A DNA stretch of 41,028 bases, taken from Rhodospirillaceae bacterium Spongia-Bin9. GTDB lineage: Bacteria; Pseudomonadota; Alphaproteobacteria; Bin65. Below, piece after piece: positions 1-41,028 of the stretch. The first letter of the stretch is position 1. Each line of letters opens with the position of its first letter. Made by a program: the position numbers and the translations under genes. The stretch is taken from positions 1 to 41,028 of the forward strand of contig FZLR01000020.1 in assembly GCA_900197615.1 (NCBI GenBank), read 5' to 3'. Below the pieces are notes generated by a model. The model worked only from the letters and a program-made list of their open reading frames with translations, made no database searches and was not told the origin of the DNA.

Positions 1-1
1 C

Positions 2-1372
2 TCCGGCCGACGCCACAAAACCGGCGCCGCCCCCGACAAGCTGGCCGGGGACATGCGCGCCCAGGTCGCCGCCTGCGCCACGGCCGAGCGCGCCTACGGC
101 CGATTGGTCGGGAAACACGGCAGCGAGACCTTCCGCGCCATGCTGGTCGACCTGCACGACTATGCCGAAGCCGTGACGCGGCAGGAGATCGCCGCGCTGC
201 CCGACGGGCAATGGTCCTTTACCGACTACCTGGACGGGCTGGGCGACGATCCGGCGCCGATCCCGCTGAAAGTGACGGTGACGATCGAGGGCGACCGGAT
301 GGTTGTGGACTGGGCAGGCACCTCGCCGGAGGTTCCGGGCGCGATCAACTGCCCGTCGCCCTTCGTCAAGTCCGCCGTCCAGCTCATCGTAAAATGCATC
401 GCCGAAGAGGAAATCCCGAATTTCGAGGGATTCGCCCGGGCGATCGATATCCGCCTGCCGGAGGGCACCATCGTCAACCCGCGGCCGCCGGCGGCCTGCG
501 CGGCGCGGGCCATCGTCGGCTGGCGCGCGCTCGATGTGCTGCTCGGCGTTTTTGCGCAGATCGTGCCGGACAAGATCCCGGCGGCGGGAGAAGGCGGCGT
601 CACCTTCCCGGCGATCAGCGGCATGCACCGCGGCCGGCAGTTCGTTCTGTCGGAGACCCTGGCGGGAAGCTGGGGCGCAATGCCCGACCGCGACGGCGCC
701 TTCGGCATCCCCAACCCCGGCGGCAATCTGACCAACCAGCCGGTCGAAATGATCGAGGCGCTGCATCCGCTCGAGGTCGAACGCTACGGCATGGTCGAGA
801 ATTCCGGCGGGCCGGGCCGCTTTCGCGGCGCGCCGGCCTACCGGCGCCAGTACCGGGTGCGGGCGCCCGGCGGCGTGAGGATGGTCATGCGCTCCGATCG
901 CCGTCAATTCCTGCCTTACGGGCTCGACGGCGGCTGTCCGGGCACGCCGTCGTGGAATATCGTCAATCCCGGTCCCGGCCAGACGACCGTCCCGGTCATG
1001 CCGATGGAGGCGATCCATCTCGCGGAGGGCGAGGCCTTCTGCCATATCGGGGCCGGCGGCGCCGGGCAGGGCGATCCCCTGGAGCGCGATCCGGCAGCTG
1101 TCGGCGCCGACATCGCAGAGGAGCGGATTACGGCTGTTTATGCCAAAGCGGTCTACGGCGTCGTGCTCGACGCGGCCGGGGCGGTCGATCCGCAGGCGAC
1201 GGAAACTGCGCGGGCGGCGCTGCGTCAGGCGCGGGAGAACGGCGGCAGGACTTCGACTTCGCCCGCTTACCTGCGCATGTTCCAGGACAGCCTCGGCCTG
1301 CCTGGTTTCCGGCTCGAGGACGAACGGCGGATGGTCTACGCCGATGGGCGTGCCGCCACGGAAGGGGAATAG
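2..1372 (+). CDS. Hydantoinase B / oxoprolinase-type subunit, 5'-truncated by window edge
   Basis: This is the C-terminal part of a HyuB family protein (hydantoinase B / 5-oxoprolinase / acetone carboxylase alpha-type). The reading frame is open back to base 2, and an in-frame ATG at 53 falls inside a conserved helix (DKLAGDMRAQ followed by TAERAYGRL), so the true start lies outside the window. About 457 codons are visible, against roughly 510-650 for the family. Seen downstream are the family's typical stretches NSGGPGRFRG, a glycine-rich loop GGAGQGDPLERDP and a C-terminal YAKAVYGVVLD. Family members act with a HyuA subunit in ATP-dependent cleavage of cyclic amides or in carboxylation. No HyuA partner lies on this strand in the window; it is probably upstream. 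The DUF1989 gene follows after 3 bases. A second, full HyuB lies at 7342-9084. The exact substrate cannot be read. Confidence 0.93.
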   Translation, partial: SGRRHKTGAAPDKLAGDMRAQVAACATAERAYGRLVGKHGSETFRAMLVDLHDYAEAVTRQEIAALPDGQWSFTDYLDGLGDDPAPIPLKVTVTIEGDRMVVDWAGTSPEVPGAINCPSPFVKSAVQLIVKCIAEEEIPNFEGFARAIDIRLPEGTIVNPRPPAACAARAIVGWRALDVLLGVFAQIVPDKIPAAGEGGVTFPAISGMHRGRQFVLSETLAGSWGAMPDRDGAFGIPNPGGNLTNQPVEMIEALHPLEVERYGMVENSGGPGRFRGAPAYRRQYRVRAPGGVRMVMRSDRRQFLPYGLDGGCPGTPSWNIVNPGPGQTTVPVMPMEAIHLAEGEAFCHIGAGGAGQGDPLERDPAAVGADIAEERITAVYAKAVYGVVLDAAGAVDPQATETARAALRQARENGGRTSTSPAYLRMFQDSLGLPGFRLEDERRMVYADGRAATEGE

Positions 1373-1375
1373 GTC

Positions 1376-2005
1376 ATGCCGGGTAAACTGCTGGATGAAT
1401 TCGTCATACCGGCCCGCCACGGGCGCGGCTTCGTCGTGAAGAAGGGCCAGGTCTTCCGCATCGCGCAGGTCGAGGGCGGCCAGGTCGGCGACTGCGCCTT
1501 CTACAACGCCGACGATCCGAAGGAGACGTTCCACTGCGGCCAGAGCTGGGCGATCAACGTGACCGCCGGCACCGGCACCAGCAAGGCCTTCAAATACTTC
1601 TATTCCAAGCCGCCGCGCGAGAACGTCATGATGACGGTGCTGGACGACACCTATCCCAACCACTGGGGCAACATGGGCGGGCGCTGCTCGACCCGGCTCT
1701 ACGAAATACGCGACAACCTCCCGCCCGGCAGCCATCGCTCGTGCCAGGAAAACCTGCGCGAGGCCGTCGAGCCGTTCGGCCTGACCGGCGACGACATCTT
1801 CGACGTGTTCAACGTCTTCATGAATGTCGACCTCTACACCGACGGGAGCTTCAAAATCCTGCCGACGGAGGTCGGGCCGGACGACTATATCGAGCTGCGC
1901 GCCGGGATGAACATCCTGGCCGCCGTCTCCGCCTGTCCTGCCGATACCTCGCCGACCAACAACTTCCGCTCCGCCCCGCTCGCCATCCGGATCTACGAGG
2001 GCTGA
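1376..2005 (+). CDS. DUF1989 / urea carboxylase-associated family protein
   Basis: The 209-residue product matches the DUF1989 family, often found with urea carboxylase and amide-degradation genes; its biochemical role is not settled. Visible family traits are GQVGDCAFYNADDPKE near residue 35, the CSTRLYEI and SHRSCQENL segments (with conserved Cys) in the middle, the motif DIFDVFNVFMNV near residue 141, and the C-terminal RAGMNILAAVSACPADTSPTNN. The length is normal for the family. The ATG lies 3 bases after the stop of the hydantoinase-B gene, so the two are surely co-transcribed. The pairing suggests a role in amide or urea-type nitrogen catabolism, but this is inference from context. Confidence 0.88.
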   Translation: MPGKLLDEFVIPARHGRGFVVKKGQVFRIAQVEGGQVGDCAFYNADDPKETFHCGQSWAINVTAGTGTSKAFKYFYSKPPRENVMMTVLDDTYPNHWGNMGGRCSTRLYEIRDNLPPGSHRSCQENLREAVEPFGLTGDDIFDVFNVFMNVDLYTDGSFKILPTEVGPDDYIELRAGMNILAAVSACPADTSPTNNFRSAPLAIRIYEG

Positions 2006-2544
2006 GGCCGGAGGCCGCGGACCGCGGGACTCCGCCCGGTTCGGAATTCGGATCGAAGCATCGTAATCTTGCGGTTTTTTCGCGAACGGGCTCACTTTTT
2101 TCCGGGCCTTTCGGCGACATAAGAATTTCGGTTAGTTTCCGAAAAAGTTATAGACCGCATTGATAAATCTTATTGAATTTCGGATTGTTTTTTTGGCGAA
2201 CAATATTTTCTTGGGCGTGTGTATATCGAAAAGCACCATACATGTTGCAGCTGGAGTCCGGCCGCAGAGCGGAGGGCGAACGAGCGTTCACCTGGTGAGG
2301 ATTAGCGCCAACAAGGAATGTAAATATTTGTAAATCAACGAATTTTCCAAATCGAACTGCAGGCGATCTGTCAATTGAATTGACCTGCCATCGGATTTCC
2401 GATTGGGGCGGACAGGATAACCGAAGATGTTCACCGCCTAATTTGCGCTGTTTTTTTCTCAGAAATATCCTGATTTTTCTGGAAGCCTGTCTTGAACAAC
2501 GGATCCCCGTTCCCAAATGCAATATTATCTTTAAGGAGGTAATC
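2006..2544. other. AT-rich non-coding stretch
   Basis: These 539 bases contain no convincing gene. Composition changes sharply from the GC-rich neighbours at about 2060, with T- and A-runs (for example around 2188-2194 and 2452-2458). A reading frame on the - strand at 2148-2552 has no recognisable protein features. The stretch is best read as the leader and control region of the small gene at 2545, or as the remnant of an insertion. I found no -35/-10 pair with proper spacing that I would defend. It holds an inverted repeat at 2370-2384, listed separately. Confidence 0.6.
2370..2384. promoter_or_regulatory. Perfect inverted repeat, candidate operator
   Basis: GTCAATT-G-AATTGAC is a perfect palindrome with 7-base arms around one base. 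It lies 160 bases upstream of the small secreted protein gene, inside AT-rich DNA. The size and symmetry fit a binding site for a dimeric helix-turn-helix regulator. No regulator gene is adjacent, so the function is inferred only. Confidence 0.35.
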
Positions 2545-2799
2545 ATGCTCAAGAAATTCGCCGGTATCCTGACAGTTTCCGCGATTTGTGCCGCCTCTGC
2601 GGCGCAGGCCCACCAGGTTCACTACGCCATGGCGGCGGCCGATGCGAAGCCCGTCATGCAGCCCATTCCGGGCGATGTCTTCACGGCCATGGCCGGCAGC
2701 GCCGGCAAGGCGCAGGCCGCGGCGCTCGCGAAGTGCCGGAAGGCCGGGAAGCGCAACTGCACCGTGATCGGCCGCGGCACGCTCCCGCACAAGCACTGA
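2545..2799 (+). CDS. Small secreted protein of unknown function
   Basis: An 84-residue protein begins at the ATG at 2545, chosen because a near-perfect Shine-Dalgarno AAGGAGGT (2533-2540) sits 4 bases upstream. The N-terminus is a textbook Sec signal peptide: MLKK, a hydrophobic core and a likely cut after ASAAQA (about residue 22). The mature part is about 62 residues, basic, alanine-rich at the centre, with two cysteines in AKCRKAGKRNCTVIG that could form a disulfide. This C-terminal pattern weakly recalls the cysteine pair of DUF4189-type periplasmic proteins, but I cannot assign it. The final residues PHKH could bind metal; that is speculation. It is isolated, behind a long AT-rich leader, and converges with the CaiB gene on the other strand. 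Confidence 0.78.
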   Translation: MLKKFAGILTVSAICAASAAQAHQVHYAMAAADAKPVMQPIPGDVFTAMAGSAGKAQAAALAKCRKAGKRNCTVIGRGTLPHKH

Positions 2800-2827
2800 T
2801 ACGCACACGATCGCGTAGCGCACAGGT

Positions 2828-2864
2828 TTCTCGGCGATGGCTTCCTCCCGGCCGAAGCCGAGAA
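2828..2864. terminator. Hairpin between convergent genes, possible terminator
   Basis: TTCTCGGC (2828-2835) and GCCGAGAA (2857-2864) are perfect 8-base inverted arms. The 21 bases between them can also pair differently (GGCTTC with GAAGCC). It lies between the stop of the small + strand gene (2799) and the stop of the - strand CaiB gene (2902), the right place for a bidirectional terminator. There is no clear T-run on either side. Confidence 0.35.
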
Positions 2865-2901
2865 CTTCGCCGCCGGCCGAATGCAGCTCCGGACCGGCCG
2901 C

Positions 2902-4098
2902 CTACCGGCCGGCGGCGATACCTTCCTCCATCATCCGGTCGATCTCGCTTCCGGAATAGCCTGCCTCCGCCAGCACGGCCCGCCTATCTTCGCCATAGCC
3001 GCGGGGCGGGAAAAAGTCCTCCGGCTTGTCCGCCAGATCGACGGCGCGCGGCTGCAGGCGCAGGGCCTGGCCGGTCGGCAGCACGGTCCGGGTCATCTTC
3101 GAGCGCACCGCCGGCATCTCGTGAACGCGCGGGATCGGATTGATCGGCGTATTGGGAATCTGCGCCGCCGACAACTCCGCCGAGACGGTCTCCAATGGCG
3201 CCTGCCCGGTGGCTTCGCCGATTTCCCGGTAGATCGCCTCGCGGTCACGGTAGCGCGCTTTCGGCGTGTCGCGCGCACCGTCCTTCGCGACCGGGACGAA
3301 CCGCTCGATCCCGGTGAGCCGGCGCCACTGGGCGTTGCTGCCGACGGCGATGTAGATGTAGCCGTCGCCGGTCGGATAGACGCTGGTCGGGATGAACTTG
3401 CGATGGGCGTTGCCCCAGCGGCCGATCTCTTCCGGATCGCAATCGAGGTCGATCAGGGGCAGCAGGGTGATCAGCCAGGACGCCGCGGCCTGGAGCATCG
3501 AGACGTCGATCCGCCGGCCGCCGTCCCGGTCCGCGCCCTCGGCCAGCGCCAGCAGGACGCTGGAATAGACCTCGTCGCCGGCCTTGAGATCGACCACCGG
3601 CACGCCCATCAGGGTCGGCGGCCCGTCCTCGAACCCGGTGACTTCCATATAGCCGCACATGGCCTGGATGACCGGATCGTAGCCGGCGACCTTCGGATAG
3701 TCCGGCCCCATGGCGGAAATGCCGGCCCAGATCAGCCCCGGTTTGACGGCGCTCAGGGTCTCGTAGTCGACGCCGAGCTGCTCGTAGCGGCTGGGAATTG
3801 TGTTGCAGGTGAAGACATCGGCGTCGAGTTCGCGGATCATCCGGTGCAGGGCGGCCTGGCCCTCCGCCGTCTTGAGATTGAGGGCGACGCATTCCTTGCC
3901 GACATTCTGGGCCAGGAAATAGGAATAGGGCTCGATGCCGGGCACCGGTCCGCCGATATAGCGGTTCGGGTCGCCCGGCTGGTCGCCGCCGCCGGTCGAT
4001 TCGACCCGGATGACCCGCCAGCCGAGATGCACGAAGCGCATCGTCGCGTAAGGCATCGCCAGCGCCTGTTCCATGGCGATCAGGGTGCGTCTCTTCAC
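2902..4098 (-). CDS. CaiB/BaiF family (class III) CoA transferase
   Basis: The 398-residue protein is a family III CoA transferase, which moves CoA between carboxylic acids in the cytoplasm. I place the start at GTG 4098, preceded by GGAGGG at proper spacing; upstream in-frame codons read as non-family sequence. The N-terminus shows AMEQALAMPYAT followed by LGWRVIRVES, resembling the subfamily with EQAVAAP. The aspartate of PVVDLKAGDEV (D170), 18 residues before the usual basic-glycine stretch, fits the catalytic nucleophile. GGRRIDVSML follows as expected. It is the last gene of the operon 11177-2902, 43 bases after the mutase large subunit, and probably loads CoA on the pathway's acid. The N-terminus is a few residues shorter than typical. 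The substrate is not readable. Confidence 0.9.
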   Translation of the reverse strand: MKRRTLIAMEQALAMPYATMRFVHLGWRVIRVESTGGGDQPGDPNRYIGGPVPGIEPYSYFLAQNVGKECVALNLKTAEGQAALHRMIRELDADVFTCNTIPSRYEQLGVDYETLSAVKPGLIWAGISAMGPDYPKVAGYDPVIQAMCGYMEVTGFEDGPPTLMGVPVVDLKAGDEVYSSVLLALAEGADRDGGRRIDVSMLQAAASWLITLLPLIDLDCDPEEIGRWGNAHRKFIPTSVYPTGDGYIYIAVGSNAQWRRLTGIERFVPVAKDGARDTPKARYRDREAIYREIGEATGQAPLETVSAELSAAQIPNTPINPIPRVHEMPAVRSKMTRTVLPTGQALRLQPRAVDLADKPEDFFPPRGYGEDRRAVLAEAGYSGSEIDRMMEEGIAAGR

Positions 4099-4141
4099 TG
4101 TTTCCCTCCGCAGGTGTCGAATCCGAACGGCCCGGCCGGCC

Positions 4142-5797
4142 TCAGATGGTAACCGGCTCCTCGAACCGGCCGTAGACTCCGGCGAGGACCCCGGTGATTT
4201 CGCCGACCGTTGCATAGGCTTTCACCGCCTCCACGATCGCCGGCATCGTGTTGGCGCCGGCGACGGCATCGGCGTGCAGCCGTTTCAGCGCCCGGTCGAC
4301 CGCGTCTGCACTGCGTTCGGCGCGTATCTGCTTCAGGCTGGCGAGCTGCATGTCGAGGTCTTCCCGCCGTTCCGGATGGAACTCGACGTCCGGCTTTTCC
4401 TCCGGCACCCGGTAGCAATTGACGCCGACCTTGCGGGCCTCGCCATTCTCGACCCGGCGATGGTGCTCGTAGGCCTGCTGCGAGACCCGGTCCTGGATGC
4501 GGCCGCCGGCGATGCCGGCGACGATGCCGCCCTCGTCCTGCACGCGCTGCATCGCGGCCTCGATCTTCGCTTCCATCCCGTCGGTCAGCGCTTCGACGAA
4601 ATAGGAGCCGCCGAGCGGGTCGACCGTATCGCACAGGCCGAGCTCCTCGATCAGGAGCTGCATGGTGCGGATCGAGATCTGCTGCGCCCTGGGCGAGGGG
4701 ATCGTATAGGCCTCGTCGTAGCAGCACAGCGCGATCGTCTGGGCGCCGGACAGCACGGCGGAGAGCGCATAATAGGCGCCGCGCATGATGTTGTTCTCCG
4801 GCTGATCGATGGTCAGCCCGAATCCGCCGCCGCCGGCGATCATGCGCATCCACATGGTCTTGGGATTTTTCGCGCCGTACTGTTCTTTCAGGATTTTCGC
4901 CCACATCCGGCGGCCGGCGCGGAATTTGGCGACTTCCTCGAACAGCTTGCCGAAGACGTTGAAGTTGAAGGAGAGCCGTCCGGCGAAATCGTCGATGGCG
5001 AGGCCGCGCCTCAGCGTTTCGTCGATATAGGCCTTGGCGATCTCGAAGGCGTAGCCCATTTCCTCGGCCGGATCGCAGCCGGATTCGCGGATATGGTACC
5101 CGCACACGCTGACCGGGCTGTAGTTGGGCGCATGGCGGGCGCAATATTCGATGGTGTCGCCGACCAGCCTGACCGACGGTTCGACCGGGAAGACCCAGGT
5201 GCCGCGGCCGACCATCTCCTTGAGAATGTCGTTCTGGGCCGTGCCGCGCAGGGTGGCGATGTCGTAGCCGCGCTTCTCCGCCATGGCGAGATACATGGCG
5301 ATCATGATCGCCGCGGCGCCGTTGACGGTGAGCGAGACGGTGATCGCGTCGAGGTCGACGCCGTCGAAGGCGACCTCGAAATCGCGCAGGCTGTCGACCG
5401 CCATGCCGACCCGGCCGACCTCGCCTTCCGCCGCCGGATCGTCGCTGTCCAGCCCGCACTGGGAAGGCAGATCGAAGGCGACGTTGAGGCCGGTGTTGCC
5501 GGTCTCGATCAGATAGTGGAAGCGCTCGTTGGTCGCCTGTGCGTTGCCGAAGCCGGTATACTGGCGCATCGTCCAGGGCCGGCGGCGGTACATGTCGGCG
5601 TGGATGCCGCGGGTGAAGGGATATTCGCCGGGCCGTTCCTCGCCCGCCCCGTTGCCGCCGCCGCTTCCGTTGCCGCCGTTCAGGTCGGCCGCCGTGTAGA
5701 CCGGTTTCACCTCGATACCGGAATCTGCGAAGACCGGCGCGACGCCATGGGGTAATTCCAGCCCGCTCTTCATTTCTCGGGTCAGTTCCTCGGCCAT
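4142..5797 (-). CDS. B12-dependent acyl-CoA mutase, large (catalytic) subunit
   Basis: The 551-residue protein is the substrate-binding TIM-barrel subunit of an adenosylcobalamin-dependent acyl-CoA mutase; the cobalamin-binding domain is a separate gene just upstream. Seen: RRRPWTMRQYTGFG (Y80), VAFDLPSQCGLDSD, GTAQNDILKEMVGRGTW (Q188, R198) and VCGYHIRESG (H235). By alignment from memory, Y80 and R198 match Tyr89 and Arg207 of methylmalonyl-CoA mutase, which hold the substrate carboxylate. Isobutyryl-CoA mutase has Phe and Gln there; hydroxyisobutyryl-CoA mutase has Ile and Gln. Ala107 also argues against the latter. So a carboxylated acyl-CoA is the likely substrate. A Gly/Asn-rich linker lies at residues 40-52. 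The ATG at 5797 overlaps the small-subunit gene by 16 bases. No MeaB-type chaperone gene is seen. Confidence 0.92.
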   Translation of the reverse strand: MAEELTREMKSGLELPHGVAPVFADSGIEVKPVYTAADLNGGNGSGGGNGAGEERPGEYPFTRGIHADMYRRRPWTMRQYTGFGNAQATNERFHYLIETGNTGLNVAFDLPSQCGLDSDDPAAEGEVGRVGMAVDSLRDFEVAFDGVDLDAITVSLTVNGAAAIMIAMYLAMAEKRGYDIATLRGTAQNDILKEMVGRGTWVFPVEPSVRLVGDTIEYCARHAPNYSPVSVCGYHIRESGCDPAEEMGYAFEIAKAYIDETLRRGLAIDDFAGRLSFNFNVFGKLFEEVAKFRAGRRMWAKILKEQYGAKNPKTMWMRMIAGGGGFGLTIDQPENNIMRGAYYALSAVLSGAQTIALCCYDEAYTIPSPRAQQISIRTMQLLIEELGLCDTVDPLGGSYFVEALTDGMEAKIEAAMQRVQDEGGIVAGIAGGRIQDRVSQQAYEHHRRVENGEARKVGVNCYRVPEEKPDVEFHPERREDLDMQLASLKQIRAERSADAVDRALKRLHADAVAGANTMPAIVEAVKAYATVGEITGVLAGVYGRFEEPVTI

Positions 5798-6192
5798 CTC
5801 GCTACATTCTCCTCGATATACCGGACGATGTCGTCGAGCCGGCTGCGCGAATTGAAGACGGCGTCGACGCCGATGTCGGCGAGCGCCTCGTGGTCCTTTT
5901 CCGGCACGTTGCCGCCGACCAGCCACATCCGCGTGCCGAGATCGTACTCGTCCCACAGGTCTTTGAGCCGCCGCGCCAGCGGCAGGTGGGAGCCGGACAG
6001 GATCGACATGCCGATCACGTCGACATCCTCGTCCTTCGCCCGGCGGGCGATATCCTCCGGCGTCTTGCGCAGGCCGGTATAGATCACGTCCATGCCCGCG
6101 TCCTTGAGCGCCCGGGCGACCACCTTGGCGCCGACATCGTGGCCGTCCAGCCCCGGCTTGGAGACCAGCACCCTGATCGGTCTGCGCGTCAT
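5782..6192 (-). CDS. B12-dependent acyl-CoA mutase, small cobalamin-binding subunit
   Basis: The 136-residue protein is the stand-alone B12-binding domain of an acyl-CoA mutase. It carries the base-off/His-on signature DGHDVG (DxHxxG, with the cobalt-binding His at about residue 18), then SILSGSH and the glycine pair in WLVGGNVP that cradle the nucleotide tail. The length equals that of the small subunits of isobutyryl- and hydroxyisobutyryl-CoA mutases. Its ATG overlaps the acyl-CoA dehydrogenase stop by 4 bases (ATGA), and its 3' end overlaps the large-subunit gene by 16 bases, which suggests translational coupling and a 1:1 complex. Confidence 0.94.
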   Translation of the reverse strand: MTRRPIRVLVSKPGLDGHDVGAKVVARALKDAGMDVIYTGLRKTPEDIARRAKDEDVDVIGMSILSGSHLPLARRLKDLWDEYDLGTRMWLVGGNVPEKDHEALADIGVDAVFNSRSRLDDIVRYIEENVARWPRN

Positions 6193-7319
6193 CGCGCGGA
6201 GACCTCCTTGGCGATGATCAGCTTCAGAATTTCGCTGGTGCCGCCGCCGATCAGCAGGAAGCGCACGTCGCGCAGATAGCGCTGGGCGGGATATTCCATG
6301 GCAAAGCCGTAGGAGGCGAAGATGCGCGAAGCATGCTCACAGATGCGCGCCGCGGCCTCCGACGCGAACAGCTTGGCCATCGCCGCTTCCTTGTGATGCG
6401 GCAGGCCCGCGTCGCAGAGTTGCGCGGCGTGGGCGACAAGGTGGCGGGCAGCTTCGAGGTCCGTCCCCATGTCGGCGAGGCGCATCTGGATGGCCTGGAA
6501 GCGGTCGATCGGCTTGCCGAACTGTTTGCGCTCGCCGGCATATTGCACCGCGTCGTCCAAGGCGGCGCGGGCGATGCCGATGCCCATGGCGCCGGTCATG
6601 ATGCGGATTCGTGCCAGGATCTTGCGCAGATGCTGCTCGCCTTCGCCGACGGGGCAGAGCCGGTGGCTGTCCGGCACGAAACAGTCGTCGAACGACAGTT
6701 CGGAGGTCGGCAGCGCCCGCACGCCCAGCTTCTCGATGGCGCGTCCGACCTGCAGACCCTCGAAATCGCGCTCGACCAGGAAGATGGTGATGCGGTCTTC
6801 CTCGCCGGCCTTGGCGAAGACGGTGAAGAAGTCGGCAATCGGCGCCGAGGTCACCCACATCTTCTGGCCGTTGAGCCGCCAGCCGCCGTCCGCTTTCGCC
6901 GCGCGCGTGTTCATGCCGTGCAGGTCGGAGCCGGCGTTGGGCTCGGTCATGCAGATGCCGCCGATCTTCTCGCCGTCGAGCGCCGGGATCAGCAGCCGCT
7001 CGACGATGTCGTCGTTGCCCAGTTCGTTGAGGAAATGGGTGCCCATCAGCGCCTGCATCGAGCAGGCGGCAGCGAGCGCCATCGAGCCGCGGGACAGTTC
7101 CTCGACCGCCAGGCAGAAGGGCAGCAGGCCGAGGTCCAGCCCGCCGACCTCCTCCGGATAGCGCATGCGGAAAAAGCCGAGTTCGCCGATCTGCCGGAAC
7201 AGGTCGCGCGGAAACTCGTGGGCTTCGTCGATCGCCTCGGCCTGGGGGAGGATTTGTTCGTCGCAGAAACGCGCGAACGTCTCCCGGATCGCGGCGATTT
7301 CTTCCGGCAGCTCGATCAT
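6189..7319 (-). CDS. Acyl-CoA dehydrogenase family flavoprotein, usual catalytic Glu replaced
   Basis: The 376-residue protein has the full acyl-CoA dehydrogenase fold: an N-terminal helical domain (SRGSMALAAACSMQ), the central FAD-contact stretch CMTEPNAGSDLHGMNTRA and KMWVTSAPIADFF, and the C-terminal helical domain with ERKQFGKPIDRFQAIQ and RYLRDVRF. It should pass electrons from an acyl-CoA to electron-transfer flavoprotein. Near the C-terminus the motif reads LIGGGTSEI, so glycine 359 stands where medium-chain enzymes have the catalytic glutamate (EGT). The alternative position used by isovaleryl-CoA dehydrogenase also appears non-acidic. The protein may use another base or do a different flavin reaction. 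It lies between hyuB (22-base gap) and the mutase small subunit (4-base overlap). Confidence 0.93.
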   Translation of the reverse strand: MIELPEEIAAIRETFARFCDEQILPQAEAIDEAHEFPRDLFRQIGELGFFRMRYPEEVGGLDLGLLPFCLAVEELSRGSMALAAACSMQALMGTHFLNELGNDDIVERLLIPALDGEKIGGICMTEPNAGSDLHGMNTRAAKADGGWRLNGQKMWVTSAPIADFFTVFAKAGEEDRITIFLVERDFEGLQVGRAIEKLGVRALPTSELSFDDCFVPDSHRLCPVGEGEQHLRKILARIRIMTGAMGIGIARAALDDAVQYAGERKQFGKPIDRFQAIQMRLADMGTDLEAARHLVAHAAQLCDAGLPHHKEAAMAKLFASEAAARICEHASRIFASYGFAMEYPAQRYLRDVRFLLIGGGTSEILKLIIAKEVSAR

Positions 7320-7341
7320 GCGCCCGTTCCGCTCCCGGCCG

Positions 7342-9084
7342 TCACTCCGCCGCCACGGCGGCGCTGCCCGTCCGGGCGCGCAAGGCCAGCGTCGCGTCGC
7401 GGTCGATCCGCAATGCCGCCCGGTCGACGACCGCGTCGTAGTCGCGTTCCGCCGCCTCCGGCGTCACCTTGCCGTCGAGCAGGTCGCGGTCGATGGCGGC
7501 GAAATCCCGCGCGTGCGGATCGCCGTAGCCGCCGGCGCCCGGCTGGCGCAGGCTGACGACATCGCCCTCGGCCAGCGTGTCCAGCGCCTTGGAGCGCATG
7601 CGCTCTTCCTTCGGCGAACCGGGATTGCGGATAATCGCGCCGGGTGCGCCGGGCTTGCCGCCGAACAGCCCCTGGGGCGGGAACTTCTGGCGGTCGGCGT
7701 AGCGCGCGAAACTGACCGGCCCGGTGAGCAGGCGGATGTCGCGGCGCAGCGCCAGGCTGCCGCGGAATTTTCCGGCGCCGCCGCTGTCGGGCAGGAATTC
7801 GTAGCGGTCGATGCGGAACGGGAAGCGGCTTTCCACCGCTTCGACCGGCGTGTTCATGAAGCGGGGCAGGTGGCTGTCCTGGCCGTCGGCGCCGTCCTGG
7901 CGCGGCCGGCCGCCGTTACCGCCGCCCTGGATGTCGATCATGATGAAGGTCTCGCCGGTCTTCGGGTCCGTGCCGCCGAAACCGCAGGTCGTGATCTGGC
8001 CGTGGCTGCCGGCGGTCACCCGCTCAGGCGCCGCTTTCGACAGGGCGAAGAAGGTGCCCTCGGCGATCTTCTGCGAGGCGTTGGTGCGCGCCGCGACCGC
8101 GCCCGGCGGCAGCGGATCGGCGATCGTGCCCTTCTTGGTCACCACCTCGACGGGCCGGTAGCAGCCGGAATTGGGCGGCGCGTGCGGATCGACCACCGCG
8201 ATCATCACATAGTAGATCGCGGCGTGGGTGTTCGCGATGGTGGAGTTGGTGTTGCCCTCGGCCTGCGGGTCGCTCTCCGTCAGGTCGACCACCGCCCGGT
8301 CGCCGTCGATGGTGACCTTGAGGGCGATGCGGATCGGATCGTCGTTGACGCCGTCGTCGTCGATGAAATCCTCGGCTTCGTAAGTGCCGTCGGGCAGGGC
8401 CGTCAGCCCCTGGCGCATGCGTCGTTCGGAATAGTCGAGCAGGTCGTTCCAGGCGGTCTGTACGACCGTCCTGCCGTAGCGGTCGAACAGGCGGCCGAGG
8501 CGCTCGGTGCCGACCATCAGCGAACTGATCTGCGCCCGGATATCGCCCATCGTCTTGTCGGGTACGCGGATCTGGTTGCGGATGATGCCGACGATCTCGC
8601 GGTCCTCGACGCCGGCCTTCACGAGCTTCACCATCGGCAGGCGCAGGCCTTCCAGATAGATCTCGCGGATGCCGCCCGCGACGCCGCCGGCCGCCACGCC
8701 CCCCAGGTCGGAATGGTGGGTGATGTTGCCGACGAAGCCGATCAGCGCGCCCTCGTGGAAGGCCGGCGCGATGGCGTAGAGATCCATGATGTGCTGGCCG
8801 CCGCGGTAAGGGTCGTTGGTGATAATGACATCGCCGGGCGCCAGGTCTTCCGGCCGGTATTCCTTGACCAGTTCGCGCATGGTGATCTCGAACCCGGCAA
8901 GCAGGCTGGGCGTGTGGTGGGCCTGGGCGACCGTCTGGCCCCTGGCGTCGGTCACGACGCAGGAGATGTCCTTGATCTCGGTGATGATGGTCGAGCGGCC
9001 GGTGCGCACCAGCGTGTAGCCCATCTCGTCGGCGATCTGCTCCGAGGCGTAGCGGATCACCTGCATGGTCACCAGATCGTTCAT
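7342..9084 (-). CDS. hyuB: Hydantoinase B / oxoprolinase-type subunit
   Basis: A complete 580-residue HyuB protein. Family landmarks are the N-terminal ERxx-like region with DMGYTLVRTGRS-type sequence, DAAGRGQ-like TDARGQTVAQAHH, the metal/substrate loop DVIITNDPYRGGQHIMDL, ITHHSDLGG, the mid-region NSTIANTHAAIYY, and DSGGAGKFRGSLALRRDI near the C-terminus, ending in the GGAGGYGDPHARD-like glycine-rich turn. It forms a complex with the HyuA subunit encoded 11 bases upstream. The family includes N-methylhydantoinase, 5-oxoprolinase, caprolactamase and acetone/acetophenone carboxylases; sequence reading alone does not separate them. Its companions here are a B12 mutase, an acyl-CoA dehydrogenase and a CoA transferase, suggesting that its product is a carboxylic acid that is then CoA-activated. 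The symbol marks the family, not a proven substrate. Confidence 0.92.
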   Translation of the reverse strand: MNDLVTMQVIRYASEQIADEMGYTLVRTGRSTIITEIKDISCVVTDARGQTVAQAHHTPSLLAGFEITMRELVKEYRPEDLAPGDVIITNDPYRGGQHIMDLYAIAPAFHEGALIGFVGNITHHSDLGGVAAGGVAGGIREIYLEGLRLPMVKLVKAGVEDREIVGIIRNQIRVPDKTMGDIRAQISSLMVGTERLGRLFDRYGRTVVQTAWNDLLDYSERRMRQGLTALPDGTYEAEDFIDDDGVNDDPIRIALKVTIDGDRAVVDLTESDPQAEGNTNSTIANTHAAIYYVMIAVVDPHAPPNSGCYRPVEVVTKKGTIADPLPPGAVAARTNASQKIAEGTFFALSKAAPERVTAGSHGQITTCGFGGTDPKTGETFIMIDIQGGGNGGRPRQDGADGQDSHLPRFMNTPVEAVESRFPFRIDRYEFLPDSGGAGKFRGSLALRRDIRLLTGPVSFARYADRQKFPPQGLFGGKPGAPGAIIRNPGSPKEERMRSKALDTLAEGDVVSLRQPGAGGYGDPHARDFAAIDRDLLDGKVTPEAAERDYDAVVDRAALRIDRDATLALRARTGSAAVAAE

Positions 9085-9095
9085 CGCCCTTTCCC

Positions 9096-11177
9096 TTAAC
9101 GCCCGCGCAGATCGACGATCAGGCCGAGGTCGGCCGCCACCGCCGTCTGCCGCCCCGGCGGCACCAGGGTGGCCGAGGTTTCCTCCTCGATTACCGCCGG
9201 TCCGGGCGCCATCATGCCATGGGCCAGCCTCGAGCGCTCGAAAATCGGCGTCTCGGTCCAGCCCGGACCGTCGAAATAGACCGGGCGGCTGCCGCTCTGT
9301 GCAGCCGCCGGCGAGTCGCCGCTTCCGGCGCTTTCCGGGAAATCGACGGGCGGATTGAGGCCTTCGGCGCTGACCCGCAGGTTGACGATCTCGATCGGCT
9401 CGCCCTCGAAGAAGAAGGCGTAGCGTTCGCGGTAGAGCGCGCCGAAATCCGCGACCAGCGCGGCGACGCCGGCATCGGACACCGGCCCCCGGTCGGGCAG
9501 GGGCAGCAGCAGCTCATAGGTCTGGCCCACGACCTTGAGGTCGGCGAGGCGGGTCAGCCGGATACGCTCGTCCGCGAAGCCCTGTCCGGCCAACAGGTCG
9601 CGGCCCTGCTTCTCCATGTCCAGGAATGCGGCTTCCAGCGACGCGGGATCCGCCTCGGCGGCGACGATGCCGCCGGTCGCGGTCACATAGTCATGGCGCA
9701 TCTCGGTCGCCAGCAGGCCGACCGCCGAGAAGGTGCCCGGCATCGGCGGCACGATCGCTTCGGCCATCGACAGTTCCTCGGCCAGGGCCACCGCATGGGC
9801 GCCGCCCGCGCCGCCGAACGACACCAGCGAGAAATCGCGCACGTCGATGCCGCGCTGGATCGTCACCGTGGCGATGCCGCGGGTCATGTTGGCGTTGACG
9901 ACCCTGACCACGCCGAGCGCCGCTTCTTCGAGGCTCGCGCCCATTTTTTCCGCCAGGGCGCCGACGGCGCGTTTCGCTGCGTCCATGTCGAGCGCCATCC
10001 GGCCGGCGTTGAAATTGTCGGGGTTGAGCCGGCCGAGCACCAGGTTGGCGTCGGTCACCGTCGCCGAGCCGCCGCCCTGGCCGTAGCAGGCCGGGCCGGG
10101 TACGGCGCCGGCCGACTGCGGCCCGACATTGAGCGCGCCGCCCGGATCGATCCAGGCGATGGAGCCGCCGCCGGCGCCGATGATGTGCAGGTCGATGATC
10201 GGAATCTTGACCGGCAGGCCCTGAAAATCGCCCTCGGTCGTCACCCGCGAACGGCCTTCCTCGATCAGCCCGATATCGAAGGACGTGCCGCCCATATCGA
10301 CCGAGACCATCCGGCTGCGCCCGTGCCGCCGGCCGTACAGCGCCGCCGCGACCACGCCGCCGCACGGGCCGGAGTTGACCGTCGTCACCGCCTTGCGCCG
10401 GGCCTGAGCGACGGAAGTGGAGCCGCCGTTCGCCTGGATGACGGAGAGCCGCGCGCCGGCCGCCGCATCGGCAATCCGGGCTTCGAGATTGCTGAGATAG
10501 CTGTCCATGACCGGCGTCAGGTAGGCGTTCATCACCGCCGTCGAGGCGCGCTCGTATTCCCGGTATTCCGGGCTCATCCGGTTGGAGACGCTGACCGGTA
10601 CGCCCGGCAGGCGCTCGCTCAGGATTTCCGCGGCGCGGTCCTCGTGCGCCGGGTTGAGATGGGCGAACAGGAAGCAGACGGCGATGGCCTCGACCTGCTG
10701 GCCGGCGAAGACTTCCGCCGCGACAAGGACGCTCGCCTCGTCCAGCGGCGTCACGATCCGGCCTTCGGCGTCGATGCGCTCGACGGCTTCCAGGCAGCGG
10801 TGGCGCGGCGCCAGCGGCGGCGGCCGGTCGACGGTGAAATCGTACAGACCTTCCATCGGCCGCTGGACCCGGCCGATCTCCAGCATGTCGCGAAAGCCCG
10901 CCGTGGTGAGAAACCCGACCTTCGCGCCGCTGCGCTCGATCAGGGCATTGGTGCCGGTGGTCGAGCCGTGAACCACCTCTGCGATGCTGTCCAGGCCGAT
11001 CCCTTCGGCTGCCGCGGCAGCCCGGATGCCTTCCATCACGCCGACGGCGCGGTCGTGCGGCGTCGTCGGCACCTTGGCGCCGCTCAGCCCGCGCCCGCGC
11101 GCGTCGGCGATTACCACATCGGTAAACGTGCCGCCGACATCGACGGCGAGGCGGTATCCGGTTCGCGCGTAGGTCAT
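9096..11177 (-). CDS. hyuA: Hydantoinase A / oxoprolinase-type ATPase subunit
   Basis: A 693-residue HyuA protein. The N-terminal YRLAVDVGGTFTDVVI is the family's ATP-binding signature; further marks are HGSTTGTNALIERSGAKVGFLTTAGFRD, NRMSPEYREYERASTAVMNAYL, the second phosphate loop SVDMGGTSFDIGLI, and FGGAGGAHAVALAEEL. The subunit couples ATP hydrolysis to substrate activation with HyuB. I use ATG 11177; a GTG two codons earlier (11183) is equally possible since neither has a strong Shine-Dalgarno. It is the first gene of the six-gene operon that ends at 2902. The 150 bases upstream hold no clear promoter. Confidence 0.93.
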   Translation of the reverse strand: MTYARTGYRLAVDVGGTFTDVVIADARGRGLSGAKVPTTPHDRAVGVMEGIRAAAAAEGIGLDSIAEVVHGSTTGTNALIERSGAKVGFLTTAGFRDMLEIGRVQRPMEGLYDFTVDRPPPLAPRHRCLEAVERIDAEGRIVTPLDEASVLVAAEVFAGQQVEAIAVCFLFAHLNPAHEDRAAEILSERLPGVPVSVSNRMSPEYREYERASTAVMNAYLTPVMDSYLSNLEARIADAAAGARLSVIQANGGSTSVAQARRKAVTTVNSGPCGGVVAAALYGRRHGRSRMVSVDMGGTSFDIGLIEEGRSRVTTEGDFQGLPVKIPIIDLHIIGAGGGSIAWIDPGGALNVGPQSAGAVPGPACYGQGGGSATVTDANLVLGRLNPDNFNAGRMALDMDAAKRAVGALAEKMGASLEEAALGVVRVVNANMTRGIATVTIQRGIDVRDFSLVSFGGAGGAHAVALAEELSMAEAIVPPMPGTFSAVGLLATEMRHDYVTATGGIVAAEADPASLEAAFLDMEKQGRDLLAGQGFADERIRLTRLADLKVVGQTYELLLPLPDRGPVSDAGVAALVADFGALYRERYAFFFEGEPIEIVNLRVSAEGLNPPVDFPESAGSGDSPAAAQSGSRPVYFDGPGWTETPIFERSRLAHGMMAPGPAVIEEETSATLVPPGRQTAVAADLGLIVDLRGR

Positions 11178-11332
11178 TGCCACCCGTTGCGGATTTAAGA
11201 AATCTGCACTGACTCTTTCTCGAAGCTGTACGACCGCCCGATGCCCGGCGTTGGCCGCCGCAGTGTATAAACCCGCCCCGCCATCGTCATCTTGTCCTGC
11301 AGCGTTTTCCGACTGTCGCTAGCGGCCGGATC

Positions 11333-12133
11333 CTATTCATCGAACCGGTAGACGAGCGCCAGGCGCAGGATGCCCAGCCGGTTCCGCACGATATAGGAAC
11401 ATGCCGTGTTCGGGCCGCCGGGGCCGCAGGTATTGTTGCCGGACAGGTTCACCCGGTAGCGCCGTTTCCCGAATTCGAAGTACGAACCGTCGACGCGGAG
11501 CGCCCAACGCGGCGCCAGCGGCGTCTCGACGCCGGCGCCTATTGCCCACCCGACTCGCGTCGAGGTGCTGCTGAAGGAATCGTCGGCATCGAACCGCAGG
11601 TCGCGCTCCAGACATTCCGTGCCGCTGTAGTCGGTGTCGGTGACCGAATTGACGATCCGGGCCAACGCCGGCCCGCCGGACGCGAAGACCAGGACTCCGC
11701 CGAATTCCTCCTCGATTCCCAGTCGGACTGAGGCGACCCATCGGAACCGCGACATCGCCGCTTCGTCGGTGCATCCGGGGTCGAGCCGTCTCGTGACCGC
11801 CGGCAGGCCGCCGACAATCGCTTCGGCTTCGACCCGGAACCCGAGGCGGCCGAACGCGAATCTTTGGCCGGCAAGAGCGCCGCCGACAGCACCGAGGCGG
11901 CTGTAGCCGAGCGCGGAACCGGGATTGCCCCAATTCGCGAATCCGTCCACATCGACAAGCCGGTTGATGGCCCATCCGGCGCCGGCGAACACGCCGGCAT
12001 AGGCCTCCTTCCATTCGAAAGCGGCGCCCGCGCCGGCGGATTTCGCCGGTGCGGCGCAAGCCAGTATCAGGACGGCCGCTAGGGCGGAAACCCGCAGCCG
12101 GCGCGCCGACCTTGCTAGATTCCCGGCAGCCAT
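11333..12133 (-). CDS. Outer-membrane beta-barrel protein (OmpA/Omp25-like)
   Basis: The 266-residue protein starts with a long basic leader and hydrophobic core (about residues 14-31) that fits a Sec signal peptide. The body alternates polar and aromatic/hydrophobic residues in strand-like segments (EAYAGVFAGAGWAINR, RVGWAIGAGVETPLA, WALRVDGSYFEFG) and ends with LRLALVYRFDE, an almost C-terminal Phe as in barrel-assembly signals. Four cysteines are present in the mature part. The family resembles small porin-like outer membrane proteins of alphaproteobacteria. Its start overlaps the last 19 bases of dctM, so it appears to be the distal gene of the TRAP operon and may help the substrate cross the outer membrane; that link is inference. 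Confidence 0.75.
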   Translation of the reverse strand: MAAGNLARSARRLRVSALAAVLILACAAPAKSAGAGAAFEWKEAYAGVFAGAGWAINRLVDVDGFANWGNPGSALGYSRLGAVGGALAGQRFAFGRLGFRVEAEAIVGGLPAVTRRLDPGCTDEAAMSRFRWVASVRLGIEEEFGGVLVFASGGPALARIVNSVTDTDYSGTECLERDLRFDADDSFSSTSTRVGWAIGAGVETPLAPRWALRVDGSYFEFGKRRYRVNLSGNNTCGPGGPNTACSYIVRNRLGILRLALVYRFDE

Positions 12134-13452
12134 AGGACGATCGGCGGGAAGAAGATCATGAGCAGCATGACCATGGAATCGCAGCCCAGGAAGGGCAGGG
12201 CGGATTTGTAGATGTCCATCATCTTCGTGCCGGCCGGCGCCACGCCCTTCATGACGAACAGCTGGAGTCCGAAGGGTGGCGAGGTGCTCGCCATCTGCAT
12301 GTTGAGCAGCATGATGGTGCCGAACCAGATCACGGCCTGCTCCGGCGTCATGCCGAGGCCCGGCGCCAGCGCCTCGACGATCGGCAGGTAGATCGGCACG
12401 GTCAGGAACATGATCGACAACGGCTCCATGAAGGTGCCCATGACCAGCAGCACCAGCATCATCAGGATGATGATGACGAAGGGCGCGACCTCGACCGCCG
12501 TCGCGAGTTCGACCATGCCGCGCGAGGCGCCGGTGAAGGCGAGGATCTGGCCGAACGCCGTGGTGCCGGTCAGGATCATGAACATCATGACCGTCGTGCC
12601 CAGGGTCGAGCGGAGCGACTTGGTCACGACGTCCCAGCGCAGGCCCCGGTAGAGCGCCGCCAGGACGAAAGTGCCGGCGGCGCCCAGCGCGGCGGATTCG
12701 GTCGGCGTCGCCACGCCGAGGAAGATCAGGCCGATCACCAGGAAGACGATGGCGGCAAGCGGGAACACATAGATCAGCGTGTTGCCGATCTTGGGCAGCA
12801 GCGGCTGGGGCGGCACGTCGTAGGGTGGCGCCAGATGCGGCTGCAGGCTGCAGCGGATCACGATGTAGGAGGCGTAGAAAATCCCCATCAGCAGGCCCGG
12901 CAGGATGATCGCGATCAGGAAATCGCCGACCGAGAAATCGCCGATCGCGGCGAGCAGCACGCCGAGCGCCGAGGGCGGGATCATGATCGCCAGGCCGCCG
13001 GAGCCGAGGATCGGGCCCAGCGTCATCGGCTTGGCATAGCCGCGGAGCTCCATGTCCGGCACCAGCAGCTTGCCCAGCATCGCCGTTCCCGCCATGCCCG
13101 AGCCGGTGAGCGTGGCGAACATGGTGCCGCCGCCCACTGCCATCAGGCTGAGCCGGCCGGGCACCCGGCCGAACCAGGAATCCAGCACTTCCATCTGTTT
13201 CGAGGCGATGCCCGATCTGAACATCACCTCGCCCATCAATATGAACAGGGGGACGGGCAGGATCGCGAAATGGGTGACGGACGCGCTGACCGACAGGACG
13301 AGCTGGTTAAAGCCGGCGAAGCCGTTCCAGAAAATGTAGACGCCGACGACGTTGATGGTGAGGAAGGCGAAGGCGACCGGCACGCCGATCGCCAGCAGCA
13401 CGATCAGCGCGCCGAAAATGACCAGCAGGACGACCCACCACTCGGGGCCCAT
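12115..13452 (-). CDS. dctM: TRAP transporter, large permease subunit DctM
   Basis: The 445-residue protein is the 12-helix transport subunit of a tripartite ATP-independent periplasmic transporter in the inner membrane. It shows the family's opening helix (VVLLVIFGALIVLLAIGVPVAFAF), VPLFILMGEVMFRSG, GGTMFATLTGSGMAGTAMLG, the IMIPPSALGVLLA loop, and GVATPTESAALGAAG, ending with a hydrophobic helix and WLPGI. Length is normal. Its ATG abuts the stop of dctQ directly (TAGATG), so the two are translationally coupled. The outer membrane protein gene starts inside its 3' end. Confidence 0.95.
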   Translation of the reverse strand: MGPEWWVVLLVIFGALIVLLAIGVPVAFAFLTINVVGVYIFWNGFAGFNQLVLSVSASVTHFAILPVPLFILMGEVMFRSGIASKQMEVLDSWFGRVPGRLSLMAVGGGTMFATLTGSGMAGTAMLGKLLVPDMELRGYAKPMTLGPILGSGGLAIMIPPSALGVLLAAIGDFSVGDFLIAIILPGLLMGIFYASYIVIRCSLQPHLAPPYDVPPQPLLPKIGNTLIYVFPLAAIVFLVIGLIFLGVATPTESAALGAAGTFVLAALYRGLRWDVVTKSLRSTLGTTVMMFMILTGTTAFGQILAFTGASRGMVELATAVEVAPFVIIILMMLVLLVMGTFMEPLSIMFLTVPIYLPIVEALAPGLGMTPEQAVIWFGTIMLLNMQMASTSPPFGLQLFVMKGVAPAGTKMMDIYKSALPFLGCDSMVMLLMIFFPPIVLWLPGI

Positions 13453-13983
13453 CTATCCGATATCCGCTTCGAAACTGGCCCGATCGCTGCGCACGCCGGC
13501 GGCGAATTCGATCGTGTTGCGCAGGAAACGCAGGGCCAGGATCAGCGAGCCGGCCGGAATGCACAGCAGGACGATCCAGGACGGGAATTCCACGACCGTC
13601 GGGTTGTAGGCGCCGGTGACGTATTTCTCCCAGGTCGCGCCGACGCCCCAGATCAGCAGAACGAGCGCGATCCCGAGCCCGAGCAGGGACGAGACGACGC
13701 CGAAGCGCTGCCGCCAGCGCTGGGAGAAGGCATAGAGGAAAATATCGACGCGGACGTGATTGCCCTCGCGCAAGGCCCAGGCCGCGCCCAGGAAACAGAT
13801 ATAGAGCAGCGCGTATTCGGACAGTTCGACGACCCAGACCAGCGGGTCGTTGAGAACGTAGCGCATGAAGACTTCGAGGCAGACCGCCACCGTGATGGCG
13901 ACCAGCAGCAGGACGGCGCCGAACGACATCGCGTCTTCGATCCGGTCGAGGATGCGAAGCAGGCGTTGCATGGGGCGATCCAT
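13453..13983 (-). CDS. dctQ: TRAP transporter, small permease subunit DctQ
   Basis: The 176-residue protein has four predicted membrane helices (around residues 19-41, 54-70, 96-116 and 135-158) and the DctQ pattern LEVFMRYVLNDPLVWVVELSEY with FLGAAWALREGNHVRVD, where the Arg-Tyr and the acidic residue after the Trp are conserved in the family. It pairs with DctM in the inner membrane. The start ATG at 13983 lies 7 bases behind a strong hairpin (13990-14014), and no good Shine-Dalgarno lies outside that hairpin, so translation may be held below that of dctP. Confidence 0.93.
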   Translation of the reverse strand: MDRPMQRLLRILDRIEDAMSFGAVLLLVAITVAVCLEVFMRYVLNDPLVWVVELSEYALLYICFLGAAWALREGNHVRVDIFLYAFSQRWRQRFGVVSSLLGLGIALVLLIWGVGATWEKYVTGAYNPTVVEFPSWIVLLCIPAGSLILALRFLRNTIEFAAGVRSDRASFEADIG

Positions 13984-13989
13984 AAAATC

Positions 13990-14014
13990 CGGGGGCGGCG
14001 AGCGACCGCCCCCG
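13990..14014 (-). promoter_or_regulatory. Intercistronic hairpin between dctP and dctQ
   Basis: CGGGGGCGG (13990-13998) and CCGCCCCCG (14006-14014) form a perfect 9-base GC stem with a 7-base loop, in the gap between the dctP stop (14041) and the dctQ ATG (13983). On the - strand it is followed by GGATTTTATGG, which includes the dctQ start. Such hairpins between P and QM genes are known to protect the dctP message or to stop part of the transcripts, raising the binding protein over the permease. Here the stem also occupies the place of the dctQ ribosome binding site. Confidence 0.7.
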
Positions 14015-14040
14015 AAATTACACGTTCAGCGCCGACGCGC

Positions 14041-15003
14041 CTAGTTGCAGGCGAGTTTTTTCAACTCCGCCACGCGCTTGGCGCCGACCTTCTCGGTCAG
14101 GCGCGCCCACTCGGTCTCATAGGCGGCGTCGACATAGGTCTTGTTCTCGGCATCCGAGAACTTGATCTTGGTGACGTTGCCCTTGAGGGCCTCCCAGTCC
14201 TTCGCTTCCAGGCCCTGGTAATATTTGACCATGCCCGGCTCGTAGGCGACCGAGATTTCCGTGATCTTCTTCTGCGCGTCGGCCGGCAGCTTCTTCCATT
14301 TGTCCAGATTCATGATGGCGCCCATGTTCGAATTGCCGAAGAACGGCAGATCGACCACATATTTCGCCTTCTTGACCCAGCCGCGCTTGAGCACGCCGGC
14401 GGTCGGCCAGCCGAAGCCGTCGACCACACCGCGCTCCAGGGCGGTGTAGACGGCCGGCGAGTTCATGGTCACCGGCACCATGCCGAGCTTCTTCATCATC
14501 TTGTCGTAGAGCGAGCCCGTGCGCATTTTCAGGCCCTTGAGATCGGCCAGCGACTTCGCGTTCTTGTTCATCCACAGATAGAAATTGCCGTACTGGACCC
14601 GCGCGATCAGCTTCAGGTTCAGCTTGGCCATCTGGGCGTCGAGATGGGCGAAGTGGCCGTTGTTGCGCTCGGCCGGGATCGTGCATTTGGACAGCCAGCT
14701 CGACGCCGTTTCGGGCGCGCGGTCCTGGATGTCGGCAAACACGGCGAAGATGATGTCGATGACGCCGTTCTTGGCCGCGTCCCACTGCTCGCGCCGGCCG
14801 ATGACTTCCGGCCCGCCGATATAGTTGATCTTCAGGGTGCCCTTGAGGGCGGCGTTCACCTTGTTGACCCAGTCATGGGACGATTTCATCACCGGATGCT
14901 TGTGCGGAATGAAGGCGATGGCGCGCATGCCGGTTTCGGCCATCGCAAGGGACGGGGCGGCGGCAATGGCCGCGGCGCCGATCAAAAGACTCAATTTACG
15001 CAT
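14041..15003 (-). CDS. dctP: TRAP transporter substrate-binding protein DctP
   Basis: The 320-residue periplasmic binding protein has a Sec signal peptide with a likely cut after LAMA (residue 22). The conserved family core is present: DLKGLKMRTGS, with R161 in the place of the arginine that binds the substrate carboxylate, then MNSPAVYTALERGVVDGFGWP and NSNMGAIMNLDKWKKLP. GAGGAGTCT upstream of the ATG is a good ribosome binding site. The ligand is likely an organic acid, by family rule and by R161, but the exact acid is unknown. It is first in dctPQM, and the genes upstream on the same strand (molybdenum hydroxylase, alcohol dehydrogenase, MmgE/PrpD) may process the imported compound. Confidence 0.94.
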   Translation of the reverse strand: MRKLSLLIGAAAIAAAPSLAMAETGMRAIAFIPHKHPVMKSSHDWVNKVNAALKGTLKINYIGGPEVIGRREQWDAAKNGVIDIIFAVFADIQDRAPETASSWLSKCTIPAERNNGHFAHLDAQMAKLNLKLIARVQYGNFYLWMNKNAKSLADLKGLKMRTGSLYDKMMKKLGMVPVTMNSPAVYTALERGVVDGFGWPTAGVLKRGWVKKAKYVVDLPFFGNSNMGAIMNLDKWKKLPADAQKKITEISVAYEPGMVKYYQGLEAKDWEALKGNVTKIKFSDAENKTYVDAAYETEWARLTEKVGAKRVAELKKLACN

Positions 15004-15159
15004 TTCAGACTCCTCGTTTTTCCCGCCATTCCCGTTTCCTCCCTATGGAATCCGGGGATTGCGCCGCGAAGCCTAGCCGACCGCCCGTCGGATTACCAGC
15101 GCATGCAGCGCATGCCACCCCGGACGTTTGGCCCGTACTGTGTTCCGGGCGGAGGGATC

Positions 15160-15188
15160 GTAGGGGCGGGTTTCAAACCCGCCCCTAC
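15160..15188. repeat. 29-bp perfect palindromic element, copy 1
   Basis: GTAGGGGCGGGTTT, one central C, and its exact reverse complement. Identical to the copy at 29119-29147 and related to that at 38460-38488. This copy sits 32 bases downstream of the MmgE/PrpD stop and 157 bases upstream of dctP, so it could end or attenuate read-through into the transporter. There is no T-run behind it. Confidence 0.9.
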
Positions 15189-15219
15189 AGACGGTTGCGG
15201 ACCTGCGCCTTCCGGAAAT

Positions 15220-16617
15220 TTAGGCGGAGACGCTGCCGAACAGCGCGAACAGGCGCGCGAAATCGGGCAGGGGACCGCCGATGGCGGCCTGTTCGAGCGC
15301 CTCGGTATCCGGCGCGGCGACCGCGCGCCCGGCGTTGGCGCGGAACTTGCCGAGCACCTTGTCCGGGTCGGGCGGCGCGGAGGAAACCGGCCGTTCGAGC
15401 CGCCCGCCCTCGGACAGGTCGAGGATCAGCACGCCGTCGAAGCCCTGGCCGAGCGCCGGGTCTTCTTCGTGATTCAAGTGCGCCGCAAGTTCGAGGATCG
15501 CCGGGTCGGCGCGCGCGGCGGCCTCCAGCGCGTCCAGGGTCACGGCGCCGTCGATGAGCGCGACGGCGAGCAAGTAGGGCAGGCTGGCGATCGCCGCCAT
15601 CTCGCTGGCGGGCCGGATCTTGTCGCCCCGCGGCAGGCTGACGATCTGCGCCGCCCAGGGCGCGATCCGGCAGACGCCGCCGGCAATGTCGCCGCCCGCC
15701 AGCCCTCGCTCGCGCCGCAGGTCGATGGCGGCGTCGAGATAGGGCTGAATGACATGGGCGCAGGGATAGTATTTGAAATGGGCCTCCGCGCCGCGCCAGA
15801 CCGAACCCAGCCCGCCGGTCAGGACTTCGGTCAGGCCGGCCGGAGCGATATCTTCGCCCGCCAGCAGCGCGGCATAGAGATTGTGGCGTCCGTCCAGTAC
15901 GCCGGCGGGGCCGCGGAAGCCCTGCGCCGCCATCTGCGCCGCCACGATGCCGCCATGGGCGGCCCAGCCGGCATGCAGCCATTTCGACCACGAACCGTCG
16001 GCGACGAAGGCCATCAGGCCGCCCGCCATGCTGCCGGCGAGGCCGAAGGCGTCGGCGATCGCTGCACTGTCGAGCCCCATCGTCCGTCCGGCCGCCGCCG
16101 CCGCTGCGAACGGGCCGACGACACCGGTGGCGTGCAGGCCGCGGATATGAAAACGCCGGCCGGCGACGCTACCCAGCCGCGCGGCGACCTCGTAGCCGGC
16201 GACAATGGCCGCGGCGATGTCGGCATCGTCCGCCCCGCAGGATTCCCCGACCGCCAGTGCCGTCGGTACGACAACCGAGCCGGGATGCACGACCGAGTCC
16301 TGGAAGGTATCGTCGAAATCCCGGCAATGGGCGGTCACGCCGTGCACGAAGGCCGCCCGGGCCGCCGCCGTCCGTCCGCCTTCCAGGAGGATGCCGGCCT
16401 CGTCGGAAACGCCCTGACGGCCTGCGACCTGGCGTGCCGCCGCTGCGGCGTCAGTGGCCGAGCCCGCCAGGATAAGGCCGAGCGTATCGAGCACGCGCAG
16501 GCCGATCGGGGGGTGCTGCGCCGCCGGCACGTCCGCCCATCGCAGGCCGGCCGTCCAGTCGGCGAGGACGCGCGCGGCGGGCCGGCCGGGAGCCCCGTCG
16601 TTCGAGGCGCCGGTCAC
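15220..16617 (-). CDS. MmgE/PrpD family protein
   Basis: The 465-residue product belongs to the MmgE/PrpD family (2-methylcitrate dehydratase, iminodisuccinate epimerase, cis-aconitate decarboxylase relatives). Seen: RVLDTLGLILAGS near the N-terminus, AHCRDFDDTFQDSVVHPGSVVVPTALA (the family's D-D/H active-site region), GYEVAARLGS, FHIRGLHATGVVGPFAAAAA, and FKYYPCAHVIQPYLDA with the conserved Lys-Tyr-Pro-Cys-Ala-His. Start: GTG 16617 overlaps the TGA of the upstream dehydrogenase by 4 bases (GTGA), and the downstream length fits the family; in-frame sequence further upstream is non-family. The reaction is probably a dehydration, decarboxylation or epimerisation of a polycarboxylic acid, but which one is unclear. 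Confidence 0.9.
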   Translation of the reverse strand: MTGASNDGAPGRPAARVLADWTAGLRWADVPAAQHPPIGLRVLDTLGLILAGSATDAAAAARQVAGRQGVSDEAGILLEGGRTAAARAAFVHGVTAHCRDFDDTFQDSVVHPGSVVVPTALAVGESCGADDADIAAAIVAGYEVAARLGSVAGRRFHIRGLHATGVVGPFAAAAAAGRTMGLDSAAIADAFGLAGSMAGGLMAFVADGSWSKWLHAGWAAHGGIVAAQMAAQGFRGPAGVLDGRHNLYAALLAGEDIAPAGLTEVLTGGLGSVWRGAEAHFKYYPCAHVIQPYLDAAIDLRRERGLAGGDIAGGVCRIAPWAAQIVSLPRGDKIRPASEMAAIASLPYLLAVALIDGAVTLDALEAAARADPAILELAAHLNHEEDPALGQGFDGVLILDLSEGGRLERPVSSAPPDPDKVLGKFRANAGRAVAAPDTEALEQAAIGGPLPDFARLFALFGSVSA

Positions 16618-17786
16618 AGCGCTTCCCGGAGCAGGTCTTCCACTTCCTCCACCGTCATCGGCCGCGGGACGTGGGGCATCATGTAATCGTCCATCGCCGC
16701 TGCCGCGATCGGGCCGAGATCGGCGTCGGTGAGTCCGACATCGGCAAGCCGCTGCGGGATCGGCAGCGCGCCGACCAGTTCGGACATGGCATCGGCGGCT
16801 TGCGCGCCGGCTTCGTCCGGCGAGAGGCCTTCGCTGCGCACCCCCATCGCGTCGGCGACCCAGACCCGGTCGTCGCCCAGCGCCGGCAACAGGCGGCGCA
16901 TGGCCGGCGCCAGCAGGATCGAATGGGCGATGCCGTGCTGCAAACCGTGCCGGCCGCCGAAGATATGGCCCAGCGCGTGGACGACGCAGACCATCGTGTT
17001 GATGCCGGCGACACCCGACATCAGGCACGCCATCTGGCAGTCGGCGCGCGCCTCCAGGTCGTCGGGTTTCTCGACGGCGCGCGGCAGGGCGCGGCGCAGC
17101 AGCCTTGCAGCGTGCAGCGACAGGCCGGTCGTCACCGGCTGCCGGGTGCGCGCATAGAGGGATTCGATGCAGCGGGCCATCGCCGTCATGCCGGTGAGCG
17201 CGCTCAGCACCGGGTCGGCGTAGATTGCCATCTCGGGGTCGAGGATCGTCGCGTCGGGCACCATGCGCCGGTCCCAGAACAGCAGCTTGGTACGCTTCTC
17301 CGGGTTGCGCAGGCCGGCCGTCGGCATGACGTCGCTGGACGAACCGGCGGTGGTCGGCACGGCAATATGGGTAATGCCGGGATCGGGCATCGCGGCGCGC
17401 TCCATGCCCTTGGCGCCGAAGTCGATGGCGTAGGGCGCGAACTCGCCGCCGGTCGCGCGGAGCAGGGCGATGCCCTTGCCGCCGTCGATGGCGCTGCCGC
17501 CGCCGACGCTGACCACCGTGTCCGCGCCGCAGGCGTCGAACTGCGCCGCTGCCTCGCGCACCTGGGCATAGGGCGTGTGGGCGGCGATGCCGTCATAAAC
17601 GCCGGCCAGCCGGCCGCCAAGCGACTGTTGGACCATTTCCAGCATCGGCCCCGAAGCGACGGTCCGGCCGCAGACGACGAAGGCGCGCGCCCGGCCGAAC
17701 CCGGCCATCAGCTCCGGCAGCCGGGCGACGCTGCCGCGGCCGTGGCAGACCTTGCGGGGCCATTCCTGGAACATGCCGTCATGCAT
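16614..17786 (-). CDS. Iron-type (group III) alcohol dehydrogenase / maleylacetate reductase-like, two metal ligands replaced
   Basis: The 390-residue protein has the group III dehydrogenase fold: NAD(P) loop GGGSAIDGGKG (95-105), PTTAGSSSDVMP (144-155), and the helical metal domain. In metal-dependent members the ligands are Asp and His in GMDALTHAIE plus two later His. Here that stretch reads GMTAMARCIESLY, so T201 and R205 replace Asp and His, while H274 and H284 (ALGH, LQHG) remain. Maleylacetate reductases also lack the Asp, so this may be a metal-free relative or an enzyme with altered chemistry. It overlaps the molybdenum hydroxylase gene by 8 bases upstream and MmgE/PrpD by 4 bases downstream, and so belongs to one operon. 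Confidence 0.88.
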   Translation of the reverse strand: MHDGMFQEWPRKVCHGRGSVARLPELMAGFGRARAFVVCGRTVASGPMLEMVQQSLGGRLAGVYDGIAAHTPYAQVREAAAQFDACGADTVVSVGGGSAIDGGKGIALLRATGGEFAPYAIDFGAKGMERAAMPDPGITHIAVPTTAGSSSDVMPTAGLRNPEKRTKLLFWDRRMVPDATILDPEMAIYADPVLSALTGMTAMARCIESLYARTRQPVTTGLSLHAARLLRRALPRAVEKPDDLEARADCQMACLMSGVAGINTMVCVVHALGHIFGGRHGLQHGIAHSILLAPAMRRLLPALGDDRVWVADAMGVRSEGLSPDEAGAQAADAMSELVGALPIPQRLADVGLTDADLGPIAAAAMDDYMMPHVPRPMTVEEVEDLLREAL

Positions 17787-20211
17787 GGCCGGTCTCCGCG
17801 CCTGCCGTTCCGTCCGCGCCCTGCGCCTGCCGGATCGCCTGCCAGACCCGGTGCGGCGTTGCCGGCATGTCGATATGGGTCACCCCCAGCGGCGCCAGCG
17901 CATCGAGGATCGCGTTCACCGCGGCCGGCGCCGTTCCCACGCCGCCGGCTTCGCCGATGCCCTTGGCGCCGAGCGGATTGTGCGCCGAGGGAACTTCGTG
18001 CAGCGCCAGCTTCAGCGGCGGCACGTCGGCGGCCCGGGGCAGGGCGTAGTCCATGAAGGAGCCGGTCAGCAGTTGCGCGCTGCCCGGTTCGTAGATTGCG
18101 TGTTCGAGCAGGGCCTGGCCGAGGCCGGTCGCGATGCCGCCGTGGATCTGGCCTTCGACCACGACCGGATTGACCATTTTACCGGCATCCTGCGCGATGA
18201 CATACCGGTCCAGCGCTACGGCGCCGATCTCGGGATCGACCTCGACCTCGCAGATATTGCAACCGGCGGCCGAGGTGCCGTGTTCCGGCCGGTAGCTGGC
18301 CGAGGCGTCGAACTCCTCCCCGTCCTGCGCCGCCAGCCCGGCGAGCGCCGCCAGGTCGATCCGGCGGTCGGTTCCGGCAATGGCGAAGACGCCGCCGGCA
18401 TAGATCACATCGCCGGCGGCGGCTTCCAGTGCCTGCGCCGCCAGGTCCCGCCCGGTTTCGACCAGAGCGTCCGCCGCCAGCAGGGTCGAGGAGCCGCCGA
18501 TGCTCAGCGAGCGGCTGGCGCCGGTGCCGGAGCCTGTCCCGATCCGCTCGGTATCGCCCTGGACGACGCGGAGGCGCGCGGGATCGATGCCGAGGCGCGC
18601 CGCCGCGACCTGCGCAAAGGTCGTGGCGTGCCCCTGTCCGGCGGATTGCGCGCCGATCAGGAGGTCGATCCCGCCGTCGTTGCCGACGACCAGCCGGGTC
18701 GCTTCGGTAAAGTTGAACCCCGACATGTAGACATGCATGGCGATGCCGAAGCCGCGCCGCAGGCCCAGGCTCTCGGATTGCCGACGCCGCGCCGCGAAAC
18801 CGTCGCGGTCCGCATGGTCAAGCGCGGCGTCGAGGATCGCCGCGTAATCGCCGGTGTCCTGGACGAGGCCGGCCGGGTTGGTGCGGGGCAGCGCGTCGGG
18901 CGGCAGGAGATTAAGTCGGCGCATCTCGACCGGGTCGCGGCCGAGCCGCCGCGCCGCGGCGTCCACCAGCCGCTCGACGATGTTGATGCCTTCGGGCTCG
19001 CCGGCGCCGCGGAAATTGCAGGTCGGCGCGGTGTTGGAATGATAGGCGCGCATCTCGTAGTCGACCGCCGGCGTCGCGTAGACGTTGGCGAGGACATAGC
19101 CGGAGTTGCGCAGCGAGACGACGCCGCGCGGCGCCAGATAGGCGCCGAGATTGCCGGTCGAGCGCACGCGGACGGCGAGGATGCGCCCGTCGCCGTCGAA
19201 CGCCATCTCGGCCCGGTTGGCCTGCTCGCGGCAGCCGACATCGCTCTGCAGGCCCTCGTCGCGGCGGCCGATCCACTTGACCGGCCGGCCGAGCCTCCGG
19301 GCCGCCCACAGGACGAGGCATTCCTCCGGATAGAGCACGTTCTTGATGCCGAAGCCGCCGCCGACATCCGGCACTTTCACGGCGATCCGCTCCTCCGGCA
19401 CGCCGAAAATATCTGCCGCCAGGGTCTTGCGCGTCGAATGCGGCTTGCCTGCGGCGCAATGGAGAACCAGTCGGCCGCTGTCTGCCTCCCAGTCGCCGAT
19501 GTAGCAGCGGTTCTCGATCGGCGCGCCGAAGATCCGGTTGCTGGCGAGCTCGATGCCTTCGATATGGGCGGCTTCTGCGAACGCCGCCGCCGTCGCTTCC
19601 CGGTCTCCCAGATCGATGGTGAACGCGCGATTGCCGGGCGCCTGGGGCCACAGCGCCGGGGCCGCCGGGGCCGCGGCCTCCGCGCTGTCGGCGCTGGCCG
19701 GCAGCGGGTCGTAGTCGACCGCGATGCGCTCGGCGGCGTCGCGGGCGGCGGCTTCCGTCTCGCCGACGACCATCGCGACGATCTCGCCGCAGAAGCGGGC
19801 GGTATCCGCGGCGATCAAGGGTTGCGGCGCGGCGACGGACGGATCGCCCAAAGGCGGCTGGGCTTCGGCCGGGACATCGGTCGGCGGGCGGACCTCCCAG
19901 GGCACGCTGCCCAGCCCGTCGGCGGCAACGTCCGTGCCGGTGAGAACCGCCAACACGCCGGGCATCGACTGCGCCTCTCCGGTGGACAGGCCGAGTATCC
20001 GGGCATGGGCGTGCGGGCTGCGCAGGAAGACGGCGCGGGCCTCGCCCGGCAGCGCGATATCCTCGACGAAGCGCCCGTTGCCGCGCAGGAAGCGCTCGTC
20101 CTCCAGCCGCAGCAGGGGGCTGCCAATTCCGGCCGGCGCCGCGTCGGTCGCGCCGCCGCCGTCCCCTTCCGATCGGAATGCGGGCAGGCCGCCGGGTCGG
20201 TCGCTGTCCAT
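17779..20211 (-). CDS. Xanthine dehydrogenase family, molybdopterin-binding large subunit
   Basis: The 810-residue protein is the Mo-cofactor subunit of the xanthine dehydrogenase / CO dehydrogenase superfamily. Seen: GSPLLRLEDERFLRGNGRFVEDI at the N-terminus, VGGGFG (283-288), FRGAGEPEG (about 400-408), GAQSAGQGHATTFAQ, and the catalytic glutamate in AKGIGEAGG (about E754). The usual GAGRPE is GAGEPE here, and there is no AYRCSFR loop, so it is not a true CO dehydrogenase. I use ATG 20211; the frame extends upstream to a TTG at 20247. No genes for the FAD (CoxM-like) or 2Fe-2S (CoxS-like) subunits are nearby. The flavin-reductase-like gene 69 bases upstream might supply flavin chemistry, but that is speculative. 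MoaC and MoeA for its cofactor are encoded at 31147-32873. Confidence 0.92.
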   Translation of the reverse strand: MDSDRPGGLPAFRSEGDGGGATDAAPAGIGSPLLRLEDERFLRGNGRFVEDIALPGEARAVFLRSPHAHARILGLSTGEAQSMPGVLAVLTGTDVAADGLGSVPWEVRPPTDVPAEAQPPLGDPSVAAPQPLIAADTARFCGEIVAMVVGETEAAARDAAERIAVDYDPLPASADSAEAAAPAAPALWPQAPGNRAFTIDLGDREATAAAFAEAAHIEGIELASNRIFGAPIENRCYIGDWEADSGRLVLHCAAGKPHSTRKTLAADIFGVPEERIAVKVPDVGGGFGIKNVLYPEECLVLWAARRLGRPVKWIGRRDEGLQSDVGCREQANRAEMAFDGDGRILAVRVRSTGNLGAYLAPRGVVSLRNSGYVLANVYATPAVDYEMRAYHSNTAPTCNFRGAGEPEGINIVERLVDAAARRLGRDPVEMRRLNLLPPDALPRTNPAGLVQDTGDYAAILDAALDHADRDGFAARRRQSESLGLRRGFGIAMHVYMSGFNFTEATRLVVGNDGGIDLLIGAQSAGQGHATTFAQVAAARLGIDPARLRVVQGDTERIGTGSGTGASRSLSIGGSSTLLAADALVETGRDLAAQALEAAAGDVIYAGGVFAIAGTDRRIDLAALAGLAAQDGEEFDASASYRPEHGTSAAGCNICEVEVDPEIGAVALDRYVIAQDAGKMVNPVVVEGQIHGGIATGLGQALLEHAIYEPGSAQLLTGSFMDYALPRAADVPPLKLALHEVPSAHNPLGAKGIGEAGGVGTAPAAVNAILDALAPLGVTHIDMPATPHRVWQAIRQAQGADGTAGAETGHA

Positions 20212-20280
20212 GCCGGTCTGCTTATCGGCCGCTCCGCTTGCGGGCAAGCGGCGCGTGGCGACAGGAGTGAACCGGCCCCG

Positions 20281-20925
20281 TCAGCCGTCTTCCCGCATCC
20301 GGCGGGCGTTTTCCTCGTAGGCCTGCCGTTCGGGCCCTTCATAATTGGGCGCGACGGCGACCGGCTCGAAGGCCGGCACGAACATGTCGATATAGGACGC
20401 GCCGCAGGTGTGCACGGGCTTCGCGCGGTCCCAGATCAGGTATCCCCGTTCGTCCACGCAATCGGTGTCGGCCGAGGCGGCGACGACCCGGCCGACGACC
20501 ATGACCCGCCCGTCCCATGCCTTGGTCCAGCCGACCCGGCATTCGAAATGGCGCGGGCATTCGGCGACCCGGGGCGGGCGCACGGTGCGGGCGGCGAGCG
20601 CGGTCAGGCCAGCCTTCTCCAGCTCGTTCACGCCGCGGGCGAAGGGCAGGCCGACGGTCTGCAGTCTGGCCAGCAGGTCCGGATCGAACCTTGGCAGGTT
20701 GACGGTGAATTCGGGCACCTCGCCGAGATTGGCGACCGTGTCGTGGCTGGCGTAGGCGGTAAAGGCGATATCGAGCGGTTCGTGGCTGACACGCACGCAA
20801 CTGCCGTAGGCCGCGGCGTTGACCCGGCCCGCGCCGTCACAGGTCGTCACGATGGCTACGCCGGAGGACGGCGCGAACGCCCGGTCCCGGTGCCGCGCAT
20901 CCAGATCGAGTTTTTCCGGAAGCAT
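20281..20925 (-). CDS. Flavin reductase-like (FMN-binding split barrel) protein
   Basis: The 214-residue protein resembles the DIM6/NTAB flavin-reductase-like family: SSGVAIVTTCDGAGRVNAAAYGSCVRVSHEPLDIAFT in the first 60 residues, DTVANLGEVPEFTVNLP, a mid-part AECPRHFECRVG, and GRVMVVGRVVAA. Such proteins bind FMN and either reduce flavin for a monooxygenase or act on their own. The ATG at 20925 follows AAGGA at suitable distance; an in-frame GTG 24 bases earlier has no support. It lies between metY (58-base gap) and the molybdenum hydroxylase (69-base gap), same strand. A functional link with the hydroxylase is possible but not shown. Confidence 0.82.
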   Translation of the reverse strand: MLPEKLDLDARHRDRAFAPSSGVAIVTTCDGAGRVNAAAYGSCVRVSHEPLDIAFTAYASHDTVANLGEVPEFTVNLPRFDPDLLARLQTVGLPFARGVNELEKAGLTALAARTVRPPRVAECPRHFECRVGWTKAWDGRVMVVGRVVAASADTDCVDERGYLIWDRAKPVHTCGASYIDMFVPAFEPVAVAPNYEGPERQAYEENARRMREDG

Positions 20926-20983
20926 GGGCGAGGCTTCCTTTCTCTGCACTGCGTCGGCGGCAGGGGAGGGGAAGCCGGAAAGG

Positions 20984-22300
20984 CTATTCCGCCGCGGCCC
21001 GGATCGAAGTGGCGCGCAGGGAGCGGTCGAGGTCGGCGATCAGGTCGTCGACGCTCTCCAGGCCGACGCTCAGGCGGATGACGTCGTCGCCGGCGCCCGC
21101 CGTGGCGCGCTGTTCGTCGGTCAGCTGCCGGTGGGTCGTGCTCGCCGGATGCAGGATCAGCGAACGGGCGTCGCCGACATTGGCGAGATGGCTGAACAGT
21201 TCGACGGTCTCGACCAGCCGTATGCCGGCCTCGTAGCCGCCCTTGAGCCCGAAGGTGAAGACCGAGCCGGCGCCGCGCGGCATGTATTTCCGTTGCAGGG
21301 CGTTGAACGGGCTCGACGGCAAGCCGGCGTAGGAAACCCAGTCGACCGCCGGATGCCCTTCCAGCCATTCGGCGACGGTGCGCGCGTTGGCGCAGTGCCG
21401 CTCCATGCGCAGCGGCAGGGTTTCCAGCCCGAGCAAGGTGAGCCAGGCGTTCATCGGCTGCTGGCTGGCGCCGAGATCGCGCAGCGACACGGCGTGGGCG
21501 TAGGTCGTGTAGGCCAGTGTGCCGAAGGTCTCGGCGAAGGTCAGGCCGTGATATTCCGGCGCGGGTTGGGCCAGGCTGGGGAACTTGTCGGCGTGTTCGA
21601 GCCACGGGAAAGCGCCGGTATCGACGACCGCGCCGCCCAGCGACGTGCCGTTGCCGGACAGGAACTTGGTCGTCGAATTGACGACGATATCGGCGCCGAA
21701 GTCGATCGGGCGGCACAGCCAGGGCGTCGCCATCGTATTGTCGACGATGAAGGGCACGCCGGCCTCGTGCGCGACCGCGGCGATCGCCTCCAGATCGACG
21801 ATCACGCCGCCGGGGTTGGCGATGCTCTCGACGAAGAGCGCCCGCGTGTCGCCGGAGAGCGCCCGGCGGAAATTCTCCGGATCTTCCGGATCGACGAACT
21901 GCGCCTTCCAGCCGAACTTTTTGAAGCTGTTGCCCATCTGGTTGAGCGAGCCGCCATAGAGCTTGTTGGCCGCGACGATCTCGCAGCCCGGCGCCATGAG
22001 CGGGAACAGGGCGAGGATCTGCGCGGCGTGGCCGGTGGCGACCAGTGTGCCGCCGACGCCGCCCTCCAGCGCCGCCAGCCGCTCCTCGAGCACGGCGTTG
22101 GTCGGGTTGGCGAGGCGGGAATAGACGAAGCCCGGCTCCATCAGGTTGAACAGCGAGGCGGCGTGGTCGGCGTCGTGGAAGACGTAGGAGGTGTTCTGGA
22201 AGATCGGCGTCTGGCGCGCGCCGGTCACCGGCTCCGGCCGGGCGCCGGCATGGATCGCCAGGGTCTCGAAGCCGTAAGTCGGATCGCCGCTGTCGCTCAT
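20984..22300 (-). CDS. metY: O-acetylhomoserine sulfhydrylase-type PLP enzyme
   Basis: The 438-residue protein is a Cys/Met-metabolism PLP enzyme of the O-acetylhomoserine (thiol)-lyase type, which makes homocysteine from O-acetylhomoserine and sulfide. Seen: FETLAIHAGARPEP at the start, RQTPIFQNTSYVF, YSRLANPTNAVLEERLAALEGG, the PLP-stacking region ANKLYGGSLNQ, FVESIANPGG, FIVDNTMATPWLCRP, and the Schiff-base lysine in NSTTKFLSGNG (K212). The length (about 430) favours MetY over the shorter MetB/MetC group. It stands between a CoA-binding protein and a flavin-reductase-like gene. Confidence 0.93.
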   Translation of the reverse strand: MSDSGDPTYGFETLAIHAGARPEPVTGARQTPIFQNTSYVFHDADHAASLFNLMEPGFVYSRLANPTNAVLEERLAALEGGVGGTLVATGHAAQILALFPLMAPGCEIVAANKLYGGSLNQMGNSFKKFGWKAQFVDPEDPENFRRALSGDTRALFVESIANPGGVIVDLEAIAAVAHEAGVPFIVDNTMATPWLCRPIDFGADIVVNSTTKFLSGNGTSLGGAVVDTGAFPWLEHADKFPSLAQPAPEYHGLTFAETFGTLAYTTYAHAVSLRDLGASQQPMNAWLTLLGLETLPLRMERHCANARTVAEWLEGHPAVDWVSYAGLPSSPFNALQRKYMPRGAGSVFTFGLKGGYEAGIRLVETVELFSHLANVGDARSLILHPASTTHRQLTDEQRATAGAGDDVIRLSVGLESVDDLIADLDRSLRATSIRAAAE

Positions 22301-22354
22301 CGCCCCGTCCTCAACTCGCTGCCGCTCATCGCGCTGTCCTCGGGCCGGCCATCG

Positions 22355-22843
22355 TCAGTTCAGCCGCGCGCGCCGGCGCTTGGCCGAGATGACGCCAGAC
22401 CAGAAGCCGCCCCAGCTCAACTCGCCGAACAGGCGGGAATATTCGATCTTGGGGCAGCGGTTCATCACGACGCGCAGGCCGGCGGCCTCGGCGCGCGACG
22501 CCGCCTCGTCGTTGCGCACGCCGATCTGCATCCACACGGCCTTCGCCCCGGCGGCGATCGCCGCGTCGGTAATCGGGCCGGCGGCGGCCGAATTGCGGAA
22601 CACGTCGACCAGGTCCGGCGTCTCGCCGAGGTCCTCCAGCGAACCGGCGACCGGCATGCCGAGGATCTCGCCGCCGGCCTCGCGCGGATTGACCGGCAGC
22701 ACGCGGTAGCCCTTGGCCTGGAGATATTTCGCCACGAAATAGCTCGGCCGGTTCCAGTTCGCGCTCAGGCCGACGATGGCGATCGCGCGCGCATCACCCA
22801 GCACATCGCGCAGATAGGCGTCGGTATAGGCGTCGTGGTTCAT
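22355..22843 (-). CDS. CoA-binding domain protein (YccU-like)
   Basis: The 162-residue protein is a stand-alone Rossmann-type CoA-binding domain. Typical sequences are AIAIVGLSANWNRPSYFVAKYLQAKGYRVLPVNP at residues 20-53, the turn GEILGMPVAGSLEDLG, DLVDVFRN, and AVWMQIGVRNDEAASRAEAAGLRVVMNRCPKIE. The length and layout match the small YccU/YneT-type proteins, which have no firmly known role. It is followed after 54 bases by metY on the same strand, a pairing that may be functional or chance. Confidence 0.9.
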   Translation of the reverse strand: MNHDAYTDAYLRDVLGDARAIAIVGLSANWNRPSYFVAKYLQAKGYRVLPVNPREAGGEILGMPVAGSLEDLGETPDLVDVFRNSAAAGPITDAAIAAGAKAVWMQIGVRNDEAASRAEAAGLRVVMNRCPKIEYSRLFGELSWGGFWSGVISAKRRRARLN

Positions 22844-22969
22844 GGGCGGGGGCGGACTCCGGTGGCGGGGTCGGACGGGGGCGCGCGCTAAGGCGCAGGT
22901 GCGTTGTACACCGCAGGCCCGGCCGGTTCGAGGGCGAAAATATGCCGCCCCGGCCGCTTCGGGCGCGCC

Positions 22970-23515
22970 TTATGGCCGGGTTTCCAATCGCTCTAGCGCC
23001 TCGGCGACGATGGAAAGCGGCAAAATCAGTTTGAGCGGATCGTCGAGCAGCGGAACGGCGCCGAAGCGATCGTACCAGCGCGCTGCCGATTCGTTTTTCG
23101 CGTCGATGGCAAGGGCCATGCCGCCAATCTGCGTTGCAACGGCTAATGCCCGTTTACCTGCCACCATCAACAAAGTGCCGCCAAGCCCCTTTCCCTGCGC
23201 CGACCGATCGACGGCCAGGCGTGCGAGCCGGAAGACCGGTACGTCGTAGCGGCCGAGCTTTCCGGTCAGGTTCGCGGGAACGCGGGCAAACTCGATGGCG
23301 CCCGGACCGATCGTGTAATACCCGAGGATATTGGCCGGTTCCGCCGAAGGAACGGCAACGAATGTCTTAGCGCCGCCGGACCCATGGTTCTGGCGGGCGT
23401 AGCGACTGAGATATTCGTTAAGGGCTGGCTCGCCGCAATCGAAGTTCCGGCGGTCGTGATTCCGGCCGATCGGCTCTTCGCGCCAGACTGGCAACAATTC
23501 AGGTTCGGGCGGCAA
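22970..23515 (-). CDS. GNAT acetyltransferase, likely toxin of a DUF1778-GNAT pair
   Basis: The product (about 175-181 residues) fits the TacT/AtaT class of GNAT toxins, which acetylate aminoacyl-tRNA and block translation. Seen: the class opening EPIGRNHDRRNFDCGEPALNEYLSRYARQ, strand VFRLARLAVDRSAQGKGLG with the acetyl-CoA loop QGKGLG, and the catalytic-type tyrosine in ARWYDRFGAVPL. The start is uncertain: TTG 23515 and the TTG codons around 23497 are candidates, and all overlap or abut the antitoxin stop at 23499. The order antitoxin then toxin with overlap is the rule for this class. Confidence 0.9.
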   Translation of the reverse strand: MPPEPELLPVWREEPIGRNHDRRNFDCGEPALNEYLSRYARQNHGSGGAKTFVAVPSAEPANILGYYTIGPGAIEFARVPANLTGKLGRYDVPVFRLARLAVDRSAQGKGLGGTLLMVAGKRALAVATQIGGMALAIDAKNESAARWYDRFGAVPLLDDPLKLILPLSIVAEALERLETRP

Positions 23516-23777
23516 CGCGCCGCGCGGCCGCCATCAGCGCCGCTGTCGGTTCGGGCGGGTTCTCCAACAATTCCAACACGCGCGCACTGTCGCGTTCGGA
23601 CAACACGATGCGTTCGGCGCGGTCCAACACGTCGCGCGCTGCGGGCAGGGCGCTACGCAAGATGAAGCCGGTAACGTCGAGCCGCTCTTGCGCCGCCGCC
23701 GCGGCGAGCAGCCGCTTTTCCTCTTTGGTAGCCCGCAATTCGATTCGGTCGGTGCGGCTCGCAGCCCTTCGTGCCAC
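23499..23777 (-). CDS. DUF1778 ribbon-helix-helix antitoxin
   Basis: The 92-residue protein is a DUF1778 (TacA-like) antitoxin. The N-terminal segment RTDRIELRATKEEKRLLAAAAAQ is the ribbon and first helix of a DNA-binding ribbon-helix-helix fold; VTGFILRSALPAARDVLDRAERIVLSERDSARVLELLENPP is the typical linker and toxin-neutralising tail. I chose GTG 23777 because GGAGGG lies 4 bases upstream; an in-frame TTG (23789) overlaps that ribosome site. It is expected to bind its own promoter, where two 11-bp direct repeats are seen (23805-23826). Confidence 0.9.
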   Translation of the reverse strand: MARRAASRTDRIELRATKEEKRLLAAAAAQERLDVTGFILRSALPAARDVLDRAERIVLSERDSARVLELLENPPEPTAALMAAARRVAART

Positions 23778-23804
23778 ATCACCCTCCAATTCGGTCTTGA
23801 TATG

Positions 23805-23839
23805 TACGGATAATATACGGACAATAATCCGCTGGTCAA
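23805..23839 (-). promoter_or_regulatory. Toxin-antitoxin promoter with operator repeats
   Basis: Read on the - strand, TTGACC (23839-23834), a 16-base spacer and TATATT (23817-23812) make a good sigma-70 promoter. Overlapping it on the + strand are tandem direct repeats TACGGATAATA (23805-23815) and TACGGACAATA (23816-23826), 10 of 11 bases alike, and an imperfect inverted repeat CGGATAAT/ATAATCCG (23807-23831). Repeats of this kind are usual operators of ribbon-helix-helix antitoxins. Binding would cover the -10 box. Confidence 0.72.
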
Positions 23840-23876
23840 GGTGCAGCTTGGTGTGACGAGGCGATTGCCGATGTAG

Positions 23877-24812
23877 TCATTGCTTGAAGATATTGTCCCG
23901 GTGGTATTTCAAGAAACTCGGATGCGGTCTCTCGCGATTGTTTGTAGGGACAACCGCGAACATGTCACGTCGAAGCAACTTGTAGGCGTCATCGGGTGCA
24001 CTAGGAGAAACGAGAATCGAGTAGTCGTCCTCCAATGTCACCAATCCGCGGTCAAACATCCAATGCGCCGTCTGACAAAGTGCTATTCCGTTCCATATCG
24101 AATCGGGACCGTTGTGTCCGTCTCCAACCGGTCGGATATGCGCCGCTTCGACTTCGGGTCTGCCTCCGCCGTTGATTAACCTCAATCCGGTTAAAGAGCA
24201 TCGCTCCCTATATACATGGCGAATCTTGCGTGAAAACAGTCTATCCCTAAATCTGCGTTTCTCAATTCGCTCAATTATTGGCCGGCTTTCCTCCAGTTCC
24301 AATACACTTTGATCAGCCATCCCTTCAAATGTATTTTGTAAGTAGTGCTGTCTATAGTCGGTCTTTAGAGCAAAACCTGCCTGCAAAATGTTCTGGAATT
24401 CGTTTGGAGGGATATGTCTTACAGCGTTAATGAACGCTCCCGTATTGTGCGTACCGTCCGGCTTCCGCAATGCGCTTTCGTAAAAATGACCTGCATCTCG
24501 AAATGGAACATGCTGCTCGAAATCCAAATAATCTTCGATCAACGCATAATATGTTCCATCGTGTTTGGGCGATGGTTCAATTCTCGAAACGCGCCCTACT
24601 GCGAAATAGCTTCGTGCGCCGGTCCGGTTCGATTCCGAAGACCCGGCACGACCAGGTTCATAGTAAATGATCAGTTCGCCGACAACCTGCTCGACGCGAC
24701 CTAGGTACTGTCTTGGAAAGTGATATCGACTATCCGGCAAATCGTCGTATGCCGGATCGATCTTAGTGGTTAGAATTGCGTTGGACAAATCTACTGTACT
24801 CGTACCGATCAT
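23877..24812 (-). CDS. HNH endonuclease (predicted restriction-type)
   Basis: The 311-residue protein ends in an HNH nuclease domain (about residues 200-275): ERCSLTGLRLINGG, VEAAHIRPVGDG (H225), GPDSIWNGIALCQTAHWMFD (N241, H250). The N-terminal half (AILTTKIDPAYDDLPDSRYHFP, then VGELIIYYEPGR and YYALIEDYLDFEQHVPFR) matches a conserved region of predicted restriction endonucleases, probably a DNA- or modification-reading domain. No methyltransferase is encoded nearby, so it may cut modified or foreign DNA. Base composition is clearly more AT-rich than the surrounding chromosome, suggesting horizontal gain. The start (24812) overlaps the upstream small ORF by 50 bases; the family match begins by about residue 12, so a much later start is unlikely. 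Confidence 0.86.
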   Translation of the reverse strand: MIGTSTVDLSNAILTTKIDPAYDDLPDSRYHFPRQYLGRVEQVVGELIIYYEPGRAGSSESNRTGARSYFAVGRVSRIEPSPKHDGTYYALIEDYLDFEQHVPFRDAGHFYESALRKPDGTHNTGAFINAVRHIPPNEFQNILQAGFALKTDYRQHYLQNTFEGMADQSVLELEESRPIIERIEKRRFRDRLFSRKIRHVYRERCSLTGLRLINGGGRPEVEAAHIRPVGDGHNGPDSIWNGIALCQTAHWMFDRGLVTLEDDYSILVSPSAPDDAYKLLRRDMFAVVPTNNRERPHPSFLKYHRDNIFKQ

Positions 24813-25032
24813 CGGCGACGGAAGTCAGGTCGTATTTAGTCGCCCACCAATCGACAAAAGCAGTTGGTGTTTCCCTACGTTCGATTGCGCGCCTGATCGG
24901 TTCTTCGTCGCCGCATGCGTCGTCCCAAGTTATGTAGTAATAAGATTTCATGTATCGCGAAACGATTTGACGATATTCTTCAAAGTTGTCTGTCCACTCG
25001 CTTGCTTCAAATCTCAAGCTACTGGCTCCCAA
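24763..25032 (-). CDS. Hypothetical protein, AT-rich insert
   Basis: An open frame of up to 89 codons upstream of the HNH gene on the same strand. It starts at a TTG (25032) without a good ribosome site; the first ATG (24951) would give 62 residues. The sequence is rich in Tyr, Trp and acidic residues (SYYYITWDDACGDEEP, FVDWWATKYD) and has no motif I recognise. Codon use is like that of the HNH gene. The 50-base overlap with that gene is unusual. It may be a partner protein of the nuclease, or may not be a gene. Confidence 0.45.
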   Translation of the reverse strand: MGASSLRFEASEWTDNFEEYRQIVSRYMKSYYYITWDDACGDEEPIRRAIERRETPTAFVDWWATKYDLTSVADDRYEYSRFVQRNSNH

Positions 25033-25071
25033 GTATGAAAGTTAGTTCTGAAATACTTTGCTCATTCCCCC

Positions 25072-25899
25072 TCACCTATCCTGCCACACCGGGGCGCGCT
25101 TTTCGAGGAAGGCGTCGATGCCTTCTCCGGCGTCTTCGCTCATCATGTCGCAGGCCATGTTCTCGGCGGCATAGGCGTAGGCCTCGCCCAGCTTCATGCT
25201 GAGCTGGCGGTAGAAAATGTCCTTCCCGCTGCGCGTGGCGAAGGTGGACTTGGCGGCGATGTTTTCCGCCAGTTCGCAGACGGCTTCGTCCAGCCGGTCG
25301 TCGGGCACGACCCGGTTGACCAAGCCGATCCCGGCGGCCCGGGCGGCGGAGATGAAGTCGCCGGTGAACAGCATTTCGAACGCGTGCTTGCGCGGCACGG
25401 CGCGCGAAAGGGCGACCGACGGCGTCGAGCAGAACAGGCCGTTGTCGATCCCGTTGGTCGCGAAGGTCGCCGATTCGGCGGCGACGGCGAGGTCGCAGGC
25501 GGCGACGAGCTGGCAGCCGGCCGCGGTCGCGATGCCGTGGACCTGCGCGATCACCGGCTGGGGCATGGTCGCGATGGTCTTCATCGTCGCGCTGCAGCGG
25601 TCGAACAGTTCGGAGTAGTAGACGCGGTCCGGCTGCGCGCGCATTTCCTTGAGATCGTGGCCGGCGCAGAAGGCGCGGCCCGCGGCGCGGATCGCGACGA
25701 CGCGCACGGCGCTGTCCTTCGCCGCGCTCTCCAGGGCGCTTTGCAGGGCGTCCAGCAGGCCCTCGGACAAGGCGTTGAAAACCTGCGGCCGGTTGAGCGT
25801 GAGCGTGAGGACGCCGCGGTCGGACAGCTCCGGCAGCAGCACCGGCTCGTTCGGCGCCGCGGGTCGATTGTCGGCCAGCGTGGCGGTTGTGGCAGTCAT
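25072..25899 (-). CDS. Enoyl-CoA hydratase/isomerase family protein, ECHDC3-like
   Basis: The 275-residue crotonase-fold protein shows the CoA-binding AAGRAFCAGHDLKEMR and the oxyanion-hole region HGIATAAGCQLVAACDLAVA. The two catalytic glutamates of enoyl-CoA hydratase are not at their places: Q130 stands for the first, and the second region reads FATNGIDNGLFCSTP. This pattern matches the ECHDC3 group (GLFCSTP and AVPRKHAFEMLFTG), whose reaction is not known. So the protein is unlikely to be a normal hydratase. It is a single gene, divergent from the DUF427 gene. Confidence 0.9.
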   Translation of the reverse strand: MTATTATLADNRPAAPNEPVLLPELSDRGVLTLTLNRPQVFNALSEGLLDALQSALESAAKDSAVRVVAIRAAGRAFCAGHDLKEMRAQPDRVYYSELFDRCSATMKTIATMPQPVIAQVHGIATAAGCQLVAACDLAVAAESATFATNGIDNGLFCSTPSVALSRAVPRKHAFEMLFTGDFISAARAAGIGLVNRVVPDDRLDEAVCELAENIAAKSTFATRSGKDIFYRQLSMKLGEAYAYAAENMACDMMSEDAGEGIDAFLEKRAPVWQDR

Positions 25900-26096
25900 G
25901 GCGCGGACCCCTCGTTCCGGACTGAATCTTTCACAGAGAAAATAGAGCGGCGCCGGACTATTTTAAAGCCACCTCTCCGCCGCGCGACATAGCGCCGGCC
26001 TGGCGCTGTATGGACAAAGGCGCCGCGCGCCCAATCTTGCCGGCAAGACACTTCAGGCGGCCGCTGCCGGCCGCCTTGTTCGCGAGGACCTTGCCG

Positions 26097-26456
26097 ATGA
26101 AGCTTCCCGGCCCCGACCATCCGATATCCGTCGAGCCCGCCGCGGAGACGGTTACCGTCACCTTCAACGGCAAGGCGATCGCCCGATCCCCGAACGCGTT
26201 GAAGATGCAGGAAGCGGCCTATGCGCCCGTCTATTACATTCCGCTGGCGGATGTGGACCGGACGGCGCTCGCCAGGACGGCGCGGCGGACCTACTGCCCC
26301 TACAAGGGCGACGCCAGCTACTACACGGTGACGGTCGGGATCGAGAGCGCCGAGAATGCGGTCTGGGCCTATGAGGAACCCTACGACGCCGTCGCCGCCA
26401 TCGCCGGCCATGTCGCCTTCTACACCGACATGATGGATTCGGTGACGGTAGGATAG
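26097..26456 (+). CDS. DUF427 domain protein
   Basis: The 119-residue protein fits DUF427: ETVTVTFNGKAIARSPNALKMQEA, APVYYIPLADVD, TYCPYKGDASYYTV and ENAVWAYEEPYDAVAAIAGHVAFY, in the usual order and length. The family forms a small beta-tent domain of unknown role. I chose ATG 26097 because GAGGA lies about 10 bases upstream and the family match starts there; the frame extends to an ATG at 26010 without support. It is divergent from the crotonase gene and convergent with the quinone oxidoreductase gene. Confidence 0.9.
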   Translation: MKLPGPDHPISVEPAAETVTVTFNGKAIARSPNALKMQEAAYAPVYYIPLADVDRTALARTARRTYCPYKGDASYYTVTVGIESAENAVWAYEEPYDAVAAIAGHVAFYTDMMDSVTVG

Positions 26457-26555
26457 GCGGGTTTCCGGCGCCGCAGCGAAGAGCAATTCGCCGTCATATC
26501 GACCTAATCCGCCCGCAGAGCCTGCCCTGAGCGAAGCCGATGGGGCGGCGCGCCC

Positions 26556-27581
26556 TCACGCCACTGTCAGGACGAACTTGCCGATATGCTCGCCGGCTTC
26601 GAGGGCGGTGTGGGCGGCGGCGGCGTTCTTCAGGTCGAACGTGTCCTGGATGACCGGCGCGATCCGGCCGGCGTCGAGCAGCGGCCAGACTTCCTTGCGC
26701 AGCCCGGCGGCGATCGCCGCCTTGGCCTCGACCGATTGCGGTCGCAGGGTGGAGCCGGTCATGGTCTGCCGCTTCACCATCAGCAGGCCGAAATTCACCT
26801 CCGCCTTCCTGCCTCCGAGCAGGGCGATGGTGACGAGCCGGCCGCCGATCCCGAGGCATTTCTGGTTGCGCGGGACATAGGGGCCGGACACCATGTCCAG
26901 GATGACGTCGGCGCCCTTTCCGCCGGTCAGTTCGTTGACGATGTCGACGAAATCCTCGTTGCGGTAGTTGATCGCCCGGGCCGCGCCGAGCTCCTCGCAG
27001 GCCGCGCACTTGTCGACCGTGCCGGCCGTCGCGATGACGGTAGCGCCGCGCGCAGCGGCGATCTGGATCGCGGTCGTGCCGATGCCGCTGGCCCCGCCGT
27101 GCACCAGCAGGGTCTCGCCGGGTTGCAGCCCGCCGCGCATGAAGACGTTGGTCCAGACGGTGAAGAAAGTCTCCGGCAGCGCCGCCGCCCGCACCGTGTC
27201 GTAGCCTTGCGGCAGCGGCAGGCAGTGGGCTGCCGGCACGGCGCAATATTCGGCATAGCCGCCGCCGGGCGCGAGCGCACAGATTTCGTCGCCGATCGCC
27301 AGGCCCGCCACGTCCGCGCCGAGCGCCACGACTTCGCCGGCGACCTCCAGGCCGGGCAGGTCCGAGGCGCCGGGCGGCGGCGGATAGCTGCCGGCGCGCT
27401 GGGCCAGGTCCGGCCGGTTGACGCCCGCCGCGGCGACCGCGATCGCGACTTCCCCGGCGCCGGGCGTCGGCACCGGCCGCCGGGCCGGCTTCAGCACCTC
27501 CGGCCCGCCATGTTCGGTAATCTCGATGGCAGTCATCGTCTCGGGCAGGCTGAAAGGCTGTGCAGTCATCGGCGCTCTCAT
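26556..27581 (-). CDS. NAD(P)H quinone oxidoreductase, zinc-free MDR family
   Basis: The 341-residue protein belongs to the medium-chain dehydrogenase/reductase superfamily, QOR/PIG3 type. Seen: IEITEHGGPEVLKPARRPVPTPGAGEV near the N-terminus, VNRPDLAQRAGSYPPPPGASDLPGLEVAGEV, the nucleotide loop LLVHGGASGIGTTAIQIA (about 150), and FGLLMVKRQTMTGSTLR as in the PIG3 group. The structural and catalytic zinc cysteines are missing, as expected in quinone reductases. It reduces quinones or activated alkenes with NAD(P)H. Several in-frame ATGs (27581, 27569, 27536) are possible starts; the most upstream is given. Confidence 0.92.
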   Translation of the reverse strand: MRAPMTAQPFSLPETMTAIEITEHGGPEVLKPARRPVPTPGAGEVAIAVAAAGVNRPDLAQRAGSYPPPPGASDLPGLEVAGEVVALGADVAGLAIGDEICALAPGGGYAEYCAVPAAHCLPLPQGYDTVRAAALPETFFTVWTNVFMRGGLQPGETLLVHGGASGIGTTAIQIAAARGATVIATAGTVDKCAACEELGAARAINYRNEDFVDIVNELTGGKGADVILDMVSGPYVPRNQKCLGIGGRLVTIALLGGRKAEVNFGLLMVKRQTMTGSTLRPQSVEAKAAIAAGLRKEVWPLLDAGRIAPVIQDTFDLKNAAAAHTALEAGEHIGKFVLTVA

Positions 27582-27688
27582 TCGATTGTCGCGGGAGCCG
27601 AACCGATAGCAGATCGCGCCTGCGGAATCAGCATTTGATCCGTCCGGCCCGCCGTTTACACTTGCAACCGCAAGAGAGGAACCGAACC

Positions 27689-28249
27689 ATGCCCAGGCCG
27701 CCCGCCAATCTCAGCTTCAGCCATGTCGGCTTCTACGTTCACGACCTGCCGAAGATGGAGGCGTTCTATACCCGCGTGCTCGGATTCGTGGCGACCGACC
27801 GCGGCATCGCGCGCGGCTCGCCGCTGGTATTCCTGAGCCGCGATCCGAAGGAGCATCACCAGATCATCCTGTCGGAAGGGCGCACCGGCGGCCCGGAGGC
27901 GCGGGTGGTCAACCAGGTTTCGCTGCGGGCCGGTTCGCTGCAGGATCTGCGCGATATGGCCGCGATCCTGGAGGACGAGACCGAAGTCAGCCAGATCGAT
28001 CCGGTCAATCACGGCAATGCCTGGTCGCTCTATTTCCGCGATCCGGAGGGCAACCGGATCGAGGTCTTCATCGATTCGCCCTGGTATGTCGAGCAGCCGC
28101 TGATCGAGCCGCTGGACCTGTCCCTGAGCGACGACGAAATCCACGAACGGACCCGTACGGCCTACAGCGGATCGCCGACTTTCCGGCCGGCCGAGGAATG
28201 GCGCGCGGAATTCACCGAAAAACTGCGCGCGACCGGTCTGCCGGTCTGA
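27689..28249 (+). CDS. VOC (glyoxalase/dioxygenase fold) family protein
   Basis: The 186-residue protein has one VOC module: LSFSHVGFYVHDLPKMEAFYTRVLGF at the start, HHQIILSEGR in the middle, and NAWSLYFRDPEGNRIEVFIDSPWYVEQP near the end. The His near the N-terminus and the Glu of RIEVF are at metal-ligand positions. The C-terminal tail suggests a relative of extradiol-type or biphenyl-2,3-diol dioxygenase-like proteins, but the substrate is not readable. ATG 27689 has GAGAGGA upstream. It precedes the glutathione transferase gene by 46 bases and is probably co-transcribed. Confidence 0.9.
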   Translation: MPRPPANLSFSHVGFYVHDLPKMEAFYTRVLGFVATDRGIARGSPLVFLSRDPKEHHQIILSEGRTGGPEARVVNQVSLRAGSLQDLRDMAAILEDETEVSQIDPVNHGNAWSLYFRDPEGNRIEVFIDSPWYVEQPLIEPLDLSLSDDEIHERTRTAYSGSPTFRPAEEWRAEFTEKLRATGLPV

Positions 28250-28295
28250 CCCGGCTGCGGACGCCGAACTTCCCCAGCGCCACCGGGCAAATCCG

Positions 28296-29084
28296 ATGCT
28301 CGAACTGCACCACAACAACATGAGCGTGTGCTCGGCCAAGGTGCGCCTTGTGCTGCGCGAAAAAGGGCTGGGGCCGGTCGAGCACCACTACAACCTGCGC
28401 AAGGGCGACCAGTTCGCGCCCGGTTACATGGCGCTCAACCCGATGGGCGTGGTGCCGACCCTGGTCCATGACGGCCGGCCGCTTATCGAATCGACGCTGA
28501 TCTGCGAATATCTCGACGAGGCCTTCCCCGAGCCGCCGCTGCGCCCTGCCGATCTGGTCGAGCGCGCGCGGATGCGGCGCTGGGCCAGCGTGCCGGACCA
28601 GGGCTTGCACGCCGCCTGCGGCACGGTCTCCAACGCGCTGGCTTTCCGCTACCAGTTCCTGGCGCTCAGCGAAGCGGAGCGGGAGGCGAACCTGGCGCAG
28701 ACGCCGGACCCGGCGCGCCGCGAACGCAAGCGCCTGGGCATCGAGCGGGGCATGGACTGGCCGCCGGCGGCTGCCGCAGTGCGGGCCTACGGCGGCGTGC
28801 TCGGCCGGATGGAGGCGGCGCTGGCCGAAGGCGGCCCCTGGCTTGCCGGCGAGTCCTATTCACTCGCCGACTCCGGGCTCACGCCCTATCTCGTGCGGCT
28901 CGACCATCTCAACCTGTCCTGGATGTGGGACAGCCGGCCGGCCCTTGCCGCCTGGTACGATGCCGTCCGGGCGCGGCCCAACTTCGCCGGGCTCGCCGAT
29001 TATATCGAGCCGTCCTACCTCGAAATCATGGACTCCCACGCCGCGGAATTGCGCCCGAAGGTCGAGGCGGCGCTGGCGGGGTAG
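28296..29084 (+). CDS. Glutathione S-transferase family protein
   Basis: The 262-residue protein has an N-terminal thioredoxin-fold domain: LHHNNMSVCSAKVRLVLREKGL, the cis-proline stretch NPMGVVPTLVHDG and the glutathione-binding LIESTLICEYLDE, followed by a helical C-terminal domain with GGPWLAGESYSLADSGLTPYLVRLD. The S/C near the first turn (SVCSAK) is the likely active site. It probably conjugates or removes glutathione from an electrophile. It lies behind a VOC gene and its 3' end faces the FkbM gene across palindrome copy 2. Confidence 0.92.
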   Translation: MLELHHNNMSVCSAKVRLVLREKGLGPVEHHYNLRKGDQFAPGYMALNPMGVVPTLVHDGRPLIESTLICEYLDEAFPEPPLRPADLVERARMRRWASVPDQGLHAACGTVSNALAFRYQFLALSEAEREANLAQTPDPARRERKRLGIERGMDWPPAAAAVRAYGGVLGRMEAALAEGGPWLAGESYSLADSGLTPYLVRLDHLNLSWMWDSRPALAAWYDAVRARPNFAGLADYIEPSYLEIMDSHAAELRPKVEAALAG

Positions 29085-29118
29085 CGCGGGCGAAGCGCGG
29101 CGCCGCTCGATCGGCGCT

Positions 29119-29147
29119 GTAGGGGCGGGTTTCAAACCCGCCCCTAC
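29119..29147. repeat. 29-bp perfect palindromic element, copy 2
   Basis: Base-for-base identical to copy 1: 14-base arms GTAGGGGCGGGTTT and its reverse complement around a single C. It lies between the convergent stops of the glutathione transferase (29084) and FkbM (29187) genes, where a symmetric hairpin could serve as a two-way terminator. Confidence 0.9.
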
Positions 29148-29186
29148 TAATCGGTGGGCACCCAGCCGATTGCCAGCGATGCGGCC

Positions 29187-30011
29187 TCAGCCTCCCCGGA
29201 TCAGGATGACGTTGCCGGTCGGGGTGCGGGCCCATTCGCGATAGCCGCGCCGGTCGGCGATCTGCCGCCAGTCTTCCGACCACTGCGCGCTCCAGGTATG
29301 TTCGGCGATAACGATACCGGGCAGCAGCGATTCCGGCGAATCGGTCAGGAACGGTCCCAGCACGCGGTCCTCGAAGCCTTCGACATCGACCTTGATGGCA
29401 TCCAGCCGGTCCAGTCCCTCGTCCGCCACGATATCCAGCAGCGGGCGCATTTGCGTCGTTATGGCGCCGGCATCGTCGATGCGGGTTCTGCCGAGATTGC
29501 GCGGGTCCTCGGCGATCCGGATCGAATCGCGCCGGTCGCCGACCGCGCAGTCCAGCAGCCGCAAAGCGCAGTCCGGGTTCAGATCGAGGTTGAAGCGCAG
29601 GCGGCGGAGCATTTGCGGATGGGGTTCGACGGCAACCGCCCGGCCGCCGGCCGCGGCGATCCGCAACGCATAGAAGCCGCAGTTGGCGCCAATGTCGACG
29701 AAGGCGAACCCCGGTTTGGCCCGGTGGAGGAGGCAGTCCATTTCCAGCGGGTCGAAGCTGTCCGGGCGCAGCAGCAGCCGGCTGTCCGAGACGTTGCCCG
29801 TGCGGTACAGGCGCCAGCGCAGCCCAAAGCGCTCGACATCCGCCATGTCGTTCGATGCGAGTTTCCGGTCGAGCCAGCGCAGCCGCCCGAAAATTCGCTT
29901 GCCGGCCCAGCCGTATCCGTAGAGCCGCGCCATAGCCCGGTACAGCCGGCGCTGCGGGGCGTTCGGGCGGTAGGCGCCGAAGGGGCTCGTGTCGTCGACG
30001 ATGGCGGTCAT
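29187..30011 (-). CDS. FkbM family methyltransferase
   Basis: The 274-residue protein has the S-adenosylmethionine-binding core of FkbM methyltransferases: FAFVDIGANCGFYALRIAAAGGRAVAVEPHP (about residues 103-133), LRRLRFNLDLN, and LDAIKVDVEGFEDRVLGPF, the family's second signature. It likely methylates a hydroxyl of a sugar or small metabolite. The first 60 residues are basic and without recognised motif. No glycan cluster is near, so the substrate is unknown. Confidence 0.92.
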   Translation of the reverse strand: MTAIVDDTSPFGAYRPNAPQRRLYRAMARLYGYGWAGKRIFGRLRWLDRKLASNDMADVERFGLRWRLYRTGNVSDSRLLLRPDSFDPLEMDCLLHRAKPGFAFVDIGANCGFYALRIAAAGGRAVAVEPHPQMLRRLRFNLDLNPDCALRLLDCAVGDRRDSIRIAEDPRNLGRTRIDDAGAITTQMRPLLDIVADEGLDRLDAIKVDVEGFEDRVLGPFLTDSPESLLPGIVIAEHTWSAQWSEDWRQIADRRGYREWARTPTGNVILIRGG

Positions 30012-30308
30012 GCAGAAGCGGTACCCGAAAATGCGGTCGTCATCGAACGGGAACTGCCGATACCCGAAGCTGCGGCCGCTATTTTCTCGGCAACGAACCC
30101 TTCGCTACGCCGCCTCCGGCGACTGCTCAGGGTGAGGGGAGAATGTTGTTCAGAATAAGCGGCACAATCAATTTCCCTCATTCCGAGCAGGCGCCCCTCA
30201 GCTGCGCTTGGGACAGGCTCCACGCCGTATCGAGGGACCGGCAATCCGGAAAAAATTTGTTTTCCGGCAACCGAACGGAGATTGCAGCTGCTGCGCTCGT
30301 CCAGCTCT
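30012..30308. other. Intergenic region downstream of lexA
   Basis: These 297 bases hold no convincing gene. They contain GC-rich strings of the CTGAGC/CTCAGC type (about 30105-30125 and 30195-30225) that look like decayed dispersed repeats, and a hairpin at 30246-30267 that is listed separately. A short - strand frame (30008-30244) overlaps these strings and has no protein-like features. Confidence 0.5.
30246..30267 (-). terminator. Hairpin behind lexA, possible terminator
   Basis: CCGGAAAA (30246-30253) and TTTTCCGG (30260-30267) are perfect arms around a 6-base loop, about 40 bases behind the lexA stop. The A/T half of the stem gives a U-rich run inside the hairpin, but no T-run follows it, so efficiency is doubtful. 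Confidence 0.45.
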
Positions 30309-31022
30309 CTAGAACTGCCGGATCAGGCCGATCAGGCGGCCCTGGATGCGGACCTGCTCCGGGTGGAAGATGCGCGTCTCGTATTTCGTGTTGGCCGGCT
30401 CCAGCGCGATCGAGTTGCCGCGCTGGCGCAGGCGCTTGAGGGTTACCTCGGCCTCGTCCACCAGGGCGACGACGATCGTGCCGTTGTCCGCCTTCTCGCA
30501 GCGCTGGATGACGACCGTGTCGCCGTCCATGATGCCGGCCTCGACCATCGAATCGCCGTCGACCTCCAGGGCATAGTGCTCGCCGCGGCTGAGCATGCTG
30601 GGCGGCACCTCGACGGTGTTCGAAGTATCGCGCAGCGCTTCGATCGGGGTGCCGGCGGCGATCCTGCCGTAGAGCGGCAGCGCCGCGGCGTCGTTCGCCG
30701 CCGTCACGGCCCGGCCGGCGAGCATGCCGCTGCGCCCGCCGTCGATCACGCTGGGCGAGAATTTGCTGTTGCGCGCCGGCGTGCCCGGCGTCGTGCCGAC
30801 GGCAGCGGTCTCCGGCATACGCATTACTTCCAGCGCGCGGGCCCGATGGGGCAGGCGGCGCAGGAATCCACGCTCCTCGAGCCCGGTGATCAGCCTGTGG
30901 ATGCCGGATTTCGAACGCAGGTTCAGCGCGTCCTTCATCTCGTCGAAGCTCGGCGACACGCCGCTTTCCGCGATATAGTCGTTGATGTAGACGAGCAGTT
31001 CATGCTGCTTTCGGGTAAGCAT
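30309..31022 (-). CDS. lexA: LexA SOS repressor
   Basis: The 237-residue repressor starts at ATG 31022 ([17 protein letters not shown]). The N-terminal winged helix ([33 protein letters not shown]) binds the SOS box; the C-terminal part is the self-cleaving protease. The cut site A123-G124 lies in GRIAAGTP, the catalytic serine is S158 in DGDSMVEAG, and the lysine is K196 in VTLKRL. The length fits alphaproteobacterial LexA. RecA-stimulated self-cleavage releases DNA-repair genes. A frame open upstream to 31190 is not used, because the promoter and SOS box (31099-31127) lie inside it. Confidence 0.97.
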
Positions 31023-31098
31023 TTCGACCTCTCTGGATTGCCCGTTCCCCGAAGCTTGGCCACCCAGCATCGGGGAACAAAATATAAACCTGACACTT

Positions 31099-31127
31099 GT
31101 TCTATTTTGGTTCGGCGCGCCGGTCAA
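31099..31127 (-). promoter_or_regulatory. lexA promoter with SOS box
   Basis: GTTC-TATTTTG-GTTC (31099-31113, + strand reading) is an exact alphaproteobacterial SOS box. On the - strand a -35 TTGACC (31127-31122), a 17-base spacer and a -10 TAGAAC (31104-31099) point to lexA; the SOS box covers the -10 and half the spacer, so bound LexA would block its own promoter. The element lies in the gap between the moeA stop (31147) and lexA. Confidence 0.87.
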
Positions 31128-31146
31128 GTATTCTTTGAGACAATCT

Positions 31147-32373
31147 TCAAATGAAGGCGAGGTCTTTCGACAGCGGAATAATGGCGACACTGTCTCCGGC
31201 CGCCGCCGGGCCCGCGCGGGGCGGGCGGACGATCAGCGCATCGGCCGCGGCGAGGCGTGAGAGCATCGAACTGTCCTGTTTCGCGAACGGCGTCGCGACC
31301 GCCCGGCCGGCATCGTCCGTCGACAGGGTGGCGCGCAGATAGTCCTCCCGCTCGTCGTTGGCCGGCAGGTCGGCGCCCAGGGCCGCGGTTTCGGTCGGCG
31401 GGCCGCCGGCCGGCCGGCCGAGCATGCGCTGCATGACCGGCGCCATGAACATCAGGGCGCAGACCAGCGCCGAGACCGGGTTGCCGGGCAGGCCGAGGAA
31501 CGGCGTCGTGGCCTCGTCCCGCTCGAGCGCGCCGAAAATCAGCGGCTTGCCCGGCCGCATGGCGATCTTCCAGAAATCGACCTTGAGGCCGATTTCCCCG
31601 AGGGCCGGCCGGATCAGGTCGTGCTCGCCGACCGAGGCGCCGCCGGTTGTGACCAGCAGGTCGGCCCGGCCCATGCCCCGGACCGCGTCCTGGAGCGCTG
31701 CCGGGTCGTCGCCGGCGATGCCGAGGTTTTGCGCGACACCGCCGTTCCGCTCGACAAAGGCGGCAAGCGCCCAGCTGTTGGAACTGACGATCCGGCCGGG
31801 CCCGACCGGGTCGCCGGGCAGGACGATCTCGTCGCCGGTCGCCAGGATCGCCACGACCGGCTTGCGCACCACCGGCAGCCACGGTGCGTTCGCTGCGGCG
31901 GCGAGGCCGATATCCCGCGGCCGGAGCACCCGGCCCGCCTGCAGCAGAATCTCGCCTTCCGAAAAATCGAGCCCGGCCGGGCGGATATAGCGGCCCTCGG
32001 CGACCGGTTCGGTTACGATGACGGCATTGCCCGACGGTTCGGCGTTTTCCTGGATCAGGATGGCGTCGGCGCCGGCCGGCACCGGCCCGCCGGTGAAGAT
32101 GCGCACCGTCTCGCCGGGTCCGATCTCGCCGTCGAAGGGCGTGCCGGCCGGCGCTTCGCCGATCGGGCGCAGGCGCGCGCCGGGCGCCTGCGTATCGGCC
32201 GCCCGCACGGCATAGCCGTCCATCGCCGAAACCGCCAGCGGCGGCTGGGTCAGGCGGGAGGGCACGTCCCGGGCCAGCACCCGCCCGGCGGCGGCGGAGA
32301 GCGGCACGATTTCGGCGGGCAGGGGCGCGAACCGGCCGACGATCCGCGACCGGGCCTCGGCCACCGGGATCAT
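31147..32373 (-). CDS. moeA: Molybdopterin molybdenumtransferase MoeA
   Basis: The 408-residue enzyme inserts molybdate into adenylylated molybdopterin. Seen: [14 protein letters not shown] at the start, [40 protein letters not shown], the central MoCF domain [57 protein letters not shown] and [13 protein letters not shown]. The ATG at 32373 overlaps the moaC TGA (ATGA). The open frame continues far upstream in the GC-rich DNA, but that part is not MoeA sequence. It is placed between moaC and lexA, as usual in alphaproteobacteria. Confidence 0.96.
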
Positions 32374-32873
32374 GAAGAACCGGGGCCGCCGCGCGACCAG
32401 TCGCCGGAGCGGCCGCCCGATTTCTCTTCCAGCCGGATATCGCCGATCGTCATGCTGCGGTCGATCGCCTTGCACATGTCGTAGACGGTGAGCGCGGCGA
32501 CCGAAACGGCGGTCAGCGCCTCCATCTCGACGCCCGTCCGGCCGGTGCAGGCCACCGTCGCAGCAATCTCCAGCGCCGCATTCCCCCGGTCGGGGGCGAG
32601 GTCGACCGCGACGCTGGTAATCGGCAGCGGATGGCACAGCGGGATCAGCTCGGCCGTCCGCTTGGCCGCCATGATGCCGGCCAGCCGGGCGGTCGCGAGA
32701 ACGTCGCCCTTGGCGACCGTGCTGGCTTCGATCTTCTCCAGCGTCGCCGCCGCCATGCGGACGCTGCCGCGCGCGACGGCGCGTCGCGTCGTGACTTCCT
32801 TGCCGCCGACATCGACCATGCGCGCCGCGCCCTGCACGTCGAGATGGGTGAAGTCCTGCGCCGGATCCGCCAT
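32370..32873 (-). CDS. moaC: Cyclic pyranopterin monophosphate synthase MoaC
   Basis: The 167-residue protein catalyses the second step of molybdopterin synthesis. It carries [61 protein letters not shown], and [30 protein letters not shown] with the conserved lysine of DMCKA. Length is normal. The stop overlaps moeA by 4 bases; the start is 36 bases behind ppiD. In many alphaproteobacteria trpC precedes it; here it does not. Confidence 0.96.
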
Positions 32874-32909
32874 GTTCGAGCCCGATTCGACCGCGCCGCG
32901 CCCTTTGCC

Positions 32910-34823
32910 CTATGAGCCCTGCTGGCGCTGGGCCGCGCGGGAGAACAGACTGTCGATGCCTTCGCGGTCGATCCTGACCGGATATTTCAGGCGCAGCATG
33001 GCGCCGTATTGCGCGAGCAGTTCCTGTCCGATCGACGCTTTCACGCTGTCGAGTACGGTCTGGCGCTTCTGCTTCGCGTCGCCGCCAGAATCGATAACGG
33101 TCAGGACGCCGACCGAATAGCCGCTGACGCCGGGCCCGGCGACCGCCGCGCCCTTTCTCGCGGCCTTGAACAGGGCGTCGCGCAGCTGGCCCGAGACCCC
33201 GGAATCGCCTGTTGAGCCGTAGCGGTTGAGCGGCGAACTGTTCTTCAGGCCGACGCCGGCTCGTTTCGCCACCGCCTCGATGCCGGCGCCGGCGCGAAGC
33301 TGCTCCAACAGCCTGTCGGCTTTGGCTTTCAGGGCGCCGGTGCGGGCGTCGGCGGTCCAGTCCGCCGCGACCCGCTTTTTGGCGTCTTCGAGCGGAACGA
33401 TCCGGCTCGGCGAGATCTTGTCGACCTGGACGATGAAGAAGGAGCCGTCCTTGCGCTCCACGACGTCGCGGTCGTCCCGGCCGATATCCTGTTCGAATAT
33501 CCGTTGCAGGAAGCGCGGGTCGTCGGGCAGGCCCTCGATCTCCTTGCCCGATGCGTTGCGCCCGCGCGCGTCGATGGCCGGGATGCGCTGCAGCTTCATT
33601 CCGATCTGGCTGGCGATCTTGTCGAGCGACAGGTCGGCGCCCAGCCCGTCGTCGGCGTCCTCGCGCAGCCGGTCGAGGATATCGCCGGCCCGGTTCCGTT
33701 TGATCGCCTCCTCGATGTCGGCCTTGACCTCCTTGAGCGGCGTCGTCCTGGCCGGCACGACCTTGTCGACGACGATGACGTGCCAGCCCAGCGCCGATTT
33801 GACCGGCTCGGCGATCTCGCCCTGTCTGGCTGCGAAGGCTGCATCCGCCAGTTCGGGAAGCGGCAGGTCGGCGGCCGTCACCGTGCCCAGGCTCAGCGGC
33901 TTCTGCTCGACGACCTCGCTCGCGACGGTGTCGAAGCTCCTGCCGCCGGCCATGGCCATCGCGACCCTGCCGGCGTCTGCTTCGGTCGTGAACAATAGCT
34001 GGCGCAGGGTGCGTTTTTCCGGCTCCGTGTATTTTTCCCTGTCCCGCCTGTAGGCCGCCTCGATCTCGCCGGCATCGACCGGGATGCGGTCGAAAACGTC
34101 CGCCGTCATGACGATCAATGTCGAAACCGAGCGGTTGGCCGGCCGTCTGTACCGCTCCTTGTGCCTGGCGTGGAAGTCCGCGAGCTGCGCTGCGTCGGGC
34201 CTGGGCAGGTCGGTCACCGAACTGGCGCGCAGGGTGAAGAAGGCGGCACGGCGCTTCTCGTTGCGGAACCGGTCGATGGTGTCGACGATGGCGGCCGGTG
34301 CGGTCTCCAGGCCGGCGATACTCTCGACAAGATACTGCGCGGCGATCTCCGTCCGCTGCGAATCGAGGAATTCCGGTTCGCTCATCTGGGCCGATTCCAG
34401 CCCGCGCCGGTAGAGTTGCGGATCGAACTTGCCGTCCACCCCCTGGAACGCCCGCATGGTCCGCACCGCTTCGCGGACCACCGGGTCGCCGACCACGATG
34501 CCCTGGTCCCGGGTCGCCTGGCGGAACAGTGCATCGCCGACGAAGCTTTCGGCCACCATGTCGACGACGCCCATGGATTTCGCCGTCCGGTAGTCGACGC
34601 TGCCGCCGCTGCGCCGGTTCAGGGTGTCCAGCTGCCGGCGGAAGGCGCGCTCGTATTCGCGGCCCAGAACTTCCTGCTGGCCGACCGTGATCACCGCTTC
34701 GGCGCGCGAGAAGCCGTCGCGGAAAACATATTCGACGCCGACGATGGCGAAGGGCGGAATCAGGATGCAGGCCAGAACGATGCCGAGCCAGGATCGGGCG
34801 CCCTTGCGGATATTTTGCAGCAT
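32910..34823 (-). CDS. ppiD: Periplasmic folding chaperone / peptidyl-prolyl isomerase PpiD-like (SurA N-terminal domain)
   Basis: The 637-residue protein is anchored by one helix (residues 12-33, SWLGIVLACILIPPFAIVGV) with a short basic cytoplasmic tail (MLQNIRKGAR), the typical PpiD opening that fixes the start at 34823. A SurA-like helical region (about 45-250) precedes a parvulin domain (about 255-360: KRTLRQLLFTT, GWHVIVVDKVVP) and a helical C-terminal part. It helps outer-membrane and periplasmic proteins fold at the inner membrane. It is divergent from tpiA and is followed by moaC. Confidence 0.93.
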   Translation of the reverse strand: MLQNIRKGARSWLGIVLACILIPPFAIVGVEYVFRDGFSRAEAVITVGQQEVLGREYERAFRRQLDTLNRRSGGSVDYRTAKSMGVVDMVAESFVGDALFRQATRDQGIVVGDPVVREAVRTMRAFQGVDGKFDPQLYRRGLESAQMSEPEFLDSQRTEIAAQYLVESIAGLETAPAAIVDTIDRFRNEKRRAAFFTLRASSVTDLPRPDAAQLADFHARHKERYRRPANRSVSTLIVMTADVFDRIPVDAGEIEAAYRRDREKYTEPEKRTLRQLLFTTEADAGRVAMAMAGGRSFDTVASEVVEQKPLSLGTVTAADLPLPELADAAFAARQGEIAEPVKSALGWHVIVVDKVVPARTTPLKEVKADIEEAIKRNRAGDILDRLREDADDGLGADLSLDKIASQIGMKLQRIPAIDARGRNASGKEIEGLPDDPRFLQRIFEQDIGRDDRDVVERKDGSFFIVQVDKISPSRIVPLEDAKKRVAADWTADARTGALKAKADRLLEQLRAGAGIEAVAKRAGVGLKNSSPLNRYGSTGDSGVSGQLRDALFKAARKGAAVAGPGVSGYSVGVLTVIDSGGDAKQKRQTVLDSVKASIGQELLAQYGAMLRLKYPVRIDREGIDSLFSRAAQRQQGS

Positions 34824-34936
34824 GCGGGCCGGGTCCGGTTGTTGCGGGCCGGCGCGCTTCCGTTTCGCGCCGGAGTCTGCCGGCAATGTAGGGATTCGAC
34901 CGCAGCGCTGGCAAGCGGCCCCGCTAAAATCGGCTT

Positions 34937-34975
34937 CAATTCGGCGCGATGCAATTCGGCGCTGCCCAATTCGGT
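34937..34975. repeat. Three short direct repeats with 15-bp period in the ppiD-tpiA divergent region
   Basis: CAATTCGGCGC occurs at 34937 and 34952, and CAATTCGGT at 34967, giving exact 15-base steps. The repeats lie in the 278-base divergent control region between the ppiD and tpiA starts. They could be a transcription-factor array or a small tandem duplication (unit about 15 bases). Confidence 0.6.
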
Positions 34976-35101
34976 ACGGCAGGCCGGGTTTGCCGCCGTT
35001 TCGACGCACAGGCCGGGCAGCGCCGGCCGATCTGGCGTCTGGCGTGCTTGGGCAGCCCCTGCTAATTGCAGCGCGGGAACCGAGGCGGAGCCGGTCGCGA
35101 G

Positions 35102-35848
35102 ATGAAAACTGCCAAGCCGCTGATCGCCGGCAACTGGAAGATGAATGGCCTGCGCGCCGATGCCGTCGCGCTCGCGGAAGCGGTCGCCGCGGACGCTGCG
35201 GCGTCGGCGGATGTTTGCGAGGTCGCCGTCTTTCCCCCCTTTACCGCGCTCGACGCGGTCGCCGGCGCGCTCTCCGGCAGTCCGGTCGCGCTCGGCGGGC
35301 AGGATTGCCACGAGGCCGAAGCGGGCGCCCATACCAGCTGCATAAGCGCCGAAATGCTGGCCGATCTCGGCTGCCGCTATGTCATCCTCGGCCATTCGGA
35401 ACGCCGCCACGGCCGCCGCGAAACCAGCGAGACGGTTCACGACAAGGCCCGGGCCGCGTTTCGCGCCGGGCTGACGCCGATCGTCTGCGTCGGCGAGACC
35501 CGGGCGCAGCGCATAAGGGGAATGACCACCGAGGCCATCGCCGATCAGGTCTTTGGATCGGTCCCGGACGCCGAGGGCCCGATGATGTTCGCCTACGAGC
35601 CGGTCTGGGCGATCGGCACCGGCAAAACGGCTACGGTCGAGGATATTGCCCGGATCCACGACTGGCTCGCCCGCCTGCTCCACGCACTCGGCCGGGACTG
35701 CGAAGGCAGTCCCATCCTGTACGGCGGCTCGGTCAAACCGGACAACGCCGCCGCGATCCTGGCGGTCGAGGAGGTCGGCGGCCTGCTGGTCGGCGGCGCC
35801 AGCCTGGATGCCGAAGCCTTCGGCGCGGTTATCCGCGCGGCGGGGTAG
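35102..35848 (+). CDS. tpiA: Triosephosphate isomerase
   Basis: The 248-residue enzyme interconverts dihydroxyacetone phosphate and glyceraldehyde 3-phosphate. Catalytic residues are in place: N11 and K13 (AGNWKMNG), H98 (LGHSERR) and E166 (AYEPVWAIGTGKTA), with the phosphate loop YGGSVKPDNA near the end. The ATG at 35102 gives the family start. The gene is divergent from ppiD, as often in alphaproteobacteria, but the secG-pyrG genes commonly following tpiA are replaced by a convergent gene 12 bases away. Confidence 0.97.
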   Translation: MKTAKPLIAGNWKMNGLRADAVALAEAVAADAAASADVCEVAVFPPFTALDAVAGALSGSPVALGGQDCHEAEAGAHTSCISAEMLADLGCRYVILGHSERRHGRRETSETVHDKARAAFRAGLTPIVCVGETRAQRIRGMTTEAIADQVFGSVPDAEGPMMFAYEPVWAIGTGKTATVEDIARIHDWLARLLHALGRDCEGSPILYGGSVKPDNAAAILAVEEVGGLLVGGASLDAEAFGAVIRAAG

Positions 35849-35860
35849 GGGCCGCCGCCC

Positions 35861-36985
35861 TCAGGCCGAACCCCAGATGGCGTCGGCGGTGCGCAGGGTG
35901 AGGTCGAGCTTCGCCATCTGGTCGTCGAAGGTGACGATGTTGCCGCCGACCTCGCTGGCGAAGCCGCATTGCGGGCTGATTGCGAGGCGCTCCATCGGGA
36001 CATGGCGCGCCGCCTCGTCGACCCGGCGGCGCAGGTCGTCGATCCGCTCCAGCTCGCCGGATTTGGACGTGATCAGGCCGAGCACGACGCCCTTGCCGTC
36101 GGCCATGAAGCGCAACGGCTCGAAACCGCCGGAGCGCTCGTCGTCGTATTCCAGGAAATAGGCGTCGATTTTCAGATTGGCGAAGATCGCCTCGGCGATC
36201 GGCTCGTAGCTGCCGCGCGAGATCCATTTCGAGCGCGAGTTGCCGCGGCACAGATGGACCGTGAGATAGGTGTCGGTCCGCCGCGCGCGGACGCACTCGT
36301 TGAGCAGGTCGACATAGGTGGCGAGCAGCGCGTCCGGGTCCTCGCCGATGTCGCGCACGCTCTCGCGCAATTTCGAATCGAGGAAATAGGTCAGCACCGG
36401 ATCGTCGATCTGGATATAGCGGCAGCCGGCGGCCTCCAGCGCGGCGATCTCCTCCCGGTAGATGGCCGCGATGTCGGCCCAGAAGGCGTCCATCTCGGGA
36501 TAGGCCTCGCGGCTCACCGCCGGCCGGCCGCCGTGGAAATGGATGCGGCTCGGCGAGGGAATCGTGATCTTGGCCGTCTTCGAGGTCGCGGCGGCCAATA
36601 CCTCGTAGTCCCGCCGCATGATATCGCCCGGCCGGGTCAGCCGGGCCTCGGTGCGCACCGTGCTCGGATAGTATTCCCAGCCCGTGTCGCCGCCGGAGAA
36701 GGGCAGGTTGCGGTCGGGCTCGGCGATGCGGATGCCCCGGATCGCCTTGATGAATTCGAGCCACCAGATGGTGCGCCGGAACTCGCCGTCGGTGATCGCC
36801 TCCAGGCCGGCAGCCTCCTGCACCCCGGCGACCTGCGCCACGCAATCGTCCTCGACCGCCTGGAGCGCCTCGCGGCCGATATCGCCGGCCTCGAATTGGC
36901 TGCGCGCGTCGAGCAGGCGCTGCGGTCGCAGCAGGCTGCCGACATGGTCGGCGCGAAAGCGCGGCGCGCCGTTCGATGCGGTCAT
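35861..36985 (-). CDS. MetE C-terminal-like (cobalamin-independent) methyltransferase
   Basis: The 374-residue protein corresponds to the catalytic half of cobalamin-independent methionine synthase, without the N-terminal half. It opens with FRADHVGSLLRP and has GLEAITDGEFRRTIWW, IQIDDPVLTYFL, and zinc ligands in VHLCRGN (His, Cys), FLEYDDERSGGFEPL (Glu) and ISPQCGFAS (Cys). Such stand-alone proteins take methyl groups from various donors to a thiol; the partner is unknown. A strong GGGAGGGA ribosome site precedes ATG 36985. Its 3' end meets tpiA. Confidence 0.92.
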   Translation of the reverse strand: MTASNGAPRFRADHVGSLLRPQRLLDARSQFEAGDIGREALQAVEDDCVAQVAGVQEAAGLEAITDGEFRRTIWWLEFIKAIRGIRIAEPDRNLPFSGGDTGWEYYPSTVRTEARLTRPGDIMRRDYEVLAAATSKTAKITIPSPSRIHFHGGRPAVSREAYPEMDAFWADIAAIYREEIAALEAAGCRYIQIDDPVLTYFLDSKLRESVRDIGEDPDALLATYVDLLNECVRARRTDTYLTVHLCRGNSRSKWISRGSYEPIAEAIFANLKIDAYFLEYDDERSGGFEPLRFMADGKGVVLGLITSKSGELERIDDLRRRVDEAARHVPMERLAISPQCGFASEVGGNIVTFDDQMAKLDLTLRTADAIWGSA

Positions 36986-37193
36986 GGTTCCCTCCCGTCC
37001 GTGCCGCCGACACTATTGCCGCAACCGGCGTCGGTCTACAACTGCCGGGCCTGCAGGCAACCCGGCAAGCCCGGCATCGGACCAAGTGCTTGACCAGGTC
37101 GCTGCCGGAGCCAATCTCCCAGGTCGAACCGGGCGACTGCGGCGCCCGGCTGCACAGCCGTTGCAACCGGGCCGGGCGAGGAGCGGGGACCCC

Positions 37194-37436
37194 ATGACGC
37201 GACATGTGAAGATCGGAGAGGCGAAGACCCACCTTTCCGCACTGCTGGCGGCGGTGGAGGCCGGCGAGGATCTGGTGATCTGCCGCGGCAGGACGCCGGT
37301 CGCCCATGTGACGCGGATCGCCGGCGAAGGCGAACATGCCGCGCTCAGTGCGACGCTGCGCCGGGAACGGGCGAGGCAGAAGGCAGTAACGACGGCCGAG
37401 ATCCTGTCCTGGCGTCACGAGGGACACGACCGCTGA
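37194..37436 (+). CDS. Phd/YefM/VapB-like antitoxin
   Basis: The 80-residue protein has the Phd/YefM opening VKIGEAKTHLSALLAAVEAGEDLVICRGRTPVAHVTRI, a small DNA-binding and dimerisation fold, followed by a flexible basic tail that would bind the toxin. ATG 37194 has GAGGAG upstream. The stop overlaps the toxin ATG by one base (TGATG). Together they form a type II toxin-antitoxin operon. Confidence 0.9.
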   Translation: MTRHVKIGEAKTHLSALLAAVEAGEDLVICRGRTPVAHVTRIAGEGEHAALSATLRRERARQKAVTTAEILSWRHEGHDR

Positions 37437-37837
37437 TGGCGTTCGTAACCGACGCCTCGGTGGCGGCCGCCTGGGTGCTGCCGGACGAAGACGCGGCGCT
37501 GGCCGAGCTTGCGCTGGACCGGCTGGGCGCGGAGACGGCAATGGTGCCCGCCGTCTTCTGGCACGAACTGCGCAACCTTCTGCTGTCGGCCGAGCGCCGG
37601 GGGCGGGTCGACGGCGGTCACGCCGACGCTTCGATGGCGCGGTTGCGCCGTCTTCCCATCGTCTGTCCGTCCGAAACCGACGACCGGGAGGTCATGGCGC
37701 TGGCGCGCGCCCACCGCCTGAGCGCCTGCGATGCGAGCTATCTGGCGCTTTCGGTTCGCGAAGGCTGTGCACTGGCAAGTCTGGACCGGCGCCTGAACGC
37801 GGCTGCGGCGTCTGAAGGCGTGGCTCCCTTCGCTTGA
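37436..37837 (+). CDS. PIN-domain toxin (VapC-like)
   Basis: The 133-residue protein is a PIN ribonuclease. The acidic metal-binding residues are all present: D6 (VTDASVAA), E44 (FWHELRN), D99 (ACDASYLALS) and D117 (SLDRRLN). It would cleave tRNA or rRNA when free of its antitoxin. The length is typical. It starts inside the stop of the antitoxin gene. Confidence 0.92.
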   Translation: MAFVTDASVAAAWVLPDEDAALAELALDRLGAETAMVPAVFWHELRNLLLSAERRGRVDGGHADASMARLRRLPIVCPSETDDREVMALARAHRLSACDASYLALSVREGCALASLDRRLNAAAASEGVAPFA

Positions 37838-37996
37838 GCCGGAGCCGTGCGTCAGGCCGTTCCCTTGCTCCGCCGCGGCGAAAGGCGTTGCGCTCGCCGG
37901 GCCCGCCCCGGTTGACCGCGCGCCACGCCGCGCCATGATGGCCCGCAATTTCCACGCCCGAATACCAAAGAGGGCCAGCAACGGAGGAGCCCAGCC

Positions 37997-38410
37997 ATGC
38001 CGGTGACGAAAGGCATCGAGGCCCTGGTCGAGGAAGCCTACGCCCGGGTCGAGACCTGGACGGTCGAAGACGCCATCGCCCGCTTCGGCGACGAGACGAT
38101 CCAGCTCGTCGACATCCGCGACATCCGCGAACTGTGGCGCGAGGGCACGGTGCCCGGCGCGGTCCACGCGCCGCGCGGCATGCTCGAATTCTGGGTCGAT
38201 CCGGCGAGCCCGTATCATCGCGAGGTCTTCGCGACCGACAGGAAGCTGGTGTTCTACTGCGCCGCCGGCTGGCGCAGCGCGCTCGCCGGCAAGGCGATGC
38301 TGGAGATGGGCCTAACCGACGTCGCCCATATCGACGGCGGCTTTACGGGCTGGAAGAAGGCCGGCGGCCCGGTCGAGGAGAAGCCCCAGCCGGCGCCGAA
38401 GAAGGGGTAG
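37997..38410 (+). CDS. Rhodanese-like domain protein
   Basis: The 137-residue protein is one rhodanese domain: IQLVDIRDIRELWREGTVPGAVHAPRGMLEF, then VFYCAAGWRSALAGKAM with the sulfur-carrying C88 in a six-residue loop (CAAGWR), and the closing VAHIDGGFTGWKKAGGPV. The insertion PSPYHREVF-like in the middle (ASPYHREVFATDRK) is common in this subgroup. It transfers sulfane sulfur to cyanide or thiols in the cytoplasm. GGAGGAG precedes ATG 37997. It has its own transcription unit, ended by palindrome copy 3. Confidence 0.93.
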   Translation: MPVTKGIEALVEEAYARVETWTVEDAIARFGDETIQLVDIRDIRELWREGTVPGAVHAPRGMLEFWVDPASPYHREVFATDRKLVFYCAAGWRSALAGKAMLEMGLTDVAHIDGGFTGWKKAGGPVEEKPQPAPKKG

Positions 38411-38459
38411 GGGCGGGATACCGCTTAACGTTCCGGGCTTCGGTTCGGGCTGAGGCGCC

Positions 38460-38488
38460 GTAAGGGAGGGGTTCAAACCCTCCCTTAC
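38460..38488. repeat. 29-bp palindromic element, copy 3 (diverged)
   Basis: GTAAGGGAGGGGTT, a central C, and AAACCCTCCCTTAC. Same length, same centre and same ends as copies 1 and 2, with several bases changed; most changes are matched on the other arm (A/T and A/T pairs), leaving one mismatch in the stem. It lies 50 bases behind the rhodanese stop. Confidence 0.8.
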
Positions 38489-38569
38489 ATCGGTTTGAGC
38501 CCGCCGGCAGTCGCCGGAAAGGAACGCCGCGGCGGCAACGGCCGGCTTCGCGGGAAGGAGGAATACACG

Positions 38570-41028
38570 ATGACCGATGCACCGGATCGCGCGGCGCCGC
38601 TGGCGGGGGTTCGCGTTCTCAATCTCGGCACGCGCTGGCCCGGCCGGGTCGCCGCGATGCTGCTGGCCGACCAGGGGGCGGACGTAGTCGAGATCGTGCG
38701 GCCGGGCCGCGAGGCCCACGCCGTCGATCCCCTGCTGGACCGCGGCAAGCGCCTGGTCGAGCTTGACCTCAAGGACGAGGCGGCGCGGCGCATCTGCCGC
38801 GACCGGGCCGTGGAAGCGGATGTCGTCATCGAGAACATGCGCCCCGGCGCCGCCGCCGAACTGGGGCTCGACTATGCCGGGCTCGGCGGCGCGCGAAGCG
38901 GCCTCGTCCACGTCTCCCTGCCCGGCTTCGCCGAGGGCGACCCGATGCGCGACGTCCCGGCCTGGGAGGGGACCATCGACGCGTCCGTCGGCGTCTACAG
39001 CGACATCAGCCCGCTCGGCGCCCTGCTCGGCACGCCGGTCTACTCGGCGATTCCGATGGCGTCGGCCTATGGCGGCGTTCTGGGCAGCCTCGCCGCTTCG
39101 CTCGGGCTCTACCGGCGGCAGCGCACCGGCCGCGGCCAGCATATCGAGGCGCCGCTGGCCGATTGCGTGATGGCCGCCATGGCGCTGCTCACCTGCAAGA
39201 TCGAGGGCCAGCCTTCGCGCTACAATTTCCCGCCCATAGACAACGCGGTGCTGGACCTCGTGTTTCCCGCGCTCCGCGATCTGCGCGGTCGCATGACCGA
39301 AGACCATGTCGCCCGGATCGCGGAATACGTCCGCGGCCACGCCAACCCGACGATCAACTTCTACGAGTGCGCGGACGGACGCATCCTGTTCGTCTGCGCC
39401 CCCGACCATGTCTACCAGAACCGCACCTTCCTCCAGATTCTCGGCGTCTACGACAAGGTTATCGCCGAGGGCATGGTGAGCGAGACCCCCTACGTCGAGC
39501 ACGACGCGGGCAACAACGTAAACAAGGCGGCGAGCCTGACCCCGGCGTGGCGCGCACGTCTCATCGAGCTCATCGCGGCGGCGGCCAAAACCCGCCCGGC
39601 CATGGAATGGGAAGCGACGATGCGCGCGGCCAACGTGCCGGCGTCCATGGTCCGGACGAGCGCCGAATGGCTGACCGACCCGACCTTCCGGGAAGCCGGG
39701 ATCACCGCCGACCTCGATGACCCGGTCCGCGGCCCGGTGCGCCAGCCGGGGCGGTTCCTCTCCATCGAGAACGCGGCGGTCCGCTCGCCGGCGCTCCGGG
39801 CGGGGACGACCGCCACGGCAGACTTCGCCTGGCTGGCCCCGGCGATGGCGCGGCCGGCGCCCGCGGTTCCGGATGCGGACGCGGATTCGAAGCCGCGCGG
39901 GATGCTCGACGGAGTCCGGGTGCTCGATTTCTCGAACATCGTCGCCGGCCCCGCGGCGGGCCGCACCCTGGCCGAACACGGCGCGGACGTCATCCGCATC
40001 GATCCGCCGGCGCCCCAGGCCGGGCCCTACGCGACCATGTGGTTCGGCGTCGACGTCAACCAGGGCAAGCGCGCCATCGTTCTCGACCTCAAGACCGATG
40101 CGGGAAAGGCCGCTCTGAAGCGGCTGGTCGAAGGCGCGGACATCGTCCTGCATAACTTCCTCGACCGGTCCGCCCGGTCGCTCGGCATCGCGCACGACCA
40201 GCTCGCGGCGATCGACCCCGCCATCGTCTCGGCCCAGATCGGCGCCTGGACGGGGATGGAGCCCGGCCCTTACGACAACGATCCGTCTTTCGATCCCGTG
40301 CTCCAGGCGGCAACCGGAATCATGGCCCGGTACGGCGACGGTCCGGAAAAGCCGGTCATGCACGCCATCGCCTCCTGCGTCGACTATATCACCGGCTTCT
40401 CGACGGCGGCCGGCATCGCGCAGGCCCTGCTGGCGCGGGAGCGCGGGCAGGGCGGCAGCTACGTCCGCACCTCGCTCGCGATGGCGGCGCAACTGGTCCA
40501 GTTCCCCCACATGGTCGCGTGGGACGGCGCGGGTCCGGGCGCGGAGCCGTCCGGCCAGCAGGCGACGGGCGAAAGCCCCGAACAGCGCCTCTACGAGACG
40601 GCCGACGGCTGGGCCTGGATCGGCTGCCGGCCCGGCGACGGCGCCCGGCTCGCCGAAGCGCTCGGCGCGGCCGACGGCTTTGGGGACGACCTGGGCACGG
40701 CGATCGCGGAGGCGGTGCGCGGACTTTCGACCGGGGAGGTCCAGGCGCGGCTCGCGGAGGTTCCGGGCGCCGGGGCGGGTCCGCTGCGGACGCTCGCCGA
40801 CATCCGCGCCGACCGCACGGTGGAGGCGGCGGACCCGGGGGAAGGGGAGGATCGCCGCTCCAACTGGATGAGCGGCGGCTCGATTTGCCTGCGCCGCGGC
40901 GCGCATCCCTCCGGCCACACCACGACCCTGCCCCTGCCGACCTGGGTGCGCCCCGAAGCGGCGGCGGTGCAGCACCTCGCCCCGGCGCCCCTGCCCGGCG
41001 CCCACACCGCCGAAGTGCTGGCCGAGGC
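38570..41028 (+). CDS. Tandem two-domain CaiB/BaiF CoA transferase, 3' end outside window
   Basis: From ATG 38570, with AAGGAGG 8 bases upstream, one frame stays open for 819 codons to the window edge. It holds two family III CoA transferase domains. Domain 1 starts PLAGVRVLNLGTRWPGRVAAMLLADQGADVVEIV and includes YRRQRTGRGQHIEAPLADC; domain 2 starts at about residue 443 with GMLDGVRVLDFSNIVAGPAAGRTLAEHGADVIRID and includes ARERGQGGSYVRTSLAM. At the catalytic aspartate position domain 2 has D605 (ASCVDYITG), but domain 1 has S165 (MASAYGG). So only the second half looks competent; the first may be structural. The linker (about 415-442) is Ala/Pro-rich. The end is probably close, since domain 2 is nearly complete. 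Confidence 0.9.
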   Translation, partial: MTDAPDRAAPLAGVRVLNLGTRWPGRVAAMLLADQGADVVEIVRPGREAHAVDPLLDRGKRLVELDLKDEAARRICRDRAVEADVVIENMRPGAAAELGLDYAGLGGARSGLVHVSLPGFAEGDPMRDVPAWEGTIDASVGVYSDISPLGALLGTPVYSAIPMASAYGGVLGSLAASLGLYRRQRTGRGQHIEAPLADCVMAAMALLTCKIEGQPSRYNFPPIDNAVLDLVFPALRDLRGRMTEDHVARIAEYVRGHANPTINFYECADGRILFVCAPDHVYQNRTFLQILGVYDKVIAEGMVSETPYVEHDAGNNVNKAASLTPAWRARLIELIAAAAKTRPAMEWEATMRAANVPASMVRTSAEWLTDPTFREAGITADLDDPVRGPVRQPGRFLSIENAAVRSPALRAGTTATADFAWLAPAMARPAPAVPDADADSKPRGMLDGVRVLDFSNIVAGPAAGRTLAEHGADVIRIDPPAPQAGPYATMWFGVDVNQGKRAIVLDLKTDAGKAALKRLVEGADIVLHNFLDRSARSLGIAHDQLAAIDPAIVSAQIGAWTGMEPGPYDNDPSFDPVLQAATGIMARYGDGPEKPVMHAIASCVDYITGFSTAAGIAQALLARERGQGGSYVRTSLAMAAQLVQFPHMVAWDGAGPGAEPSGQQATGESPEQRLYETADGWAWIGCRPGDGARLAEALGAADGFGDDLGTAIAEAVRGLSTGEVQARLAEVPGAGAGPLRTLADIRADRTVEAADPGEGEDRRSNWMSGGSICLRRGAHPSGHTTTLPLPTWVRPEAAAVQHLAPAPLPGAHTAEVLAE

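Follow-up and report, generated by a model that had tools for sequence, protein, structure and literature searches.

Family III CoA-transferases have been described both as single-domain enzymes and as proteins made of two related halves. For a single-domain member, passages of PMC9196870 describe how the linkers of two subunits interlock and how pockets form between the Rossmann domain of one subunit and the small domain of the other, and aspartyl anhydride and aspartyl-CoA intermediates are reported for a family III enzyme in passages of PMC9813914. Among the two-domain proteins, DddD requires its catalytic Asp (passages of PMC4437653) and its gene has been reported in an arrangement with dddT, dddB and dddC (passages of PMC8163506), and PtmU4 is described in PMC6006322 as a two-domain protein of a thiocarboxylic acid pathway with a conserved Asp430 in its C-terminal domain and mutants that are 125–400-fold down. 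In BbsEF (succinyl-CoA:benzylsuccinate CoA-transferase; PDB 9fn0, 9fol) the two subunits are homologous and only one of them seems to carry the catalytic Asp; the title of 9fol names a D178-CoA adduct. In the present work, we have analysed a fused CoA-transferase gene at the end of the window (i.e. the whole stretch of 41,028 nucleotides under study) and have compared it with these systems.

The fused gene, its orthologs and its surroundings

The gene occupies 38570..41028 (+), where an ORF and its translation, two matches to the Pfam family CoA_transf_3 and a set of similarly built orthologs identify a fused two-domain family III CoA-transferase, as the initial annotation of the window had proposed. 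Its frame starts with an ATG at 38570 and its last full codon ends at 41026, with 819 residues present; the 5' end is complete, and the contig, exactly 41028 bases long, stops short of the 3' end. Hence nothing further of the gene can be read, in agreement with the earlier remark that the gene runs off the window; comparison with 14 orthologs indicates that about 30–35 C-terminal residues are missing from this copy. CoA_transf_3 matches the protein twice (E 1.7e-115; 386.5 bits against a curated cut-off of 23.3), and none of the NCBIfam CoA-transferase equivalogs exceeds its curated cut-off (best 178.1 bits against 442). Domain 1 (38591..39814, +; residues about 8–415), delimited by Pfam, alignments to PDB entries and a model match, has the CoA-transferase fold without the catalytic Asp. 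It is joined by a poorly conserved linker (39815..39901, +; residues about 416–444), which is gapped in the alignment, has a higher dN in 10 of 10 pairs and forms a block of lower pLDDT in the model, to the catalytic domain 2 (39902..41026, +; residues 445–819), which was recognised by Pfam (best stretch, residues 446–754) and model matches and lacks its C-terminus. The two domains are 27% identical across 197 residues.

A search of 61 nearby genomes including the window's own (E <= 1e-60) gave matches in 7, viz. the window's own genome, 5 of the 6 remaining genomes of the genus and 1 of the 4 from other genera of the family. Scanning one genome per species yielded 74 loci, 13 of them full-length fused loci with 47–89% identity and the remainder far relatives. 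Five loci (L012, L013, L014, L016 and L018) were taken, on matching ORF lengths and identities, to be the same as L008, L007, L010, L006 and L011, respectively, and were counted once. The 14 non-redundant orthologs are about 47–90% identical to the window protein, and every one is a single ORF of the same layout, for which reason the fusion is not an assembly error. The position of the gene at a contig end would suit an artefactual joining of two adjacent genes, but the 14 orthologs come from separate assemblies, three of them chromosome-length records (L015, L020 and L022), and this explanation can for practical purposes be dismissed; a split two-gene form, which had been named in advance as a sign of such an error, was found in none of the 14.

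Upstream of the CoA-transferase lies a rhodanese-like gene (37997..38410, +; Pfam Rhodanese and neighbour clustering), which also has counterparts in the same-genus loci L012, L013, L014 and L016, with one gene between in L014; any functional link between the two genes would be hypothetical. Across the ortholog loci scanned, the neighbourhoods are conserved only among close relatives and differ otherwise, and no single substrate is indicated by them. A nitrile hydratase alpha gene and a short beta-like ORF precede the ortholog in two gammaproteobacterial MAGs (L015, 4234–5530; L023, 4419–5942), a branched-chain (Liv)-type ABC transporter follows it in L015 (8983–12993), and acetoacetate-CoA ligase and enoyl-CoA hydratase genes are present in the neighbourhoods of L022 and L020, respectively; other neighbours encode flavin-dependent oxygenases, a flavin reductase, an acyl-CoA dehydrogenase and another CoA-transferase. 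Elsewhere in the window, a PIN-domain ORF (Pfam; 37436–37837, +) directly follows the end of the ORF at 36684–37436, which by eye resembles a Phd/VapB-type antitoxin (Pfam gave no match in the whole 250-aa frame), and the two probably constitute a VapBC-like pair.

Catalytic positions in the two halves

In HMMER alignments with solved enzymes, Ser165 of domain 1 (codon 39062..39064, +) falls on the catalytic Asp of Brucella formyl-CoA transferase and of E. coli YfdW, and Trp132-Glu133 falls on the Tyr-Glu of YfdW's Tyr-Glu-Asn. Asp605 (codon 40382..40384, +), the predicted nucleophile of domain 2, coincides with the Asp in 4ed9 and in 5yit. The earlier assignment of Ser165 in place of Asp in the first domain and of Asp605 in the second is upheld by these alignments, and the outcome named along with it as a refutation, viz. 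an Asp of domain 1 lying on the catalytic site, did not arise: another domain 1 Asp in that place is ruled out, and the closest acidic residue that has been kept is Glu133 (codon 38966..38968, +), recognised both in the fused rows and in the PDB alignments. Of the features of family III (Frc/CaiB), the CoA_transf_3 domain is present and the Asp at the start of a long helix is provided by Asp605, not by domain 1 alone. The title of PDB entry 1t3z names a formyl-CoA transferase in which Ser replaces Asp169, and the natural domain 1 thus resembles a deliberately made variant.

Neither Ser165 nor Asp605 varies among the 15 rows (the 14 orthologs and the window protein). Wider sampling drew on a further 397 genomes from the phylum (E <= 1e-60; 8 matches, of which 7 have both domains) and on plasmids, of which 1188 records matched and 68 covered at least 80% of the query; 17 fused-relative regions were fetched from the latter and 16 proteins were aligned, L099 being left out. 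In 39 fused rows, the Ser165 column contains Ser in 37 and Gly in 2, and position 133 is Glu or Asp in all 39; the Asp605 column is Asp in all 38 fused rows with a domain 2, the domain 1-only ORF of L110 being counted for Ser and excluded here. Among 57 single-domain relatives, the Ser165 column is occupied by Asp in 54, and by Pro, Glu and Cys in the other three, so that the Ser of the fused proteins is no chance occurrence. The count of 39 leaves out the proteins of L077, L080 and L083 (four rows), though they had been aligned earlier: L080 has Tyr/Asp and L083 Leu/Asp, the latter with an unsure alignment, and the BbsE-like row of L077, assigned by whole-length alignment to the domain 2 column, has Tyr there. 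The L110/L111 gene (G189:C18, about 134920–135939) belongs to the DddD clade, has domain 1 only and looks truncated; domain 2 was not found in the 10.5 kb fetched.

The fused protein of L087 shows the Ser/Asp pattern (domain 1/domain 2), and so does each of its ten near relatives. The L087 gene adjoins those for a BCCT transporter, an iron-containing alcohol dehydrogenase and a methylmalonate-semialdehyde dehydrogenase, which we take to be dddT, dddB and dddC, respectively, and by this context the L087 protein is DddD. The plasmid-borne relatives of DddD in L090, L094, L096, L098 and L099 (mostly rhizobial) adjoin a GMC oxidoreductase gene, unlike the ddd cluster of L087. Passages of open-licence papers yielded nothing on a Ser in domain 1, which is not a claim that it is unpublished.

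A first AlphaFold model based on 14 sequences was weak (pLDDT 60.9, pTM 0.69), and a second one based on 65 sequences, in which it is mostly domain 2 that the additional single-domain rows appear to cover, was used instead (pLDDT 84.1, pTM 0.92). In this confident two-half model, which follows a check proposed in the initial annotation, each half has the family fold: model residues 441–819 match solved family III enzymes with Z of about 20–25 and residues 6–422 match the racemase 2g04 with a Z of 21.4, although the matches listed are mostly for 441–819 and domain 1 is less tested by them. Ser165 and Asp605 are placed by the model at the N-termini of equivalent long helices (164–186 and 603–627). 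The longest solved chain matched by sequence is of 456 aa, and hence by this test the PDB copy that was searched holds no two-domain member.

Origin of the fusion and proposed role of domain 1

A tree was constructed from 71 half-domain and single-domain rows, including 27 domain 1 and 27 domain 2 halves and leaving out L007–L010 (near copies), L083 and L103–L110. One change (98/93) sets the 27 domain 1 halves apart from the 27 domain 2 halves, and the window clade has the DddD clade as its sister on the domain 1 side as well as on the domain 2 side; the tree program marks the long branches of the actinobacterial and Massilia rows as uncertain. The single separating change and the sister relationship in both halves therefore point to a single old fusion, followed by divergence. 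As judged from these sequences, the Ser/Asp split is normal for a known two-domain group and not special to the window protein; it is an old and fixed feature of that group and no oddity of one protein.

We assign a probability of about 0.78 to the reading that the window protein represents an uncharacterised sister clade of DddD, in which each chain works as an internal pseudo-heterodimer and has one covalent active site. The two halves would fold on each other within one chain in the manner of the subunits of an interlocked dimer, and Asp605 of domain 2 would attack the acyl-CoA donor, giving an anhydride and then an aspartyl-CoA thioester at Asp605, from which CoA would be handed to an acceptor carboxylate. 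Domain 1, whose nucleophile has been lost (Ser165), would act as a fixed partner and contribute its small domain to the pocket of Asp605, so that the single covalent site would consist of Asp605, the Rossmann part of domain 2 and the small part of domain 1. Domain 1 probably contributes to the one active site, and such a contribution would account for the conservation of a half that has no nucleophile. An internal pseudo-heterodimer with one dead half had been suggested from the outset. The pseudo-heterodimer remains the natural reading of the two-half model, with the fusion and the Asp-less half also speaking for it, whereas the word 'dead' calls for caution, as the domain is constrained like its partner. 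Over ten pairs, dN/dS is 0.14–0.25 for domain 1 and 0.12–0.29 for domain 2, and the invariant columns are 92 of 408 in the former and 120 of 375 in the latter; purifying selection acts on both halves.

These same values weigh against domain 1 being a decaying remnant that has no role. The nucleophile is indeed gone from domain 1, and the Ser in its place matches the Asp169-to-Ser variant in 1t3z, but a constraint equal to that on domain 2 and the fixation of Ser165 in distant clades render a remnant highly improbable. Domain 1 might alternatively be a second chemically active site, in which the fixed residues Ser165 and Tyr167, next to the fixed acid Glu133, process the CoA thioester formed at Asp605, in a two-step relay within one chain that may comprise, for example, elimination or hydration of the thioester; we hold such a relay to be improbable, and if it were true, the unassigned lyase step of DddD would fall in domain 1. 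As regards domain 2, it might belong to some other CoA-thioester enzyme, e.g. an isomerase or racemase, given that alpha-methylacyl-CoA racemase has the same fold with an Asp at the matching place and that the model fold matches racemases at similar Z. This is unlikely, since the nearest characterised relatives in the tree are two-domain CoA-transferases and the top sub-threshold NCBIfam models for the window protein, though none is over its cut-off, are CoA-transferases.

The remaining alternative is that the window protein is a true DddD, i.e. a DMSP CoA-transferase/lyase with DMS and 3-hydroxypropionyl-CoA as its products. The sister position of its clade in both halves and the Ser/Asp pattern shared with DddD would accord with this, and the host genome has two BCCT transporters, possible importers of DMSP or betaine, which decide nothing. 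The protein nevertheless falls in a separate clade with about 30% identity to the DddD-context protein L087, the motif around its Asp differs, and no dddT/dddB/dddC-like set was seen among the ortholog neighbours scanned, which are a subset, the window itself ending inside the gene. Further, expression of a DddD-like protein that is 35.64% similar to DddD gave no cleavage of DMSP (passages of PMC6309047). With an identity of about 30%, and a 35.64%-similar protein being inactive on DMSP, DMSP-lyase activity is not to be assumed, and we consider a true DddD unlikely.

Comparison with DddD, PtmU4, BbsEF and single-domain enzymes

The window protein shares with DddD two fused family III domains, a similar length, and Ser followed by Asp at the same places, the catalytic Asp of DddD being presumably that numbered 602. 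It differs in lying outside the clade that holds the ddd-cluster protein and in the motif around the Asp (ASCVDY against GTLDV or GTIDV). PtmU4, compared by description alone, resembles the window protein in its two-domain layout and in the conserved Asp of its C-terminal domain, and its Asp430 implies a shorter spacing (passages of PMC6006322).

The comparison with BbsEF is based on L077, which has a BbsE-like protein with Tyr and a BbsF-like protein with Asp at the catalytic place, a pair that we take to be BbsE/BbsF. The window protein differs from this pair, which is encoded by two separate genes, has Tyr instead of Ser and lies in another part of the tree; a heteromer of the BbsEF type was not found in the window or its 14 orthologs, where there is one ORF and the halves branch apart from the BbsE/BbsF-like rows. 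In L080 (a Sulfuritalea MAG; about 5371–7902), BbsE-like and BbsF-like halves occur in one 844-aa frame with Tyr and then Asp; this protein, which lies in another part of the tree, is a further example of a fusion in which one half is catalytic.

Formyl-CoA transferase, CaiB and YfdW share their fold and catalytic Asp with domain 2, and differ as single-domain homodimers with two active sites from the window chain, for which one covalent site is proposed. The layout itself is already known from the DddD type, as described in PMC6006322, and what is new is an uncharacterised clade. Since this layout is normal for the DddD type, the window protein is an uncharacterised cousin of DddD and not new in kind, and its conserved sister clade allows the residues specific to DddD to be separated from those that every fused pair needs.
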